From NCBI GenBank assembly GCA_018662005.1, contig JABJHA010000010.1:1-64000 (forward strand): a stretch of 64,000 nucleotides of DNA. The letters run 5' to 3'. This document shows, in pieces, positions 1-64,000 of this stretch. Numbering within the stretch: the first letter of the stretch is position 1; each line of letters begins with the position of its first letter. The notes under the pieces are model-generated. The model worked only from the letters and a program-made list of their open reading frames with translations, was not told the DNA's origin and ran no database searches. The position numbers and the translations under genes are program-made. The stretch comes from Rhodospirillaceae bacterium (lineage in GTDB: Bacteria; Pseudomonadota; Alphaproteobacteria; Rhodospirillales; JABHCV01).

Positions 1-236
1 CCATGTATTCCAACTGCAATTATTTCGGCGTCAGCCTGAATTTGGAAGCGTTTGAGGAAACCGGGGATCAGGCGTTGGCTTTGCTGACCGAATTCTGGGC
101 CGAGGCGACCAAAAGCCGCCTCAAGGTCGTCATTGAAGGTATTTCGGATCAAGCCCTTATCGACAAGGCCCAGCAATACGAGGTCTTTGCCCTCGATGGC
201 CCGATCATTGCGCCTGATCAGGAAACAATGGCTTAA
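1..236 (+). CDS. EAL-like domain protein, C-terminal end (partial)
   Basis: The reading frame is open from the left edge and stops at 234-236, so only the last ~78 residues of a longer protein are visible. The segment VVIEGISDQALIDKAQQ followed by FALDGPIIAP has the layout of the end of an EAL fold (the usual AEGVET strand, then QGyxfxxP). The family normally hydrolyses cyclic di-GMP. The AEGVE-type motif is altered to IEGIS, so this may be a non-catalytic EAL-like domain. The catalytic half lies outside the window. An ATG at 3-5 is simply an internal methionine. Family assignment is by pattern only. Confidence 0.5.
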   Translation, partial: MYSNCNYFGVSLNLEAFEETGDQALALLTEFWAEATKSRLKVVIEGISDQALIDKAQQYEVFALDGPIIAPDQETMA

Positions 237-245
237 AGCCTTAAA

Positions 246-764
246 TCAGTTTCCAAATATGCTGTTGAAGGGCACCGAATAAACCAGCATCGCTGATTCT
301 GTTCCCGGGTTGGTATCACCCAGACTGGCGTTAGAATAATGGGATACGGCGAGGCCTAAGCGCGAGCGGTCATCAAATCGATAGGCCACCTCAAGCTGCG
401 AGCGGAATTCCACGAGGTAATCCAGATCAAGTTTTGAATTGCCGCCGGTGTATAAATGCGGAGCAAAACTGGGAGTCACGACGAAACGTCTTCCTAAAAA
501 CACATCGATCAGAACCCCCGCACCTAAAAAGCCCTGACCCGTTGATGTCCCGGCCAGTGCGGCAAAAGGCTTGAACATCCAAAGCTTGGTATCAGAGCGA
601 TATTCCAGACGGAACTCAGCACCCTGTTCTTTTTGCCGGTTCCAGTCATAGGATCCGGCGCTGAAAGAAAGAAAATCCGGGTCGTCGGCAAAAGCCGGAA
701 AAGAGGCACCCACGCCTGAGAACACGGCAACTGCCAGCATCAGTGTTTTAATGAATTTTATCAT
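246..764 (-). CDS. pagL: PagL-type lipid A 3-O-deacylase (outer membrane)
   Basis: This 172-residue protein begins with a signal peptide ending near AFA (residue 26) and then has alternating beta strands typical of an eight-stranded outer membrane barrel. The C-terminal motif holds His142, Ser144 and Glu156. This is the same H-x-S and 14-residue H-to-E spacing as the PagL catalytic triad, within HYSNASLGDTNPGTES. PagL family enzymes remove the ester-linked acyl chain at position 3 of lipid A and so remodel the outer leaflet. It is a single gene converging on the upstream EAL-like gene, with 9 bases between them. The fold and triad are seen directly; substrate is inferred from the family. Confidence 0.85.
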   Translation of the reverse strand: MIKFIKTLMLAVAVFSGVGASFPAFADDPDFLSFSAGSYDWNRQKEQGAEFRLEYRSDTKLWMFKPFAALAGTSTGQGFLGAGVLIDVFLGRRFVVTPSFAPHLYTGGNSKLDLDYLVEFRSQLEVAYRFDDRSRLGLAVSHYSNASLGDTNPGTESAMLVYSVPFNSIFGN

Positions 765-837
765 TGGCCCTCAAGCGCTCCCGTTAATCTGGGCGGCATC
801 ATAAACCTTGGTGATCGAGAAGGAAAGAGGGCGGTGC

Positions 838-1827
838 TCAAGATCTGAACCGATCGGTAGCCTGAACAAGGGCGCGGCGGATGCCCGGTTCCAGTGCCGA
901 ATGACCGGCATCATTGACGATCATGGTTGTCACCGCATTCGCCCCCCCGGGCCAGTGGCGGGCCAGCTTGTCGGCGCTGACCGCAGGACAGATGATATCG
1001 TAACGGCCCTGCACGATGATCGCCTGTAGACCATCCAGTTTATCAAGATTGCTGATGATGAAGTTTTCTTCCAAAAACATGGAATTCCGGAAGTAATGCG
1101 TTTCAAGGCGCGAGATTGCCAGTCCGCCCATTGTTCCGCTCGGGGGAGTATCACGGTGTGGCGGGGCGCTCTGGGCCAGGCTTCCAGGCAGTAACGTGGA
1201 GCACAGGCTTTCAAAACGACTCCACGAGGTCGCCGCCGGCAGGTGAATTTTGGGATCCGGGTCGATTAACCGACGCCAGTAGGATTCCATTAATTCGTCT
1301 TGTTCTTCGGCGGGCAGGAAATTTTGAAAATCACGGTGTGCTTCAGGAAAAATCGTCGCAATGCCATTGATGAACCAGTCAAGCTCGGCGGCGGTGCCAA
1401 GGAAAATGCCGCGCAGAACAAAACCCAGGCAACGATCGGCATGGGCGATGCCGTAAGCCAAAGCCAGGGTCGAACCCCAGGAGCCGCCAAAAACCAGCCA
1501 GCTGTCGATCAGTAAATGTTCACGCAGGGCCTCTATATCGGCAATCAAATGGTTGGTTGTGTTGTTTTGGGTATTGGCATACGGGGTACTTTTTCCACAA
1601 CCGCGCTGATCAAACAAAACAATCCGGTAGTGGGTGGGATCAAAAAAGCGCCTGTGGGTGGGGCTACATCCGGCGCCGGGACCGCCATGCAGGAAAATCA
1701 CCGGATGGCCGTCAGGATTTCCCGACTGCTCCCAGTAAATTTGGTGGCCGTCACCAACATCAAGCATACCACTGCGCATGGGGTTCAGGGCCGGGTAAAG
1801 GTCGGTATTTTCCAGTTTGGCGTCCAT
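838..1827 (-). CDS. pip: Proline iminopeptidase (alpha/beta hydrolase, S33)
   Basis: This 329-residue cytoplasmic peptidase releases N-terminal proline from peptides. The start was set at ATG 1827-1825, giving the family-typical opening DLYPALNPMRSGMLDVGDGHQ; the open frame extends further upstream but not with conserved sequence. The oxyanion motif HGGPG lies at residues 47-51 and the nucleophile elbow GGSWGS places Ser116. The acid is expected in the GRYD segment and the catalytic His in DAGHS near the C terminus. It is divergent from the OsmC gene, about 90 bp apart. Family identity is very clear. Confidence 0.93.
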   Translation of the reverse strand: MDAKLENTDLYPALNPMRSGMLDVGDGHQIYWEQSGNPDGHPVIFLHGGPGAGCSPTHRRFFDPTHYRIVLFDQRGCGKSTPYANTQNNTTNHLIADIEALREHLLIDSWLVFGGSWGSTLALAYGIAHADRCLGFVLRGIFLGTAAELDWFINGIATIFPEAHRDFQNFLPAEEQDELMESYWRRLIDPDPKIHLPAATSWSRFESLCSTLLPGSLAQSAPPHRDTPPSGTMGGLAISRLETHYFRNSMFLEENFIISNLDKLDGLQAIIVQGRYDIICPAVSADKLARHWPGGANAVTTMIVNDAGHSALEPGIRRALVQATDRFRS

Positions 1828-1917
1828 GGCCGTGAGTATAAGGCACATTGCTTGGACAGTCAGCCCGGCTTCGGATAAAACCAAGGCTTCATAGACTCCA
1901 ACAACGGGACCAGCGAT

Positions 1918-2334
1918 ATGAAAGCACGTGTTAAATGGGTCGAGGATGTGATGTTCGTCGGCGAAACACCAAGCGGCCATGCCATTGTTATGGACGGATC
2001 GCCTGAAGCAGGCGGTCGTAACCTGGGCGCCAGACCTATGGAAATGCTGCTGCTTGGCATGGGTGGATGCAGTTCGTTTGATGTCGTCGGTATCCTGAAA
2101 AAATCACGCGCTGATATTGTTGATTGCGTGGTCGAGCTTGAAGCCGAAAGGGCGGATGACATCCCCAAGGTGTTTACCCGTATCCACGCCCATTACATTG
2201 TCAGTGGCCATAATCTGAAACCGGCTGTTGTGCAACGGGCAGTCCAGCTTTCCGTCGAGAAATACTGCTCGGCCTCGATCATGCTTGGTAAAACCGCTGT
2301 TCTCACCCACGATTTTGAAATTATCGAGGTCTAG
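1918..2334 (+). CDS. OsmC/Ohr family protein
   Basis: This 138-residue protein has the OsmC fold. The two redox-active cysteines of the family are visible in GMGGCSSFDVV (residues ~51-61) and VEKYCSAS (~116-123). Proteins of this family reduce organic or fatty acid hydroperoxides using the two cysteines; the YhfA-like subgroup, which this resembles in length and motif, has no settled substrate. The following nuclease-like gene starts two bases after the stop, so they are probably co-transcribed. A second OsmC domain occurs in the window at ~31.5-31.95 kb, fused to a hydrolase. Confidence 0.88.
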   Translation: MKARVKWVEDVMFVGETPSGHAIVMDGSPEAGGRNLGARPMEMLLLGMGGCSSFDVVGILKKSRADIVDCVVELEAERADDIPKVFTRIHAHYIVSGHNLKPAVVQRAVQLSVEKYCSASIMLGKTAVLTHDFEIIEV

Positions 2335-2336
2335 AT

Positions 2337-3134
2337 TTGCGCATCCTGCTGGCCCTTTACTTTCTGTTTTTTGGTGTCGGGCTGGCAACGGCTGGTGGTC
2401 TGGTTGATGGTGGAACGGCAACGGTTACAGGCGTTGTTGATGGCGACACGGTAGTGCTCGATACGGTCATTGAAGGCTCAAAAGAAGTTCGACTGGTGGG
2501 CATTCAGGCCCCTAAATTGCCGCTTGGACGCCAGGATTTCAAGAAGTGGCCGTTGGCCGACGGCTCCAAGGCAAAACTCGAAGCCCTCGTTCTTGGCCGT
2601 GTGGTGACGTTAAAATTCGGCGGTCGGCGTATGGACCGCCATGGACGACTACTGGCCCACCTTTTTGTCGGGAAAAATACATGGGTCCAGGGGGCGATGC
2701 TGTCCTCCGGCATGGCCAGGGTCTACAGCTTTCCTGATAACCGGACCGCTGTCGCCGACATGCTGACCCTGGAAGGGGAGGCCCGCCTTGCCGGGCAGGG
2801 AATCTGGAGCAACTTTTTTTACAAGCTGCGATCACCTGATAATCTTAGCAAATTGATTGGCACCTTTCAGGTGATCGAAGGTGTTGTTCATGACGCGGCC
2901 ACGGTGGGCAAGTGGACGTACCTTAATTTCAGCGATGACTGGCGAGAGGACTTCACCATAACCATAGACAAAAAAGCCCTGCGTCTGTTCAGCGGCAATG
3001 GCCTTGACCCCTTGCTTCTGAAGGCGAGAGCTATTCGGGTGCGCGGCTGGCTTAAAAAACGCAATGGCCCGATGATCGAGGTTACGCATCCCGAACAAAT
3101 CGAAGTATTGGGTGATGGAGCCATAAACCGATAA
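2337..3134 (+). CDS. Secreted thermonuclease (SNase-fold) protein, active site altered
   Basis: This 265-residue protein starts at a TTG two bases after the OsmC stop and has an N-terminal signal sequence (residues 1-20). The SNase OB-fold runs from ~28 to ~150, with VVDGDT (Asp37), Arg52 in VRLVGIQAPK and Arg104 in DRHGR. These align with staphylococcal nuclease Asp21, Arg35 and Arg87. The positions matching Asp40 (calcium ligand) and Glu43 (general base) are Gln57 and Lys60, so ordinary nuclease activity is doubtful. Residues ~150-265 form a further beta-rich region of unknown role. It was assigned to the thermonuclease family by motif; the function is probably binding rather than cleavage. 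Confidence 0.8.
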   Translation: MRILLALYFLFFGVGLATAGGLVDGGTATVTGVVDGDTVVLDTVIEGSKEVRLVGIQAPKLPLGRQDFKKWPLADGSKAKLEALVLGRVVTLKFGGRRMDRHGRLLAHLFVGKNTWVQGAMLSSGMARVYSFPDNRTAVADMLTLEGEARLAGQGIWSNFFYKLRSPDNLSKLIGTFQVIEGVVHDAATVGKWTYLNFSDDWREDFTITIDKKALRLFSGNGLDPLLLKARAIRVRGWLKKRNGPMIEVTHPEQIEVLGDGAINR

Positions 3135-3135
3135 G

Positions 3136-4620
3136 ATGATGGCCATGCACATGATTAAAAAAATTCTTCTCAGTCTTGTTCTGACGCTGCCGCTTTTTGG
3201 CGTCGGCGCCTGTTCGGTCAATCCGGCGACGGGTAAGTCGAGTTTCACCGCCTTTATGTCACCTGAGAAAGAAAAGGAAGTCGGCGCCAAGGAGCATCCG
3301 AAAATTATTGAGCAGTTCGGCGGGGTCTATGACGAACCTGAACTGGGATTTTATGTGGCTCGCGTCGGCGCCAGTCTGGCGCGATTTTCGGAAATGCCGG
3401 ATCTGGATTACACGTTCACCATCCTTAATGATGAAAAAGTAAACGCCTTTGCCGTTCCCGGTGGCTATGTTTACATTACCCGCGGCTTGCTTGCCATCGC
3501 CACAGATGAGGCGGAAATGGCCGGCGTCCTGGCCCATGAAATAGGCCACATCACAGCCCGTCATACGGCCCAGCGATACAGCGCCACCATGGCCACCAAT
3601 ATCGGCCTGCAGGTTCTGGGTGTGCTTGGCAGTGTTGCCGGTGCGCCGACCGGGACCGGCCAGTTGGCATCCTTTGGCGCGCAGGCGGCGTTGAAAAGTT
3701 ATTCGCGCGAGCAGGAGCTGGAATCCGACGAGTTGGGCGTGCGTTATTTGAGCCGGGCCGGTTACGATCCGGACGCCATGACCGGCTTTTTCCATAAATT
3801 GCAGGCTCACAGCGAACTGGAAGCGGCCATGCAGGACAAGAAAGACAAGTCGGAAGGTTTCAACATTATGTCAACCCATCCGCTGACGTCTGAGCGCATT
3901 ACCGAGGCCGAAAGACTTGCTGCCGAAGCTGATGCAAACGGAACGTTACGTGGAGAAGCAGCCTTCGCCAAGGAAATTGACGGACTGATTTTCGGTGATG
4001 ACCCGAAAGAGGGTATTCGGCGTGGCCGGGTTTTTGAACACCCGGAGCTAGGCATTCGTTTTGAAGTGCCCCCCGGGTTCACCATGACCAACTCGCCAAG
4101 CAGCGTTATCGCCAAAGACGGAAACGGGGCAGCGGTGATTTTTGATATGGCCCCGGCCAAGAAAGTTCGTGAACTTGGCGGTATCAGCAAATATCTGTCC
4201 ACCATCAATATCAATGGCTTCAGATTCAAGGATATTGAAGGCCTCGACATTAACGGTATGAATGCTGTCACCGGTACTGCAAAAGTTGGTGAGGTGGATG
4301 TGCGGTTGCTGGTTATCAGCAAGAACAGCGATCAGATTTTCCAGCTTCTGTTTCGCACCGAACCCAAAAGGACGGCGGAAATGGCGGTTGCTTTCAGACG
4401 CACGACCTATAGTTTCAGGCGCTTGAGCGACGATGAAATCGCCGCCATCCATCCTTTAAGAATTCGATTTGAAACGGTTGGCGAGGGCGACACTGTCGAG
4501 GAAATTGCAGCAAGGATGCCCATGGAGAAGTTTAATCTCCGGTGGTTTGAGTTGCTCAATAACATTAAAGCGGGTGATGCCCTGAAGCCGGGCAGTCAGG
4601 TCCGGGTCATTTCCCAATAA
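3136..4620 (+). CDS. M48 family metalloprotease lipoprotein (BepA-like) with C-terminal LysM-like region
   Basis: This 494-residue periplasmic zinc protease has a lipobox ending at Cys26 (FGVGAC), so it is probably membrane-anchored. The zinc motif HEIGH is at 134-138 and the third ligand lies in EQELESDELG near residue 195. Related enzymes (BepA/YfgC, LoiP) handle misassembled outer membrane proteins. The usual BepA TPR tail is absent. Residues ~295-430 form a different domain, and the last ~50 residues (VGEGDTVEEIAARMP...LKPGSQVRVIS) look like a LysM or polysaccharide-binding module. Several ATGs cluster at 3136-3153, and MIKK at 3151 is an equally good start. It follows the SNase-fold gene directly. 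Confidence 0.88.
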   Translation: MMAMHMIKKILLSLVLTLPLFGVGACSVNPATGKSSFTAFMSPEKEKEVGAKEHPKIIEQFGGVYDEPELGFYVARVGASLARFSEMPDLDYTFTILNDEKVNAFAVPGGYVYITRGLLAIATDEAEMAGVLAHEIGHITARHTAQRYSATMATNIGLQVLGVLGSVAGAPTGTGQLASFGAQAALKSYSREQELESDELGVRYLSRAGYDPDAMTGFFHKLQAHSELEAAMQDKKDKSEGFNIMSTHPLTSERITEAERLAAEADANGTLRGEAAFAKEIDGLIFGDDPKEGIRRGRVFEHPELGIRFEVPPGFTMTNSPSSVIAKDGNGAAVIFDMAPAKKVRELGGISKYLSTININGFRFKDIEGLDINGMNAVTGTAKVGEVDVRLLVISKNSDQIFQLLFRTEPKRTAEMAVAFRRTTYSFRRLSDDEIAAIHPLRIRFETVGEGDTVEEIAARMPMEKFNLRWFELLNNIKAGDALKPGSQVRVISQ

Positions 4621-4631
4621 TGAGCACAAAA

Positions 4632-4662
4632 AAAGGCCCGAAGATGATCTGCGGGCCTTTTC
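4632..4662. terminator. Bidirectional rho-independent terminator
   Basis: The inverted repeat AAAGGCCCG (4632-4640) and CGGGCCTTT (4652-4660) has an 11-nt loop, with A-runs on the left and T on the right. It sits between the convergent M48 protease and carD genes, so it can serve both strands. Confidence 0.85.
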
Positions 4663-4684
4663 AATGTATATCTCACCAACAGCT

Positions 4685-5230
4685 TTAAGCTGCCGCCGGT
4701 TCCGGTTCGGGTTCGGGTTCGGGTGGTGGCGGGGCTGCAGCGGTTAACAAATCTTCCAGTTTTTCGGTAGCTTTTTCAGGGTCTGTCTTTTCGACAGCGG
4801 CGACTTCGCAAGCCAGACGGTCGAGGGCAGATTCGTAAATCTGGCGCTCACTGAATGACTGGTCGGGCTGGCCGGTGTTACGGTGCAGGTCTCGCACAAC
4901 CTCAGCAATGGCGATGGGGTCGCCGGAATTGATCTTGGCTTCGTATTCCTGGGCACGGCGGCTCCACATGGTGCGTTTGACACGGGCCCGGCCCTTCAGG
5001 GTGGTCAACGCATTTTCCATTACTTTTTTGGAACTCAATTTGCGTAAGCCCGACACACCGGCCTTATCCGTCGGTACGCGAAGGGTCATCCTGTCGCGGT
5101 CAAACGAAATAACGAATAGCCTGAGCTTGTGTCCTGCGTATTCCTGGGTTTCGATATTGACAACCTTGCCGACACCGTGGGTCGGATAGACGACAAAATC
5201 GCCCGGGGCACACATCAATTCCTTAGCCAT
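4685..5230 (-). CDS. carD: CarD family transcription factor
   Basis: This 181-residue protein carries the CarD/CdnL/TRCF RNA polymerase interaction domain at residues ~8-65 (FVVYPTHGVGKVVNIE). A helical DNA-binding region follows, with the conserved WSRRAQEYEAKINSGDP segment. CarD proteins bind the RNA polymerase beta subunit and stabilise open promoter complexes. The start at 5230 gives MAKELMCAPGDFVVYP and is preceded by AGAAGG. The C-terminal ~20 residues are a Pro-Glu repeat (PEPEPEP), a low-complexity tail of no known function. It is downstream of fdxA on the same strand, but a terminator separates them. Confidence 0.93.
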   Translation of the reverse strand: MAKELMCAPGDFVVYPTHGVGKVVNIETQEYAGHKLRLFVISFDRDRMTLRVPTDKAGVSGLRKLSSKKVMENALTTLKGRARVKRTMWSRRAQEYEAKINSGDPIAIAEVVRDLHRNTGQPDQSFSERQIYESALDRLACEVAAVEKTDPEKATEKLEDLLTAAAPPPPEPEPEPEPAAA

Positions 5231-5465
5231 ATTTAACCTTCTAATTCTAACTGTAACCGTCCAGAAACCAGGGCCGCAAAATTCCGTGCCGGTCATGGCG
5301 CGGATTGAAAAAAGGATTTTTGGAGAGTCCTGGTCTTGCCTAAAGGGCAGACAGTGATTTCAATTATTGATGACGTTTCGTCGTTTTATTCTCTTAAATG
5401 AGTACCAAACAGCCAAAACCGGCCAGGAATTCTTGGCCGGAGAAGCTAATATAGCACATTTTTAT

Positions 5466-5489
5466 GAAAAAAACACCCCCACAGGGTGG
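5466..5489 (-). terminator. Rho-independent terminator of fdxA
   Basis: Read on the minus strand, the stem CACCC (plus 5484-5488) pairs with GGGTG (plus 5474-5478) and is followed by seven T residues (plus 5467-5473). It lies 13 bases after the fdxA stop. The rest of the carD-fdxA interval (5231-5465) shows no gene. Confidence 0.7.
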
Positions 5490-5501
5490 TTTAAAGGGCC
5501 T

Positions 5502-5837
5502 TTAGTCGCCCTTGCCCGGGTTGGGGCTCAAAAGTTCGGCCTTGTTTGGCTTTCCATCCCATTCGGCGGCGTCCGAAGGTGGCACGCCCTGGCGGGTTAT
5601 ATTGGGCCATTCAAGAGAGTACTTGGTATTAATTTCCAACCATTTTTCGATACCGTCTTCCGTATCGGGCAAAATCGCTTCGGCCGGGCATTCGGGTTCG
5701 CAAACACCGCAGTCAATACATTCATCAGGATGGATGACCAGGAAGTTTTCACCTTCGTAGAAGCAATCGACAGGGCAAACTTCAATACAATCCATATGTT
5801 TGCACTTGATGCAATTTTCGACGACAACGTAAGTCAT
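5502..5837 (-). CDS. fdxA: 7Fe ferredoxin (3Fe-4S / 4Fe-4S)
   Basis: This 111-residue soluble electron carrier has [17 protein letters not shown] at the N terminus, providing ligands for a 3Fe-4S and part of a 4Fe-4S cluster. [12 protein letters not shown] near residue 40 completes the second cluster. The C-terminal extension ([21 protein letters not shown]) is characteristic of the proteobacterial FdxA type. It is placed near carD, a common alphaproteobacterial neighbourhood. The redox partner cannot be told from the sequence. Confidence 0.95.
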
Positions 5838-5879
5838 GGAAATCTCCGATAAGGGGTCTTAAAAAAAGTTGTTAGTGGG

Positions 5880-6356
5880 TTATGAAACGTCTGTACCGTT
5901 TAAGTCAAGCTGTTCAAGCACCCGTTTTCGCGCCTCGCCGCTTTCGCGGTCGGGAACGTAGATCAATCCACAGACCCGGCGCACCAGATTGGCTTCAAAT
6001 TCATGCAGGATTCCATCGGCATAGGCGACCTGCCACAGCATTTCAATCATCCGCACCCGGTCTTCGTGGTTAAAGCTGTCCTTGATGACGCGGGTAAAGC
6101 CGTACAGTTCGACGGACTTGGCCACGGCCTCGCGGGCGGCGAGCGTCAGCTCATCTGCCTCGGCTGGCTGAAGGTCAAAATGTTCGCCAAGCAACGCCGT
6201 AACCGTGGCGATTTCGCCCTCGTCGGCGTGGCCGTCCATGCAGGCGGCTTCCATCAATAATGCGGCGGTGGCCAGCTTTAGCGTCTCGGCGTCGGCGGTG
6301 ATTTCGGCGTCCTTGCCTTGCCTGCGTCCAAGAAGGGATTTCAGTTTGTTAATCAT
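5880..6356 (-). CDS. TerB-like (DjlA N-terminal type) protein
   Basis: This 158-residue all-helical acidic protein has a TerB/DjlA-like domain from ~residue 25 to 150. The two helical repeats contain the recurring acidic motif pattern MDGHADEGEIATV and ADGILHEFEANLV, which in the family can bind metal. The start at 6356 (MINKLKSLLG) was chosen over an upstream frame extension with no conserved residues. The molecular role of the family is poorly defined; a link to tellurite resistance is historical. It lies between fdxA (same strand, 42 bp) and a divergent DUF938 gene. Confidence 0.8.
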   Translation of the reverse strand: MINKLKSLLGRRQGKDAEITADAETLKLATAALLMEAACMDGHADEGEIATVTALLGEHFDLQPAEADELTLAAREAVAKSVELYGFTRVIKDSFNHEDRVRMIEMLWQVAYADGILHEFEANLVRRVCGLIYVPDRESGEARKRVLEQLDLNGTDVS

Positions 6357-6449
6357 GATCGCTTGCCTATCACAGCGCGGCACAGGAAAACAAGGGCGTG
6401 CTCGTTTTTCCTTGTTTGGGAGAAGGTCTTTGGATTATTTCTTTGAGCT

Positions 6450-7046
6450 ATGACAAAAGAACACGCTCCCTCAACGCTCAGGAACCGCGATCCCATACTT
6501 GATGTGCTCAAGCGTGTCTTGCCCAGCGAAGGTCTTGTCCTGGAAGTGGCCTCGGGTAGTGGCGAACATGCCAGCTATTTTGCGCAGCACCTAAGCAGTC
6601 TTACATGGCAGCCCAGCGCCAAGGACGCCGATAATCGCGCCTCAATACGCGCCTGGGCAGAAGATATCGGTAGTGAAAATCTCCTCGACCCTGTCGATCT
6701 TGATGTCCTGATCCAGCCATGGCCGCTTAAGCAGGCTGCCGCCATCGTTTGTTGTAATATGGTTCATATATCACCGTGGTCGGTGAGTGTTGCGCTGATC
6801 GCAGGTGCCGGGCGAATATTGAGTGCCGGTGGGGTGCTCTATCTATACGGCCCCTATAAGATCAATGGCGCCCATACAGCACCCAGTAATCAGGATTTTG
6901 ATGAAAATTTACGGAGCAGGGATCTCGCGTGGGGAATCCGTGACCTGGAGGACGTCATCACTGAGGCCGCCCTCCATGGACTGGCCCACGTTGAAACCGT
7001 CGCCATGCCAGCCAACAACCAGTCGGTTATTTTCACACAGACTTAA
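6450..7046 (+). CDS. DUF938 protein, SAM-methyltransferase fold
   Basis: This 198-residue protein has a class I methyltransferase motif I at residues ~31-42 (VLEVASGSGEHASYFA), followed by an acidic loop (AKDADNRASIRAW) and NMVHISPW, all hallmarks of the DUF938 family. S-adenosylmethionine binding is likely but the methyl acceptor is unknown. Its 3' end overlaps the convergent terC gene by 14 bp. Confidence 0.85.
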   Translation: MTKEHAPSTLRNRDPILDVLKRVLPSEGLVLEVASGSGEHASYFAQHLSSLTWQPSAKDADNRASIRAWAEDIGSENLLDPVDLDVLIQPWPLKQAAAIVCCNMVHISPWSVSVALIAGAGRILSAGGVLYLYGPYKINGAHTAPSNQDFDENLRSRDLAWGIRDLEDVITEAALHGLAHVETVAMPANNQSVIFTQT

Positions 7047-7761
7047 GCCGGTTTCGTCTTCCGCGGGCCAGGGTGTTGAGAAATTCAACGAATACGGAAA
7101 ACGCCATCGCCGCGTACAGGTAGCCTTTTGGAATGTGGAAACCGGCACCGTCGGCGATCAGGGTGGTGCCGATTAGCAACAAAAAGCTGAAAGCCAGCAT
7201 TTTGACCGTCGGGTGACGCGAGACGAAGCCGGTAACCGGCCCAGAGGCCAACAGCATAACAACCACCGCCAGAATCACGGCGGTCGACATAATCAGCAAA
7301 TCGTCAACCATGCCGACAGCGGTAATCACGGAATCGATAGAAAAGATAATATCGAGCACGGCGATTTGCACTATCACCGCGCCAAAGGCAGCGTGTTTGC
7401 CTTTTTCCGGTCCGGCTTCCTCATCGCCTTCGATGCTCTCGTGAATTTCACGCGTCGCCTTGGTCAGCAGAAACAGGCCGCCGCTAATAAGAATGACGTC
7501 GCGCAGGGATACGGCGTGATCAAGTACCGTAAACAGGGGTTCGGTCAGGCCGATTATCCAGGACAGGACAGTTAGCAGTATCAACCTTGTTCCCAAAGCC
7601 AGGACAATACCAATGCGCCGCCCATTATCGCGTTGCTCGGGCGGCAGGCGGTCAACGAGGACGGCGATAAAAATCAGATTATCGATGCCGAGCACGATCT
7701 CCATTACCGTCAGCGTCAGCAGGGATATCCAGGCGTGTGGGTCGGTCAGGAGTTCGATCAT
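7033..7761 (-). CDS. TerC family integral membrane protein
   Basis: This 242-residue protein has about seven hydrophobic segments. The TerC signatures LTVMEIVLGIDNLIFIA (N-terminal) and VLDIIFSIDSVITAVGM (middle) contain the paired Asp residues in membrane helices. Members are linked to Mn2+ or other metal ion efflux and to metallation of exported proteins. The loop between helices 4 and 5 is short and acidic (EGDEEAGPEKGK). It lies downstream of the S4 gene on the same strand, separated by 39 bp. The exact substrate is not readable from the sequence. Confidence 0.88.
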   Translation of the reverse strand: MIELLTDPHAWISLLTLTVMEIVLGIDNLIFIAVLVDRLPPEQRDNGRRIGIVLALGTRLILLTVLSWIIGLTEPLFTVLDHAVSLRDVILISGGLFLLTKATREIHESIEGDEEAGPEKGKHAAFGAVIVQIAVLDIIFSIDSVITAVGMVDDLLIMSTAVILAVVVMLLASGPVTGFVSRHPTVKMLAFSFLLLIGTTLIADGAGFHIPKGYLYAAMAFSVFVEFLNTLARGRRNRLKSV

Positions 7762-7800
7762 CGGTGCCTTGTCCTTTTTATGTGATCAGGGGTGTGATTT

Positions 7801-8187
7801 TTAATCATGGTCACGCAATTTGTCGATGGCCCGCCGTTCGGCCTTGGTTGGGCGACCGGCACCGGGCTCGCGCTCGGCGACGATTTCTTTTCGTCGGGCC
7901 CTTTTCTTTTCGGCAGGCTGGGGTGGTTGAAGGTCTTCGTACAAGGTCACGGCCTCGCTTGCAGGACCGCGCCGGGTGCTTAAAGACACAACCTTGATAA
8001 CCCGGATATCGTCATTCTTGGGGAAGGTCAGTTTGTCGCCAACTTTAAGTGTCGCGTGGCCTTTGCGGATGAATTGATTGCCCAGCACCAGCTTTCCCGA
8101 CGCGCACAACCGGGTCGCCAGGGTACGGCTCTTGAAAAACCGTGCATACCACAGCCATTTGTCGATGCGCAGGGTTTCCTCGCTCAT
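7801..8187 (-). CDS. S4-domain RNA-binding protein (Hsp15/HslR-like)
   Basis: This 128-residue protein has an N-terminal S4 RNA-binding domain, RIDKWLWYARFFKSRTLA then GHATLKVGDKLTF. A basic tail follows (EKKRARRKEIVAERE...AGRPTKAERR). In E. coli, Hsp15 binds free 50S subunits carrying nascent chains and helps recycle them. The start ATG overlaps the helicase stop by 4 bases (ATGA), so the two are translationally coupled. This pairing with a Suv3-like helicase is common in alphaproteobacteria and suggests a shared RNA or ribosome role. Confidence 0.9.
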   Translation of the reverse strand: MSEETLRIDKWLWYARFFKSRTLATRLCASGKLVLGNQFIRKGHATLKVGDKLTFPKNDDIRVIKVVSLSTRRGPASEAVTLYEDLQPPQPAEKKRARRKEIVAEREPGAGRPTKAERRAIDKLRDHD

Positions 8188-10649
8188 CGCGGCAAGGCCA
8201 GTTCTTTCAGTTTGGCGAACGGCGAATGGGGATCGTAGTGAACTTTCTTTACCGGCTTGGTCTTTCGGGATTGCTTTGGCCTTGCCTTGTTTTTACGGCG
8301 AATGGAAAACTGTTCGCCATCTTTATGAAAACCGAGCTCGTCCAAGATGGCGCTCATATCTTCGGCCCCGCACCCGGCCAATGATTGCAATTGGCTGTCG
8401 ATGGCAAAAGGCCCCTTTTTACCTAAGCCCCAGGCATGGGCGGCGATCCGCTCAAGAATATCAAGACGAAGCGCCAGCCTTCCTGCCGGGCGGTAGCCGA
8501 TGGCAGCAAGGTAACCTTGCGGGAAATCATCCGTCGGCAGGGATACCCTTCCCGGATGGGGAATGTCTGGCGGCTCTTTTAAGCCATTGGACAGTGCCCA
8601 CAACAAGCCCAGATAACCGGCCGGGGCGGGTTTTAACAGGCCAGGCAGATAAACACTGGCCCGGCCAATGACGATGCCAAGGGCCCGCAGAGTTTTGCGA
8701 TCCTCCCGGCCGAGGGCCGCAATTTGCTTTTCTGCTTTTGCTCGCGTCAGGCAGCCAAGGTTTTCGGCAAGCTGGAAAACGAGCCCTTTGGCAGCACCAC
8801 CGAGGGTCGCCTTGCGGGCGATGCTCAGGGGTTTCAGGAGATCGTTGAATTTGCCTTCAAGCCAGAGCGTGAGCCGCTTGTGGATACGGGCGCGGGCCGT
8901 CGTATCGAGCAATTGCGAGACCAGCACGTCGACATCCGGCGACAGCGGTTCCGACCCTTGTTTGAGGCGGGCAATGGTGAAGCCTGCGAAAACAACGTCA
9001 CCTTTTTCGCTTAAGGAAATCTTGCTATCAGGGGCTTGTTCCAGGTTTTGGATACGGGTTTGGATTTCCGGGCCAAGGGCCTGCCTTGCCGCTTGCAGGA
9101 TCGATTTATCAGCGGCGTCGGCAATGAAGCAGAAACCGTCAAGTTGCCCGATCCCGTGCCCTTCGACCATCACCGTACCGTCGCGACTGACGGCGGCGAG
9201 CATACCCGCAGGGTCGCGCAGACGTTTAACAAGAACCGCGGTACGTTGATCAACGAAGCGCTGGGTCAGGTGCTCGTGCAGGGCGTCGGACAGGCGGTCC
9301 TCAACGGCGCGGGTGCATTCCTGCCAGTGACCGGCGTCCACCAGCCAGTCGCCATGGTGGGCGACATAGGTCCAGGTGCGGATGTTTGCCAATCGGCCGG
9401 TCAGGGTTTCGATGTTGCCGTCGATGCGGTCAATTCGCTGCACATGATCGGCGATCCAGTCTGTTGGTAATTTGCCGGCCACAAGATGACCATAGATACG
9501 ACCAAGCAAACTGGCATGGGCGTCGCTCATGACTTTCCTGAAATCGGGAATCTGGCAAACATCCCATAGCAGGGCGACGGCGGCTGGGCCTGTCGCCATG
9601 GCGGCGATGTCATGATCGCCGGCCAATAGTGTCAGGGCCGCCTCGTCGTCGGCCCCACCGGCCCGTATCAGGCCCGGCAGTTCCGGGGGCATGGCAAGCG
9701 AGTCTTGCAGGGCGCCAAGGGTGCGCATATCCGGTTCCGGGTTGCGCCAGTAAATCAGCTTAATGGGTCGGAAGCGGTGTTGTTCGATGTCTTCGATGGT
9801 TTGCGGATCAGGGACCGTGGCATCGCCGGTCAGACCGAAGGTGCCGTCATTCATATGGCGTCCGGCGCGTCCGGCAATCTGCGCCAGTTCCGGCGGACTT
9901 AAGGGCCTGGAGCGTTTGCCGTCAAACTTGCGAGTGGCGGCGAAGGCGACGTGATCGACATCCATATTCAGGCCCATGCCGATGGCGTCGGTCGCGACAA
10001 GGACATCGACCTCGCCTGCCTGATACATGGCGACCTGGGCATTGCGGGTTCTGGGACTTAAAGCCCCCATCACCACCGCCGCCCCGCCCCGGTGGCGGCG
10101 CACTTGTTCGGCGATGGCGTAAACGTCGGTCGCCGAAAAAGCGACGATGGCGCTTTGCGGGGCGAGCCTGTTGATCTTGCGCTCACCTGCGTAGCTTAAG
10201 GTTGAAAAGCGCGGTCGCTGGTCAAAGGCAGCTTCGGGCACGAGTTTTCTGATCAGCGGCCTGATTGTTTCGGCACCCAGAAACAGGGTTTCCTCGCATC
10301 CCCTGGCGTGCAGCAGGCGGGCGGTGAAGACATGGCCACGTTCAGGGTCGGCGCACATCTGAATTTCGTCGACAGCGAGAAACGCGACAGGTTTGTCCAG
10401 CGGCATGGATTCAACGGTGCAGATAAAATAACGGGCCCCTGCGGGCAGGATCTTTTCCTCACCGGTAATCAGGGCAACAGCGGCTGCCCCCTTGGCGGCA
10501 ACGGCGCGCTCGTAATTTTCCCGCGCCAGCAAACGCAGGGGAAAACCAATGATCCCGGAGCGATGGGCGAGCAGGCGCTCCATGGCGAAGTGGGTCTTGC
10601 CGGTATTGGTTGGGCCGAGGACGGCAAGGATGCGGGGCTGATTGTTCAT
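8184..10649 (-). CDS. Suv3-like ATP-dependent RNA helicase
   Basis: This 821-residue superfamily 2 helicase has Walker A GPTNTGKTH at residues ~12-20, the Walker B variant DEIQM near 93, motif VAFSATD, and the C-terminal helicase motifs VATDAIGMGLNMDVDHV and QIAGRAGR. This combination is that of mitochondrial Suv3, the RNA helicase of the degradosome. The C-terminal half contains the Suv3-specific regions and ends in a very basic tail (NKARPKQSRKTKPVKK). Family members unwind RNA or RNA:DNA with 3'-5' polarity. It is first gene of an operon with the S4 protein. Confidence 0.92.
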   Translation of the reverse strand: MNNQPRILAVLGPTNTGKTHFAMERLLAHRSGIIGFPLRLLARENYERAVAAKGAAAVALITGEEKILPAGARYFICTVESMPLDKPVAFLAVDEIQMCADPERGHVFTARLLHARGCEETLFLGAETIRPLIRKLVPEAAFDQRPRFSTLSYAGERKINRLAPQSAIVAFSATDVYAIAEQVRRHRGGAAVVMGALSPRTRNAQVAMYQAGEVDVLVATDAIGMGLNMDVDHVAFAATRKFDGKRSRPLSPPELAQIAGRAGRHMNDGTFGLTGDATVPDPQTIEDIEQHRFRPIKLIYWRNPEPDMRTLGALQDSLAMPPELPGLIRAGGADDEAALTLLAGDHDIAAMATGPAAVALLWDVCQIPDFRKVMSDAHASLLGRIYGHLVAGKLPTDWIADHVQRIDRIDGNIETLTGRLANIRTWTYVAHHGDWLVDAGHWQECTRAVEDRLSDALHEHLTQRFVDQRTAVLVKRLRDPAGMLAAVSRDGTVMVEGHGIGQLDGFCFIADAADKSILQAARQALGPEIQTRIQNLEQAPDSKISLSEKGDVVFAGFTIARLKQGSEPLSPDVDVLVSQLLDTTARARIHKRLTLWLEGKFNDLLKPLSIARKATLGGAAKGLVFQLAENLGCLTRAKAEKQIAALGREDRKTLRALGIVIGRASVYLPGLLKPAPAGYLGLLWALSNGLKEPPDIPHPGRVSLPTDDFPQGYLAAIGYRPAGRLALRLDILERIAAHAWGLGKKGPFAIDSQLQSLAGCGAEDMSAILDELGFHKDGEQFSIRRKNKARPKQSRKTKPVKKVHYDPHSPFAKLKELALPR

Positions 10650-10659
10650 GGCGTCTTGG

Positions 10660-11388
10660 TCAGTTTAACGTGCTGTCAGGCATTTTGACCATAGGCACGA
10701 AAGCGACGGGCAGGGTAGTGCGAAAATGGACTTTACCGTCGTCCTGTTTGACCCCCACTTTCAAAAGCTGTGTTGAATATTGTGGGCCTACGGGCACGAC
10801 CATGCGACCGCCTCCTTTAAGTTGTCTGCAAAGGGCCTGGGGAATGCTAACGGGCGCTGCGGTTACCATAATAGCGTCAAACGGCGCTTCTTCCGGCCAC
10901 CCCTTATAGCCGTCGCCATGGCGAACCTTGACGTTGTCGAGGGAGAGGTCTTTGAGTCGCTCGGCTGCACTTTCGGCCAAGGATTTGACGCTTTCCATGG
11001 AAAACACAGAATCGGCGATGCCTGACAATACAGCGGCCTGATAACCTGATCCGGTGCCGACCTCGAGCACCCGGTCCGTTGGTTTCAGGTCCAGCAAGTC
11101 GGTCATTACGGCAACAATGTAGGGTTGCGAAATGGTCTGGCCGAAACCAATGGGTTGGGGGCGGTTGATGTAGGCTATCTTTTTCAGCCCCGGCGGCAGA
11201 AACTTGTGACGCGGCACATGCGCCAGCGCCGCCATGACGGTATCGGAGAAACTTCGCCGGCCGGTATAGGTCTCGGTCTCCAGCGCGTTATCCTGGATTT
11301 CGCAGAGTAACCGCTGCTGCATCTCGTCAATTTTGTTTCCGGTCATCGGTAAAAAATTCAAAGTTTTCAAAACGGGACTTGCGTCCAT
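10660..11388 (-). CDS. pcm: Protein-L-isoaspartate O-methyltransferase
   Basis: This enzyme methylates L-isoaspartyl residues in damaged proteins so they can reset to aspartate. The SAM motif VLEVGTGSGYQAAVLS and the conserved RPQPIGFGQTISQPYIVA segment identify the family. Start options are 11388 (MDASPV, used here), 11346 (MTGNK) and upstream methionines to 11430; none has a strong ribosome site. With 11388 the protein has 242 residues, longer than the usual ~210. It is divergent from htpG and 10 bp upstream of nothing else on its strand except the helicase start. Confidence 0.9.
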   Translation of the reverse strand: MDASPVLKTLNFLPMTGNKIDEMQQRLLCEIQDNALETETYTGRRSFSDTVMAALAHVPRHKFLPPGLKKIAYINRPQPIGFGQTISQPYIVAVMTDLLDLKPTDRVLEVGTGSGYQAAVLSGIADSVFSMESVKSLAESAAERLKDLSLDNVKVRHGDGYKGWPEEAPFDAIMVTAAPVSIPQALCRQLKGGGRMVVPVGPQYSTQLLKVGVKQDDGKVHFRTTLPVAFVPMVKMPDSTLN

Positions 11389-11457
11389 GTGGATTCTCGC
11401 ACATATCTCCCGCATATAATTTTTTTTCAATCGGTGAGTGGGGATAACAAGGACGTT

Positions 11458-13368
11458 ATGGCTAAGGAAAAATTTACATTTCAGGCGGAAGTCAGCAAGC
11501 TTCTCGATATCGTCGCGCGTTCATTATACAGCCAGAAGGAAATTTTCCTGCGCGAACTGGCTTCAAATGCATCAGACGCCTGTGACAAACTGCGTTATGC
11601 CGTCCTGACCGATCCTTCCCTAAGTGATGGAGAAGGCGATTTCAGAATTATCCTTGGCGTCGACGCCAAAGCCAAGACCCTGTCCATATCCGATAACGGC
11701 ATCGGGATGAGTCACGAAGAACTGATTGAAACCCTGGGCACCATCGCCAAATCTGGCACCGAGGCTTTTCTGGCCCAGGCAAACGCCAATGCGGAGGCTG
11801 AAAAGAAAGGCAAATCCAAGGATAAGGATAATGTCTCGCTGATCGGCCAGTTCGGGGTCGGTTTCTATTCGGCCTTTATGGTTGCCTCCCAGGTTGATGT
11901 TTTGACCCGCAAGGCTGGTCAGGAAGAGGCTTTCCTGTGGAGTTCGGACGGCAGGGGTGAGTTCACCATCGAAACCGCCAAGCGCGACGGATGCGGCACC
12001 ACCGTGACCCTGCACCTGAACAAGGAAGACAAGGAATACCTGGACGAGCCGCGCATCAGCCATATCATCAAGGCCCATTCGGACCACATCGGCATTCCCA
12101 TTATCTTTAAGGATGGCGAGCGCGAGGAAACCCTGAATTCTGCTTCGGCCCTATGGACGTTGCAAAAAAGCGAGATCAAGCCCGAACACTATACGGAATT
12201 CTACCATCATGTAGCCCATGCTTTTGATGAGCCGTGGCTGACCCTGCACAACAGGGTCGAGGGCGTGATGAGCTACACCAATCTGTTGTTCATCCCAACA
12301 ATGGCGCCATTCGATCTGTTCACGCCGGAACGAAAAGGCCATGTCAAACTGTACGTTAACCGGGTTTTCATCACCGAAGATTGCGAAGGACTGTTGCCGC
12401 CTTACATGCGCTTCCTGCGCGGTATTGTCGATTCCGAAGACCTGCCCCTGAACATCAGCCGCGAGATGTTCCAGCATGACCCGCGTCTCGCCAAAATAAA
12501 AACCGGCCTGACCAAACGGGTATTGACCGAACTGAAGAAAAAGGCCGAGAAAACACCCGAGGAATATGCCGCATTCTGGGAAAATTTCGGGGCTGTCCTC
12601 AAAGAAGGTATTTATGAGGATCAGACCAACCGGGAGAAAATTCTCGAGGTGTCGCGTTTTCAGACGACCGCATCCGATGGACTGCGCAGCCTGTCTGACA
12701 TCGTCGCCGATATGAAAGAAGGCCAGGACGCGATCTATTATATTACCGGTGACAATCTTGAGACGGTTCGCCAAAGCCCGCAGCTTGAAGGTTTCCGGTC
12801 GCGCGGGGTCGAGGTCTTGTTGATGACCGACCCGGTCGATGAATTTTGGCTGCCTGCTGTCGGTTCTTTCGAGGACAAGCCCTTCAAATCGGTAACCCGG
12901 GGTGGTGCCGACCTTGATAACATCAAGGAAGAAGACGCTGACAAGGACACCAAAGACAAAAAGAAGAAAGATAAGAAGCAGGCGCCGGGAATTGACGAAC
13001 TGATCGCCTCGTTGAAAATTTCATTAGGTGACGCGGTTAAGGATGTCGCCGTTTCCGAACGCCTGACCGACAGTCCGGTTTGTCTGGTTTCCGGCGAAGG
13101 TGACATGGATATTCAACTGGAAAGGATGCTCAAACAACACAAGCAACTGGACCAGTCAACGCCGCGCATTCTTGAAATCAATGCAGATCACGCACTCATC
13201 GTTAAGCTTGCCGGACTGGCCAAAGAGGGTAAGGGCAGCAGCGACGAGATCAAAGAAGCCGCCTTTCTGCTGCTTGATCAGGCGCGTCTGGTAGAAGGCG
13301 AGACCCTGTCCGACGTTGCCGAGTTCGCCCGCCGCATGAGCTCGATGATGGAACGTGGGTTGGTCTGA
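11458..13368 (+). CDS. htpG: Molecular chaperone HtpG (Hsp90)
   Basis: This 636-residue Hsp90 starts at ATG 11458 behind AAGGACGTT, not at the upstream frame extension. The GHKL ATPase domain has the motifs [28 protein letters not shown] and [15 protein letters not shown]. The middle domain contains [12 protein letters not shown] Lys/Asp-rich linker ([18 protein letters not shown]) precedes the dimerisation domain. HtpG assists folding and remodelling of client proteins during heat and other stress. A TATAAT element lies at 11415-11420, but no convincing -35 or RpoH site was seen. It overlaps the YchJ start by one base. Confidence 0.97.
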
Positions 13369-13847
13369 TGAGCACATGTCCCTGCGGCTCCAGCCTTCAA
13401 TTTGAAGCGTGCTGCGAACCTTTTATTGCGGGAAAGCCAGCGCCAACGGCCCTCGCCCTGATGCGTTCGCGCTACACAGCTTATTCCCTGGGCAACAAAG
13501 ACTACCTGATCGAAACCCTGGCCCCCGAAATGCGCGATGATGATGACGAGGAAGACGTCAGCAAAACCGCAAACATGAAGTGGTTGGGGCTTGAAATACG
13601 CGATTTCAGCGAAGGCGGGGAAGGTGACGACAAGGGCAGCGTCGAGTTCGTCGCCAAATACAAAATCGGCAATAATGCCGGCATACACCACGAGCGCTCC
13701 GGTTTTCGCCGCGAGGGTGATCGCTGGTACTGCCTGGGCGGGGAAATCAACCCCAAGCCGGAACAGCGCATCGCCCAAAAGGTCGGTCGAAACGATCCCT
13801 GTCCCTGCGGCTCAGGTAAAAAATTCAAGAAGTGTTGCGGCGCTTAA
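13368..13847 (+). CDS. YchJ family (UPF0225) SEC-C motif protein
   Basis: This 159-residue protein has SEC-C zinc-binding motifs at both ends: [13 protein letters not shown] (residues 4-16) and [13 protein letters not shown] at the C terminus. The central domain ([18 protein letters not shown] ... FVAKY) is of the NTF2-like YchJ type. SEC-C motifs bind zinc and often contact proteins such as SecB. The cellular role of YchJ is unknown. It shares a base with the htpG stop, so probably is co-expressed, and overlaps the convergent EamA gene by 23 bp. Confidence 0.9.
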
Positions 13848-14736
13848 ATAATCCAAACACCCGCCCGTCGACACAGGCGAGTCCTGTAAAAATCAGAATC
13901 ATGCCAATGATAGCGTTCTGGCTTAGCCTCTCGCCAAGTATGACGATGCCCAGCATGACTGCGCTGACGGGCACCAGGAAGGTGACCAGCAGCAGGTTTG
14001 TCGCCCCGGCTTTCGCCAGAATGTGAAAATAGATCAGGTAGGCCACCGACGTGCTAACCAGCGCCATGGCGAGCAATGAGCCCAGGCTTGCCATGTCCGG
14101 ACTCGCTTCAAGCGGGCTTTCAACAATCAGTGCAACCGGTAGCATGATGATGCTGGAGGCAACCAGCATTCCCGTCGCCGCCACCGAGGTGGGATGGCGG
14201 CTCAGGCGGCGACCGTAAATTCCTGCGAAGGAATAACAGATGGCGGCTCCCAGTATGGCGATCTTGCCCCAAGCCTGACCGTCCATGCTGTCCAGGGCGT
14301 CCGGGCCGATCAGGACGCTAACGCCGAAAATACCGAAGAAAATGCCGACACCCTTGTTGACGTTCAGTTTTTCGTCCGTGGTCAGCAGGTGGGCGAGGGC
14401 GACGGTGAACAGCGGCGTCGTCGCGTTCAACACCGAAGCCAGGCCGCTATCAATATAGGACTGCCCCCAGACGATCAGTGAAAACGGGATCATGTTGTTA
14501 AGGCCGCCCATGACGAAAAATTGCCCCCAGCTGCGGGCATCCAGTGGCATTCGTTTGCCGCTCAAATAGACGTAAGCAAGCAGGGCGACGGCGGCCAGTG
14601 AGACGCGGCCGGCAACAATGGTCAGCGGTTCAAGATCCCGCAAGACAATTTCGGCAAAGAAAAACGGGCCACCCCATATCAACGACAGGAGCACCAGCAG
14701 GAACCATTCGCGCGGGGCCATGGTGGGGCCGCTCAA
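13825..14736 (-). CDS. DMT/EamA family transporter
   Basis: This 303-residue membrane protein has ten hydrophobic helices arranged as two EamA repeats (residues ~10-140 and ~155-290). The typical [14 protein letters not shown] opening and a second-repeat end [18 protein letters not shown] are visible. EamA carriers usually export amino acids or other small metabolites; the substrate cannot be deduced. It follows ogt with a 4-base overlap and so is the last gene of the DNA alkylation repair operon, an association that may be only transcriptional. Confidence 0.88.
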
Positions 14737-15227
14737 AGACTTCCCTCCAGTGCCAGAAGCTGGCGCTTGCGCTCGAGCCCGCCGGCGTAACCGGCCAATG
14801 TTCCATTGCTGGCGATGACCCGGTGGCAGGGAATAATGATGGCTACCGGGTTGCGACCGTTGGCCGTACCGACGGCGCGCTGGGCCTTCGGCCTGCCAAT
14901 GTTACTGGCAAGCTCGCGGTATGAAAGGGTGCCGCCGTGGGGAATCTTTTGCAGCGCTTTCCAGACGGCTTGCTGAAAAGTGGTGCCACCGACGTTCAAT
15001 TTCAGGCCCCTGAAGGCGTCCCGCTCGCCCTTGAAGTAGGCACTGACACGCCCGCGAATGTTAAGCGGGTTTTTCTGTGCCGCTTTTTCATAAGGGCCGA
15101 AGCGCTTTAACTGTTGCTCAATACGCTCAGGGTCATCGCTGAATTCCAGAACGCACAGGGCGTCGCCCAGGACCACCGCGGCCATCTCGCCCAAGGGGGT
15201 CGAAAAAGTATCGAAAATAAGTTTCAT
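14733..15227 (-). CDS. ogt: Methylated-DNA-[protein]-cysteine S-methyltransferase
   Basis: This 164-residue suicide repair protein transfers the methyl group from O6-methylguanine (or O4-methylthymine) to its own cysteine. The active site PCHRVIASNGTLAGYAGG is intact near residue 133. The helix-turn-helix segment LSYRELASNIGRPKAQRAVG precedes it. The start ATG 15227 (MKLIFDTFSTPLGEM) overlaps the end of the Ada/AlkA fusion by 4 bases, so expression is coupled. This reconstitutes, from two genes, the functions of E. coli Ada plus AlkA. Confidence 0.93.
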   Translation of the reverse strand: MKLIFDTFSTPLGEMAAVVLGDALCVLEFSDDPERIEQQLKRFGPYEKAAQKNPLNIRGRVSAYFKGERDAFRGLKLNVGGTTFQQAVWKALQKIPHGGTLSYRELASNIGRPKAQRAVGTANGRNPVAIIIPCHRVIASNGTLAGYAGGLERKRQLLALEGSL

Positions 15228-16699
15228 GGTTTTGATTTCCTTTTTGGCGACGGCAACATCGCCCATAAATGCATAGCGGCGTAGGCCCGCCACGGTCGCC
15301 AGTTTTCGGCCCGCTCGTCCAGTTCGCGGGCACTCATTTCTAGCCCCAAGGCTTTACACGCGTTGAGTAAACCCAGATCGCCTGTCGGGAAGGCGTCCGG
15401 TTCGCCCAGCGCCCGCATGGCGATGTATTGGGCCGTCCACGGCCCGATGCCGGGAAGAGCTGTTAGACGAGCCTGGGCATCTTCAAGGCCTGAGGATACG
15501 TCCAGACCCAAATCATCATCTGCAAAGGCCCGGCTTAAACCGCGCAGGGTTTGGGTACGACGCTTGGTCAGGCCGATGTTTGATAAGTCGGCTTCGGCCA
15601 ATGCCTCAGGGGTCGGGAACAAATGGCTTAGTTCCGAACCGTTGGGATTTTTTATAGGGGCCCCATAGGCTGTGGCGAGCCGACTGGCGAAGGTGCGGGC
15701 GGCGGCGACACTGATCTGCTGGCCAAGCACGGCGCGAACGGCAATCTCAAACGCCTCCCAGGCTCCGGGAATGCGCAACCCGGGCCGCGTCTTGATCGAT
15801 TTTGCCAGCAACGGATCGCGACAAAGATGGGCGTTGATCGCAACACTGTCAGCGTCCAGATCGAACAGGCGGCGGCTGCGTTCGATCACCGTTTGCAAGT
15901 TACTGGTATCGGCAAGGGAAACCGTGACCTTAAGGTGGTCGCCTTCGGCGGCATGTTGGACTTCCAGAATGCCCTGTTGTTTTTCGATGGCAATAGTACG
16001 CCGGTATGAATTGTCACTGACGCTTTCAACGCCGGGAATGGCGCGGGTTTGTAAAAAACCGATCAAGCGGGGCCAATCATATGGGGGTCTGACGGCCAGT
16101 TTCAGGGTCAGGCCAGCGTCATCGCTGCCGTCACGATCTTCGTTCATGCGGCGCAGTTCGCGCGGTGGGCGTGCGTAGATTTTCTGGAATGTGGAATTAA
16201 AGCGGCGGATCGAGCCAAACCCTGCAGCCAGGGCGATGTCGGTCAGCGGCAGGGCCGTCTCGTTGACCAGTTTTTTGGCGAACAGGACCCTACGGGTTTG
16301 CGCCACTGCTTTTGGTCCGACACCGACATGCTCAAGAAACAAACGCCGCAAGTGACGCTCGCCGACACCCAGACGGGCTGCCAGATCGTCGACGCTGGAG
16401 GTGTCCAACGCCCCTTCGTTAATCAACCGCAGAGCCCTGCTGACAGTTGTCGAAACACCGTTCCAGGCGGGGCCACCGGGGGCGGCTTCCGGGCGGCATC
16501 TCAGGCAGGGCCGAAAACCGGCATGCATGGCGGCGGCGGCATTTTCAAAGAACTGGCAGTTTTTCTGCTTGGGCGTGATTGCGGGGCAAACAGGTCGACA
16601 GAAGATACCCGTCGACACCACGGCCGTAAAAAAACGTCCGTCGAAACGCGGGTCACGGCTTTTGACGGCCCTGTAACAGGTTTTAGAATCATATTCCAT
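15224..16699 (-). CDS. alkA: Ada-type zinc/AraC regulator fused to AlkA DNA glycosylase
   Basis: This 491-residue three-part protein has an N-terminal Ada zinc domain with Cys34, Cys38, Cys65 and Cys68 in exactly the Ada spacing. One of them (Cys34) would accept methyl groups from phosphotriesters. An AraC-type DNA-binding domain (~85-185) follows, then an AlkA N-terminal domain. The last part is an HhH-GPD glycosylase domain (LTALPGIGPWTAQYIAMRALGEP) with a catalytic Asp in the FPTGDLGL segment. It likely senses methylation damage, activates its own operon and excises 3-methyladenine. It is first gene in the operon with ogt. Confidence 0.92.
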   Translation of the reverse strand: MEYDSKTCYRAVKSRDPRFDGRFFTAVVSTGIFCRPVCPAITPKQKNCQFFENAAAAMHAGFRPCLRCRPEAAPGGPAWNGVSTTVSRALRLINEGALDTSSVDDLAARLGVGERHLRRLFLEHVGVGPKAVAQTRRVLFAKKLVNETALPLTDIALAAGFGSIRRFNSTFQKIYARPPRELRRMNEDRDGSDDAGLTLKLAVRPPYDWPRLIGFLQTRAIPGVESVSDNSYRRTIAIEKQQGILEVQHAAEGDHLKVTVSLADTSNLQTVIERSRRLFDLDADSVAINAHLCRDPLLAKSIKTRPGLRIPGAWEAFEIAVRAVLGQQISVAAARTFASRLATAYGAPIKNPNGSELSHLFPTPEALAEADLSNIGLTKRRTQTLRGLSRAFADDDLGLDVSSGLEDAQARLTALPGIGPWTAQYIAMRALGEPDAFPTGDLGLLNACKALGLEMSARELDERAENWRPWRAYAAMHLWAMLPSPKRKSKP

Positions 16700-16763
16700 G
16701 GTTCCAGTATATCCTTAATCAGGATTTTGACTGGCCATTTTCGGACATGGACTAAAGTTTAAA

Positions 16764-17498
16764 TTAATTGATGGTGATGCTGGCCGCACCCAGGATTGCG
16801 CCGGTGGCGCGGGATTGGATAATAACGGCGCAGGCATCGCCGCTGTCATCAAGCGGCAGGGACAGGCTTGTTTTATTGCCGCTCCAGGAACCAATTTTTT
16901 TGACGGACCTGACGACATTGCGATTGGTAATGGATTTGCCGGAATTCTCGCCGCGTTTTACGCTGGTGGTGTGCTCCTTGTCATAAATCACCATGTGGAT
17001 ATCGGCGTTGAGCTGCCGGTTCGCATCCTCGAGCAAGACCTGCACCGCGCTGCCGTTGCGCTGCAAGTGCACATCGACAGTGGTCAATTTACGGGCTTCC
17101 TTGATTTGCCTGGCGATGGTCTGGCGGTCAGACCCGGTTCCCTGTAGAGTTCCCTGCACGACCATTTGCGGCGTGTAGATGTAGCGCAGATCCATATATT
17201 GGGCGTAAGTACGCTGGCGGCTGGTGTTGGCGGCACTGGAATAGGGGTCCTTCCAACCCAGATTATCCCAGTAATCCACATGGAAGGATAACGCCAAAAT
17301 ACCCCGGCTTTCATCCAGAGCAGCCAGTTCACCAAGATAGGCATCAGCGGGTGGGCATGAAGAACATCCCTGGGATGTGAACAATTCGACCACGGTCAGG
17401 GGTTTGTCCGTGTCTGCGACGGCCATGGAGACGGGCAGTGACAGCGAGACGGCGATAAAGAAAATGAGAGTCGAAAATTTTTTTAACCGGTAAATCAT
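16764..17498 (-). CDS. DUF1223 secreted thioredoxin-like protein
   Basis: This 244-residue protein starts at ATG 17498 and has a cleavable signal peptide (residues ~1-28, ending AVA). The mature N terminus carries VVELFTSQGCSSCPPAD, a CxxC motif in a thioredoxin-like fold, followed by SFHVDYWDNLGWKDP, the DUF1223 signature. These proteins are periplasmic and of unknown function; a redox or metal role is often guessed from the CxxC. It is divergent from the aminotransferase, with about 75 bp between starts. Confidence 0.87.
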   Translation of the reverse strand: MIYRLKKFSTLIFFIAVSLSLPVSMAVADTDKPLTVVELFTSQGCSSCPPADAYLGELAALDESRGILALSFHVDYWDNLGWKDPYSSAANTSRQRTYAQYMDLRYIYTPQMVVQGTLQGTGSDRQTIARQIKEARKLTTVDVHLQRNGSAVQVLLEDANRQLNADIHMVIYDKEHTTSVKRGENSGKSITNRNVVRSVKKIGSWSGNKTSLSLPLDDSGDACAVIIQSRATGAILGAASITIN

Positions 17499-17572
17499 CG
17501 CTTGTTGATAAACTGCCTGCATAAAATATGCTAATCACAAGCAATCACATACAAGTGAAGGCGTTTAAGGAA

Positions 17573-19255
17573 ATGACAGACCAGCAAGACCTTCTTGGTA
17601 AAATCCGCGACGCGGTTATTGGCGATGACCATCTCTTTCGCGGGCCGTTCGGGCCCAGACGATTGACCTACGCCGATTATACGGCGTCAGGCAGGGCGCT
17701 GGATTTCATCGAAGATTACATTCGCGACCGGGTCTTGCCCTATTACGCCAACACCCATACGGAAACCTCACTGACAGGCTTGCAGACGACCCATTACCGG
17801 GAGCAGGCGCGCGCCCTTATTCGCAAATCTCTTGGCGCCGATGAAGAATACGCGGTCATTTTTTGTGGTTCGGGGGCGACCGGGGCCATCAACCGGCTGA
17901 TCGATATTCTCAATATCCGGATCCCCGCCAATCTGGATGCCCGCTTTGAGCTGTCAAAAAATATTCCCGCCGATCAACGCCCCGTCGTTTTCATCGGCCC
18001 TTACGAGCATCATTCCAACGAATTGACATGGCGTGAAACCATCGCCGATGTGATCCCCATCAACGAGGATGCCGATGGCCAGATAGATTTAGAATATCTC
18101 GAGCAACAACTCGAAATTTACAAAGACAGGGACCTTGTGATTGGCAGCTTTTCGGCGGCCTCTAACGTCACCGGCATTATTTCTGACCGGGTCGGGATTT
18201 CAGCTTTGCTAAAGGCCCATGGCGCCTTGTCGTTTTGGGATTACGCCGCTGCCGCGCCCTATGTTGAAATTAATATCACCGGTGATGCAGATATTCAGGC
18301 CATGGACGGCCTGTTTATCTCGCCCCATAAATTCGTCGGCGGTCCGGGCTCGCCGGGTTTGCTGGTGATGCGTAAATCGCTGATGGAAAATCAGGTTCCG
18401 GCTCGTCCGGGCGGCGGCACGGTCAGTTACGTTAACCCTAAGGAACACGTTTACATCGACGATCATGAGCACCGTGAAGAAGGCGGCACCCCGGCTATTA
18501 TTGAAAGCATCCGCGCCGGTCTGGTTTTTCAGCTCAAAGATCGTGTCGGGGTTGATTTGATAGAAAAGCGTGAGGAGGAATTCGTCCACCGCGCCCTGAA
18601 AACCTGGACTGCCAACCCCAACATTCAGGTTCTCGGCAATCCTGATCTTCCGCGTCTGGCGATCATCTCGTTTGTTATCCGCCACGGAAAACTGAACCTG
18701 CATCACGACTTTGTCGTCTCCGTCCTCAATGACCTGTTTGGCATCCAGTCCCGTGGCGGCTGTTCGTGCGCCGGACCCTATGGGCACCGGTTGCTGCATA
18801 TCGATCTTGATCAGTCCCGGGCCTTTGAAGACAGTATCGTCGAAGGCTGTAACGGCATTAAACCCGGCTGGGTACGGTTAGGGTTCAACTACTTCTTCTC
18901 GGACACGATTGCAGATTACATCATCGAGGCCGTCAATCTGATTGCCAAGCATGGTTGGAAACTGCTGCCACAATATACATTCGATCCGGGTACCGGGGTC
19001 TGGCGTCATCATAACGTTGCCGATCTTGCGCCGATGGGGCTGGAAGAACTGGATATTTTCAATCCCGCCTCATCAGGGGGGGAAACCGTCAGTGAAGACG
19101 CCCTGGCGGGATACCTTGAAGAAGCCCGAACCATCCTCGAGCAAGCAGACGCAACCACCAATAGCCCCGCAGAATCCACAGGCCCTCTTTCCAACAGTGC
19201 CGAAACCCTGCGCTGGTTCCCCCTGCCCGAAGAATTCCATCAGGGCTGGATGTGA
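17573..19255 (+). CDS. Class V aminotransferase (cysteine desulfurase-like)
   Basis: This PLP enzyme has about 560 residues. The start at 17573 (MTDQQDLLGK) follows AAGG; the open frame begins at 17528. The PLP lysine lies in SPHKFVGGPGSPG. A candidate persulfide-type cysteine loop is seen in RGGCSCAGPYGH, as in NifS/SufS-type desulfurases. The protein is ~150 residues longer than SufS; the excess is at the C terminus (after ~residue 480), ending in a low-complexity stretch and FPLPEEFHQGWM. It could release sulfur from cysteine, or act on another amino acid. No suf genes are nearby, so a housekeeping Fe-S role is not supported by context. Confidence 0.85.
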   Translation: MTDQQDLLGKIRDAVIGDDHLFRGPFGPRRLTYADYTASGRALDFIEDYIRDRVLPYYANTHTETSLTGLQTTHYREQARALIRKSLGADEEYAVIFCGSGATGAINRLIDILNIRIPANLDARFELSKNIPADQRPVVFIGPYEHHSNELTWRETIADVIPINEDADGQIDLEYLEQQLEIYKDRDLVIGSFSAASNVTGIISDRVGISALLKAHGALSFWDYAAAAPYVEINITGDADIQAMDGLFISPHKFVGGPGSPGLLVMRKSLMENQVPARPGGGTVSYVNPKEHVYIDDHEHREEGGTPAIIESIRAGLVFQLKDRVGVDLIEKREEEFVHRALKTWTANPNIQVLGNPDLPRLAIISFVIRHGKLNLHHDFVVSVLNDLFGIQSRGGCSCAGPYGHRLLHIDLDQSRAFEDSIVEGCNGIKPGWVRLGFNYFFSDTIADYIIEAVNLIAKHGWKLLPQYTFDPGTGVWRHHNVADLAPMGLEELDIFNPASSGGETVSEDALAGYLEEARTILEQADATTNSPAESTGPLSNSAETLRWFPLPEEFHQGWM

Positions 19256-19267
19256 GGGGGGGGGCTT

Positions 19268-21949
19268 TTAGCCCTTACCCATATTCCTCAAAACGTACTG
19301 CAAGATGCCGCCTGCCTTGACGTATTCGATTTCGTCCAGGGTGTCGATGCGGCAGGTCAGGGTGACTTCCTCTTTGACGCCGTCAGCATGGTGGATATGA
19401 AGGGCGACGTCCATGCCCGGGGTCAGGCCGCCGGAAAGTCCTGTAAGCTCGAAGGTTTCCGAACCGTCCAGCTTCAGGGTCTGGCGGGTCATGCCGCCCT
19501 TGAACTGCAACGGAAGCACACCCATGCCGACCAGATTGGAGCGGTGAATGCGCTCGAAGCTCTCGACGATGACTGCCTTGACGCCCAAAAGGCGGGTGCC
19601 CTTGGCGGCCCAGTCGCGGCTTGAGCCGGTGCCGTATTCCTTGCCGCCAAAAACAATCAGCGGCACGTTTTCATCGGCGTAACGCATAGCCGCATCGAAG
19701 ATGCTCATCGCGTCACCCGAAGGCATGTGGCGGGTGACGCCGCCTTCAGTGCCCGGCGCCATTTCATTGCGGATACGAATATTGGCGAAGGTGCCACGCA
19801 TCATCACTTCGTGATTACCGCGCCGTGAGCCATAGGAGTTATAGTCTGCGGGCGCGACCTGGTGTTCGTTCAGGTAACTGCCGGCCGGGCCATCTGTAGC
19901 AATGCCGCCAGCCGGTGAAATGTGATCGGTGGTTACCGAATCACCGAGAATGGCCAGTGGACGGGCACCGCTAATATCGGTGATCTCGGCAGGGGCGCCA
20001 CTAAGGCCTTCAAAGAACGTCGGGTGCTGGATGTAGGTTGAACCCGGCTGCCAGTTGTAGGTTTCCCCTTCGGCGACAGAAATTTCCTGCCATGCCTTGG
20101 GTCCCTCCGAAACATTGGCGTAACGCGCCTTGAACATTGCCGGGGTCAGGGCCTTATCGATGGTTTCGCGAATTTCGGCGTTCGACGGCCAGATGTCCTT
20201 AAGGTAAACCGGGTTTCCTTCGGAGTCTTTACCAAGCGGATCGTGCCCCAGATCCCGGGTCATGGAACCGGCCAGCGCATAGGCGACGACCAATGGCGGC
20301 GAGGCCAGGTAGTTGGCTTTGACGTGCGGGCTGATGCGGCCTTCAAAATTGCGATTGCCGGACAGTACCGCGGTGGCGACGAGGTCTTCCGTCTCGATTG
20401 CGCTCGCGATCGGCTCGGCCAATGGTCCTGAGTTACCGATACAGGTTGTGCAACCAAAACCGGCGATATTAAAGCCCAGGGTATCGAGATGATCCTGCAA
20501 TCCCGCGGCTTGCAAGTAATCGGCGACAACTTGTGATCCCGGGGCCAGCGATGTTTTGACCCAGGGTTTGGAGCGCAGGCCTTTTTCGGCGGCGTTGCGA
20601 GCCAGCAGGCCAGCGGCGACCAGCACCGAAGGGTTGGAGGTATTGGTGCAACTGGTGATGGCGGCAATGACCACATCACCGTCTTTAAGGTCATGGTCCG
20701 ATCCGTTGACGGCAGCGCTGCGCGGTGCGTCAACTCCGGCCATATCCTTCAGGGTCGCCTCAAAAGCGCCGGCAGAAGCATTGAGAGAAATGCGGTCCTG
20801 TGGTCGCTTGGGTCCGGAAATAGCCGGCTCAATGCTGGCGATATCAAGCTCCAGCGTGTCGGTGAAAAGCGGCTCCGGGGTGTCGGCGTCACGCCACATG
20901 CCCTGGGCCTTGGCGTAGGCTTCGACCAAGGCGACACGGTCCGGCTCGCGCGAGGTGAATTCCAGATAGCGGATGGTTTCCTGATCAATGGGGAAGAAAC
21001 CGCAGGTGGCGCCATATTCCGGGGCCATGTTGGCGATTGTCGCCCGGTCCGGCAGGGACAGGCTGTCGAGGCCAGGTCCGAAAAATTCGACGAACTTGCC
21101 AACGACGCCCTTTGCTCGCAGCATCTCGACGATGCGCAAGACCAGATCGGTGGCGGTGATGCCCTCTGACATCTTGCCCGTCAGTTTGAAGCCGATAACT
21201 TCGGGTATCAACATGGACACCGGTTGGCCCAGCATGGCGGCCTCTGCCTCAATGCCGCCGACGCCCCAGCCGAGCACGGCCAGTCCGTTGACCATGGTGG
21301 TGTGGCTGTCCGTACCAACAAGGGTGTCAGGGTAGGCAACCGAGCCATCCTCGCCGCCAGTCCAGACGACCTGAGCCAGATGTTCGACATTGACCTGATG
21401 ACAGATACCGGTTCCCGGCGGTACGACGCGGAAATTATCGAAAGCGCTTTGTCCCCAGCGCAGGAATTCATAACGTTCCTGATTGCGCTTGAACTCCATG
21501 GCTTCGTTTTTTTCCATGGCGTCGGCAGTGCCGGAATAATCGATCATCACCGAATGATCGATAACCAGATCAACGGGCGATAATGGATTGATTGCCTGTG
21601 CATCGCCACCCATGGCGACCATGGCGTCGCGCATGGCCGCCAGATCGACGACGGCGGGGACACCGGTAAAGTCCTGCATCAGCACCCGGGCCGGACGGTA
21701 GGCGATTTCGTTGTCGGAGCGGCGGTTGTCGAGCCAACGGGCCATGCCCTTGACATCCTCAACAGTGACGGTGCGCCCGTCTTCCCAGCGCAATAGATTT
21801 TCCAGCAGCACTTTCAGCGAAAACGGCAGCTTGGAAATGTCGCCGAGACCCGCCTCGGCGGCGGCCTCAAGGCTGTAATAATCATAGGATTTTCCGGCGG
21901 CGTTGAGGCTGCGGCGGGTTTTCAGGGTGTCGGTTCCGAAGGTGGTCAT
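19268..21949 (-). CDS. acnA: Aconitate hydratase A
   Basis: This 893-residue TCA-cycle enzyme interconverts citrate and isocitrate. The start at 21949 ([13 protein letters not shown]) was chosen; the open frame runs 46 codons further but without family sequence. The 4Fe-4S ligands appear in [13 protein letters not shown] and [13 protein letters not shown]. The C-terminal swivel domain has the motif [18 protein letters not shown]. Convergent with the aminotransferase, it is separated from it by 12 bases, of which nine are a G tract. Its upstream region is shared with the divergent acyl-CoA ligase operon and contains a perfect palindrome. Confidence 0.97.
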
Positions 21950-22064
21950 GGTTCGGTCCTTAAATGTCCGGGAAACGGTTGCTTTCGATAATATACTTTT
22001 GCATTGAAGTCCACGTCTACCAGTAGGAAACTTGATCCCGCACAATGAAATAAAGCATCTCGGG

Positions 22065-22080
22065 TTGACGTTAACGTCAA
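22065..22080. promoter_or_regulatory. Perfect 16-bp palindrome, LiuR-like operator candidate
   Basis: TTGACGTTAACGTCAA is a perfect inverted repeat midway between acnA (start 21949) and the acyl-CoA ligase (start ~22203). It resembles sites reported for the MerR-family regulator LiuR, which controls branched-chain amino acid and fatty acid degradation in proteobacteria. On the minus strand the TTGACG half could serve as a -35 with CTTTAT 19 bp on, the long spacer typical of MerR promoters. The regulator gene is not in the window. Confidence 0.6.
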
Positions 22081-22202
22081 CTTCCACTTGACTTTAAAAA
22101 CTGCTTGCGGCTCAGTGCCGCCTGTGTTGATTAAAGGGAACCGGGAAAAATAAGTCCGGAACGAAGAAAAAGGACACATTCTACCCTGCGGAGGCTCTAA
22201 AA

Positions 22203-24146
22203 ATTAACAATCTCGATACATTTCCCAAGCTGCTGGCTGAAAATGCCCGTGTGCGTGGTTCGCGTCCCGCCATTCGTGAAAAAGATTTCGGTATCTGGCA
22301 AGCCTGGACCTGGGCCGAAAGTGAAAAAGAAATCCGCGCCCTGGCTTGTGGCCTTGCGGCATACGGGTTTGAAAAAGGCGACCGTCTGGCAATCATCGGC
22401 GACAATCGCCCGCAGTTGTATTGGGCCATGGTAGCGGCGCAATTCGATGGCGGGGTTCCGGTGCCGGTCTATCAGGACTCGGTGGCCGAAGAAATGCAGT
22501 TCGTGCTTGAGCACGCCGACGCCCGTTTCGCCATCGCCGAAGACCAGGAACAGGTCGACAAGCTGCTAGAAATCAAAGACCGCTGCCCCAAGCTTGAGCT
22601 CATTATTTATAAAGACCCGCGGGGCTTGCGCGACTATGACCAGCCGTTCATTCATTCCATAGAAGAAGTGAAGGAAAAGGGACGCCAGTTCGACGCCGAT
22701 CATCCGGGTTTTGCAGAAGAAAAAATTAATGCCGGTAAGGGCAGCGACATTGCCATCATGCTCTATACCTCAGGGACGACGGGTCAGCCCAAGGGCGTGA
22801 TGCTAAGCCATGATAATTTGATTATCACCGCCCGTAACGGCATTACTTCGGACAATCTGCATGAAGATGAGGAATCACTGGCCTATCTGCCCATGGCCTG
22901 GGTCGGTGACAACGTGTTTTCCCTAGGCCAGGCTTACGTGGCGGGTTTTTGCGTCAGTTGCCCGGAATCCAGCGAAACCGTGTTGACCGATCTTCGCGAG
23001 ATCGGCCCGACATACTTCTTCGCGCCACCAAGGATTTTCGAGAACATTCTGACCACCGTGACAATCCGCATGGAAGATGCCGCCCCCTTTAAACGCAAGA
23101 TGTTTAAATACTTTATGGAACATGCGCGGCGTGTCGGCACCCGTATTCTTGATGGGGCATCGGTTTCATTGATCGATCGCCTGTTATATATGGCCGGAAA
23201 CATTCTGGTCTTTGCGCCACTGAAAAATGTCCTGGGGTTTTCGCGTATTCGCGTCGCCTATACAGCTGGCGAGGCTATCGGCCCGGAAATTTTCGATTTT
23301 TACAGATCCATGGGCATCAACATTAAACAGCTTTACGGCTCGACAGAGGCATCCGTTTTTATCACAACCCAGCCTAACGGCCAGGTTCGCGCCGATACGG
23401 TTGGCAAACCGGCCATCGGTGTGGAAATTCGCATCGAAGACAATGGCGAGGTCATGTTTACAGGCCCCGGTGTCTTCCAGGGTTATTACAAGAACGATGA
23501 AGCAACTGCCGAAGCAAAGGTGGACGGTTGGGTTCACACCGGCGATGCGGGCTTTTTTGACGCCGACGGGCACCTGAAAATCATCGACCGGGCGAAAGAT
23601 GTAGGCAAGCTCAATGACGCCTCGATGTTTGCCCCCAAGTATCTTGAAAACAAACTTAAATTCTTCCCGTTTATCAAGGAAGTCGTCGCCTTCGGTAACG
23701 AAAAGGATTACGTCGCCACCTTCATCAATATCGATCTGGAAGCCGTCGGCAACTGGGCTGAAAGACAAAACCTGGCTTATTCCGGCTACACCGACCTTGC
23801 CGGTCGGGCTGAGGTTTACGATCTGATTCAGGAATGTGTGGAGACGGTCAATGCCGATCTGGCAGCCGATGAGCATTTGTCAGGCTCGCAAATCAAACGC
23901 TACCTGATCCTTCACAAGGAACTGGACGCCGATGATGGCGAGTTGACTCGCACCCGCAAGGTGCGCCGCAACTTCATCGCCGAGCGATATGAGGAGCTGA
24001 TCGACGCGTTGTATTCGGACAAAACCCATATCCCGGTTGAGGCCGAAGTGACGTTTGAGGATGGCCGCAAGGGTGTCATCAAGGCCGATCTGGCAATCCG
24101 CGAAGCAGCACTGCACAAGGCCCAACCCATGCAGGAGGCCGGATAA
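22203..24146 (+). CDS. Long-chain fatty acid/aryl CoA ligase (AMP-forming), probable AUU start
   Basis: This ~647-residue adenylate-forming enzyme activates a carboxylic acid as its CoA thioester. Motif A3 is YTSGTTGQPKG, A5 is YGSTEAS, and A7/A8 appear as HTGDAGFFDADGHLKIIDRAKD. The internal GTG at 22251 would cut off the conserved opening LDTFPKLLAENARVRG. Upstream in frame, from the stop at 22128, there is no ATG, GTG, TTG or CTG. An ATT at 22203 lies 8 nt after GGAGG (22190-22194), so an AUU start is proposed. It heads the ABC importer operon and overlaps the next gene by one base. Confidence 0.88.
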   Translation: MNNLDTFPKLLAENARVRGSRPAIREKDFGIWQAWTWAESEKEIRALACGLAAYGFEKGDRLAIIGDNRPQLYWAMVAAQFDGGVPVPVYQDSVAEEMQFVLEHADARFAIAEDQEQVDKLLEIKDRCPKLELIIYKDPRGLRDYDQPFIHSIEEVKEKGRQFDADHPGFAEEKINAGKGSDIAIMLYTSGTTGQPKGVMLSHDNLIITARNGITSDNLHEDEESLAYLPMAWVGDNVFSLGQAYVAGFCVSCPESSETVLTDLREIGPTYFFAPPRIFENILTTVTIRMEDAAPFKRKMFKYFMEHARRVGTRILDGASVSLIDRLLYMAGNILVFAPLKNVLGFSRIRVAYTAGEAIGPEIFDFYRSMGINIKQLYGSTEASVFITTQPNGQVRADTVGKPAIGVEIRIEDNGEVMFTGPGVFQGYYKNDEATAEAKVDGWVHTGDAGFFDADGHLKIIDRAKDVGKLNDASMFAPKYLENKLKFFPFIKEVVAFGNEKDYVATFINIDLEAVGNWAERQNLAYSGYTDLAGRAEVYDLIQECVETVNADLAADEHLSGSQIKRYLILHKELDADDGELTRTRKVRRNFIAERYEELIDALYSDKTHIPVEAEVTFEDGRKGVIKADLAIREAALHKAQPMQEAG

Positions 24147-24934
24147 TGGATGCCCGCACCTTCGGCGACGTTGTCCTTCGTGTCGACGATGTCTCGCTAT
24201 CCTTTGGCGGTGTTCAGGCTCTTGCCAACATCAATTTTGAAGTCCGCGATGGCCAGGTGCTGGCCATCATTGGCCCAAATGGGGCCGGTAAAAGCTCGAT
24301 GCTGAATGTCATCAACGGCTTTTATCACCCCCAGCATGGCACCATTACCTACAAAGGTGAAACCCGCCGCCAGATGAAACCGCACCAGGCGGCCCGTCAG
24401 GGTGTTGCCCGCACCTTCCAGAACATCGCCCTGTTCAGGGGAATGTCGACCCTCGATAACATCATGACCGGGCGCAACACGAAGATGCACAAGAACCTGT
24501 TCTGGCAAGCCCTGCATATGGGACCGGCCCGTAAGGAAGAGCTTGAGCACCGTGAATTCGTTGAGAACATCATTGATTTTCTGGAAATCGAGCACATTCG
24601 CAAAACCCCGGTCGGGCGTTTGCCTTATGGCTTGCAAAAACGGGTCGAACTGGGCCGGGCGCTGGCTGCCGAACCGGAACTGCTTTTGCTTGATGAACCG
24701 ATGGCCGGTATGAACCTTGAAGAAAAAGAGGACATGAGCCGCTATATCCTCGACGTTAATGACGAATTCGGCACCACCATTGTCCTTATCGAACACGACA
24801 TGGGCGTGGTCATGGATATTTCCGACTATGTGGTGGTTCTCGATTACGGACGCAAGCTGGCTGACGGCTCGCCTGATGAAGTGCGCTCCAATCAGCTTGT
24901 TATTGATGCTTATCTGGGGGTTGCCCATGATTAA
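24146..24934 (+). CDS. livG: Branched-chain-type ABC transporter ATPase (LivG-like)
   Basis: This 262-residue ATP-binding subunit has Walker A GPNGAGKSS at residues ~49-57, the signature segment LPYGLQKRVELGRAL, Walker B LLLLDEP, and the LivG-specific VARTFQNIALF and HDM motifs. It powers import by the permeases encoded next. Its start shares one base with the ligase stop. The substrate in this operon type is often a carboxylic acid rather than leucine, as suggested by the flanking CoA ligase genes. Confidence 0.92.
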   Translation: MDARTFGDVVLRVDDVSLSFGGVQALANINFEVRDGQVLAIIGPNGAGKSSMLNVINGFYHPQHGTITYKGETRRQMKPHQAARQGVARTFQNIALFRGMSTLDNIMTGRNTKMHKNLFWQALHMGPARKEELEHREFVENIIDFLEIEHIRKTPVGRLPYGLQKRVELGRALAAEPELLLLDEPMAGMNLEEKEDMSRYILDVNDEFGTTIVLIEHDMGVVMDISDYVVVLDYGRKLADGSPDEVRSNQLVIDAYLGVAHD

Positions 24935-24955
24935 CACCTGCGAGGCGTCTTCATA

Positions 24956-25891
24956 ATGGAATTCCTGACCGCCATTTTTGTCTCACCGTTTGTCGAGATT
25001 TATGAATATCCCCTGTTCTTCATCGAAGTGGTACTGGGCGGCCTGCTGGCCGGTGTCATGTATTCGCTGGTGGCGCTTGGTTTTGTGCTGATTTTCAAGG
25101 CCTCAGGCGTTTTCAATTTCGCACAAGGCGCGATGGTGCTGTTTTCCGCGTTGACCCTGGTCGGCCTGATAGAACACGGCTTTCCCATCTGGCTGGCGCT
25201 GATCAGCACGATCATCGTGATGATTGTCCTGGCCATGGCCATCGAGAAGGTGGTCTTAAGAAAACTGGTCAACCAGGAGCCGATCATTTTGTTTATGGCG
25301 ACCATCGGGCTTAGTTATTTCCTTGATGGCTTCGGCCAAACCCTGTGGGGCAGTGACGTCAAGGTACTTGATCTGGGCATTCCCAGCGCGCCTATTGAAT
25401 TTTCAGGCATTCTGGTCAACCAGTTTGATCTGGTCGCCGCCGCTTCGGCCGGCACCCTTGTCGCCGTTCTTGCCATCTTTTTCCATAAAACACGCATCGG
25501 GCGGGCGTTGCGCGCCGTTGCCGATGATCATCAGGCGGCGCTTTCCGTGGGTATTCCCTTGAAAACCATCTGGGCCATTGTCTGGGCGGTTGCCGGTCTT
25601 GTTGGCCTGGTTGCAGGCATCATGTGGGGAACCAAGCTGGGCGTTCAGTTCACGCTGACCCTGGTTGCCCTGAAAGCACTGCCGGTGCTCATTCTGGGTG
25701 GTTTTACCTCAATTCCCGGTGCCATTATCGGTGGTTTGATCATCGGCATGGGTGAAAAGGTCGCCGAAGTATTCTGGGGCGCTGCCTTCGGTGGTGCTAT
25801 CGAGGACTGGTTCGCCTATATGCTGGCGCTGGCGTTCCTGCTGTTCCGTCCGCAAGGACTGTTCGGCGAAAAAATTATCGAGAGGGTTTAA
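24956..25891 (+). CDS. livH: Branched-chain-type ABC transporter permease (LivH-like)
   Basis: This 311-residue inner membrane protein has about eight hydrophobic helices. The family motifs LGGLLAGVMYSLVALGFVLIFKASGVFNFAQGAMV near the N terminus and RIGRALRAVADDHQAALSVGI in the cytoplasmic loop are clear. It forms the translocation path with the LivM-like subunit. It begins 21 bases after the LivG-like gene and ends 4 bases before the LivM-like start. Confidence 0.92.
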   Translation: MEFLTAIFVSPFVEIYEYPLFFIEVVLGGLLAGVMYSLVALGFVLIFKASGVFNFAQGAMVLFSALTLVGLIEHGFPIWLALISTIIVMIVLAMAIEKVVLRKLVNQEPIILFMATIGLSYFLDGFGQTLWGSDVKVLDLGIPSAPIEFSGILVNQFDLVAAASAGTLVAVLAIFFHKTRIGRALRAVADDHQAALSVGIPLKTIWAIVWAVAGLVGLVAGIMWGTKLGVQFTLTLVALKALPVLILGGFTSIPGAIIGGLIIGMGEKVAEVFWGAAFGGAIEDWFAYMLALAFLLFRPQGLFGEKIIERV

Positions 25892-25895
25892 GGTC

Positions 25896-26975
25896 ATGTT
25901 GTATCGCGAGGCCGGACAATTCAAAACCAGCTACGCCAAGGATCAGGCGATTTTCCCGATCCTGCAGGACCGTATCATGATGGCGTTGATGTTGGTCGTC
26001 GCCTTCGTTGCGGTGCCGCTGCTGGCCAGTGAATACTGGTTGTCGACCATTATGCTGCCGTTTCTGGTGTTCTCGCTTGCCGCCCTCGGCCTCAACCTGC
26101 TGACCGGTTACGCCGGTCAATTAAGCCTGGGGACGGGTGGGTTTATGGCCACCGGGGCTTTTGCGGCTTACAAACTGGCGGTCGCTTTTCCGGAAATGAA
26201 CATTATCATCGTGTTCCTTCTTTCTGGCCTTATCACTGCTGCAGTCGGCGTTTTGTTCGGTCTTCCGTCTTTACGGATCAAGGGTTTTTATCTGGCAGTG
26301 GCGACGTTGGCCTCGCAATTCTTCCTGGTCTGGATGTTCAACAAGTTTCCCTGGTTCACCAATTATTCTTCCTCCGGCGTGATCAGCGCGCCGCCGCGGG
26401 CCGTCTTTGGTGACTTTTTTGTCACTGGTTCATCGGCCAGTCCGATAAATAAATACCTGTTTACCCTGGCCATTGTCTGCGTTTTGGCGCTGGCGGCGAA
26501 AAATATTGTCCGCTCTCATATCGGTCGTGGCTGGATGGCGATCCGCGATATGGACATCGCGGCGGAGATCATCGGCATCAAACCGTTGCAGACGAAACTT
26601 GGCGCCTTTGCCGTCAGTTCTTTCTATTGCGGCATTTCCGGGGCCTTGTGGGCGTTCATCTATACCTCGAGTGTTGAGGCTTTAGCCTTTGATATTACAC
26701 GTTCTTTCCAAATATTGTTCATGATTATCATTGGCGGACTGGGTTCCATACTGGGTTCGTTCATGGGCGCGGCCTTTATTGTCCTGCTACCAATTTTCCT
26801 GTCCAATGCGCCGACCATGTTTGGTCTGAATATCTCCGTCGATTTGATCAGTCACATGGAATTTATGATTTTCGGGGCGTTAATTATCTTTTTCCTGATC
26901 GTCGAACCACACGGACTGGCCCGCTTGTGGCAAATCGGAAAGGAAAAATTGCGTTTGTGGCCGTTCCCCTATTAG
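25896..26975 (+). CDS. livM: Branched-chain-type ABC transporter permease (LivM-like)
   Basis: This 359-residue inner membrane permease has ~9 hydrophobic segments. The start is ATG 25896 (MLYREAGQFK), four bases after the livH stop; the open frame reaches back into livH but that part is a shadow. The motifs LNLLTGYAGQLSLGTGGFMATGAFAAY and GRGWMAIRDMDIAAEIIGI are the LivM hallmarks. Partners are the LivH-like permease and two ATPases of the same operon. Confidence 0.92.
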   Translation: MLYREAGQFKTSYAKDQAIFPILQDRIMMALMLVVAFVAVPLLASEYWLSTIMLPFLVFSLAALGLNLLTGYAGQLSLGTGGFMATGAFAAYKLAVAFPEMNIIIVFLLSGLITAAVGVLFGLPSLRIKGFYLAVATLASQFFLVWMFNKFPWFTNYSSSGVISAPPRAVFGDFFVTGSSASPINKYLFTLAIVCVLALAAKNIVRSHIGRGWMAIRDMDIAAEIIGIKPLQTKLGAFAVSSFYCGISGALWAFIYTSSVEALAFDITRSFQILFMIIIGGLGSILGSFMGAAFIVLLPIFLSNAPTMFGLNISVDLISHMEFMIFGALIIFFLIVEPHGLARLWQIGKEKLRLWPFPY

Positions 26976-27068
26976 GGCACAATTTTGACATGAGTTTAGG
27001 GTTTACTTGAGATCAACCGATTTAATCATTAACGTAAGCACCAAGAATATCCAAAAGGGAGGATTCCA

Positions 27069-28388
27069 ATGAGATTTACCAAACTGATCCTGGCCGCTGT
27101 TGGCCTGGCTGTTGGCGTTAGCGGCTTTGCCGTTAGTGAAGCCAAAGCAGCCGAACAATTCATTCCGAGCCTGGTCTATCGGACCGGCCCGTACGCTCCT
27201 AATGGCACTCCGTTCGCTGATGGCGCTATGGATTACTACAAAATGCTTAACGCCCGTGACGGCGGCATCAACGGCGTCAAACTGGTCGTTGAAGAATGCG
27301 ATACCGGTTACAACACCGACCGTGGCGTCGAATGTTACGAACGCCTAAAAGGCAAAGGCGAAACCGGCGCGGCGGCCTTTAGTCCGCTTTCCACCGGCAT
27401 CACCTACGCCATTATCGAGCGTGCCGCGAAAGATAAAATTCCGGTCTTCTCCATGGGTTATGGGCGTACCGATGCTTCTGACGGCCGGGTCTTCCCTTAT
27501 GTCTTCACCGCACCCTCCACGTATTGGAGCCAGGCTTCGGCTCTGGTTCGCTATGTTGGCGGTGAGGAAGGCGGCATGGCCAACTTGAAAGGCAAGAAAA
27601 TCGCTCTTGTTTATCATGACTCGGCTTACGGCAAAGAACCGATTGCGACGCTTGAAGCTTTGGCCGAAAAGTATGGTTACACGTTCCACAAGTTCCCTGT
27701 TACCCATCCGGGCCTGGAACAGAAAGCCACCTGGCTGAGCATCGGTCGCAAGCTGCGTCCTGACTGGGTCTTCATGTGGGGCTGGGGTGTTATGAACCAG
27801 ACCGCCATCAAGGAAGCTGCGGCTGTTGGCTTCCCCATGAACAAGTTCATCGGTGGCTGGTGGTCCGGTGCCGAACCTGATACCCGCCCGGCCGGTAAAG
27901 CCGCGATCGGTTACAAATCGGCTGCTTTCCATTCACCCGGTTCCAACTTCATTGTTCACCAGGACATCTTCAAACATGTCTATGGCAACGGCAATGGAAC
28001 GACGACGGATGAACTGGTCGGTGAAGTTCTTTATAACCGTGGCCTGATCAATTCGGTCTTCGTTTCCGAAGCGATCCGTACCGCCATGAGCAAATATGGC
28101 AACAAGGCGATGACGGGTGAACAAATCCGCTGGGGCTTTGAAAACCTCAACCTGACCAATGCCAAACTGTCCAAGCTTGGCCTTAGCCGCTTCATGAAAC
28201 CGATCAAGATTACCTGCCTGAACCACGAAGGCGGCACGCCGCTTCGTATCCAGGAATGGAAAGGTCAGCAGTGGGAATTCGTATCCGACTGGATCGAGCC
28301 CATGAATGACATTGTCCGCCCGATGATCGAAGCATCAGCGGCCAAATACGCTGCAGAAAAAGGCATTACGCCTCGTACCTGCAACTAA
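27069..28388 (+). CDS. ABC transporter substrate-binding protein (Peripla_BP_6 type)
   Basis: This 439-residue periplasmic binding protein has a signal peptide at residues 1-28 ending AKA. The mature part begins AEQFIPSLVYRTGPYAPNG, with the two-lobe fold of leucine-binding-protein relatives (GYNTDRGVECYERLKGKGETGAAAFSPLSTG, and GLEQKATWLSIGRKLRPDWVFMWGWG in the second half). It would capture the substrate for the neighbouring permeases. AGGGAGG precedes the ATG by 7 bases, suggesting strong translation. It is longer than the ~370-residue leucine-type proteins. The ligand is unknown but probably an organic acid. Confidence 0.92.
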   Translation: MRFTKLILAAVGLAVGVSGFAVSEAKAAEQFIPSLVYRTGPYAPNGTPFADGAMDYYKMLNARDGGINGVKLVVEECDTGYNTDRGVECYERLKGKGETGAAAFSPLSTGITYAIIERAAKDKIPVFSMGYGRTDASDGRVFPYVFTAPSTYWSQASALVRYVGGEEGGMANLKGKKIALVYHDSAYGKEPIATLEALAEKYGYTFHKFPVTHPGLEQKATWLSIGRKLRPDWVFMWGWGVMNQTAIKEAAAVGFPMNKFIGGWWSGAEPDTRPAGKAAIGYKSAAFHSPGSNFIVHQDIFKHVYGNGNGTTTDELVGEVLYNRGLINSVFVSEAIRTAMSKYGNKAMTGEQIRWGFENLNLTNAKLSKLGLSRFMKPIKITCLNHEGGTPLRIQEWKGQQWEFVSDWIEPMNDIVRPMIEASAAKYAAEKGITPRTCN

Positions 28389-28400
28389 ACCAGGATCAGG

Positions 28401-28436
28401 ATTGGCCGAACCCGCCTGATACAGGGTTCGGCCAAT
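28401..28436 (+). promoter_or_regulatory. Intercistronic hairpin after the binding-protein gene
   Basis: ATTGGCCGAACCC (28401-28413) pairs perfectly with GGGTTCGGCCAAT (28424-28436) around a 10-nt loop. No T-run follows, so it is more likely an mRNA-stabilising or attenuating hairpin that keeps binding-protein expression above that of the downstream ATPase than a full terminator. Confidence 0.75.
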
Positions 28437-28479
28437 TCGTTCTGTCTGCCCAAAGAAATTTAGCAACGGTTAGTTTACG

Positions 28480-29295
28480 ATGACTGAAAACGGAAGCCCG
28501 CTTCTGATTGTTAACAATATCGAGGTCATTTACGATCATGTGATCCTGGTGTTGAAAGGGGTTTCCCTTGAAGTTCCCGAAGGTGGCGTGGTTGCCCTTC
28601 TGGGCGCCAACGGGGCCGGAAAATCGACGACCTTGAAGGCAATTTCCAACCTGCTTGGGGCTGAGCGTGGGGATGTTACCAAAGGCAATATTGAATACCG
28701 GGGCGAGCGTATCGATAAATTGACGCCGTCCGACCTTGTTAAAAAAGGCGTCGTCCAGGTGATGGAAGGACGCCATTGTTTCGAGCATCTGACGGTCGAG
28801 GAAAACCTGTTGACCGGTGCTTATACCCGCACCGACGGGACCAGCGCCATCAACCAGTCGCTGGAAAAGGTCTACCATTATTTTCCGCGCCTGAAAGAGC
28901 GCCGCACCTCCCAGTCCGGCTATACATCGGGTGGTGAGCAGCAGATGACGGCAGTTGGCCGCGCTCTTATGGCCAACCCGAAAATGATTTTACTTGATGA
29001 GCCGTCCATGGGACTGGCCCCGCAACTGGTCGAGGAAATTTTTGAAATTGTCGACGCCTTGAACAAAAAAGAAGGCGTCAGCTTCCTGCTTGCCGAACAA
29101 AATACCATGGTCGCCCTGAAACATGCCGATTACGGCTACATTCTGGAAAACGGTCGCGTTGTCATGGATGGCGACGCCAAGTCGCTTGCCGAAAACGAAG
29201 ACGTTAAGGAATTTTACCTGGGCCTGAGTTCTGGCGGTCGCAAAAGCTTCCGTGATGTCAAACATTACCGCAGGCGTAAACGCTGGCTGGCTTAA
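28480..29295 (+). CDS. livF: Branched-chain-type ABC transporter ATPase (LivF-like)
   Basis: This 271-residue second ATPase subunit has Walker A GANGAGKST at ~44-52, signature YTSGGEQQM, Walker B MILLDEPSMGLAPQLVEEIF and the switch in LLAEQN. An extra loop after Walker A (NLLGAERGDVTKGNIEY) and a basic C-terminal tail (KSFRDVKHYRRRKRW) distinguish it from the E. coli protein and are common in operons linked to acyl-CoA ligases. The next gene starts five bases after its stop. Confidence 0.92.
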   Translation: MTENGSPLLIVNNIEVIYDHVILVLKGVSLEVPEGGVVALLGANGAGKSTTLKAISNLLGAERGDVTKGNIEYRGERIDKLTPSDLVKKGVVQVMEGRHCFEHLTVEENLLTGAYTRTDGTSAINQSLEKVYHYFPRLKERRTSQSGYTSGGEQQMTAVGRALMANPKMILLDEPSMGLAPQLVEEIFEIVDALNKKEGVSFLLAEQNTMVALKHADYGYILENGRVVMDGDAKSLAENEDVKEFYLGLSSGGRKSFRDVKHYRRRKRWLA

Positions 29296-29300
29296 ATAAG

Positions 29301-30536
29301 ATGAGCACATTTTACGACGATCTTGAAACCCGCTCTGGCGATCAACGCATGAGCGCCCAGATGACGGCGCTGGCAGATCAGGTTGCCTTCGCCAGGGAAA
29401 ATGCACCCTATTTCTCCGCTCTTTTTGCTGACGTTGACGCCGCGACTGTCAATACGGCACAGGCCCTTGCCGGTTTACCTGTTACCCGCAAGTCTGACCT
29501 TATTGAAGGGCAGAAAAAAGACCATCCGTTTGGCGGGCTTGCTGCCATGGCAAGCGGTGGTCTGGCCCGTATTTTCCAGTCGCCGGGACCGATCTATGAA
29601 CCCGAAGGCAGGACGGATGACTTCTTCCGCCTTGCGCGGGCTCTTTATGCAGCCGGTTTTCGCAAAGGCGATCTGGTCCATAACACCTTCGCCTATCATC
29701 TGACGCCGGGTGGCTTCATGATGGATTCCGGGGCCCGCGCTTTGGGCTGTGCCGTCATCCCTGCCGGTATCGGCAATACAGAGCAGCAGCTTGATGTCAT
29801 TGCCGATCTGAAACCCGCCGCCTATACGGGTACCCCGTCGTTTCTTAAAATTCTTTTGGAAAAAGCCGAGGAAGCAGGCAAAGACGCCTCAAGCTTTAAG
29901 CGCGCCATGGTCAGCGGCGAATATTTTCCGCCACCCTTGCGCGATCAATGGGCCGCACGCGGCTTGCTTGCCTATCAGTGCTACGCAACGGCCGATCTTG
30001 GCCTGATAGCTTACGAGTCTGACGCCGCCGAAGGGATGATCGTCGATGAAGGCGTGATCGTTGAAATTGTCCGTCCCGGCACCGGCGATCCGCTTCCCGA
30101 AGGTGAAGTCGGCGAAGTTGTCGTCACCCTGTTCTCAAAGGAGTATCCGTTGGTTCGCTTCGCGACAGGCGATCTGTCGGCGGTGATGTCTGGCCCAAGC
30201 CCGTGCGGACGCACCAACATGCGGCTAAAAGGCTGGATGGGCCGGGCCGATCAGACGACCAAAATCAAGGGCATGTTTGTGCATCCCGAGCAGGTTGCTC
30301 AAATCGTTGGCCGCCACAAGGAAATTGAACGGGCCCGGCTGGTTGTCGAGACCGTCAATGATAAAGACGCCATGACGTTGACCTGCGAAACAGGCGAACA
30401 AGGTGAAGCCCTTGAGGCCGCCATCAATGAGACCCTGCAAAGCGTCTGCAAACTTAAAGGTACCGTCAGTTTCGCCGCCCCAGGCTCGCTTCCAAATGAC
30501 GGCCTGGTGATTGAGGACAAGCGCTCTTACGACTGA
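29301..30536 (+). CDS. PaaK-like AMP-binding protein with atypical A3 loop
   Basis: This 411-residue relative of phenylacetate-CoA ligase has the C-terminal motifs VRFATGDLS (A7), GWMGRADQTTKIKGMFVHPEQV (A8) and a PaaK-type small domain. The region where PaaK has the phosphate-binding SSGTTGxP loop instead reads MASGGLARIFQSPGPIYEPEG, so the loop is missing or replaced. Adenylation may still occur by a modified loop, or the protein may be non-catalytic. It ends the ligase/importer operon, which suggests that imported acids are converted to CoA esters. Assignment to the family is firm; activity is not. Confidence 0.82.
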   Translation: MSTFYDDLETRSGDQRMSAQMTALADQVAFARENAPYFSALFADVDAATVNTAQALAGLPVTRKSDLIEGQKKDHPFGGLAAMASGGLARIFQSPGPIYEPEGRTDDFFRLARALYAAGFRKGDLVHNTFAYHLTPGGFMMDSGARALGCAVIPAGIGNTEQQLDVIADLKPAAYTGTPSFLKILLEKAEEAGKDASSFKRAMVSGEYFPPPLRDQWAARGLLAYQCYATADLGLIAYESDAAEGMIVDEGVIVEIVRPGTGDPLPEGEVGEVVVTLFSKEYPLVRFATGDLSAVMSGPSPCGRTNMRLKGWMGRADQTTKIKGMFVHPEQVAQIVGRHKEIERARLVVETVNDKDAMTLTCETGEQGEALEAAINETLQSVCKLKGTVSFAAPGSLPNDGLVIEDKRSYD

Positions 30537-30722
30537 TTTCCTGTCATCGTCACGGCGGACGTGATCCGCAACCCGTGTCAATCCATCAGGATTGTAACAG
30601 GCTTGTGAAATGAAATTCTTGAAAAAACGGGTATTAATTGGTGAATGTCATTTCGCCAACTGAACACCTGTTTTATTTTAGCCTGCGCACGATAAATTGA
30701 CTGAGCAAGGAGTTTTAAGAAT

Positions 30723-31952
30723 ATGGCCGCAGCAACGCAACGTCTGGTATTTCCTGGTAGCGACGGTGATCTTTCGGCAAGGCTGGATATGCCCCCGGGC
30801 CAGGCCAAGGCATATGCTTTGTTTGCGCATTGTTTTACGTGTACGAAAGATATTTATGCCGCGAACCGTATTTCCGAGCGCCTGACCCTCGAAGGCATTG
30901 CCGTGCTAAGGTTCGACTTTACCGGCCTTGGAGCCAGTGAAGGTGAATTTGCCAACAGCAATTTTTCCTCCAATATCAGTGATCTTGTTTGCGCAGCCGA
31001 TTACATGCGTGACCACTTCATGGCCCCTTCAATCCTGATTGGTCATTCCCTGGGCGGAGCCGCGGTTCTGGCAGCCACAAGCCTTATTCCTGAAACAAAA
31101 GCCGTTGCGACAATTGGCGCACCAGCTGATCCAGCACATGTCGTTCATAACTTTCAGGCCGCCATTGGAGAAATTGAAGCTAACGGCGAGGCCGAGGTTT
31201 TGCTGGCCGGTCGGCCATTTCGCATTAAAAAACAATTCATTGAAGATATTCAGCAACAAAACATGGAAGCCGCCGTCAACTCCCTAAACGCCGCCTTGCT
31301 GATTTTCCATGCGCCCATGGATCAAACCGTCGGCATAGAAAACGCCGCCCAGATTTTTCAATCGGCAAAACACCCCAAGAGCTTTGTTTCTCTCGATGAC
31401 GCAGATCATTTGATATCGAGACGAGAAGACGCGGTCTATGTTGCAGACGTTATATCTGCCTGGGCCGAACGTTACATAGGAAACGCCGGGCTGGCGGCAA
31501 ACCCGGCCCCCGTTGCCAGGCCCGGGACCGTTGTTGTCGCTGAAACGGGAACAGGAAAGTTCACAAACGTCATTGTTACCGGGTCCGGGCATATCCTCAA
31601 TACAGATGAGCCACAATCTGTAGGGGGGGATGATTCCGGTCCCACACCTTATGATCTCCTGTTATCCGCACTTGGTGCTTGCAAGTCGATGACCATGCGT
31701 ATGTACGCCGAGCGTAAAGGTTATAAGTTAGGTCGTGCAGAGGTTCGCTTAAGCCACAGTAAAATTCACTCTGACGATTGCGAGGCTTGTGAAACAGAAA
31801 ACGGCAAAATCGACCGGATACAAACCGAAATTTCCATAACCGGTGATCTGAGTCAGGAAGAACGCCAAAGCATCTTTGAAATTGCAGAGCGTTGTCCTGT
31901 CCACAGAACGATCACAGGGGAGATCCTTATTGAGGCAAGCCTGAACGAATAG
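30723..31952 (+). CDS. Bifunctional alpha/beta hydrolase - OsmC fusion
   Basis: This 409-residue fusion has an alpha/beta hydrolase at residues ~1-255, with nucleophile GHSLGGAA (Ser ~107), an acid in FHAPMDQTVG and catalytic His in DDADHLIS. An OsmC domain follows at ~270-405, with cysteines in LGACKSMTM and AERCPVHRT. Such fusions are widespread in proteobacteria. A detoxifying role toward acyl or fatty acid hydroperoxides is plausible but unproven. It stands alone; a 186-bp leader with no gene separates it from the importer operon. An AAGGAG lies 10-15 bases before the ATG. Confidence 0.9.
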   Translation: MAAATQRLVFPGSDGDLSARLDMPPGQAKAYALFAHCFTCTKDIYAANRISERLTLEGIAVLRFDFTGLGASEGEFANSNFSSNISDLVCAADYMRDHFMAPSILIGHSLGGAAVLAATSLIPETKAVATIGAPADPAHVVHNFQAAIGEIEANGEAEVLLAGRPFRIKKQFIEDIQQQNMEAAVNSLNAALLIFHAPMDQTVGIENAAQIFQSAKHPKSFVSLDDADHLISRREDAVYVADVISAWAERYIGNAGLAANPAPVARPGTVVVAETGTGKFTNVIVTGSGHILNTDEPQSVGGDDSGPTPYDLLLSALGACKSMTMRMYAERKGYKLGRAEVRLSHSKIHSDDCEACETENGKIDRIQTEISITGDLSQEERQSIFEIAERCPVHRTITGEILIEASLNE

Positions 31953-31983
31953 GCCTCTCAAGGCAGATGCCCCGGCTTTCGGA

Positions 31984-32502
31984 TCAGCAGATTTTTGCAT
32001 AATCCCGGTTGGCATAGAGAAGAGGCGGGTGCGGCTCTCCCATGAAGATGTCTTCGACTTCACCGAAGACAACGAAATGTGAGTTTATGAGAAGACATTG
32101 GCTAACACGGCAATCAAATGCAGCGAGTGATTTGTGGAGCCGTGGCGAACCGGTTTCCATCGGCGTCCAGGTGCCGGGTGAAAATCGCTCTTCATCTCCC
32201 CGGCCTGCGAACACGTTTGAAAGTTCGTGCTGGTCTTCGCCCAGAACATTGACACAAAACGCACCATTTTCACGGATAGCTTCCGTCGCCCGGCTTAAGT
32301 GATGAAGACAAACAAGCAGGACAGGGGGACTGGCGTCTGCCGAAACCGAAGACATGGCCGTCACCGTAACCCCGCCGCGTCCGGCGGGGCCGTCGGTGGT
32401 GACGACATTGACGCTTGAGGCGATACAACTCATCGCATCAAGATAAGTTTGACGAAGCGAAAGAACAGTTTCTTGAGGCTTCACTTTGTGGATGTGGTTC
32501 AT
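31984..32502 (-). CDS. Flavin reductase family protein (HpaC-like)
   Basis: This 172-residue FMN-binding split-barrel protein has VNVVTTDGPAGRGGVTVTAMSSVSADASPPVLLVCL as the FMN-binding core and FCVNVLGEDQ as the second motif. Such proteins reduce free flavin with NAD(P)H for a partner monooxygenase. The start at 32502 (MNHIHKV) has GAGGA 7 bases upstream. The start overlaps the dehydrogenase-fold gene only in untranslated bases if this start is right. It pairs with the upstream gene as a two-component monooxygenase. Confidence 0.87.
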   Translation of the reverse strand: MNHIHKVKPQETVLSLRQTYLDAMSCIASSVNVVTTDGPAGRGGVTVTAMSSVSADASPPVLLVCLHHLSRATEAIRENGAFCVNVLGEDQHELSNVFAGRGDEERFSPGTWTPMETGSPRLHKSLAAFDCRVSQCLLINSHFVVFGEVEDIFMGEPHPPLLYANRDYAKIC

Positions 32503-32512
32503 GACGTCTTCC

Positions 32513-33673
32513 TCAACCATTTTCAGGTTCTGTCATTTCATTGGCGGCAATGGGCGGCAAGCCCATGGCCATGCGTCCGCTAAACAGCAGTTGCCGTTTT
32601 TCCTGCATGGGATGGAAGGTTGCCGCATAACTGTCACGAACCAGCCGTTCTATCACTTGTCCGCGCATGTAACCCGGGCCACCGGATGCTTCCAGTGCTT
32701 TGGTTGTTGTCTCAATGACGGCTTTAACAACAATCGTCTTGCGTTTAACGATTTCGTTGGTCAGTTCTTCGCTGGCATCAAAATTCAGATCGTCGGCGAT
32801 ATCGATCATGCTTTGATGGGCGATCTGGGCCGTCGTTAATGCATTTTCCATTTCACCCAACAGGTAGGGTCTTGCGGCGTCGTTGATTTTGCCCTTGGCG
32901 TTTTCGCGGGCGTTCTCTGCTGCTTTTTCAGCAATCCCGACATATCCCGATACGATGAGGGGCAGGGCGACAACAAGGACTGTGTTCCAGACCGGGTGAA
33001 ATTTCTCGGCCGGGCGCTTCAGGCCGATGGCATCATCGGGGACAAAAACATCCTCAAGTACAACACAATGCGATCCGGTCGCCCGCATGCCCATGGCTTG
33101 CCAGTTTTCTTCAATACTGACGCCTTCAGCTTTCATAGGAACAGGGAAATGCATGACGATCCTGCCGTCACCCGGATCGTCGTACGGGGCGGATGTCACC
33201 AGCACGTTTCCTGCCATACAGCCGCTGGCGAAGTATTTTCGCGCCGAAACCAGATATCCGCCTTCGGTTTTCGTCATTTCGCCGTTCGATCCAAGCCAAT
33301 CCGTTGCTCCCGTACTGACCAGGACAAGCTCGTTGGATGCGACCTTTTCCAGTAACGCCGCACCGGGATTTCCGCGCATATGGTTCCACACGGCGGCGCT
33401 GATGATGTGCTGATGCATTGAAAACGTCAGGGCCGTCGATGGACAATGCCGGCCAATTTTCCTGATGGTGTGGCACATCTCCGAATGGCTTACACCGCCA
33501 CCACCCAGTTCCCGGGGAACCAGGGCCGAAAACATTTTGTTGGCTTTCAACTCGTCGAAGTTTTCCTGCACGAACAGGTCGTTCTGGTCATTTTCCGTGA
33601 CCCGGGAAGCGAAACCAGGGCCTAGCTGATCAATAATATCTGTGGTGTTCATTTTTCCTGCATAGGCGTCCAT
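32513..33673 (-). CDS. Acyl-CoA dehydrogenase-fold flavoprotein, probable monooxygenase component
   Basis: This 386-residue protein starts at ATG 33673 behind AGGAGGGCGAC. It has the acyl-CoA dehydrogenase fold, with N-terminal helices, a beta domain (VSTGATDWLGSNGEMTKTEGGYLVSARKYFASG) and C-terminal helices. The catalytic Glu loop (YEGT type) of true dehydrogenases is absent; the matching stretch reads RDSYAATFHPMQEKR. That fits flavin-dependent group D monooxygenases such as DszC or HsaA, which use reduced flavin from a reductase, here encoded just downstream. The substrate is unknown. It is divergent from an HxlR regulator. Confidence 0.82.
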   Translation of the reverse strand: MDAYAGKMNTTDIIDQLGPGFASRVTENDQNDLFVQENFDELKANKMFSALVPRELGGGGVSHSEMCHTIRKIGRHCPSTALTFSMHQHIISAAVWNHMRGNPGAALLEKVASNELVLVSTGATDWLGSNGEMTKTEGGYLVSARKYFASGCMAGNVLVTSAPYDDPGDGRIVMHFPVPMKAEGVSIEENWQAMGMRATGSHCVVLEDVFVPDDAIGLKRPAEKFHPVWNTVLVVALPLIVSGYVGIAEKAAENARENAKGKINDAARPYLLGEMENALTTAQIAHQSMIDIADDLNFDASEELTNEIVKRKTIVVKAVIETTTKALEASGGPGYMRGQVIERLVRDSYAATFHPMQEKRQLLFSGRMAMGLPPIAANEMTEPENG

Positions 33674-33730
33674 GTCGCCCTCCTTCTGTTTGATGAGAGT
33701 GCAATAGACGCCGACGGGTAATTTTTTTAT

Positions 33731-33747
33731 AGTACTAAATCTGTACT
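33731..33747. promoter_or_regulatory. Inverted repeat, candidate HxlR operator
   Basis: AGTAC (33731-33735) and GTACT (33743-33747) form an inverted repeat with a 7-bp spacer. It lies in the 107-bp gap between the divergent monooxygenase and hxlR-type genes. HxlR regulators commonly bind such short GTAC-containing repeats. An A/T-rich stretch overlaps it, so it could cover a promoter. Confidence 0.5.
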
Positions 33748-33780
33748 TGAATTTGATGCCACCTGAATTAGGCTGGAAAC

Positions 33781-34482
33781 ATGAAAGATAAAAATGGATA
33801 TGGGCAGTTTTGCCCGGTCGCCAAAGCCGCCGAAGTGCTGGCGGTTAAGTGGACCCCGGTTATTATTCGTGAACTGATGTGCGGCAGTTATCGATTCAGC
33901 GATATAAAAAAAGGCGTGCCGCTTATGTCACCAAGCCTGTTATCAGCGCGCTTGCAAGATCTGGAGTGGGCCGGGATTCTTCGGCGCAACCCCGCACGAA
34001 AAGGCAAAGGGTTTGAATATTATTTGACTGAAGCGGGGGAAGCCCTGCGTCCGATCATTGAAATGCAGGGCGAGTGGGCGCAAAAATGGCTCGAGCAGGA
34101 TTTGCAGGACAAGGACCTGGACCCGTCACTTTTGATGTGGGATATGCATCGAAATATTGATTTTGATTTCATTCCGCAAGACCGGCGTTTTGTTGTTCAG
34201 TTTGAATTTACGGGCGTGCCCGTAAAGCAACGTCGCTGGTGGCTGTTAATGGAAAATCAGACTGTTGATGTATGTCTAAAGGATCCTGGCTATGAAATTG
34301 ATGTTTTTGTTTCGTCGTCAATTCGCACAATGGCCGAAATATGGATGGGCATGTTGAAAATAAAGGACGCTTTAAGAGCGGGAGATTTGACCCTTGATGG
34401 CGCTCGTGATGTTTGTGAGACGTTCCCAAAAGCGCTCAAACTTAGTCATTTTGCGCCAACTGCCGTCTTAAGCCGTCCTTGA
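33781..34482 (+). CDS. HxlR-type regulator with C-terminal SCP2-like domain
   Basis: This 233-residue DNA-binding protein has an HxlR winged helix at residues ~10-105 (CPVAKAAEVLAVKWTPVIIRELMCG ... RFSDIKKGVPLMSPSLLSARLQDLEWAGIL). Cys11 in the FCPVA motif may be redox-active. Most HxlR proteins end near residue 120. Here a further ~115 residues (FIPQDRRFVVQFEFTGVPVKQRRWWLL ... SIRTMAEIWMGMLKIKDAL) resemble a sterol-carrier (SCP2-like) ligand domain. It probably senses a hydrophobic compound and regulates the divergent flavin monooxygenase pair. Confidence 0.85.
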   Translation: MKDKNGYGQFCPVAKAAEVLAVKWTPVIIRELMCGSYRFSDIKKGVPLMSPSLLSARLQDLEWAGILRRNPARKGKGFEYYLTEAGEALRPIIEMQGEWAQKWLEQDLQDKDLDPSLLMWDMHRNIDFDFIPQDRRFVVQFEFTGVPVKQRRWWLLMENQTVDVCLKDPGYEIDVFVSSSIRTMAEIWMGMLKIKDALRAGDLTLDGARDVCETFPKALKLSHFAPTAVLSRP

Positions 34483-34540
34483 TTTCTTCGGGCAACTGGT
34501 TCCAGTGAATATCCATCAGCGCTTCAACGGATTTCGACAT
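34442..34540 (-). CDS. Possible small protein, 32 residues
   Basis: A short frame starts at ATG 34540-34538 and stops at TAA 34444-34442, giving an acidic/basic amphipathic peptide beginning MSKSVEALMDIHWNQLPEE. AGAGGG lies about 11 bases before the ATG. It overlaps the last 41 bases of the regulator gene on the other strand. No family was recognised. The plausible start context and balanced composition argue for a real gene; size and antisense overlap argue against. Confidence 0.35.
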   Translation of the reverse strand: MSKSVEALMDIHWNQLPEEIKDGLRRQLAQND

Positions 34541-34599
34541 CTGGCTGTTACCCTCTGGTTACACAAAATCACAGTTTCGCCTTATTTCGGGTTAAATGG

Positions 34600-34760
34600 G
34601 TCATAAAGTCGCCACACTCCCCCCTTTAAATACTCCCTATGCCGCATCCCATGCTGCATATCCAGAGACCCCCCTCTCTGGTCCCTCAAAAAGGCGTTTA
34701 TAGCCTCAACTTGTCGGCCGAACTCAGCTCCCCTGTGGTTCGGTCGACTTTTTCTTTTTC
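34600..34760 (+). ncRNA. Candidate small RNA with C-rich loops
   Basis: The 288-bp gap between the regulator and ccmA (34541-34828) has no good gene but folds into three consecutive hairpins on the plus strand. Hairpin 1 is TATGC/GCATA plus GCAT/ATGC at 34638-34660 with loop CCC. Hairpin 2 is CCAGAGA/TCTCTGG at 34662-34681 with loop CCCCCC. Hairpin 3 is an 11-bp stem at 34713-34748 with CTCCCC in its loop. A single-stranded TCCCCCC tract precedes them near 34619-34624. C-rich loops facing GGAGG-like targets are typical of many trans-acting small RNAs in alphaproteobacteria. It could also be a long 3' end of the regulator transcript. The 5' end and promoter are not evident. Confidence 0.45.
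34713..34759 (+). terminator. Rho-independent terminator upstream of ccmA
   Basis: GTCG-G-CCGAAC (34713-34723) pairs with GTTCGG-T-CGAC (34738-34748) including one G-T pair, and is followed by TTTTTCTTTTT (34749-34759). It ends a plus-strand transcript before ccmA, so ccmA needs its own promoter or read-through. Confidence 0.8.
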
Positions 34761-34828
34761 AGCAGGGGCTTAAATAGGATACCTTTTGCGCTCCTCAACC
34801 TCTCTGTCCACTTTGTCATAAGAATTTC

Positions 34829-35458
34829 ATGAGCATTTTTTGCGGCCAAGACCTGATCTGTGTGCGTGGTGAGCGGACCGTCTTTAGCGGCCTTGATTTC
34901 AACCTGGACGCTGGTGGCGCGTTGGTCCTGATTGGTCCCAACGGCAGTGGCAAGTCGAGTCTGCTCAGGTTGATGACGGGGCTTCTTCCGCAAGCTGGCG
35001 GACGTTTAAGCTGGAATGATGAAGCGATCAGCGAAGACCCGGAAGCCCACGGCGGCCGGATGCATTACGTTGGCCATCATGACGCCGTCAAACCGGTTCT
35101 CAGTGTTGCCGAAAATGTCAACTTCTGGACGTCCCTGCGCGGCGGCGCGGTTGATGTCATGACGGCCCTTGAAACCTTTGGCATTGCCCATCTGGCCGAT
35201 GTTCCGGGACGCTTTCTTTCGGCCGGGCAGAAGCGCCGGGTCAATCTGGCCCGCATTGTTGCCGCACCGGCTCCCCTGTGGTTGCTTGATGAGCCGACAA
35301 CGGCCCTCGACAAGCAAACCATTGCAGAGCTGGAGGCGACTATCTCGGCCCATCGGGCAGGTGGCGGCATGGTTGTCATCTCGACCCATTCGGATATGCA
35401 TCTTGAGAGCTTTGAGGTGCTCGATCTGGCCGACTATGCCATCAGGCAAGCCTCATGA
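34829..35458 (+). CDS. ccmA: Haem exporter ATP-binding protein CcmA
   Basis: This 209-residue ATPase of the CcmABCD complex has Walker A GPNGSGKSS at ~33-41, signature LSAGQKRRVNLARI and Walker B LWLLDEPTTALD. CcmA hydrolyses ATP to release holo-CcmE carrying haem from CcmC during System I cytochrome c maturation. It is the first gene of ccmABCDEFGHI, all on the plus strand. Its stop overlaps the ccmB start by 4 bases. Confidence 0.95.
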   Translation: MSIFCGQDLICVRGERTVFSGLDFNLDAGGALVLIGPNGSGKSSLLRLMTGLLPQAGGRLSWNDEAISEDPEAHGGRMHYVGHHDAVKPVLSVAENVNFWTSLRGGAVDVMTALETFGIAHLADVPGRFLSAGQKRRVNLARIVAAPAPLWLLDEPTTALDKQTIAELEATISAHRAGGGMVVISTHSDMHLESFEVLDLADYAIRQAS

Positions 35459-36120
35459 ACGGCTTTCTAGCCATCCTCAAGCGCGACCTGCACCTGGCGA
35501 CCCGCCAGGGCATGGATAACATGATGGTGGTGATGTTCTTCGTCATTGCCGTGGTGCTGTTCCCTTTTGGTGTCGGCCCTGAACCCAATATCCTGGCCCG
35601 TATCGCCGCCGGGGTGATCTGGGTGGCGGCCTTGCTGGCTTCCATGCTGTCGCTGGAACGATTATTTCAGACGGATTTTGAAGACGGCTCGCTTGAATTG
35701 CTCAGCCTGTCACCGATTACCCTTGAGGTGGCGGTGCTGGCAAAAGTGGCGGCTCACTGGCTGACCACCGGCCTGCCGCTGATCATTGCAGCACCGCTGC
35801 TCGCGGTGTTGCTCAACATGAATACCGAAGGCTTCCCCATGCTTATTCTGGCGCTGTTGCTGGGCACCCCTTCTTTAAGCCTAATCGGGGCGGTCGGGGC
35901 GGCGCTTATTTTAGGATCGCGCCGTGGAGGGGTACTGCTGGCGCTTCTGATTTTACCGCTCTATATTCCGGTGCTTATTTTTGGTGTCAGCGCCATTGAT
36001 GCCGTCATTGGCGGATTTGAAGCCAATGCTCAACTTTTGATTCTGGGCGCTTTCCTGATGGGGGCGTTAGCACTTTGTCCATGGGCGGCGGCTGCAGGTG
36101 TCAGGCAAGCCATCGAATGA
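35455..36120 (+). CDS. ccmB: Haem exporter membrane protein CcmB
   Basis: This 221-residue inner membrane protein has six hydrophobic helices. The family-typical segment LERLFQTDFEDGSLELLSLSP is at residues ~63-83. With CcmA it forms the ABC part of the haem-handling complex. Translation is coupled to ccmA by an ATGA overlap. A 65-bp gap follows before ccmC. Confidence 0.95.
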   Translation: MNGFLAILKRDLHLATRQGMDNMMVVMFFVIAVVLFPFGVGPEPNILARIAAGVIWVAALLASMLSLERLFQTDFEDGSLELLSLSPITLEVAVLAKVAAHWLTTGLPLIIAAPLLAVLLNMNTEGFPMLILALLLGTPSLSLIGAVGAALILGSRRGGVLLALLILPLYIPVLIFGVSAIDAVIGGFEANAQLLILGAFLMGALALCPWAAAAGVRQAIE

Positions 36121-36185
36121 GTGACAATTAGCAAGCCAGGCGTTAAAACTTCCTTCCCGCAAGCCCCTTTTAGTCAGAGAATTAC

Positions 36186-36908
36186 ATGCTACACCGTTTT
36201 GCCAATCCAACCCGTTTTCTGCGTATCGCCAGTGTCGTCCAACCATGGATGGCATGGGCGACGGTGCTGCTTGGCGGTGCCGGGCTTTATCTTGGGCTTT
36301 TCAACTCACCTGCCGATTACCAGCAGGGCAACAGTGTCCGTATCATGTATGTGCATGTGCCTTCGGCGTGGATGGCGATGTTCTGTTATTCGAGTATGGC
36401 CATCGCCGCTGCTGTCGGCTTGATCTGGAAGCACCCGCTGGCCGATGTGGCGGCCAAGGCGACGGCCCCGATTGGCGCCTGCTTTACGTTTCTGGCGCTG
36501 TTTACGGGATCGCTTTGGGGCAAGCCCATGTGGGGGACCTGGTGGGTCTGGGACGCGCGCCTGACCTCCATGCTGGTGCTGCTGTTCCTTTATCTTGGCT
36601 ATATCGCGCTGGTTAATGCCTTTGATGACCCCACCCGTGGCACCAGGGCGTCTTCGATTCTGGTGCTGGTCGGTTTTATCAACGTGCCGATTATCAAGTT
36701 TTCCGTCGACTGGTGGAATACCCTGCATCAGCCGGCCAGTGTTATCAAAATGGGGGGCCCTTCCATTGATGCCTCCATGTTGTGGCCGTTGTTGTTAATG
36801 GCGGTTGCTTTCACCACATATTATCTGTGGGTGCTGTTAATCCGGATCAGGGCTGAAATTATCGGCAACAAAATCCGCATTGCGCGCTTAAAACAGGTTC
36901 ACGGTTAA
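36186..36908 (+). CDS. ccmC: Haem handling protein CcmC
   Basis: This 240-residue membrane protein has six helices. The haem-binding WWD motif WGKPMWGTWWVWDARLTS is present, with flanking conserved histidines in YVHVPSAWMAM and WWNTLHQPAS. CcmC attaches haem to CcmE. The context, length and motif make this certain. Confidence 0.97.
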   Translation: MLHRFANPTRFLRIASVVQPWMAWATVLLGGAGLYLGLFNSPADYQQGNSVRIMYVHVPSAWMAMFCYSSMAIAAAVGLIWKHPLADVAAKATAPIGACFTFLALFTGSLWGKPMWGTWWVWDARLTSMLVLLFLYLGYIALVNAFDDPTRGTRASSILVLVGFINVPIIKFSVDWWNTLHQPASVIKMGGPSIDASMLWPLLLMAVAFTTYYLWVLLIRIRAEIIGNKIRIARLKQVHG

Positions 36909-36912
36909 GGAC

Positions 36913-37086
36913 ATGAGCATGATCAAGGACTTTATCGATATGGGTGGTTACGGTGCGTACATCTGGCCCAGTTACGGGGTCACCGCCGTGGTGATGATCG
37001 TGATGCTGGTTACCAGTTTGCGCGGGCTTCGTGAAAATGAAGCGACACTGCAATCCCTTGAGGTATCAACAGAGGATAAGTCTTAA
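36913..37086 (+). CDS. ccmD: Haem exporter subunit CcmD (57 residues)
   Basis: This very short gene begins at ATG 36913 with AAGG just upstream and ends immediately before ccmE. The peptide starts MSMIKDFIDMGGYGAYIWPSYG, matching the CcmD signature (GGYxxYVWxSY). A single transmembrane helix follows (VTAVVMIVMLVTSL) and a charged tail. CcmD is needed to release holo-CcmE from CcmABC. Confidence 0.93.
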   Translation: MSMIKDFIDMGGYGAYIWPSYGVTAVVMIVMLVTSLRGLRENEATLQSLEVSTEDKS

Positions 37087-37566
37087 GTGAAAAGAAAGCA
37101 TAAAAGACTGACATTCGTCGGCCTGGCGTTGTTGCTGATTGCCGCCGCCGCGGGCCTGATCCTAAGCGCGTTTGAGGAAAGCATCGTCTTCTTCCACAGC
37201 CCGACGGATATCGTCGAGAAATCGGTTCCGGCAACGCAGCGTTTGCGGCTGGGAGGGTTGGTCGAGGAAGGCAGTGTTGAGAAATTACCTGACGCGGTGG
37301 TTATGTTTAAAGTCACCGACATGGCCAATTCGGTTCAAGTCAGCTACCGGGGCATCCTGCCCGACCTGTTTCGCGAGGGACAGGGCGTTGTTGCCGAGGG
37401 GACGTTCAGCGCCGGTGTGTTCACCGCTGATGAGGTGCTGGCCAAGCACGATGAGAATTACATGCCCCCGGAAGTTGCTGATGCTTTGAAGAAATCCGGC
37501 AAGTGGGATGATATGAGCGAGGAAATGAAGCGTCAGGGACATGTCCCCGGGGAAACCACGAAATGA
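37087..37566 (+). CDS. ccmE: Haem chaperone CcmE
   Basis: This 159-residue protein starts at GTG directly after the ccmD stop. It has an N-terminal membrane anchor (residues ~8-28) and a periplasmic OB-fold. The covalent haem-binding histidine is in [12 protein letters not shown] near residue 122 (HxxxY motif). CcmE carries haem from CcmC to CcmF. Its stop overlaps the ccmF start (ATGA). Confidence 0.96.
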
Positions 37567-39548
37567 TTGCCGAAGCCGGACATTTCGCCCTCGTCCTGGC
37601 CCTGTTTGTCGCCATTGTTCAGGCGGTGGTGCCGATGATCGGCGCTCACCGGGGTAATGCCGTGTGGATGTCCATGGACAAGCCTTCGGCCATTTCACAG
37701 GTGCTGCTGGTTTCTTTTGCTTTTGGCTGCCTGACCTATTCGCACGTTGTTTCCGACTTTTCCGTCGTCAACGTTGTTCAGAATTCCCATTCCCTGAAAC
37801 CGATGCTCTACAAGGTCGCCGGTGTGTGGGGCAATCATGAAGGCTCACTGCTGTTGTGGGTGTTCATTCTCGCTGCTTTTGGATCAGCCGTCGCTTTGTT
37901 TGGTGCAAATTTGCCGCCGACGCTGAGGGCCCGGGTGCTTGGCGTGCAGTCATTGATCGCCGTCGGTTTTTATCTGTTTATGTTGCTGACCTCCAATCCG
38001 TTCGAGCGGGTGTTCCCGCCGGCTATGGATGGTCGCGACCTGAACCCGCTGTTGCAGGACCCGGGGCTGGCTTTCCATCCGCCGTTTTTGTATTTGGGTT
38101 ACGTCGGTTTCTCGATGGCCTTTTCATTCGCCATTGCCGCCCTGATTGAAGGCCGTGTCGACGCGGCGTGGGCGCGCTGGGTCAGGCCATGGACGCTGGC
38201 CGCCTGGTCGTTTTTGACGATCGGCATCGCCCTTGGTTCCTGGTGGGCTTATTATGAACTGGGTTGGGGTGGCTGGTGGTTCTGGGATCCGGTCGAGAAT
38301 GCTTCTTTCATGCCGTGGCTGGCTGGAACCGCGCTGCTGCATTCAGCGATCGTTGTAGAAAAGCGCGACACCATGAAGACGTGGACGATCTTCCTCGCCA
38401 TTCTGGCTTTCTCCATGAGCTTGCTTGGCACTTTCCTGGTGCGCTCCGGGGTGCTGACATCGGTCCACGCTTTCGCCACCGACCCTGAACGTGGTGTCTT
38501 CATCCTGATGCTTCTGATGATTGTCATTGGTGGTTCACTGGTGCTGTTCGCCATGCGCGGCCCGGCTTTACGCAGCACCGGTGTTTTCAAACCGATATCG
38601 CGCGAAGGTGGTTTGCTTTTGAATAATCTTGTGATGTCGACAGGTTGCGCAGTGGTTCTGCTGGGCACCCTTTATCCGCTGTTCCTTGACGCGGTTGGCG
38701 GCTCGAAAGTTTCTGTTGGCCCGCCGTTTTTTAATTCCGTATTTATCCCGCTGATGGTGCCGATGTTCATGGCCATGGGCTTTGGCCCGTTCCTGTCGTG
38801 GAAGCGCGCCGACATCGTACAGGCAGCGCTGCGCCTTAAAATCGCCTTTGTCGTTGCCGGTGTGGCCGTCGCGGCGGCTGTGGCGATTGCTGGCGAGGGC
38901 CCGTTCCTGGGACTGGTTGGCTTGGGTCTGGCGGCCTGGCTTATGACCTCGACACTGGTGGAACTGGCTGAGCGGATCAAACTGTTCAAAGAACCTTTGA
39001 CGACGTCACTGGGGCGTTTGTTGCGTCAGCCGCGGGCCTCGTGGGGGATGACCTTTGCGCATCTGGGTATGGCCATCGCCATTGCCGGTATGGCCGGGGC
39101 GGGTGGCTGGAAAGTCGAAAGTATTCAGGTCATGAAGCCCGGTGATCAGGTCAACGTTGCAGGCTATGATTACACTTTTTTTGGCGCGCGTCAGGATCAG
39201 GGGCCGAACTACACGATCATTGAAGGAACTTTTCAGGTCACAAAAGATGGCCAGGATGTGGCCACCTTAAAGGCCGAGAAACGTAATTACCCGGTGCGTC
39301 AGATGCCGACCACCGAAGCGGCCATCCATTCCCTGTTTTCAGGCGATTTGTACGCGGTTATTGGCGATCCCGATGGTCAGGACGGCGGCTTCGTAACCCG
39401 TATCTATTTCAATCCGCTGGTCGCCTGGATGTGGGTAGGCTCGCTGCTGATGGTATTCGGCGGGGTGATCAGTATTTCTGACAGGCGATACCGTATTGGC
39501 GCCCCGGCCCGCCGCAAGCGCAAAACTGCAATGGCGGCAAATCCATGA
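37563..39548 (+). CDS. ccmF: Cytochrome c haem lyase subunit CcmF
   Basis: This 661-residue membrane protein has about 15 helices. The WWD haem motif [19 protein letters not shown] is at ~234-252, with nearby conserved histidines (NHEGSLLLW and TALLHSAIV). CcmF with CcmH/I attaches haem to the CxxCH motifs of apocytochromes c. The substrates probably include the cytochromes encoded at 43.4-45.5 kb. It overlaps ccmG by 4 bases. Confidence 0.96.
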
Positions 39549-40081
39549 ACCGTATGATCTACCTTCTGCCGCTGGCGATCTTTCTGGTTATCGCCGGATA
39601 TTTCGCCAAGGGATTGACCCTCAATCCGCGCGATATGCCTTCCATGCTGATTGATCAGGAGGTGCCGCCGTTTGATCTGAAGCCGATTAAGGGATCAATG
39701 CGGGGATTTTCAAGCGAAGACCTTAAGGGGCAGGTGACACTGGTCAACATTTTTGGCTCGTGGTGTGTGGCGTGCCTTGCCGAACATCCGATGCTGATGA
39801 AAATTCACGAACAGAAACTTGTTCCCATTTACGGCATCGACTGGCGCGAGAAAGACCCGGAGGCGGGACCTAAATGGCTGGCCCGTCGCGGTGATCCTTA
39901 CACCCTGATTGGCGACGACCCGGAAAGCAAGGCGGCAATAGCTTTTGGCGTCACCGGTGCACCGGAAACCTTCTTCATCGATAGGCGCGGCTTCATCCGT
40001 TACAAGCATGTCGGCCCGATCACCCCTGAAAACTGGGAAAGCACTCTGTGGCCGATTGTCCAGGAGTTGCGAAAATTATGA
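39545..40081 (+). CDS. ccmG: Thiol:disulfide interchange protein CcmG/DsbE
   Basis: This 178-residue membrane-tethered thioredoxin-fold protein keeps apocytochrome or CcmH cysteines reduced. The N-terminal anchor is at ~5-22. The active site is GSWCVACLAEHP, a CVAC rather than the more usual CxPC or CPTC, and the conserved acidic GIDWREK and cis-proline GAPETFFID are intact. The lost proline may shift the redox potential. It overlaps ccmH by 4 bases. Confidence 0.94.
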   Translation: MNRMIYLLPLAIFLVIAGYFAKGLTLNPRDMPSMLIDQEVPPFDLKPIKGSMRGFSSEDLKGQVTLVNIFGSWCVACLAEHPMLMKIHEQKLVPIYGIDWREKDPEAGPKWLARRGDPYTLIGDDPESKAAIAFGVTGAPETFFIDRRGFIRYKHVGPITPENWESTLWPIVQELRKL

Positions 40082-40641
40082 ACAATCATCTTTCCCCCTC
40101 AAGCGCCGGGCGTTCGCTACGCTCTCTTGGCTCGCCGCATAAGCGGCGGCCCACGGTCACGGGCTTGGCAGCGCTTGTCGCGCTTGTTTTCGTGCTGCTG
40201 GCCCTTGGTTTTTCGCCAGCTATGGCCGTTGAACCGAGCGAGATTCTGGATGATCCGGTGCTGGAAGAGCGGGCCCGGGAAATTTCCAAAGGGCTTCGTT
40301 GTGTGGTCTGTCAGAATCAGTCCATTGACGGTTCCAACGCCGATCTGGCCCGGGATATGCGGGTGCTGGTTCGCGAACGGCTCCTCGCCGGTGACAGCAA
40401 CATCCAAGTGACTGACTACATGGTCTCGCGCTACGGCGATTTTGTCCTGCTCAATCCGCCCTTCAAGGCCGCCACCTACGCCCTGTGGTTGGGACCCTTG
40501 CTGATCATTGGTCTTGGACTGTTCGTGGTGGTTGTCTTCTACCGACGCCGTGGCAGTACAGATGTCGTCGAGGCTGTGCCGGTTGCCCTAAGCGATGAGG
40601 AAAGTCGCCGCCTTGAAGCCCTGATGAAGGACGAGAGCTAG
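40078..40641 (+). CDS. ccmH: Cytochrome c maturation protein CcmH (CcmL type)
   Basis: This 187-residue protein starts at ATG 40078 overlapping the ccmG stop. It has a signal/anchor at ~25-45, the redox motif LRCVVCQNQSIDGSNADLA and a C-terminal helix (~140-162). CcmH reduces or binds apocytochrome CxxCH together with CcmF and CcmI. The first ~25 residues are basic and low in conservation, so an internal start is possible. Confidence 0.93.
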   Translation: MNNHLSPSSAGRSLRSLGSPHKRRPTVTGLAALVALVFVLLALGFSPAMAVEPSEILDDPVLEERAREISKGLRCVVCQNQSIDGSNADLARDMRVLVRERLLAGDSNIQVTDYMVSRYGDFVLLNPPFKAATYALWLGPLLIIGLGLFVVVVFYRRRGSTDVVEAVPVALSDEESRRLEALMKDES

Positions 40642-40644
40642 ATT

Positions 40645-41805
40645 ATGAGCGCCGAGGCACTGCAATTGTCGGCCATAGCCGCCGTCCTCGCGCTTGGCGT
40701 GCTGGCGATTATGTTGTGGCCGCTTGTTAAAAGGCGGACCGCTGAAAATGCGCCACGCGAAGACTACGACATCAATGTCTATAAGGATCAGTTACTTGAG
40801 ATCGAGGCCGACCTTGAGCGCGGCCTGTTAAGCGCCGGTCAGGGCGAGGCCGCGCGCACTGAAATCAAACGCCGGATGCTGGCCTCCGCTGACAGTGAAG
40901 AGACCGTGACTGAAACGGCCGGGTCGGGATCAAACGGCCTGATGATTACCATCCTGACGGTGTTGATGCCGGTCGGTGCTGTGTTGTTGTACCTCAACCT
41001 GGGGAGCCCCGAGCGGGCTGACCAGCCGCTGGCAGGACGGGCTCTCGAGGCGACCACGGCGCAGAGCGAAGAACACAAAAAAATCAGCCAGTCGGCAAAT
41101 AAGCTGGCGGCTTTTTTGAAAAATAATCCTGACGATCTGCGTGGCTGGACATTACTTGCGCGTACCTATCTGTCGCTGGGTCGTTATCCGGACTCGGCCA
41201 TGGCCTACGCCGAGGCTTATCGGGTCAGCGAGGAAAGTGCCGATCTTGCTGTTGATTATGGCGAAGCCCTGACACTGGCGGCGGATTCTGAAATTTCCGA
41301 GAAGGCGCGTAGGCTGTTTGAAAAAGCTCTCGCCGCCGATATTACCGATGCCAAGGCCCGTTATTATCTGGGTATGTTCAAGGCCCAGCAGGACGACGTC
41401 CGTGGCGCCATGCAGGCGTGGATTGATCTGGCGACAATGTCGCCGCCGGAGGCCCCGTGGGTGCCGATATTAAACCAGCAGATTGACCGCGCCGCCCGTG
41501 ATTCAGGCATCGACCCGGCCTCAATTGCGCCCAGCGCCGAAGCCTTGGCGCTGGCAAAAAAGATTCAGCAAAATACGCAGGCGCCAGCACCAGCGCCGAC
41601 CACAGCGGATGTCAAGGAAGCGATGGGAATGTCCGAAGGGGATCGCAACCAGATGATCCGCAGCATGGTTGAACGGTTGGCTGGTAAAATGAAAGATAAT
41701 CCCAAGAACAAGGAAGGCTGGTTACGGCTGGAGCGCGCCTACCGTGTCCTGGGTGAGGTCGACAAAGCCGACGAAGCGGCCGCCCGCGCCGCCCTGCTTC
41801 CGTAA
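40645..41805 (+). CDS. ccmI: Cytochrome c maturation protein CcmI (TPR)
   Basis: This 386-residue protein has an N-terminal helix (~5-25), then a cytoplasmic basic/acidic loop ending at a second helix (~97-115). A long periplasmic domain contains TPR-like repeats (WTLLARTYLSLGRYPDSAMAYAEAYRVSEESADLAVDYGEAL). CcmI binds the C termini of apocytochromes c and delivers them to CcmFH. It is last in the ccm operon, converging on the next gene with a 4-bp gap. Confidence 0.93.
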   Translation: MSAEALQLSAIAAVLALGVLAIMLWPLVKRRTAENAPREDYDINVYKDQLLEIEADLERGLLSAGQGEAARTEIKRRMLASADSEETVTETAGSGSNGLMITILTVLMPVGAVLLYLNLGSPERADQPLAGRALEATTAQSEEHKKISQSANKLAAFLKNNPDDLRGWTLLARTYLSLGRYPDSAMAYAEAYRVSEESADLAVDYGEALTLAADSEISEKARRLFEKALAADITDAKARYYLGMFKAQQDDVRGAMQAWIDLATMSPPEAPWVPILNQQIDRAARDSGIDPASIAPSAEALALAKKIQQNTQAPAPAPTTADVKEAMGMSEGDRNQMIRSMVERLAGKMKDNPKNKEGWLRLERAYRVLGEVDKADEAAARAALLP

Positions 41806-41809
41806 AAAC

Positions 41810-42541
41810 TTAACGGCTGGAGTCGGATTCCAGCACCCTGCATATTCTTCTCACCGCGACGATCCCGAAGACGGCTGCGAGAACGCCGAGCAGGGCCGGG
41901 AAAATGGCGAGAAGGATCATCGTCGAATTGTTATCCTTCAAGGTATCGATGGATTCTTCCGTTTCCATAAGATCATCGCTGGCGTTTTCTCTGATCAGGG
42001 TGATTAAATTGTGGACACTCCCGGAAAGTGTCTTTGCCCTGGAATCAAATTCCGGCATCATCTTGTTTCCGCCAGCAGGCCCTTCGGCGATATAACGGTT
42101 CGCCATGATCATACCATGGTCATAAAAAGGGTCGAATTTTTCCGTGATATCATTAAGAAGACCCGTCATTTCAGTCAGATTGACCGTACCGGCGATTTCG
42201 TGGGCTTCGGCGACCGCTTTTTTTAAATCCTTGGCGTATAAAGCGGCCTGTTCAAAACCGTCATCCAGGCCATCCAGGCCGCGGGTTGCAGAAATATCGG
42301 TCAGGTATTGTTGAACCTGAATGATGTCGTAGCGAATATCATTGACGATACCCAGCAATTTCAAATCGTCGCGGGCGACGCGCTCCAACATTTCATCGGT
42401 TTGCTCGAGATAGGGCTGTTCAATGAACAACTGAACGACGGACCACCCGGCGATCATCGAGGTTGAGATAAAGAGAGCAAAAATGATCATGTTCATTTTG
42501 GCCCGGATAATCTTGACGATATTGAGAAGATCCTCATTCAT
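41810..42541 (-). CDS. Two-helix membrane protein with periplasmic helical sensor-like domain
   Basis: This 243-residue protein was not assigned to a named family. The start at 42541 (MNEDLLNIV) overlaps the preceding gene by 8 bases. A helix at ~18-40 and another near 210-232 flank a ~165-residue domain of long helices (DIIQVQQYLTDISATRGLDGLDDGFEQA...). This arrangement resembles the four-helix-bundle sensors of chemoreceptors, including the DIRYDIIQVQQYL start, but no HAMP or output domain follows. It may sense a ligand and signal through partners. Confidence 0.7.
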   Translation of the reverse strand: MNEDLLNIVKIIRAKMNMIIFALFISTSMIAGWSVVQLFIEQPYLEQTDEMLERVARDDLKLLGIVNDIRYDIIQVQQYLTDISATRGLDGLDDGFEQAALYAKDLKKAVAEAHEIAGTVNLTEMTGLLNDITEKFDPFYDHGMIMANRYIAEGPAGGNKMMPEFDSRAKTLSGSVHNLITLIRENASDDLMETEESIDTLKDNNSTMILLAIFPALLGVLAAVFGIVAVRRICRVLESDSSR

Positions 42542-42755
42542 CTTCTTTTCTTCCTTCTGGCAACTCTTGGGTACCCTGCGGGGTTTCATTTTCTACCGCA
42601 GGAACGGGTTCAGGGTGGCGATTTGCGTCCAGCTTCCGTTTTGCTTCTTCCAGGTCGTTGACCCTGGCCGCTCTTCTGGCGATTAAAACGGTAATAAGTG
42701 ATCCCCCGATGACAATAGCATAGCCACCAAAATAGATGTGTTCTGTCGTGACCAT
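42534..42755 (-). CDS. Small single-helix membrane protein (CcmD-like pattern)
   Basis: This 73-residue protein has one N-terminal membrane helix preceded by EHIYFGGYAIVIGGSLITVLIARRA, then a charged helix (NDLEEAKRKLDA) and a Pro/Glu-rich tail. The order resembles CcmD but the typical GYxxYVWxSY motif is incomplete, and a true ccmD is already present in the ccm locus. It overlaps the two-helix gene downstream, so the pair is probably translated together. Confidence 0.6.
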   Translation of the reverse strand: MVTTEHIYFGGYAIVIGGSLITVLIARRAARVNDLEEAKRKLDANRHPEPVPAVENETPQGTQELPEGRKEDE

Positions 42756-42761
42756 CTTTGC

Positions 42762-43430
42762 TTATTGCTCTCTCACGTGTAGGGGGATTTGTTCGGTTTG
42801 AAATACGAAAATACAGCTTTCAACGGTGGCTTCTGAAACAGAGCCCGGCAGGACCGGGAAAAACGGCGTGCGTTCAATTTCTCGCCACCTCCCTTGGGCC
42901 GCGAGGCTGGCGAGTTTGTCTTTAAAACCAAGGGGTTCATAGACCAGATTGCTTAAGGAAAAGATCAGGTGCCCACCCGGTTTGGTAATCCGGATCATTT
43001 CGTCAAGCGACTGGGGCGGTGCGTGTCCGGCAGTCAGAACGCCAAAGGATACAACGGCAGCAAACCGGCCGTCCTCAAAGGCGAGTTCTGTGCCCAACGC
43101 CATTTGCTTAAGGTTTGTGTAGACGGATTTTACCGCCGCCTGATCCAGCATCCCTTGGGAAAGATCAATCCCGGCCAGATCAAGGTAGCCCATGTAAGAC
43201 AGGATCTCGCCCAGTAAGCCGGTCCCGCAACCGGCATCAAGAAGGGTGCCGCTATCAGCGTCAATATGCCGTCCGATCAAGCCTGCGGCGACGGCGGGAT
43301 TTCGGTATCCGAATGCTGTCAGATCACTGTCGTAACGGGTCGCCCAGTCATCGTATATGGACGTCAGTTCTTCGCCGTTTTGCGCTCCGTAAACCTGGCG
43401 GAGAAATGCTTCCCGATCGTCACTGCTCAT
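42762..43430 (-). CDS. Class I SAM-dependent methyltransferase
   Basis: This 222-residue enzyme starts at ATG 43430 (MSSDDREAFLRQVYG); the open frame extends upstream into the cytochrome gene but that part is not coding. Motif I is LLDAGCGTGLLGEIL, followed by LAGIDLSQGMLDQA, and the post-II and III regions FAAVVSFGVLTAGHAPPQSLDEMIRITKPGGHLIFSL are typical. It is similar in layout to WBSCR27-type methyltransferases. The acceptor is unknown. It sits 16 bp after the diheme cytochrome gene. Confidence 0.85.
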   Translation of the reverse strand: MSSDDREAFLRQVYGAQNGEELTSIYDDWATRYDSDLTAFGYRNPAVAAGLIGRHIDADSGTLLDAGCGTGLLGEILSYMGYLDLAGIDLSQGMLDQAAVKSVYTNLKQMALGTELAFEDGRFAAVVSFGVLTAGHAPPQSLDEMIRITKPGGHLIFSLSNLVYEPLGFKDKLASLAAQGRWREIERTPFFPVLPGSVSEATVESCIFVFQTEQIPLHVREQ

Positions 43431-43446
43431 GAAATCGCGCCCAATC

Positions 43447-43974
43447 CTATTCCCATACTTTCTTAACCAGAATGCCGAAGGCATTGACATAACCCGGTAC
43501 GACGACGAAATCATCTTCAAAATTCCCCTCCGTCGCCTTGGTATGGCATTTTTGGCAACGTGCTTTTGAGCCAACGGCCTTGCTGGTGAAAGCGGCGGCG
43601 GGAACATCGTCGTGTTTGCGGATAAAGCGCGGTGTGTCGGTAATCTTCATGGGCGGATTGTTCAGATCGACCCCGGCGAGAAACTTCTGGGCCCGCCGGT
43701 GCGGGTCCACATCCGAAGCGTGCGCCAAATGATAGTCCGTCACTTCCTTCAATGTTGCGGGCGACAGGCTGGCGTCTTCACCAAAATGATTGGCAAGGTC
43801 GGCCAGCATGGCAGCCCATGATTTCGCCGGCAGCATCTGCGGACGGTACAAAAGATGACATTCAGCGCATTCGGTTTTCACCGCCTCGCTGGCAATTGGT
43901 GGAAAGGGGCCGCCGGCCATCGCCGGTGAGGCGAGAACGGCAAGCAATCCACAAAGGGTGAGGATACGGATCAT
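43447..43974 (-). CDS. Diheme cytochrome c (DHC type)
   Basis: This 175-residue periplasmic protein has a signal peptide (residues 1-20, ending AMA). Two covalent haem sites are visible, CAECH (near 36-40) and CQKCH (near 140-144). Further conserved histidines are in NHFGEDAS, YHLAHA and RKHDDVP. It is homologous to the C-terminal part of the fusion at 44416-45537. It resembles the Rhodobacter DHC that transfers electrons to SHP. It starts 2 bases after the SHP stop, so is co-transcribed. Confidence 0.88.
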   Translation of the reverse strand: MIRILTLCGLLAVLASPAMAGGPFPPIASEAVKTECAECHLLYRPQMLPAKSWAAMLADLANHFGEDASLSPATLKEVTDYHLAHASDVDPHRRAQKFLAGVDLNNPPMKITDTPRFIRKHDDVPAAAFTSKAVGSKARCQKCHTKATEGNFEDDFVVVPGYVNAFGILVKKVWE

Positions 43975-43975
43975 C

Positions 43976-44404
43976 TTATTGCGAGATCATAAAAGTTAGA
44001 TAGTCGCCCTTTTCCTGGGCCGTGCATTCGCGGCCAAGGACGCTTCTGCAATTGCGGAAGAACCACTTGTCGACTTTTTCCGTATCCGTATAACGGGCAG
44101 CATTTTTCGAGACGGCCATGGGGTCGATGACCTTTCCGGCGCGGGTCTCGCCGGTGGCAAACGGTGTTGCCCCGTGGCAGGTGGAACACGAAGGGGTATC
44201 GGGCTTGCCCCCTGAATGTTTTGTGGTGAACAGGGTATTGCCAGCGGCAGCAGAAAAACCGGCAAAGGCAGGGTTATCTGCTTTGGCCTGGGCGGTGAAG
44301 GCGGCGACGATGGCGTCGCGGGCCGGATTGGCCTGGGCGGCACCAGTGCCAAGGGTGCTAAACAAAACGGCACTCAGGGCGATAGCAAGACTTAACATCT
44401 TCAT
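43976..44404 (-). CDS. shp: SHP-type monohaem cytochrome c (DUF1924)
   Basis: This 142-residue periplasmic cytochrome has a signal peptide (1-24, ending AQA) and a single haem site CSTCHG near residue 76. The DUF1924 pattern PDTPSCSTCH...FATGETRAGKVIDPMA...NCRSVLGRECTAQEKGDYL is clear. The start at 44404 (MKMLSLAIA) has AGGAG 8 bases upstream. SHP from Rhodobacter sphaeroides binds oxygen and NO, with an Asn haem ligand that detaches on reduction. It lies between the two diheme cytochromes, so is likely the terminal partner of an electron chain. Confidence 0.9.
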   Translation of the reverse strand: MKMLSLAIALSAVLFSTLGTGAAQANPARDAIVAAFTAQAKADNPAFAGFSAAAGNTLFTTKHSGGKPDTPSCSTCHGATPFATGETRAGKVIDPMAVSKNAARYTDTEKVDKWFFRNCRSVLGRECTAQEKGDYLTFMISQ

Positions 44405-44415
44405 TGGGGTCACTC

Positions 44416-45537
44416 CTATTGTTTCGGGATTTTGATGTTCTGGTCATCAAAACGGCCGCTGGCGGCGTCCTGATGACAGGATTTGCAATGGGATTTACCA
44501 CCCACACCTTTTCGTTTGAAAACGTCCGGGGCGATGTCGTCATGTTTGCGAACCCAGTACGGGGTTGCTGAAATCTGGTTGGGTGCTGCGGGTGATACGA
44601 CGCGAAAACGGTTTGATGCTTCCGTGTCCCATTCTTCGGCAGCGTGGGCGGAAAGATAGGCGGTAATGGCAATTGCCGTTTTCGGGCGAAGGCTGGCGTC
44701 CTCGCCAAAATGATCATCCAGACTGGCCATCATGCCTGTCCACGATGCGCGCGGCAGAAGGCTTGGGTGATAAACCTCGTGACAATCGCCGCACTCGGTT
44801 TGGAAATCTTCGTTTTCGGCCATTTTGAGCAGGCCCGATGGCGGCATCGTCGAAAAGGCCCATAACAGGGAACCGGCAATCATCGCGAAACCGGCCATAG
44901 CGGTTATCGCCGCAAGCGGTCGGGCGTCCCGGTGGGTGGGTGGCTTGACGTTATCGGGGACGCGCTTGTATCCGTCGATCATGGATTTGATCAGGTTTTC
45001 CCCGCTCAGGCGGATTTCTGTAAAGACGCCGAAAATATGAAAGACAACCAGGGCCATCAGGACAATGGTCAGGGCGCCATGAATGCCCGCAGCCATATCG
45101 CCGACCTGATAATTGGCGGCCCCTGCTAGTGGCCCCTGGTTTTCCTCTCCGCCAAGCACCAAAAGACCGCTTAAGGTGATCCCGGCGAGAATGAAAATAA
45201 GCGCAAAAATCATCAGCGCGCCCGCCGGATTGTGGCCAATGTAATGGGTTGGGCGCAGGAAAAACACTTCCCGGATATGGGCGAGGACTTCTGCGGGTGT
45301 AAAAGTAAAGGTTTCCAGCCTTGAATATTCAGAGCCGAAAATACCCCAGACAAGGCGGAAGATCACCAGCAATACGGTACCATAACCAGCCCATAAATGA
45401 ACGCCCATCCACCATTCGGGGGACAGGAAACCGGTCATCAGACCGATCACTACCAGGGAGACAAGCGACCAGTGAAACAGCCTTGTCGGCAAGTCCCATA
45501 CCTTGACTTTGTGATCTTTAATTTCAGTGTCAGACAC
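44416..45537 (-). CDS. Cytochrome b561-type domain fused to a diheme cytochrome c
   Basis: This 373-residue fusion has a Ni-hydrogenase/b561-type cytochrome b at ~1-195, with four helices and histidines in RLFHW, GVHLW, GHNPAG and VFHIFG. A linker helix (~208-230) follows, and then a periplasmic DHC-like domain with CGDCH (~256-260) and CKSCH (~352-356). It could take electrons from quinol and pass them to SHP. In known SHP loci the b and DHC components are usually separate proteins; here they are fused and a second DHC is encoded nearby. It is first gene of the minus-strand operon. Confidence 0.88.
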   Translation of the reverse strand: MSDTEIKDHKVKVWDLPTRLFHWSLVSLVVIGLMTGFLSPEWWMGVHLWAGYGTVLLVIFRLVWGIFGSEYSRLETFTFTPAEVLAHIREVFFLRPTHYIGHNPAGALMIFALIFILAGITLSGLLVLGGEENQGPLAGAANYQVGDMAAGIHGALTIVLMALVVFHIFGVFTEIRLSGENLIKSMIDGYKRVPDNVKPPTHRDARPLAAITAMAGFAMIAGSLLWAFSTMPPSGLLKMAENEDFQTECGDCHEVYHPSLLPRASWTGMMASLDDHFGEDASLRPKTAIAITAYLSAHAAEEWDTEASNRFRVVSPAAPNQISATPYWVRKHDDIAPDVFKRKGVGGKSHCKSCHQDAASGRFDDQNIKIPKQ

Positions 45538-45709
45538 GGCAAGCGGGGTCCTTATTTATCTATGGCTGGCAAGGTATACATTATAAGCTGAACCACACCT
45601 GATGTCCCGGTTCAGGTAGCGTTCATCTTAGAACTCTTACAGTTATCAGAGGGCTCGGTTGAGGGTACTTTGGGCTTTCAGTGGGCTGTGTCTGGAGAGC
45701 TGTTTCACA

Positions 45710-46411
45710 ATGGACAAATCAACGGCTGTAGAGGTGTCGCCTGACAATATTTCAGAGCGAAAGAGCGTCCGTATCTGGGACCTGCCAACCAGGGTCTTTC
45801 ACTGGGTGCTGCTGGTGCTTGTCGCTGTCGCCTGGATATCGTCAGAGGCCGACGGAGCGTTGTTCAACATTCATATCGTTTCGGGAATCATCATTCTGGC
45901 GATGATTGTTTTTCGTATCATCTGGGGCGTCATCGGTTCACGCCATGCCCTGTTTACGGATTTCGTCAAGGGCTGGTCGAAAGTCCGCGCATACGCTAAA
46001 AACCTGTTCATGTTCAAAGCGCCCTTTCACGCCGGTCATAATCCTGTTGGCGGCTGGATGATCATCGCCCTTCTGGTCAGTCTGGCGGTGACGTCTTTCA
46101 GTGGTTTGTTCATATCCGATGATGGTTATTCAGGACCTTTGGTTTACACGGTATCGCCATGGCTATCGAACGCCATGGGTGATCTGCATGAAGGGGTTGC
46201 CGGACTGCTTGGTTTCCTGATTGGCTTTCACGTGCTGGGCGTTATCGGGCATGGTTTGATGTCGGGCGAGAATTTGCCGCGGTCCATGTGGAACGGCAAC
46301 AAATCAGTCCCCGCCGGACGCAATATTTCAAGCATCGCAAGTGTTGGCTGGTGGCGGGTTGCCCTGGCGGTCAGCCTTTCCATTGCCGCTATATGGCAAT
46401 TGCTACCGTGA
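45710..46411 (+). CDS. Cytochrome b561-type membrane protein
   Basis: This 233-residue cytochrome b lies divergent from the fusion and is homologous to its N-terminal part. It has four helices with haem ligand candidates in RVFHWVLL, IHIVSG, GHNPVGGWM and GFHVLGV. The start used is ATG 45710; a frame extension to 45659 is less likely. There is a 172-bp divergent promoter region. It overlaps the PepSY gene by 4 bases (GTGA). Together they could form a second quinol-linked electron entry. Confidence 0.87.
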   Translation: MDKSTAVEVSPDNISERKSVRIWDLPTRVFHWVLLVLVAVAWISSEADGALFNIHIVSGIIILAMIVFRIIWGVIGSRHALFTDFVKGWSKVRAYAKNLFMFKAPFHAGHNPVGGWMIIALLVSLAVTSFSGLFISDDGYSGPLVYTVSPWLSNAMGDLHEGVAGLLGFLIGFHVLGVIGHGLMSGENLPRSMWNGNKSVPAGRNISSIASVGWWRVALAVSLSIAAIWQLLP

Positions 46412-46815
46412 AGCACTTTCTTTTCCTCCTCGCCGCCATCTGCCTGTTTACCGGGCAGGCCCAGGCCGATGACAAATCCGATCATGAACGCGCCCGCATG
46501 GCTGTCGAAAATGGCGATATTGTTGCCCTGTCCCTGATTCTTGAGAAAGTTGAATCCATTTACGAAGGCTCGATCATCGAGGTCGAACTGGAAGACGAAG
46601 GTGATGAGGGCTTCGAGAATGAAGACGATAAGGACGCGGGCAGCAAGCATTTTATGAGCGGCTTTATCTATGAAATCAAACTGTTGACGCCGCAGGGTAA
46701 TCTTCTGAAACTTAAGCTGGATGCTCGAACCGCAGAACTTATCGAGGTCAAGGGGTATGGTGAAGCGGAGGCTCGCAAAAACATCCAGATGCCGGAAAGG
46801 GAGCAAGAACCATGA
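46408..46815 (+). CDS. PepSY domain periplasmic protein
   Basis: This 135-residue protein starts at GTG 46408, overlapping the cytochrome b stop; ATG 46393 is the alternative. It has a clean signal peptide (MKHFLFLLAAICLFTGQAQA). The mature part (ALSLILEKVESIYEGSIIEVELEDE ... FIYEIKLLTPQGNLLKLKLDARTAELIEVKGYG) is a PepSY domain with a very acidic insertion (EGDEGFENEDDKDA). PepSY proteins often sit next to two-component sensors and modulate peptidases or kinases. The response regulator start overlaps its stop by 4 bases. Confidence 0.8.
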   Translation: MKHFLFLLAAICLFTGQAQADDKSDHERARMAVENGDIVALSLILEKVESIYEGSIIEVELEDEGDEGFENEDDKDAGSKHFMSGFIYEIKLLTPQGNLLKLKLDARTAELIEVKGYGEAEARKNIQMPEREQEP

Positions 46816-47483
46816 GGGTTCTGATTGTTGAAGATGAGGTCGAACTGGCCTCGCAGATTGGCAAGGCGCTGCAGGAAGCCGGTTACACCATCGACATCGC
46901 AAACGACGGCGAGGAAGGTGAGTTTCTTGGCGAGACCGAACCCTATGACGCTGTTATCCTCGACCTGGGATTACCCAAGGTCGATGGCCTGACGGTTCTT
47001 GAGCGCTGGCGCGGGCAAGGAAAAACCATGCCGGTGCTGATCCTGACAGCGCGGGAAACCTGGAGCGAAAAAGTCTCGGGCTTTGACAAAGGGGCCGATG
47101 ATTACGTCACAAAACCCTTCAACATGGAAGAACTGCTGGCCCGGCTACGCGCCTTGATTAGACGTTCAGCAGGGCTGGCGACGCCCCTTATCGATTGCGG
47201 ACCGATTCAGTTCGACACCCGCAGTGGCAGGGTCACGCTCGAGGGTATGCCGATAACGTTGACGGCCAACGAGCTGAAAGTTCTCTCTTACCTGATGCAT
47301 CATCTGGACAGGGTTGTCTCGCGTACAGAACTGACCGAACACATTTACGATCAGGATTTTGATCGCGATTCCAATACCATTGAGGTGTTTATCGGCCGCC
47401 TGCGCAAAAAACTCGGGAGCGGGGCCATCAAAACCCACCGCGGTCGCGGCTATTCCCTGTCGCCGTCAGAAAAAGAAACCTGA
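46812..47483 (+). CDS. OmpR/PhoP-type response regulator
   Basis: This 223-residue DNA-binding regulator has a receiver domain at 1-115 with acidic residues in IVEDEVE, phospho-acceptor Asp in AVILDLGLPKVDG (near residue 51), and Lys in DYVTKPF. A winged helix at ~125-220 (TLTANELKVLSYLMHH ... FIGRLRKKLGSGAIKTHRGRGYSL) follows. It is of the QseB/PhoP kind. The operon order cytochrome b, PepSY, regulator, kinase suggests that it controls the redox cluster, though its DNA sites are unknown. Confidence 0.93.
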   Translation: MRVLIVEDEVELASQIGKALQEAGYTIDIANDGEEGEFLGETEPYDAVILDLGLPKVDGLTVLERWRGQGKTMPVLILTARETWSEKVSGFDKGADDYVTKPFNMEELLARLRALIRRSAGLATPLIDCGPIQFDTRSGRVTLEGMPITLTANELKVLSYLMHHLDRVVSRTELTEHIYDQDFDRDSNTIEVFIGRLRKKLGSGAIKTHRGRGYSLSPSEKET

Positions 47484-47492
47484 AGAGGGACT

Positions 47493-48827
47493 ATGACCGG
47501 ACCTTCCGTCAATCGTCGCTTGATGCTCGGCGCCACATTGTGGATTGCCGTCGCTTTGCTGGTCACGGGCTTTGTGTTGACGGAATTGTTTCGCAATCAT
47601 GTGGAAATCAATTTTGACGAGGAAATGCATGATCAGCTTGAAGAATTGCTGGCCCTTGCCGCCACGGACGCGGACGGTAACACCATTTTCACCCGTCACC
47701 CGGTTGAGCCGCGCTACAACAGGCCGCTTTCGGGCTGGTACTGGGAGATTCTTTCAGCCGGTGAGCCGATCGATAAATCCCGCTCCCTGTGGGATCAGCG
47801 CCTGATTCCACCTGAAAAGCTTTCCCGGGAGCGCGAAACGGCCTTCTATCTTATTGGCCCAAGGGAAGAGTCATTGCGTGCCGTTGCCCGTACCTACACT
47901 TTGCCTGACGCCAAGGCGCCGCTGACCATTCTGGTAGCGGGTCCTGCTGCCGATATTGAAACGGCGACCCGCGGTTTTGCCGGAATTCTGGCTATCGCGC
48001 TTTCCCTGCTGGGGTTCGGATTAATTGCGGCAGCTTTCTTTCAGGTCCGTTTCGGGATCAGGCCGCTTATTCAAATGCGTGAAGAACTGGCCCAGGTGCG
48101 GGCCGGTCGGGCGACCCGCATGATCGGCCCGTTTGCGGCTGAAATTGAACCTCTTGCCGATGATCTTAACGGGCTTCTTGATCATAATGCGGAAATCCTT
48201 GAGCGTGCCCGCACCCAGGCTGGTAATCTGGCTCACGCCCTGAAAACACCACTGGCTGTTTTGTTGAACGAGGCTAATCACGTTGAAGGCGAGGTCGCCG
48301 ACAGCATTCGCCATGAAGCGGCGATGATGAACGATCAGATCAATCGCCATCTGTCAAAAGCCCGGGCCGCAGGCTCCCGTGGGGTTCTGGGTGCTCGCGC
48401 CGACCTGGGGGAAACCGTCCTCGCTTTGCAGCGCACCCTGATCCGCATTCATGATGAGAAAGATCTGGAGATCACGGTGCACGGTGTGGAAGGGCTGTCA
48501 TTCCAGGGCGAGCGTCAGGATCTTGAGGAAATGCTCGGGAATCTGATGGACAATGCCTGTAAATGGTCGGCGGCGAAGGTCCGTGTGGATGGCAGACAAG
48601 AAGGCCAGTGGTTGCTGTTGAGTATCGAAGACGATGGCCCGGGTATTCCCGAAACGGCGCTTTCGGATGTTATCGACAGGGGCCGCAGGCTGGATGAGAC
48701 GACTCCGGGTAGTGGCCTTGGGCTCTCCATCGTGCGTGATGTCGCTGAACTCTACGAAGGAAAACTTGATTTATCCCATTCAACCCTGGGCGGACTGGCG
48801 GCAAGGCTGAAACTGCCCGCAGGTTAA
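47493..48827 (+). CDS. Membrane sensor histidine kinase (PhoQ/QseC type)
   Basis: This 444-residue kinase has helices at ~12-32 and ~160-185 flanking a periplasmic sensor (~33-160) with [17 protein letters not shown], a pattern shared with other PepSY-linked kinases. A HAMP region, the phospho-accepting His in [13 protein letters not shown], and the ATP-binding motifs [18 protein letters not shown] and GSGLGLSIV follow. It begins nine bases after the regulator. The signal is unknown; membrane redox state or metal stress are guesses from the context. Confidence 0.92.
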
Positions 48828-48922
48828 GCGTCAGCTCCCCACCCCAAGGGGTGTTGTGTTTCAGGTCGGCAATGAGGATAACTCATCAGCTTTATTTTTC
48901 CTGGAAGAAAGACTTTTCAGCC

Positions 48923-50116
48923 ATGTCACATTTCAAGACCATTAACGACCTCGACGTCGCGGGTAAACGGGTTCTCGTGCGTGTTGACCTGAACGTTCCC
49001 ATGCAGGACGGGCGGGTCACCGACACCACCCGCATTGACCGTACCGTGCCGACGTTAACGGAGCTGTCCAACAAGGGCGCCAAAGTCATCGTCATCTCGC
49101 ACTTCGGTCGCCCCAAAGGACAGGTTGTTCCCGAGATGTCGCTGGCCCCTGTTGCCGAGGCCCTGTCCCTTTCATGCGGCCAGCCCGTCGCCTTTGCCAC
49201 CGACACGGTTGGCGAGCGCGCTCAAATGACCATCGACGCGATGGCCGAAGGCGACATTGTGATGCTGGAAAATCTGCGTTTTCATGCCGATGAAGAAGCC
49301 AACGACAAAGCCTTTGCCGTCAAGCTGTCGAATCTGGGGGATGTTTATGTCAGCGATGCGTTTTCGTGCTCGCACCGGGCCCATGCCTCAACCGAAGGAT
49401 TAGCGCGCTTGCTGCCATCGGCTGCCGGTCGACTGATGCAGGTCGAAGTGGAATCCCTGGCGCGCGCCCTGGAAAATCCGCAATCGCCGGTCGCCGCTGT
49501 TGTCGGTGGGGCAAAGGTGTCGACAAAAATGGAAGTGCTGGGCAACCTCGCGCAAAAAGTCGATGTTCTGATCATCGGCGGCGGCATGGCCAACACATTC
49601 CTGTTCGCCAAGGGGATTAATGTTGGTAATTCCCTGTGCGAAAAAGAGATGGCTGACGCGGCCCGCGATATCCTCAGCGCCGCCGAAAAGGCTGGTTGCG
49701 ATATTGTGCTTCCCGTAGACGCCGTCGTTGCGCGCGAGTTTAAAGCCGGGGCGGAGAGCCAAACCGTCGCCCTGGACGCCATACCGGCGGACGCGATGAT
49801 GCTTGATGTCGGCCCGGCCTCGGTTGCTGACGTCACGGCAAAACTCGAGCACTGCAAGACACTGGTCTGGAATGGCCCCTTCGGTGCTTTTGAAATACCG
49901 CCCTTTGATGCCGGCACCAACGCCGTCGCCCAAGCCGCAGCGCGGATGACGGCCGCAGGCCAAATGACCAGTGTCGCCGGTGGTGGCGACACGGTTGCGG
50001 CGCTCGCTCACGCCGGGGTCAGTGATGATTTCTCGTACATCTCAACAGCCGGCGGGGCTTTCCTGGAATGGATGGAAGGCAAGAAACTTCCCGGCGTTGA
50101 GGTGCTAAGAAAGTAA
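48923..50116 (+). CDS. pgk: Phosphoglycerate kinase
   Basis: This 397-residue glycolytic/gluconeogenic enzyme transfers phosphate between 1,3-bisphosphoglycerate and ADP. The start at 48923 ([12 protein letters not shown]) was chosen. [22 protein letters not shown] carries the substrate-binding DxN region. [16 protein letters not shown] and [11 protein letters not shown] are nucleotide-binding motifs. The usual gap or fba partners are absent. The 3' end overlaps the convergent chemoreceptor-like gene by 12 bases. Confidence 0.97.
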
Positions 50117-52039
50117 ATCTTCGTCGCTGCTTTTTTGATCCGGAACATCGGTGATCTGGTCTTGCATTTTGTTGACCAGATTATCCAACATACCACGCAG
50201 ATTTTCCGATTGCTGCAAAAGGTCTGTGGTCACTTCAAGCGCTTCGCTTGATGACAGGCGGGCGATGTCGAGGGCGACATCCCGCGAGTCCCTGATCAGG
50301 GCACCAATATCACGAACGGCCCAGTTGGCTTTGCTGGCGGCGGCGCGAATGGCCTCGAAACGCTGCGCAATGGCATCGGAATTCGTATCCCCGTTTGAAC
50401 GGGCATCGCCGTTCAGAATGACAAGATTGGTATCGGGGTTTTGTGGCGGCGCGTTGATAACCAGCATGTCCGATTGCTCACCGATCAAGGCGATCAGACT
50501 TTCGATAGCACCAATTTTACCTGACGCGTCCGACAGGTTTCTAATCAATGTGCCGGTTCGCTCAGCCTCATCGGCGGCGGCGGTGACGCTTTCGGAAGAT
50601 CGCGCAACCTGTCTGCTGATTGAAGAAATACTGTCCATGGACATTTCGGTCGCGGCTTCAGGGGCGGGGGCCGGTGGTGCTTCTTTGTCTTTGGCGATCT
50701 GTTTTTCGCCGATGTCATCGGCGGTGGCGTCAATGACCTTGCGCAGAAGGGCGACCTCGGCGAGTGCCTCCTTGCCCTTGTCGGCTTCTGCCTTCATGGA
50801 TTGCAAATCCCGGCGCAGCCATTCCGTTTCGGCGCTGGCGGCGTTTCCGCGTTCGGCGTCGCTCTTTGCTTTTTCCATTTCCTCGCCAAGTTTTCTGGCT
50901 TCTATCAGGCTTCCCTTTAAGGCCCAGAAGGCGCGAGCGATGTCTCCGGTCTCATCCTCGTTACCCAGTCCCCAGACGACAATATCCGTGTCACCGCGCC
51001 TGAGGCTTTTCGCCGCCTGGGCAGCGGCGGTAACGGGCCCTGATATGGACCGCAACATGGCCAGGCCGAACAACAGTATCAGCATGACGGCGGCCGCGCC
51101 GCCCGCGGCGATCAGGGTCCGATATTGTTGACGAAGGGTTGCGCGTCCGGCTTCTGCTTCGACAAAATTGTTGCCGGCAAAGTCGGTGATGGCGTCAACG
51201 CTGGGGGCCATGTAGGAAATGATTTCATCAAGACGGTCGCGCGTGTTGTTGGCGACGAGCTTGACCTTGGCGTAGGCGGTAAGCGCGTTGTTAAAGTCGT
51301 TAATCCCAAGCTGCAGGGTGCTTTTGGTTTCCGGGGCCATGGGAATGGAAATCAGCAGCCGGTAGAATTCCTTTTGATGGCTTTCAATGACAATCAGGTC
51401 CCGGCTTATTCCGCTTTCGACAAAATCGGTGGTTGCGGCCCTGATCGCCATCATCGTTTCATTGATACTAAGGGAATCTAGCGCGCTCAGGGTTTTGCCG
51501 ATGCTGCGGATGGCCCGGCGCATGTTGGCCTCCAGACCGGTTAAATCGGGTCCCGAATTTTCTGCCTTCTGCCTGGATTTTTCATACTGCTCGCCGTATT
51601 GGGCAACGGCCTCACGCAGGGTTGAAACGTGCTCACCCATCGGGGCGGCTTCGGGGCGCTGGTATAGTTCGTCGAGCTTTTGACCCAGGGCAGCAGCCAG
51701 GGCGAGATGTTGCTGGGTGGCGGCACGGGCGGCGTCAGAAGTTTGTTTCGACAGATCGCCCTGTTCGGCCCTGATCCGCCAGATATCCCGTTCGATCACG
51801 GCGGCGGAAGCGTTAAGGGCGCTTGCCTGGCTTAGCGTTATGTCGGATTTGGTCAGTTCCTTGTCGACATGATTCAGCCCAAAACCGCCACTGATCAGAA
51901 CAGCGATACCCAACAAGACGAACAACGAGGAACGTGTTGACAGGCCAATCCCGCCCATAAAAGTGCGGTCCTGGAAGTCGTCGGATTCGGGTCCGGACTG
52001 ACCCTTTACTCTATCACCTGAAAATGGCTCAACGGCCAT
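50105..52039 (-). CDS. Chemoreceptor-like protein with degenerate signalling domain
   Basis: This 644-residue protein has an N-terminal helix (~34-55), a ~255-residue periplasmic helical domain, a second helix (~312-332) and HAMP (~333-390). The cytoplasmic part is coiled ([31 protein letters not shown]). The following region has the MCP-type start [59 protein letters not shown]. Then the conserved hairpin tip expected (AARAGExGRGFAVVADEVR) is absent, replaced by [34 protein letters not shown]. CheA/CheW binding therefore seems unlikely. It may act as a decoy or in another pathway. Confidence 0.82.
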
Positions 52040-52271
52040 AGGATGCTCCCGGTTTGCCTTAAGGTTTTCGTCTAACGGACTATTATATAACAGAATCAGG
52101 GGCTTGGCGTCAAAACCAAAGACTCTCTTGGCTGTTTAGCCAGCATTTGGCTATTTTGACAATCCGATTCCCTTTTATCGCCATTTATGCCATACTCCAT
52201 GTTCGTGGCAGAAGGCTACGGGCTCAGCTGAAAGCTGGGCGGTGACATAGAAGTGGCAAAAGGAGGTCAGA

Positions 52272-52472
52272 ATGACAATCATACCGGCTGCGCCGCCGGT
52301 TAACTTTAATCTTGCCGTCGAGACCCTTAAACGGACTCTCAGACAGGATAAAGTAGCGGCAGCAGCCTTATCCCAAGCACAAGCACCCCCGGTTCAAGCG
52401 GGGCAGGACGATGATATTTCTGGCGTGGGTTCGGATTCGAACCGGGGTCAGCATATCAACACTGACGCCTAG
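52272..52472 (+). CDS. Small hypothetical protein (66 residues)
   Basis: This protein starts at ATG 52272 with a near-perfect AGGAGGT 5 bases upstream, so translation is likely. The peptide begins MTIIPAAPPVNFNLAVETLKRTL, has an Ala/Gln-rich helix and ends SNRGQHINTDA. The end is like the RGQxxNxxA tails seen in small putative motility proteins (YjfB kind), but no assignment is claimed. The 232-bp interval before it (52040-52271) holds a short hairpin CAGCT/AGCTG near 52226-52238 and no other feature. Confidence 0.6.
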   Translation: MTIIPAAPPVNFNLAVETLKRTLRQDKVAAAALSQAQAPPVQAGQDDDISGVGSDSNRGQHINTDA

Positions 52473-52477
52473 AATTT

Positions 52478-52680
52478 TTCTCATCCTCTAGGAGTGAGAA
52501 GGATTTCTGGTCGCTTGATCCCTTAGGAGGACCGCAGGTTCTTTGGCCCTGCCGTATCGCCTGGTATGACCCCGGGCCTTGGTGGCCAAGGCGTTTGCGG
52601 TCCCCGTGGGGGCTGCTTTAAAGAGACCCGGCGCAGGCTTCGGGCCCATTGTTGTGCCTGAATTTCGGGCAAAACAATGA
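52478..52680. ncRNA. Strongly structured intergenic region, candidate noncoding RNA
   Basis: Within the 248-bp gap between two small genes several stems are seen. GGACCGCA (52529-52536) pairs perfectly with TGCGGTCC (52596-52603), enclosing the hairpin GCCTTGG-TGG-CCAAGGC (52576-52592). CATTGTT (52647-52653) pairs with AACAATG (52673-52679) around TGCC/GGCA. TTCTCA/TGAGAA with TCC/GGA forms a fourth (52478-52500). A region this rich in long inverted repeats is probably an RNA gene or a regulatory leader for the gene at 52721. Strand is undetermined. It does not show the RNase P, SRP or obvious tmRNA hallmarks. Confidence 0.4.
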
Positions 52681-52720
52681 TTCTTCATTTCGTTACAGAT
52701 TCCGTTAACCATTTGAGGTC

Positions 52721-52957
52721 ATGGTAGAGACCATGAGCCAGATATCGAGCATTCCCGCCCGCGCCATCGCGCTGACCAGCCAACGGCCCAAGGGTTATTC
52801 GATCGCCGAGCAGGTCCGCAATCGGGCCGCCGTTACCAATCCTAACGAGACGCCCCATGAACGCCGGGCCCTGGGCCGCCTTGACAAGGTGTTGGCAAAC
52901 GTCAACCCGCCCCGGGCTGATGTCCCGCGCGGATATTATCTGGACATCAAGGTCTAA
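52721..52957 (+). CDS. Small conserved-looking hypothetical protein (78 residues)
   Basis: A basic protein with start ATG 52721 (GAGGTC just before it) or ATG 52733. It begins MSQISSIPARAIALTSQRPKGYSIAEQ and ends NPPRADVPRGYYLDIKV. There is no membrane helix. A longer frame on the opposite strand exists, but it would start inside this gene's end without a good ribosome site. No family was recognised. Confidence 0.55.
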   Translation: MVETMSQISSIPARAIALTSQRPKGYSIAEQVRNRAAVTNPNETPHERRALGRLDKVLANVNPPRADVPRGYYLDIKV

Positions 52958-53077
52958 TTCTTCTTTCACGGCATTGATTTTATTTATTTCCATTTCCTGT
53001 TAAACTGATATGGAACAGGGGCGAAGCGTGCTCGCTGGCGCACGCATCGGCATTTTGGCGGGGGAAGGTTTTAGGGA

Positions 53078-54355
53078 ATGAAATTAAAAAACATCGTTTG
53101 CTTGCTGGCGGCGGGGCTCTTTATTGCCCTGTTTGCCGGTAGTCTGTCAGCACAGGAAACCAAGACCAAAACCAAAATTTTGAAATACGACGCCCAGGGT
53201 CGGGTTATCGGCTATCAGGAAAGTGACGTCGATAATAAGGCGAAGAGTAAAAGCAAGGACAAGGCTACGGGGGGGGCCAAAACCTTTAACCCTGACACCA
53301 GCTTTGAAAAGGGCGAACTGATTGTCATCAACCCACCCAGGAGTTTTGCCTCGGGCATTCGTTCCATGGGTTATCAGGTTATTGAAACGGTCAAGATTTC
53401 CGGACTGAAAATGGTTGTCCAGCGTTTGCGTGTGCCGCCCGGGGTCAGTGTTCCCAAGGCAATAAAACAACTGCGTGGCCGCTTTCCCGGTGTTGAAATT
53501 GATGCCAACCACCAGTTTGATCCTTCGGGAAAAGTCGAATTTCCAAAAAAGACCGCACGCGCCCTGATCCGATGGACCAAGGCTCCGGCCAACTGTGGCA
53601 AAGGGGTCAGGATTGGCATGATCGACGCCGGTGTCGATGTCACCCATCCGGCCCTTAAAGGGCAGAAAGTCGTCTACAAGTCGTTCCATAAAGCGGGCCG
53701 CAAGGAAGGCCCTAAGGATCACGGTACGGCGGTCGCCGGCATCATGGTTGGGACGCCCGAATGGGGCGGCCTTCTGCCGGGAGCTGAACTGCGCGCCGCC
53801 AACATGTTTGAATACAATGAAGAAGGCCGAAAGGTCGGTAACGCCATCGGTCTGCTGAAAGCCGCCAACTGGCTGATTAACGAGAATGTTCACATTATCA
53901 ATCTCAGCGTCGCTGGCGCGGACAACAAGGTCCTGCGGCGGATTTTCCAAAAAGCCCTTAAACAGAAGCTGGTGTTGGTCGCAGCCGGCGGCAACTGGGG
54001 CCGTGCGGACAAACCGGCCTATCCGGCCGCCTACAAAGGCGTCATCGCGGTGACGGCGATCAGCGATCAAGGCCTGATCTATTCCAAGGCCAATACTGGA
54101 AAATACATCGATTTTGCCGCCCCCGGCGTTAAGGTTTATACGGCGGCCCCCGGCGGCGGCGGGCGCCTGCAAAGCGGCACCTCATTCGCGACACCGTTTA
54201 TCACGGCCCTGATGGGTCTGGAAATCGCCAAAGGCAACGCCAAGACAGTCTCCGCCCTGGACGCGCTGTTAAGGAAAAATATTAAAGATCTGGGCCTTCC
54301 TGGCCGCGATGACGTCTTCGGTTGGGGTTTCGCCCGTCGTAAACCGAAGTGCTAA
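53078..54355 (+). CDS. Secreted S8 (subtilisin-like) serine peptidase
   Basis: This 425-residue protease has a signal peptide (1-25, ending LSA). A basic low-complexity stretch (~28-65) and a propeptide-like region (~78-150) precede the catalytic domain. The triad is Asp183 (IGMIDAGVDVTHP), His215 (KDHGTAVAGIM) and Ser in SGTSFATPFITALMG near residue 369. Asn of the oxyanion hole lies in AAGGNWG. All key residues are intact, so it is probably an active exported protease. Substrate is unknown. It stands alone, convergent with ftsY. Confidence 0.9.
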   Translation: MKLKNIVCLLAAGLFIALFAGSLSAQETKTKTKILKYDAQGRVIGYQESDVDNKAKSKSKDKATGGAKTFNPDTSFEKGELIVINPPRSFASGIRSMGYQVIETVKISGLKMVVQRLRVPPGVSVPKAIKQLRGRFPGVEIDANHQFDPSGKVEFPKKTARALIRWTKAPANCGKGVRIGMIDAGVDVTHPALKGQKVVYKSFHKAGRKEGPKDHGTAVAGIMVGTPEWGGLLPGAELRAANMFEYNEEGRKVGNAIGLLKAANWLINENVHIINLSVAGADNKVLRRIFQKALKQKLVLVAAGGNWGRADKPAYPAAYKGVIAVTAISDQGLIYSKANTGKYIDFAAPGVKVYTAAPGGGGRLQSGTSFATPFITALMGLEIAKGNAKTVSALDALLRKNIKDLGLPGRDDVFGWGFARRKPKC

Positions 54356-54367
54356 TCTTTAAATAAT

Positions 54368-55300
54368 TTAAGAAAGTCCCATAAGCGACCGAGCGAAGGC
54401 GCGGGCTTCAAACGGTCGCATATCGTCAACGCCCTCGCCGACACCGATGGCATTGACGGGCAACGCGAATTTTTCAGCCAGGGCAACAACGACGCCACCC
54501 CGCGCGGTGCCATCCAGTTTTGTCAGCATCAGGCCACTGACATCGACAAGGTCTTTGAATACCTCAACCTGGGAGTGGGCGTTCTGGCCGACGGTGGCGT
54601 CGAGCACCAGCAGGCAGTCGTGGGGGGCGCTTTCGTCAATTTTACGGATCACCCGGATGATTTTTTCAAGCTCCGCCATCAAATCCGCTTTGTTTTGCAA
54701 GCGCCCGGCGGTGTCGATCAGCAACACATCGACGCCCTGGCTTTTTGCCTGGGTAAAGGCGTCATAGGCCAGACCGGCTGCGTCGGCACCCGGCTTGCCG
54801 GTGATAACGGCGGAGTTTGTTCGCTCCCCCCAGATTTGCAGCTGCTCGATGGCGGCGGCGCGGAAGGTGTCGGCGGCGGCCATCATGACAGTCTGTCCCT
54901 GTGCTTTTAGCTGCCACGCCAGCTTGCCGATGGATGTTGTCTTGCCGCTGCCATTGACGCCGCAAACCAGCACAACATGGGGCTTCAGGCTGGCATCAAC
55001 GCTGAAAGGTTTTGCCACCGGTTCAAGAATTTTCTCGATTTCTTCAGCCAGGGCAGTTCGTACTTCATCGCTTTCAACTTCCTTGTCAAAGCGGGTGCGG
55101 GCAAAATTGCCGGTGATTTTACTGGCCGTGGCAACGCCAAGATCGGCGCCAATGAGAAGCTCTTCCAATTCTTCGATGGCGGCTGCATCAAGACGGCGCT
55201 TGGTAAAAGCGGCGGTAATCGGATCGGCGAGCTTTGCGGTGGTGCGGCTCAGGCCTTGTTTTAGACGACTAAGCCAACCACTTTTTTGTTCCTCACTCAT
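54368..55300 (-). CDS. ftsY: Signal recognition particle receptor FtsY
   Basis: This 310-residue GTPase has the N domain (~15-95) and G domain with GVNGSGKTTSIGKLA, DTAGRLQNK and TKLDGTARGGV. The long acidic A domain of E. coli FtsY is absent, as usual in alphaproteobacteria. It docks Ffh-bound ribosomes to the membrane. ATGA overlap with mtaB links their translation. Ffh is encoded 4 kb away on the other strand. Confidence 0.97.
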   Translation of the reverse strand: MSEEQKSGWLSRLKQGLSRTTAKLADPITAAFTKRRLDAAAIEELEELLIGADLGVATASKITGNFARTRFDKEVESDEVRTALAEEIEKILEPVAKPFSVDASLKPHVVLVCGVNGSGKTTSIGKLAWQLKAQGQTVMMAAADTFRAAAIEQLQIWGERTNSAVITGKPGADAAGLAYDAFTQAKSQGVDVLLIDTAGRLQNKADLMAELEKIIRVIRKIDESAPHDCLLVLDATVGQNAHSQVEVFKDLVDVSGLMLTKLDGTARGGVVVALAEKFALPVNAIGVGEGVDDMRPFEARAFARSLMGLS

Positions 55301-56553
55301 GTGAGCACATCAGCGACAAGCCGTCCCTTTTCGGTGTCCACGCTAACCACCTTTGTGTTGACGATAGCCCCGAGCGCGGTGTCCGAGGTCAACTCGAGCG
55401 GTGCGAAGTGGCGGGTGTGACCGCTCCTGTCCTGTTCGACCAGAACTTCATGGGTCTCGCCGATGCAGGAGTTCAGGTAGCTCAAAAGAGCTTCCTTCCC
55501 GGCTTCGCGCAGTTGCGCGGCGCGCTGTTTGATAAGCGCCCCGTCAAGGGCAGGCATCTTGCTGGCCGCCGTACCAGGCCGGTTCGAGTAGGGAAAGACA
55601 TGCAGGTAGGTCAGGCCCATTTCAGTGACGGCGCTCAAGGTGTTTTCAAACATCGCCCCGGTTTCTGTGGGAAAACCGGCAATCAGGTCGGCCCCGAAGA
55701 CAACGTCTGGTCTTGCCCGGCGTATTCGGGCAACAAGATCAATGGCGTCCTTACGGCTATGGCGGCGCTTCATTCGTTTGAGGACCATATCATCGGCGGC
55801 TTGCAGGCTAAGGTGCAAGTGCGGCATGAAACGCTCATCACCTGCCAGCAAGGCAGGAATATCCTCATCGATGAAGGCCGGATCAAGGGATGTGATGCGC
55901 AGGCGTTTTAAATCGCTGACCTGATCAAGAATGTCTCGGGCCAAAGCGCCCAGGCTCGGCAGGTCGGCATCATCTTGCCCGTATGAGGAAACATCGACAC
56001 CGGTCAGCACCACCTCAAAGTGGCCGTTTGCGGTGAGGGTCTGCACTTGCTCGATAATATGGCTCGGGTGGACACTGCGGTTGGGGCCGCGGGCGAAGGG
56101 GATGATGCAAAATGTGCAGCGGTGGTCGCAGCCTTGCTGAACCTGAACGAAGGCGCGGGTGCGCTCTGCAAATCCGGAAATCATCGGCACGTTGAAATTC
56201 CGGGGGCTTTCCATAATGTCAGAAACGGCAACGGCTTCGCACCCTGGCCCCTCCAGCAAACCGTCATCCATCTTTTCGGAATTGCCAACAACCCGGTCGA
56301 CTTCATCCATGGCGGCAAATTTTTCAGGTCTTAACTGTGCCGCGCATCCGGTGACGATAATGCGTTTGGCCGGATTATCACGGTGCAGGCGGCGGATTGT
56401 CTGACGGGCCTGACGTTCGGCCTCTGCGGTGACCGCGCAGGTGTTGATAATAATCGTATCGTTAAGGCCGGCTTTGGTCGCCCGGGATCGCATGATTTCC
56501 GATTCCAGGGTGTTCAGGCGACAACCAAGGGTGACGACTTGCGGGGCTGACAT
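55297..56553 (-). CDS. mtaB: tRNA t6A37 methylthiotransferase MtaB
   Basis: This 418-residue radical SAM enzyme converts t6A37 to ms2t6A37 in tRNAs. The N-terminal UPF0004 domain has three cluster cysteines in VTLGCRLN, INTCAVTAEA and VTGCAAQ. The radical SAM motif is CDHRCTFCIIP near residue 146. A C-terminal TRAM-like region (~355-418) follows. It lies between dapF (6 bp upstream) and ftsY (overlapping), a standard alphaproteobacterial order. Confidence 0.95.
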   Translation of the reverse strand: MSAPQVVTLGCRLNTLESEIMRSRATKAGLNDTIIINTCAVTAEAERQARQTIRRLHRDNPAKRIIVTGCAAQLRPEKFAAMDEVDRVVGNSEKMDDGLLEGPGCEAVAVSDIMESPRNFNVPMISGFAERTRAFVQVQQGCDHRCTFCIIPFARGPNRSVHPSHIIEQVQTLTANGHFEVVLTGVDVSSYGQDDADLPSLGALARDILDQVSDLKRLRITSLDPAFIDEDIPALLAGDERFMPHLHLSLQAADDMVLKRMKRRHSRKDAIDLVARIRRARPDVVFGADLIAGFPTETGAMFENTLSAVTEMGLTYLHVFPYSNRPGTAASKMPALDGALIKQRAAQLREAGKEALLSYLNSCIGETHEVLVEQDRSGHTRHFAPLELTSDTALGAIVNTKVVSVDTEKGRLVADVLT

Positions 56554-56558
56554 CTGAT

Positions 56559-57392
56559 TTAAGCCATCAGGGCCGGGTCAATGAACCCGGAAAAACTGGT
56601 CGTCACGGGACCGGTCATCATGACGTGATTGTCGGGCATCCATTGCAGCTGCAAAGTTCCCCCGTTTAAATCGATATTGACCTGCCTTTCGGTCAAGCCT
56701 CGCCGACAGGCAGCGACGAGGGTGGCGCAAGCGCCAGATCCGCAGGCCAGGGTTTCACCAACGCCGCGCTCCCAGACCCTCAAACGTATGTGTTCAGGGG
56801 AAATAATCTGGGCGGCTTCGACGTTGACGCGCCGGGGGAAAAGTTTGTGGTGTTCGATAATCGGGCCGTGAATGTCAAGATCAACGGCTTCTGCATCATC
56901 AACAAAGAAGATCGCGTGCGGATTTCCCATGTTGACCCCGACAGGGTCTTGCAGGGGGCCGGATCCAATATTCAAGTGCAAGGTGTCGATGGCTTCGCTT
57001 AAGGGGATATCGCGCCAATCAAGATTTGCCGGGCCCATGTCGACAGAAACCAGACCATTTCCAACAGCTTCGCAATCGAGTAAACCGGCCAGAGTTTCGA
57101 TAATGCAATGGCGGCTGTCGCTCTCGCTTAAAATCAACGAGGCGACGCAGCGTGTTCCATTGCCACAGGCTTCTGATGGGCTGCCATCTGTATTGAAGAT
57201 ACGCATAAAAGCGTCCGCGTGTTCATCGCGAGGGTTTTCGATGATGAGCAACTGGTCGCAACCGATGCCGGTATGGCGGTTGGCGATCGCGCGCGCCTGC
57301 TCACGGCTCAAATCGAGCCGCTGTTTGCGCGCATCAATTACGACAAAATCATTGCCGATACCGTGCATCTTTATGAACGATAGCGTTTCCAT
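56559..57392 (-). CDS. dapF: Diaminopimelate epimerase
   Basis: This 277-residue enzyme interconverts LL- and meso-diaminopimelate for lysine and peptidoglycan synthesis. The two catalytic cysteines are in SEACGNGTRC (near 76) and TLACGSGACAT (near 219). The N terminus FIKMHGIGNDFVVIDAR is typical. It heads the dapF-mtaB-ftsY operon. Confidence 0.96.
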   Translation of the reverse strand: METLSFIKMHGIGNDFVVIDARKQRLDLSREQARAIANRHTGIGCDQLLIIENPRDEHADAFMRIFNTDGSPSEACGNGTRCVASLILSESDSRHCIIETLAGLLDCEAVGNGLVSVDMGPANLDWRDIPLSEAIDTLHLNIGSGPLQDPVGVNMGNPHAIFFVDDAEAVDLDIHGPIIEHHKLFPRRVNVEAAQIISPEHIRLRVWERGVGETLACGSGACATLVAACRRGLTERQVNIDLNGGTLQLQWMPDNHVMMTGPVTTSFSGFIDPALMA

Positions 57393-57441
57393 AACGGGCT
57401 TAATATGTCGCTACGGCACCGGAAGTCCACTGTTTTAGGAA

Positions 57442-58137
57442 TTACGGGCGCTGGCTTTTAAGAAATTTTTCCATATGAAAGCGGGCGTGGTCCTGCTCAT
57501 AAATATAAGCGCGACCAACCGGGCAGGCCCTGCGGGCCAGACAACTGGCCGAAAGACAGTCGCCGTTCGGGTGTTTTTCCAATAAATCCAGACAGGCGGG
57601 AACGTCGTAGCCATGTTCAGAAAAAGCATTGACCGGACAGGTTGTCAGGCACGGTTTTTCAGTGCAAACCAGACACGGGCTCACGGTTTGATCGGGGGGG
57701 GCGTCTTTTAGTTCTGCGGCGATCAGCAAAGCCCCACGGTAAGCATGCCACAAACCATAATCGCCATGGATCAGCGGCCCGATAGGCGAGGGGTGAACAG
57801 CACCCGAACGCAGGGCCCAGCGCTGAAATGGCATGTATGGCGGCCCATCGAAGGGAAAAAGCGCCTGAACGTAAACGCTTAAGCGCCGGGTAAGAACTTC
57901 AGCAACATCGCCCAGCACCCGCCTTGACCAGTTATCAAGGGGGTTGGGATCGTTCTCATCAATATCTGATGATGAAAAAACCCGCCACATGTCCGGCCCG
58001 GCGTTTCCGACAAGGATAAGGGTGCTCGTCTCCTGGCAATCAGGAACGCCGTCCGAGGGTTCCGGCTGAAAGCTGCCCAGCCTGCGCAGTCCAGTTGATC
58101 TCAGGGCTTCGTCAATAGGGTCCGGGGTGATCTCCAT
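57442..58137 (-). CDS. 4Fe-4S cluster protein, ferredoxin-like
   Basis: This 231-residue protein has ligand sets CLVCTEKPCLTTCP (a 4Fe-4S pattern, near 157-170) and GDCLSASCLARRACPVG further on, giving a likely two-cluster arrangement. The N-terminal ~150 residues (STLILVGNAGPDMWRVFSSS ... PFQRWALRSGAVHPSPIGPLIH) resemble in layout the epoxyqueuosine reductase type of Fe-S protein, without its cobalamin motif. The start used is ATG 58137; GTG 58143 is the alternative. The electron-transfer partner is unknown. It lies upstream of dapF with 49 bp between. Confidence 0.7.
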   Translation of the reverse strand: MEITPDPIDEALRSTGLRRLGSFQPEPSDGVPDCQETSTLILVGNAGPDMWRVFSSSDIDENDPNPLDNWSRRVLGDVAEVLTRRLSVYVQALFPFDGPPYMPFQRWALRSGAVHPSPIGPLIHGDYGLWHAYRGALLIAAELKDAPPDQTVSPCLVCTEKPCLTTCPVNAFSEHGYDVPACLDLLEKHPNGDCLSASCLARRACPVGRAYIYEQDHARFHMEKFLKSQRP

Positions 58138-58179
58138 AATCACCTACAATGTCCAGAAAGGCCGCTCCGTCAAGGGGGT

Positions 58180-58575
58180 TCAGATGCTTTCGTCTTCTGC
58201 CAGATCCTTGAGCAGATCAACAACACTGCGCCGTAATCCGGGATCCTCGATGTTGTAATAGGCATGGACCATTTTTTGGGCGTCTTCGACGACAGCGGGT
58301 GTGTCCATCAGGGGGACCGGCTTATTGATGGTTTTTTCGGCTCCTTTAAAGAAAAACGAGACATCGACATCAAGGGCTGAACTCAAGGCGACAAGATCGC
58401 CCGGCCCGACGAAACGTCTGCCTTCTTCAAAGGCTTTTGTTTTTCCGGCTGTGCCGCCGATCAACTCATCGACGGCTTCATGCGTCAGGCCACGGGCCAG
58501 TCGTTGCTGACGCAAGCGTATGCCTATGTGCTGTTCAATGGCTTTCTGGTGGTTTTTATTTGATTTGGTTTTCAT
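58180..58575 (-). CDS. XRE (Cro/CI) family transcriptional regulator
   Basis: This 131-residue protein has an HTH_3 domain at ~14-70 (IGIRLRQQRLARGLTHEAVDELIGGTAGKTKAFEEGRRFVGPGDLVALSSALDVDVSFFF). A C-terminal helical tail (AVVEDAQKMVHAYYNIEDPGLRRSVVDLLKDLA) resembles similar alphaproteobacterial regulators. The start at 58575 (MKTKSNKNH) was preferred; a TTG start at 58626 would add 17 residues. Operator unknown; GATACT and AGTATC repeats occur upstream of it at 58630-58676. Confidence 0.85.
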   Translation of the reverse strand: MKTKSNKNHQKAIEQHIGIRLRQQRLARGLTHEAVDELIGGTAGKTKAFEEGRRFVGPGDLVALSSALDVDVSFFFKGAEKTINKPVPLMDTPAVVEDAQKMVHAYYNIEDPGLRRSVVDLLKDLAEDESI

Positions 58576-58903
58576 CGCTAATGGCGCTGCTCGTGTTTTA
58601 AAAAAGACGATAGGAGGGCAGTTCAAAAAGATACTTATAGGTGTATATTTTGTATTACTGCTACTTTAGGAGTATCATGGAGTGGCCCCTATTCCAAGCC
58701 GAAAGCGTTCGCTGCAGGATCGCTCGATCACTTTGATCAAGCGGGGCTTGACTTGCCGGGGCCATCTCCATAGAGTGCGCGCCTTACACCGATGCCCATG
58801 ATTTTTTTCGCCTCATGGGGCGCCGCCAGTCCGCGAGTTTCGCGCACTGGCGCATTTGTGTTTGGAATTTTTGGACGACCCTTAAAAGGCCTGTAAGAAC
58901 AAG
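58576..58903. other. Divergent intergenic region between XRE regulator and ffh
   Basis: This 328-bp stretch contains no convincing gene. It holds inverted elements GATACT (58630-58635) / AGTATC (58671-58676) and ATAC/GTAT (58631-58646), which may be operator sites, and the ffh promoter at 58748-58776. Frames in it are under 25 codons. Confidence 0.7.
58748..58776 (+). promoter_or_regulatory. Sigma70-type promoter for ffh
   Basis: TTGACT (58748-58753) and TAGAGT (58771-58776) are separated by 17 bp, close to the sigma70 consensus. It lies about 128 bp before the ffh start and would drive ffh and perhaps rpsP to rplS. Confidence 0.55.
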
Positions 58904-60304
58904 ATGTTTGATAGCCTGACAAGTAAACTGGGTGATATTTTCGACGGCCTGACAAAGCGCGGCGCGCTTTCTGAAGCCGACGTCGATGCGGCATTACGCG
59001 AAATTCGCCTCGCCCTTCTGGAGGCCGATGTCGCCCTTGATGTGGTCAAGGACTTCATCGAAGCGGTCAGGGAACGGGCCGTTGGTGAAGAAGTTCTGCG
59101 CAGTGTCACGCCGGGCCAGATGGTCATCAAGATTGTTCATGACCACATGGTCGAAATGCTGGGTGGCGATGGTGCTGCTGGCGACGCGCCCGCGCTTGAT
59201 GAAACCGGGGTCAATCTGGCCGGTACCGCTCCCGTCGCCATTATGATGGTTGGTTTGCAGGGCTCTGGTAAAACCACGACCAGCGCCAAGTTGGCTTTAA
59301 GAATTCAAAAGCGTGAGAAGAAAAAAGTCATGATGGCGTCACTTGACGTCTACCGCCCGGCGGCCCAGCAACAGCTGGCCGTGCTGGGTGAACAGGCCGA
59401 GGTGCCGACCTTGCCCATGGTCATGGGTGAACAGCCCCTGGCGATTGCCAAACGGGCTATGGATAGTGCGCGCCGGGAAGGCTGCGACGTGGTCATCCTT
59501 GATACCGCTGGCCGCCTGCATATTGATCAGGAACTAATGGACGAGGTGGCAAAAGTCAGCGCCGCCACAAATCCAATAGAAACCCTGCTTGTCGCTGACG
59601 CCATGACCGGCCAGGACGCCGTCACCATGGCCCGCGAATTCAATGAAAAAGTCGGCATCACCGGTATCGTCCTGACCAGGGTCGATGGTGATGCACGCGG
59701 TGGTGCGGCCCTTTCCATGCGCGCCGTTACAGGCAAGCCGATCAAACTGATGGGTGTCGGTGAAAAGCTTGACGAACTGGAAAGCTTCCAGGCGACCCGC
59801 GTCGCCGGTCGCATTATGGGCCAGGGTGATATCGTCGGACTGGTCGAAAAAGCAGCCGAGACCATCGACAAGGAAGACGCCGAAAAACTGGCCAAGAAAA
59901 TGATGAAGGGCCAGTTCTCGCTCAATGACATGGCCAGCCAGCTGGATCAAATCCGCAAGATGGGCGATGTCGGCGGCCTGATGGGTATGATTCCCGGTAT
60001 GTCGAAGATGAAAAAACAAGTCGCCGAAGCCAATATTGATGACAAGACGATCATTCGTCAGCAGGCGATCATTTCCTCAATGACGGCAGCCGAAAGAGAA
60101 AAACCGAAAGTACTTAACGGATCAAGGCGGCGCCGTATTGCCGCCGGTTCGGGAACCTCCGTTCAGGATGTCAACAGGCTGCTCAAGCAATTCAAGCAAA
60201 TGGGCACGATGATGAAAAAAATGGGCAAGATGGGCAAAAAAGGCATGCTCGGCGGAATGGGCGGCGGAATGCCCCCGGGCATGATGCCTCCCGGCATGCG
60301 TTGA
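58904..60304 (+). CDS. ffh: Signal recognition particle protein Ffh
   Basis: This 466-residue SRP54-type GTPase has the N domain, then GLQGSGKTTTSAKLA, DTAGRLHIDQELM and TRVDGDARGGAALS in the G domain. A methionine-rich M domain (KMMKGQFSLNDMASQLDQIRKMGDVGGLMGMIPGMSKMKK ... NGSRRRRIAAGSG) binds SRP RNA and signal sequences. The C terminus is a Gly/Met tail (GGMGGGMPPGMMPPGM). It targets membrane proteins with FtsY. It is the first gene in the S16 operon. Confidence 0.97.
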   Translation: MFDSLTSKLGDIFDGLTKRGALSEADVDAALREIRLALLEADVALDVVKDFIEAVRERAVGEEVLRSVTPGQMVIKIVHDHMVEMLGGDGAAGDAPALDETGVNLAGTAPVAIMMVGLQGSGKTTTSAKLALRIQKREKKKVMMASLDVYRPAAQQQLAVLGEQAEVPTLPMVMGEQPLAIAKRAMDSARREGCDVVILDTAGRLHIDQELMDEVAKVSAATNPIETLLVADAMTGQDAVTMAREFNEKVGITGIVLTRVDGDARGGAALSMRAVTGKPIKLMGVGEKLDELESFQATRVAGRIMGQGDIVGLVEKAAETIDKEDAEKLAKKMMKGQFSLNDMASQLDQIRKMGDVGGLMGMIPGMSKMKKQVAEANIDDKTIIRQQAIISSMTAAEREKPKVLNGSRRRRIAAGSGTSVQDVNRLLKQFKQMGTMMKKMGKMGKKGMLGGMGGGMPPGMMPPGMR

Positions 60305-60366
60305 TGACGAATTCAAGATTTTTTAAATAACACGTTTCACTTAAACCAAAAGGACAAGTATTCACC

Positions 60367-61014
60367 ATGGCTTTGAAAATCAGATTATCCCGGGGCGGCG
60401 CAAAAAAACGTCCCTTCTATCACCTCGTTATTGCCGATTCCCGCAGCCCTCGCGATGGCCGCTTTATCGAACAGGTTGGCACCTACAACCCGATGGTCGC
60501 CAAGGACCATCCCGAACGACTGGTGCTTAAAGATGAACGCATTAAATACTGGATGGGCGTAGGCGCGCTGCCAACAGACCGTGTCGCCCGTTTCCTGGCC
60601 GACGCCGGCATGGGCAAGAAACCTGTGGTTCACGATCAAACCAAGCAGCATCTGCCGAAGACCAAGGCTCAGGAACGCCTGAAAGAAGCAGAAGAAGCAG
60701 CCAATGCTCCCGCCAAGGAAGCACCGGTAGAAGCTGCTGCTGAAGAAGCTCCTGCCGAAGAAGCCGTTGCAGAGGAAGTGCCGTCCGAAGAAGCTGCTGC
60801 TGAAGAAGCTCCTGCCGAAGAAGCCGTTGCAGAGGAAGTGCCGTCCGAGGAAGCTGCTGCTGAAGAAGCTCCGGCTGAGGAAACTGCTGCTGAAGAAGCT
60901 CCGGTTGAAGAAGCTGCCGCCGAGGAAGCGCCCGCCGAGGAAGCCGCTGCTGAGGAAGCTCCGGCTGAGGAAGCTCCGGCTGAAGAAACTGAAGAGGACA
61001 AGGCGGCCGGTTGA
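60367..61014 (+). CDS. rpsP: 30S ribosomal protein S16 with long acidic repeat tail
   Basis: This 215-residue protein has a normal S16 domain at ~1-85 ([43 protein letters not shown]). Most S16 proteins have 80-120 residues. Here the last ~110 residues are Ala/Glu-rich ([20 protein letters not shown] and variants). The DNA contains an exact 60-bp tandem duplication within it. The tail is acidic, unlike ribosomal proteins in general, so would sit away from rRNA. It is co-directional with ffh and rimM. Confidence 0.96.
60729..60848 (+). repeat. 60-bp exact tandem duplication inside rpsP
   Basis: Positions 60729-60788 and 60789-60848 are identical, base for base. Each encodes 20 Ala/Glu-rich residues. 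Further diverged copies of 30-60 bp follow to about 60990. Identity at the DNA level suggests recent duplication by slippage. Confidence 0.93.
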
Positions 61015-61034
61015 TCCGGTCAGCCGGTAGAGCG

Positions 61035-61574
61035 ATGTCGGACACCTCCCCGGAATTGATTCTCGTCGGTGCGATTACCGGCGCCCGGGGCCTGAAAGGC
61101 GAAGTCAGGATCAAAAGCTTCACCGCCGACCCGAAGGGGGTCTCCAGTTACGGGGATGTTTTCGAGGAAAACGGCGTGAAAAGCTATTCGATCCGGGTTA
61201 TCGGCCAGTCCAAGGGGCAAGTTTTTGCCCGTCTGGGCGGCATTGATGACCGAACGGCGGCGGAGGCCCTGAAGGGGACGCGCCTGTATGTGCCCAAGGC
61301 GGCACTGCCGGAGCCTGCGGAAGACGAGTTCTACTTTTCGGACCTGGTTGGTTTGAAGGCTGAGCTGGTCGATGGTGGCAAGCTGGGTTTTGTCAAGGAA
61401 GTGCACGATTTTGGCGCCGGTGCGATCCTTGAGGTAACAGGCGGCGCTTTAGGTGTCGTCATGGTGCCTTTTACCCGGGCCGCAGTGCCGACAGTGGATA
61501 CGAAGGGTGGCCGGGTCGTTATTGACCCTCCGCCGGGACTGTTGGAACCGGCCGAGCCGGAGGCGATGGAGTAG
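61035..61574 (+). CDS. rimM: Ribosome maturation factor RimM
   Basis: This 179-residue factor binds S19 and assists 16S 3'-domain assembly. The start at 61035 ([29 protein letters not shown]) was chosen; a frame extension to 61011 is unsupported. The N-terminal RimM domain and C-terminal PRC-barrel ([34 protein letters not shown]) are both present. It lies between rpsP and trmD, the standard order. Confidence 0.95.
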
Positions 61575-61578
61575 GAAA

Positions 61579-62298
61579 ATGACAGGGACAGCACCTAATA
61601 GCCCTTGGAAGGCAACGGTTCTGACCCTGTTCGAGGAGATGTTTCCGGGACCCTTGGGCCAGTCATTGGCGGGACAGGGTCTGAAAGACGGCATTTGGTC
61701 GTTGGAAACGGTGGACATTCGCGGCTTTGCAAGCGATAAACACCGCTCCGTGGATGATACCCCCTTCGGCGGTGGCCCTGGAATGGTCATGCGGGCCGAT
61801 GTGGTTGATGCGGCGATAGAGAAGGTCAAGGCCGAAAGCGGCGAAAGACCACTGATTTATCTCTCGCCGCGGGGCCGCCCACTGGACCAGGAACGGGTTC
61901 GGCAATTGGCGGCTGGTACGGGTTTGGCCTTGCTTTGCGGACGCTACGAAGGCGTCGACGAGCGGGTCCTTAAGGCCCACGAAATTGAAGAGGTCAGCCT
62001 CGGCGATTTCGTGTTATCGGGCGGAGAGCCCGCGGCGATGGCTATGATCGACGCATGTGTCAGGTTGCTGCCGGGCATCATGGGGTCGGATATGTCGGGC
62101 GAGGAAGAAAGTTTCGAGCGGGGATTGTTGGAATATCCCCACTACACACGGCCCCAGGAGTGGCGGGGCATGACGGTGCCGGAAGTTTTACTTTCCGGTC
62201 ACCATGAAAAGATCAAGGCCTGGCGAACACGTCAGTCCGAGGAAATGACCAGAACGCGGCGACCCGACTTGTGGGCCGCCTTTGAGAAAAAGAATTAG
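61579..62298 (+). CDS. trmD: tRNA (guanine-N1)-methyltransferase TrmD
   Basis: This 239-residue enzyme makes m1G37 in tRNAs. It uses the knotted SPOUT fold; the knot segments [32 protein letters not shown] and [18 protein letters not shown] are intact. The start ATG 61579 follows AGGAAA. It lies 4 bases after rimM. Confidence 0.96.
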
Positions 62299-62355
62299 AG
62301 GATCTAACGAGGTGTCGAAATTAATAAGACCCTCAAAGACGTAAGGAAGAGAACT

Positions 62356-62856
62356 ATGAACGTTATTGAAGAGATTGAAAAAGAACAGGTTGGCAAGCTG
62401 ACCGCAGATCGCGACATGCCGGAATTCGCCGCTGGCGATACCCTTCGGGTCAATGTCAAGGTCGTTGAAGGAACCCGCGAGCGTATTCAGGCTTATGAAG
62501 GTGTTTGCATCGGTCGCAAGAACGATGGCCTTAATTCGTCTTTCACCGTTCGCAAGATTTCTTCGGGTGAAGGTGTCGAACGTGTATTCCCGCTTTACTC
62601 GCCGAATATCTCCAGCATTGATGTGATTCGTCGTGGTGATGTTCGCCGCGCCAAGTTGTATTATTTGCGTGGACGCACCGGTAAGTCTGCTCGTATCGCC
62701 GAAAAAGTCGACGGCTATGCAGGTAAGCTGACCACCGCCGAAAAGGCCGAAGCCGCTGCCGTCAAGGCGAAGTCTCGCGCCGAAGGCAAATCCAAGTCCA
62801 AGAAGGGCAAGAAGAAAGCCGCCGCCAAGGCCGACGAAGCCGCTACGGAAGAATAA
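62356..62856 (+). CDS. rplS: 50S ribosomal protein L19
   Basis: This 166-residue protein has the L19 domain at ~1-115 ([35 protein letters not shown] ... [39 protein letters not shown]). It is followed by a ~50-residue Lys/Ala-rich tail ([24 protein letters not shown]) that is basic and probably contacts rRNA. E. coli L19 has ~115 residues. It forms part of the 30S-50S bridges. Confidence 0.96.
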
Positions 62857-62868
62857 CAGCCGGATTAA

Positions 62869-62914
62869 GGCGGGCTAAAGGATATTCCTTAGCCCGCCTT
62901 GCCGGTGTTTTTTC
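62869..62914 (+). terminator. Rho-independent terminator after rplS
   Basis: GGCGGGCTAA (62869-62878) pairs perfectly with TTAGCCCGCC (62889-62898), extended inward by GGA/TCC. TTTTTT follows at ~62908-62913. The T-run is slightly distant from the stem. It ends the ffh-rplS transcript before leuC. Confidence 0.8.
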
Positions 62915-62942
62915 AAACACGAAACGGGAAGCCTTGATCACG

Positions 62943-64000
62943 ATGGCTGATACACTGTTCGATAAAATCTGGAAAAACCACGTCGTCGATGTTCAGGACG
63001 ACGGAACCAGTCTCATCTACATTGACCGCCATCTGGTCCATGAAGTCACCAGCCCGCAGGCTTTTGAGGGTTTGGAAAATAACGGACGCAGCGTTCGCAA
63101 CACCCAAGCCACCCTGGCCGTTGCCGATCACAACGTACCGACCATTGATCGCGATAAAGGCATCATTGAAGAACAGTCGCGCATTCAGGTTGAAACCCTT
63201 GAGGCCAATTGCGCAAAATTCAATGTGCCGTATCTGTCCATGGATGATATCCGCCAGGGCGTCGTCCATATCATTGGCCCCGAACAGGGCTTCACCCTGC
63301 CCGGTACGACCATCGTTTGCGGCGACAGCCACACGGCCACCCATGGTGCTTTCGGGGCGCTTGCCTTCGGTATTGGCACATCGGAAGTCGAACACGTGCT
63401 GGCGACCCAGACGTTGTTGCAGAAGCCTGCCAAAAACATGCGCTTTAACATTACCGGCAGCCTGCCGGCTGGCGTTTCGGCCAAGGATCTGATCCTCGCC
63501 ATGATTGGCAAAATAGGCACCGCTGGCGGCACCGGCTACGTGATCGAATATACCGGCGAGGCTATTGAAGCCCTGTCCATGGAAGGCCGCATGACGGTCT
63601 GCAACATGACCATCGAGGCTGGCGCCCGGGCCGGATTGATTGCACCCGACGAGACCACCTTCGCGTATCTTATGGGCCGCCCGATGGCGCCCAAGGGCGG
63701 CAACTGGGAAGCTGCTATCACGTACTGGAAGTCACTGGTCACTGACGAGGGGGCTACCTACGACGCTGAAATCACCCTTGATGCCGGCAGCCTGATCCCG
63801 CAAGTCACCTGGGGCACATCGCCCGAAGACGTGCTGCCGATTTCAGGCTCCGTTCCCGATCCTGCTGATGAGCCGGATGAAGGCAAACGCAAGGCCATCG
63901 TCCGCTCGCTGGAATACATGGGACTTGAGGCGGGAACGCTTCTCGAAGATATCGCGGTCGACCGGGTCTTTATCGGTTCGTGCACCAACGGACGTATCGA
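62943..64000 (+). CDS. leuC: 3-isopropylmalate dehydratase large subunit (partial)
   Basis: The gene starts at ATG 62943 ([15 protein letters not shown]) and is open to the right edge, so the last ~115 residues are missing. It is homologous to aconitase. [35 protein letters not shown] is the LeuC signature, and the visible end [10 protein letters not shown] holds the first Fe-S cysteine. With LeuD it isomerises 2- to 3-isopropylmalate in leucine synthesis. leuD and leuB would be expected beyond the window. Confidence 0.96.

Follow-up and report, generated by a model that had tools for sequence, protein, structure and literature searches.

The window analyzed here, a stretch of 64,000 nucleotides within which all coordinates are counted, contains an SHP/diheme cytochrome c (DHC) operon on the minus strand that is divergent from its own PepSY sensor system on the plus strand (Table 1). 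Inspection of the open reading frames together with Pfam searches recovered every gene that a preliminary description of this DNA had named for the two operons, each bearing the expected domains (the PepSY match being weak), and the same gene order was found again in relatives, placing it beyond chance. The likely true starts by inspection are 46393 for the PepSY protein, 43430 for the methyltransferase, and 45710 for the second cytochrome b. An Rfam scan of the window returned a single match, an ffh sRNA unrelated to the cluster.

Table 1. Features of the SHP/DHC cluster and of the divergent sensor operon
Feature	Position	Strand	Basis
Cytochrome b / membrane diheme cytochrome c (mDHC) fusion	44416..45537	-	Pfam Ni_hydr_CYTB + DHC; CytB/mDHC chimera of Meyer 2010
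SHP (DUF1924) heme protein	43976..44413	-	Pfam, SHP family alignment, 1dw0 match
Soluble diheme cytochrome c (sDHC)	43447..43974	-	Pfam DHC; solved relatives 2fw5, 3u99
SAM methyltransferase	42762..43430	-	Pfam; ORF extends to 43607, likely start 43430
73-aa single-span membrane protein (S73 family)	42534..42755	-	Family alignment
Truncated chemoreceptor sensor half	41810..42541	-	Homology to N-terminal parts of longer ORFs
Candidate tandem operator GTTCAG-N5-GTTCAT, 11-bp period	45610..45626	+	Promoter comparison across loci
Possible second, weaker tandem ATCAG-N6-TTCAG	45588..45603	-	Sequence and promoter scan; inference
Second cytochrome b, b561 type (cyb2)	45710..46411	+	Pfam; separate clade in tree
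PepSY periplasmic protein (Orf1/DbfQ-like)	46393..46815	+	Weak Pfam match; alignment of relatives
OmpR-family response regulator	46812..47483	+	Pfam; NCBIfam
SK1-type sensor histidine kinase	47493..48827	+	Domains, both SK1 motifs; sensor domain model

The SHP matched DUF1924/SHP (PF09086) at 1.2e-35 (122.2 bits against a cut-off of 22.5), carries the heme motif CSTCH, of CXXCH form, in the family alignment, and could be aligned to the solved chain 1dw0 (8.4e-29). Judged from 1dw0 and the family alignment, it shares with the O2-binding R. sphaeroides type the distal N, the W four residues earlier, and both cysteines (residue numbers 84, 88, 89, and 97, taken from Meyer 2010, PMC2909971). The soluble DHC matched PF09626 (1.9e-33) as well as the solved 2fw5 and 3u99, and the cytochrome b fusion combines DHC (PF09626, 3.4e-33) with Ni_hydr_CYTB (1.2e-22). 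Cytochrome b, DHC, and SHP occur here together, as in the SHP operons surveyed by Meyer, Kyndt and Cusanovich (2010, PMC2909971), with the CytB/mDHC chimera, SHP, and sDHC in the same order.

Unlike the published operon, the one in the window is trailed by a methyltransferase (Pfam, 2.6e-15), a 73-aa protein, and a sensor half, an arrangement found in the window and one congener only; among SHP loci, a close homologue of the methyltransferase occurs only at L032 (same contig as L214, same genus). The last two proteins, in neither of which Pfam found anything significant, had both been described as membrane proteins of sensor-like build. The four-helix protein, at about 41810-42541, falls almost wholly outside the span of 42534-48827 first assigned to the cluster and consists of a membrane span, a helical domain, and another membrane span, with no HAMP and no signaling domain. 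Both of the longer homologous reading frames that were checked encode an MCP signal domain, and one of them HAMP and PilZ. A full receptor was rejected as an identity for the four-helix protein, as its reading frame stops after the second hydrophobic stretch. In the 73-aa protein (42534-42755), a single short hydrophobic stretch is seen and sensor features are lacking.

The regulator operon is headed by the second cytochrome b (cyb2; Pfam cytochrome b, 1.8e-23), another difference from the published system, and the cyb2 stop at 46411 is overlapped by the PepSY start at 46393. The protein beginning there has a signal peptide, a PepSY match of 22 bits (below the cut-off of 24), and no match among solved structures. 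Its gene lies directly upstream of the regulator, as Orf1 adjoins the regulator in the SK1 system, and this position suggests that Orf1 of Meyer 2010 is the PepSY protein, a word absent from PMC2909971. The regulator matched a PmrA/PhoP-like NCBIfam model under the equivalog cut-offs, and the kinase has a HATPase domain (7.8e-18) with HisKA under the Pfam cut-off. SK1 kinases are marked in their periplasmic domain by variants of SGVYWQ and RSRSLWD (PMC2909971); the window kinase carries both, as SGWYWE and KSRSLWD. Among 20 compared kinases, the window's included, SG[WL]YW[EQ] was present in 19, and a pattern for the second motif matched 17. The model of the kinase sensor domain had PhoQ chains among its best full-length matches, which were weak (TM about 0.5-0.57, every E above 0.01).

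SHP operons with Orf1 (a periplasmic accessory protein), a regulator, and SK1, the divergent arrangement included, were reported in 2010 (PMC2909971), so that the PepSY/kinase set is not the addition to the known SHP-DHC pair that it had been taken for. Rhodospirillum rubrum and Allochromatium vinosum are among the laboratory species that have both SHP and SK1 according to Meyer 2010. A small periplasmic PepSY protein beside a histidine kinase and a response regulator, the PepSY match being below the curated cut-off, is also a gene set of the type of DbfQRS of Vibrio cholerae, where all three lie in one operon (PMC12714742). Direct contact between PepSY protein and kinase is reported there and may likewise take place in the window system. 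The outputs of DbfQRS differ, being biofilm, metabolism, and stress genes, and that paper's main text never uses the word cytochrome.

Across 120 genomes, the source genome included, 45 had both SHP and SK1, 14 SHP only, 5 SK1 only, and 56 neither, where lack of SK1 means that no match passed E 1e-8 in partly incomplete genomes. Five genomes (G018, G027, G047, G057, and G096) have SK1 with no SHP detected, so that the kinase is not linked exclusively to SHP. The two operons are apart in 7 of the 28 SK1-positive loci of a first set and in 6 of the 18 of a held-out set (one of these, L128, being misclassed as unlinked with SK1 about 2.5 kb from SHP).

A regulator-type site had been expected in the divergent promoter (45538-45709), and a conserved tandem TTCA-N7-TTCA with an 11-bp period, a putative operator, lies in it at 45610-45626. 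A possible second, weaker tandem (45588-45603) adjoins a minus-strand TATAAT, and its TTCAG half is conserved in L032, L033, and L035. We scanned about 600 bases around the SHP operon start for TTCA-N7-TTCA. In the first set, which excludes the incomplete SK1-less locus L042, the site was present at 19 of 28 SK1-positive loci versus 0 of 12 SK1-less ones, and still at 12 of 21 SK1-positive loci without the 7 discovery loci; other gaps (2-13) reached at most 5/28. The held-out set gave 15/18 with SK1 versus 1/2 without, the latter locus lying on a 5.6-kb contig of a 77%-complete genome, and 0-2 of 20 for other gaps. In a third set, taken from among the best 80 of 448 loci, mostly alpha- and betaproteobacterial and leaving out incomplete loci and those of the earlier sets, the site occurred at 16 of 21 loci with linked SK1 versus 9 of 40 without local SK1, a class judged at the locus rather than genome-wide; other gaps gave 0-3 in each class. 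These counts are not independent, as the loci are related to one another, and the exact site is missing from 9/28 first-set and 3/18 held-out SK1 loci.

Shuffled sequences yielded a mean of 0.27, with maxima of 3/18 and 2/21. Genome-wide, the strict pattern was found 94 times in 24.5 Mb (8 SK1 genomes) versus 46 times in 32.8 Mb (9 genomes without SK1), and, read backwards, 9 and 16 times, respectively. Bias extends to positions that the search had not used: at +10, 36 of 40 distinct sites have G. On the strength of the spacing controls, the shuffles, and the SK1-less genomes, we reject an origin of the tandem by chance or from base composition. The source genome has 14 sites, six of which lie within long reading frames (L073, L075, L080, L081, L082, and L083) and are probably there by chance. 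Among the open-access papers that the literature searches listed, 10 of 244 in one case, we found no known operator and no account of SHP regulation beyond those cited here. A similar layout is that of BqsRS/CarRS of Pseudomonas aeruginosa, with PepSY neighbors and a tandem pentamer of 11-bp period (PMC4682146, PMC12666569); the reported BqsR operator is TTAAG-N6-TTAAG (PMC4682146), whereas the window half-site is TTCAK, the period being equal.

The same site recurs away from the SHP operon. It lies upstream of 12 of 18 SK1 operons that are not beside SHP (other gaps, at most 3/18), so that regulation seems to stay linked even where the genes themselves lie apart. In that scan, L323 showed a gap-6 match at a distance of 407 bases ahead of its PepSY frame. 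Among DHC genes not belonging to the SHP operon, 12 of 17 have the site upstream (other gaps, at most 5/17), or 7 of 12 once those first met beside a site are removed; of the 17, five were first met in that way, three have an in-frame stop, and one has just 301 upstream bases. The site was found at none of the 12 DHC genes that SK1 genomes have within SHP operons, and at 0/17 DHC genes of SK1-less genomes, which are not a like-for-like control, being in SHP operons; gap 5 was seen in 5/17 of the latter regions. The scan took 29 of the 33 DHC matches in SK1 genomes (G012:C23, G012:C16:27171, and the fragments G005:C128 and G003:C78:8500 were dropped) and 17 of 19 in SK1-less genomes (fragments G082:C74 and C174 dropped). 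The dropped match G012:C16:27171 does have a site, some 500 bases ahead of the domain, and one outlying DHC adjoins a hemN-like gene.

Taken by its distribution, the tandem is probably the operator of the regulator, defining a dispersed diheme-cytochrome regulon. The S73 family, present in 5 of the 120 genomes (the source genome counted) and without a Pfam or NCBIfam name, was partly collected from reading frames adjoining sites, so that an independent link to the site could be examined in G003 and G092 only; it was seen in one of these two (G092). A broader scheme would make SK1 a master switch, with SHP, outlying DHCs, tiny membrane proteins, and the free sensor half under one TTCAK-N6-TTCAK operator and the tiny proteins and sensor half serving the cytochrome chain as co-sensors or as adaptors in the membrane; we offer it tentatively, as somewhat unlikely.

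Several readings of the signal have to be weighed. The module may, with appreciable though less than even probability, answer divalent metal, above all Fe(II), the PepSY/SK1 pair sensing metal and the cytochromes taking part in metal-linked electron transfer or in detoxification and not in gas handling. In Allochromatium vinosum, a comparison of pyrite with sulfide reported a log2 rise of 7.10 for Alvin_0022 (DUF1924), accompanied by 5.54 for 0023 (DHC), 5.32 for 0024, 5.13 for 0021 (b561), 4.38 for 0020 (DHC), 4.15 for the regulator 0025, 3.51 for 0019 (FieF), and 3.02 for 0015 (CzcA) (PMC11267869), and CzcABC and CzcD adjoin SHP in that organism (PMC2909971). BqsS, a kinase with an ExxE iron motif in its periplasmic helix, is moreover reported to be activated by Fe2+ (PMC12666569) and to have a neighboring PepSY protein predicted to bind it (PMC12714742). 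However, growth on pyrite also alters sulfide, growth rate, and redox state, and Pfam revealed no metal-efflux-like gene in the window cluster. A response to gas, with SHP as an NO dioxygenase or oxygenase induced by low O2 or NO, appears unlikely to us. The window SHP does retain the O2-binding residues, and for R. sphaeroides Meyer 2010 (PMC2909971) cites NO dioxygenase activity as well as control by PrrBA. Against this, the sensor domain of the kinase comes nearest to PhoQ, though weakly, and the control system does not track the O2-binding type of SHP: among 17 aligned SHPs, D replaces the distal N in 8, a type expected not to bind O2 (PMC2909971), yet SK1 is present in all 8 of their genomes, and 6 of the 8 carry the tandem site in the region of the SHP promoter. 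The published expression data point to metal or sulfide conditions at least as much as to gas.

That PepSY-SK1 keeps watch on the envelope in the manner of DbfQRS, SHP/DHC being one output of a stress response, is unlikely: DbfQ is reported to bind DbfS in a pathway that answers membrane damage (PMC12714742), and SK1 was noted in Vibrio (PMC2909971), but the predicted targets are rich in heme proteins. The site could also belong to a different regulator that merely co-occurs with SK1, as the 9/40 promoters without local SK1 (among the best 80 of 448 loci) would allow; its presence upstream of the SK1 operons themselves, adjoining SHP or not, and its absence from all 12 first-set SHP promoters in genomes without an SK1 match make this very unlikely. 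The odds are somewhat below even that cyb2 is not a working part of the system but a long-standing inhabitant of the interval between ccmI and pgk, brought into the PepSY operon by its position. In the tree its clade is distinct from that of the SHP-operon cytochrome b (support 100/98), which rules out a recent duplicate; in G016 (82% complete, no SK1 match) a relative sits between ccmH/ccmI and pgk with SHP on a different contig, and L046 (G025) groups SHP, PepSY, regulator, kinase, and pgk without cyb2. Against this, in 10 loci (the window, L032, L033, L035, L055, L067, L122, L126, L130, and L134) cyb2 has the tandem site on one side and the PepSY gene on the other, and it overlaps or directly adjoins the reading frame of the latter.

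What the sequences show is the gene content with its domains, a conserved site of fixed spacing, and the co-distribution of that site with SK1. We consider it quite likely that the cluster is an SHP electron-transfer operon of the Meyer type, run by its own PepSY-SK1-regulator system through tandem sites; the promoter site and the SHP/SK1 co-occurrence over 120 genomes agree with the regulated redox module suggested at the outset. For electron flow, signal, binding, and direction of control, we infer the following. Judging from the known families, electrons would pass from quinol through cytochrome b, membrane DHC, and soluble DHC to SHP, a periplasmic c-type heme protein expected to bind O2 and NO. 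The PepSY protein would modulate the periplasmic domain of the SK1 kinase, and the phosphorylated OmpR-type regulator would bind tandem TTCAK-N6-TTCAK sites such as 45610-45626, controlling both divergent operons, its own included. The same sites upstream of diheme cytochrome genes at other places in the genome may put a dispersed cytochrome regulon under its control.

What appears to be new here, beyond the system of Meyer 2010, is the proposed operator with its outlying DHC targets, a shared tandem site that computational genome comparison brought out and that seems to link the cluster both with its sensor and with related cytochrome genes at other places in the genome. What SHP does in the cell is an unsettled matter, for which the survey of 2010 had gene neighborhood as its only argument. 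PepSY-linked two-component systems would gain, next to the BqsR operator, a second one of 11-bp layout, and with a specific operator at hand one may find what activates the site, which should in turn reveal what SHP and the additional diheme cytochromes do.

The cluster consists of two divergent gene groups, one on each strand (table), flanked by ccmH, ccmI and pgk as identified by Pfam. SHP, a DUF1924 haem protein, can be aligned to 1dw0 and retains the distal W and N as well as two cysteines. Among the best 80 of 448 loci, a set that may omit the window's own genome, the closest named relatives are SHPs of uncultured Rhodospirillales, including isolates NIOZ-UU42 (87% identity) and BS150m-G4 (71%). 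The soluble diheme cytochrome c (DHC) of the same-genus genome G003 is split across two frames (L033:7427-7759, minus strand). Elsewhere in the window lie an Rfam ffh sRNA match (RF01793, 40.6 bits) and a 644-aa protein with a weak HAMP match and nothing else, which adjoins pgk also in L032 and L033.

Features of the window
Feature	Position	Strand	Support
Cytochrome b-DHC fusion	44416-45537	minus	Pfam
SHP	43976-44413	minus	Pfam
Soluble DHC	43447-43974	minus	Pfam
Methyltransferase		minus	Pfam
73-aa membrane protein		minus	without Pfam support
4-helix protein	about 41810-42541	minus	without Pfam support
Putative operator (tandem site)	45610-45626		
Second cytochrome b	45710-46411	plus	Pfam
PepSY protein	likely start 46393	plus	Pfam score slightly under cut-off
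PmrA/PhoP-like regulator		plus	Pfam
Histidine kinase		plus	Pfam
644-aa protein	50105-52039	minus	weak HAMP match
ffh sRNA	58809-58860	plus	Rfam

The preliminary description regarded the PepSY/kinase set as taking the cluster beyond the known SHP-DHC pair. This novelty does not hold, because SHP with an SK1-type kinase system was already described by Meyer et al. 2010 (PMC2909971) and the window kinase carries the SK1 motifs SGWYWE and KSRSLWD, the first of which is present in 19 of 20 kinases compared. A PepSY-kinase partnership is likewise in print, PMC12714742 reporting that DbfQ binds DbfS. Of 120 partly incomplete genomes, with the window's own counted, 59 were found to have SHP and 50 to have the SK1 sensor domain (both 45, SHP only 14, SK1 only 5, neither 56; Fisher 4e-15, uncorrected for relatedness). 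At 41 SHP loci, the window included, SK1 was linked in 21, elsewhere in the genome in 7 and missing in 13, one of these truncated.

In the window and six relatives, the divergent promoters share a conserved GTTCAG-N5-GTTCAT. We searched about 600 bases around each SHP operon start for the form TTCA-N7-TTCA. In the first set, whose positives include the seven discovery loci, the site occurred at 15/21 loci with linked SK1, 4/7 with unlinked SK1 and 0/12 without SK1, and other gaps from 2 to 13 occurred at no more than 5 of 28 loci. Twenty further, held-out loci gave 15/18 with SK1 and 1/2 without. A third set of named genomes, drawn from the best 80 of 448 loci minus duplicates and truncated loci and extending to Thiobacillus, Rhodoferax, Aromatoleum and Azospirillum, gave 16/21 with linked SK1 and 9/40 without local SK1. 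Shuffling the regions yielded about 0.27 positive loci per set, and the 40 distinct sites of the held-out and third sets showed added base preference outside the search pattern.

The site also lies at 12 of 18 SK1 operons away from SHP, five of the 18 coming from genomes without detected SHP (other gaps, at most 3/18); at two of the 12 (L331, L332) PepSY was undetected and the site precedes the regulator. In eight SK1 genomes, 12/17 of the DHC genes located elsewhere than in the SHP operon carry it (other gaps, at most 5/17), or 7/12 once five genes first met beside a site are removed. All 12 sites run in the gene's orientation, once in the other as well. DHC genes of SK1-less genomes gave 0/17, all within SHP operons and hence no like-for-like control. 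One site-bearing outlying DHC of the window's own genome (L076) adjoins a hemN-like gene. A stricter pattern occurred at 3.8 per Mb in the eight SK1 genomes versus 1.4 in nine without SK1, so lone genomic matches will often be chance. Other occurrences in the window's own genome lie within about 120 bases upstream of a pair of small secreted proteins (L077:1070-1387, minus; L079:1578-1958, plus), which are related and contain repeated AEQR-like segments; their counterparts in same-genus G001 (L095, L222) have a site too. The site is likewise present between divergent, related rpiR-family (HTH_6 + SIS) regulator genes in L096 (G003) and L227 (G001).

Of the loci examined, only those of the window and G001 have the methyltransferase, 73-aa protein and 4-helix sensor half alongside the SHP operon; the SHP operon of G003 lacks all three. 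The 4-helix protein is homologous to N-terminal portions of longer ORFs, with matches in 40/120 genomes (own counted), and both longer ORFs checked contain an MCP signal domain. The 73-aa family was found in 5/120 genomes, all five with SK1, a short query making misses likely. In genome G005 a free 4-helix copy lies 3' of a 73-aa homologue with the tandem site just upstream; the pair seems to form a transcription unit of its own in that genome and, in the window and G001, to be joined to the SHP operon. Another G005 family member fuses an S73-like (73-aa family) membrane segment to a cyclic-nucleotide-binding domain (L238:1459-2169, plus), with a tandem site at the frame start. At L084 (about 1500-1565), four TTCA half-sites in 11-bp steps and one opposite-strand site precede a 39-aa membrane protein of this family.

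The second cytochrome b falls in a separate clade, and G016, which gave no SK1 hit, has a relative located between ccmI and pgk; the gene may therefore be a long-standing neighbour and not a dedicated component.

Most likely, quinol would drive a chain that runs from cytochrome b through the DHCs and ends at SHP, in line with the argument of Meyer et al. (PMC2909971), under the control of an autoregulated PepSY-SK1-regulator system. Metal, gas and envelope are rival candidates for the signal. Modelling of the SK1 sensor domain gave a confident structure (pLDDT 88.9), its nearest full-length shape being, weakly, PhoQ. For A. vinosum on pyrite, PMC11267869 reports that genes of the DHC and b561 types are strongly induced, along with a DUF1924 gene, a regulator and neighbouring metal efflux genes; we infer that the locus tags concerned correspond to the SHP cluster that Meyer et al. 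describe in A. vinosum.

Our open-access literature searches did not turn up the putative operator or its spread to outlying diheme cytochromes. With this operator and its reach to those cytochromes, the role of SHP becomes testable.
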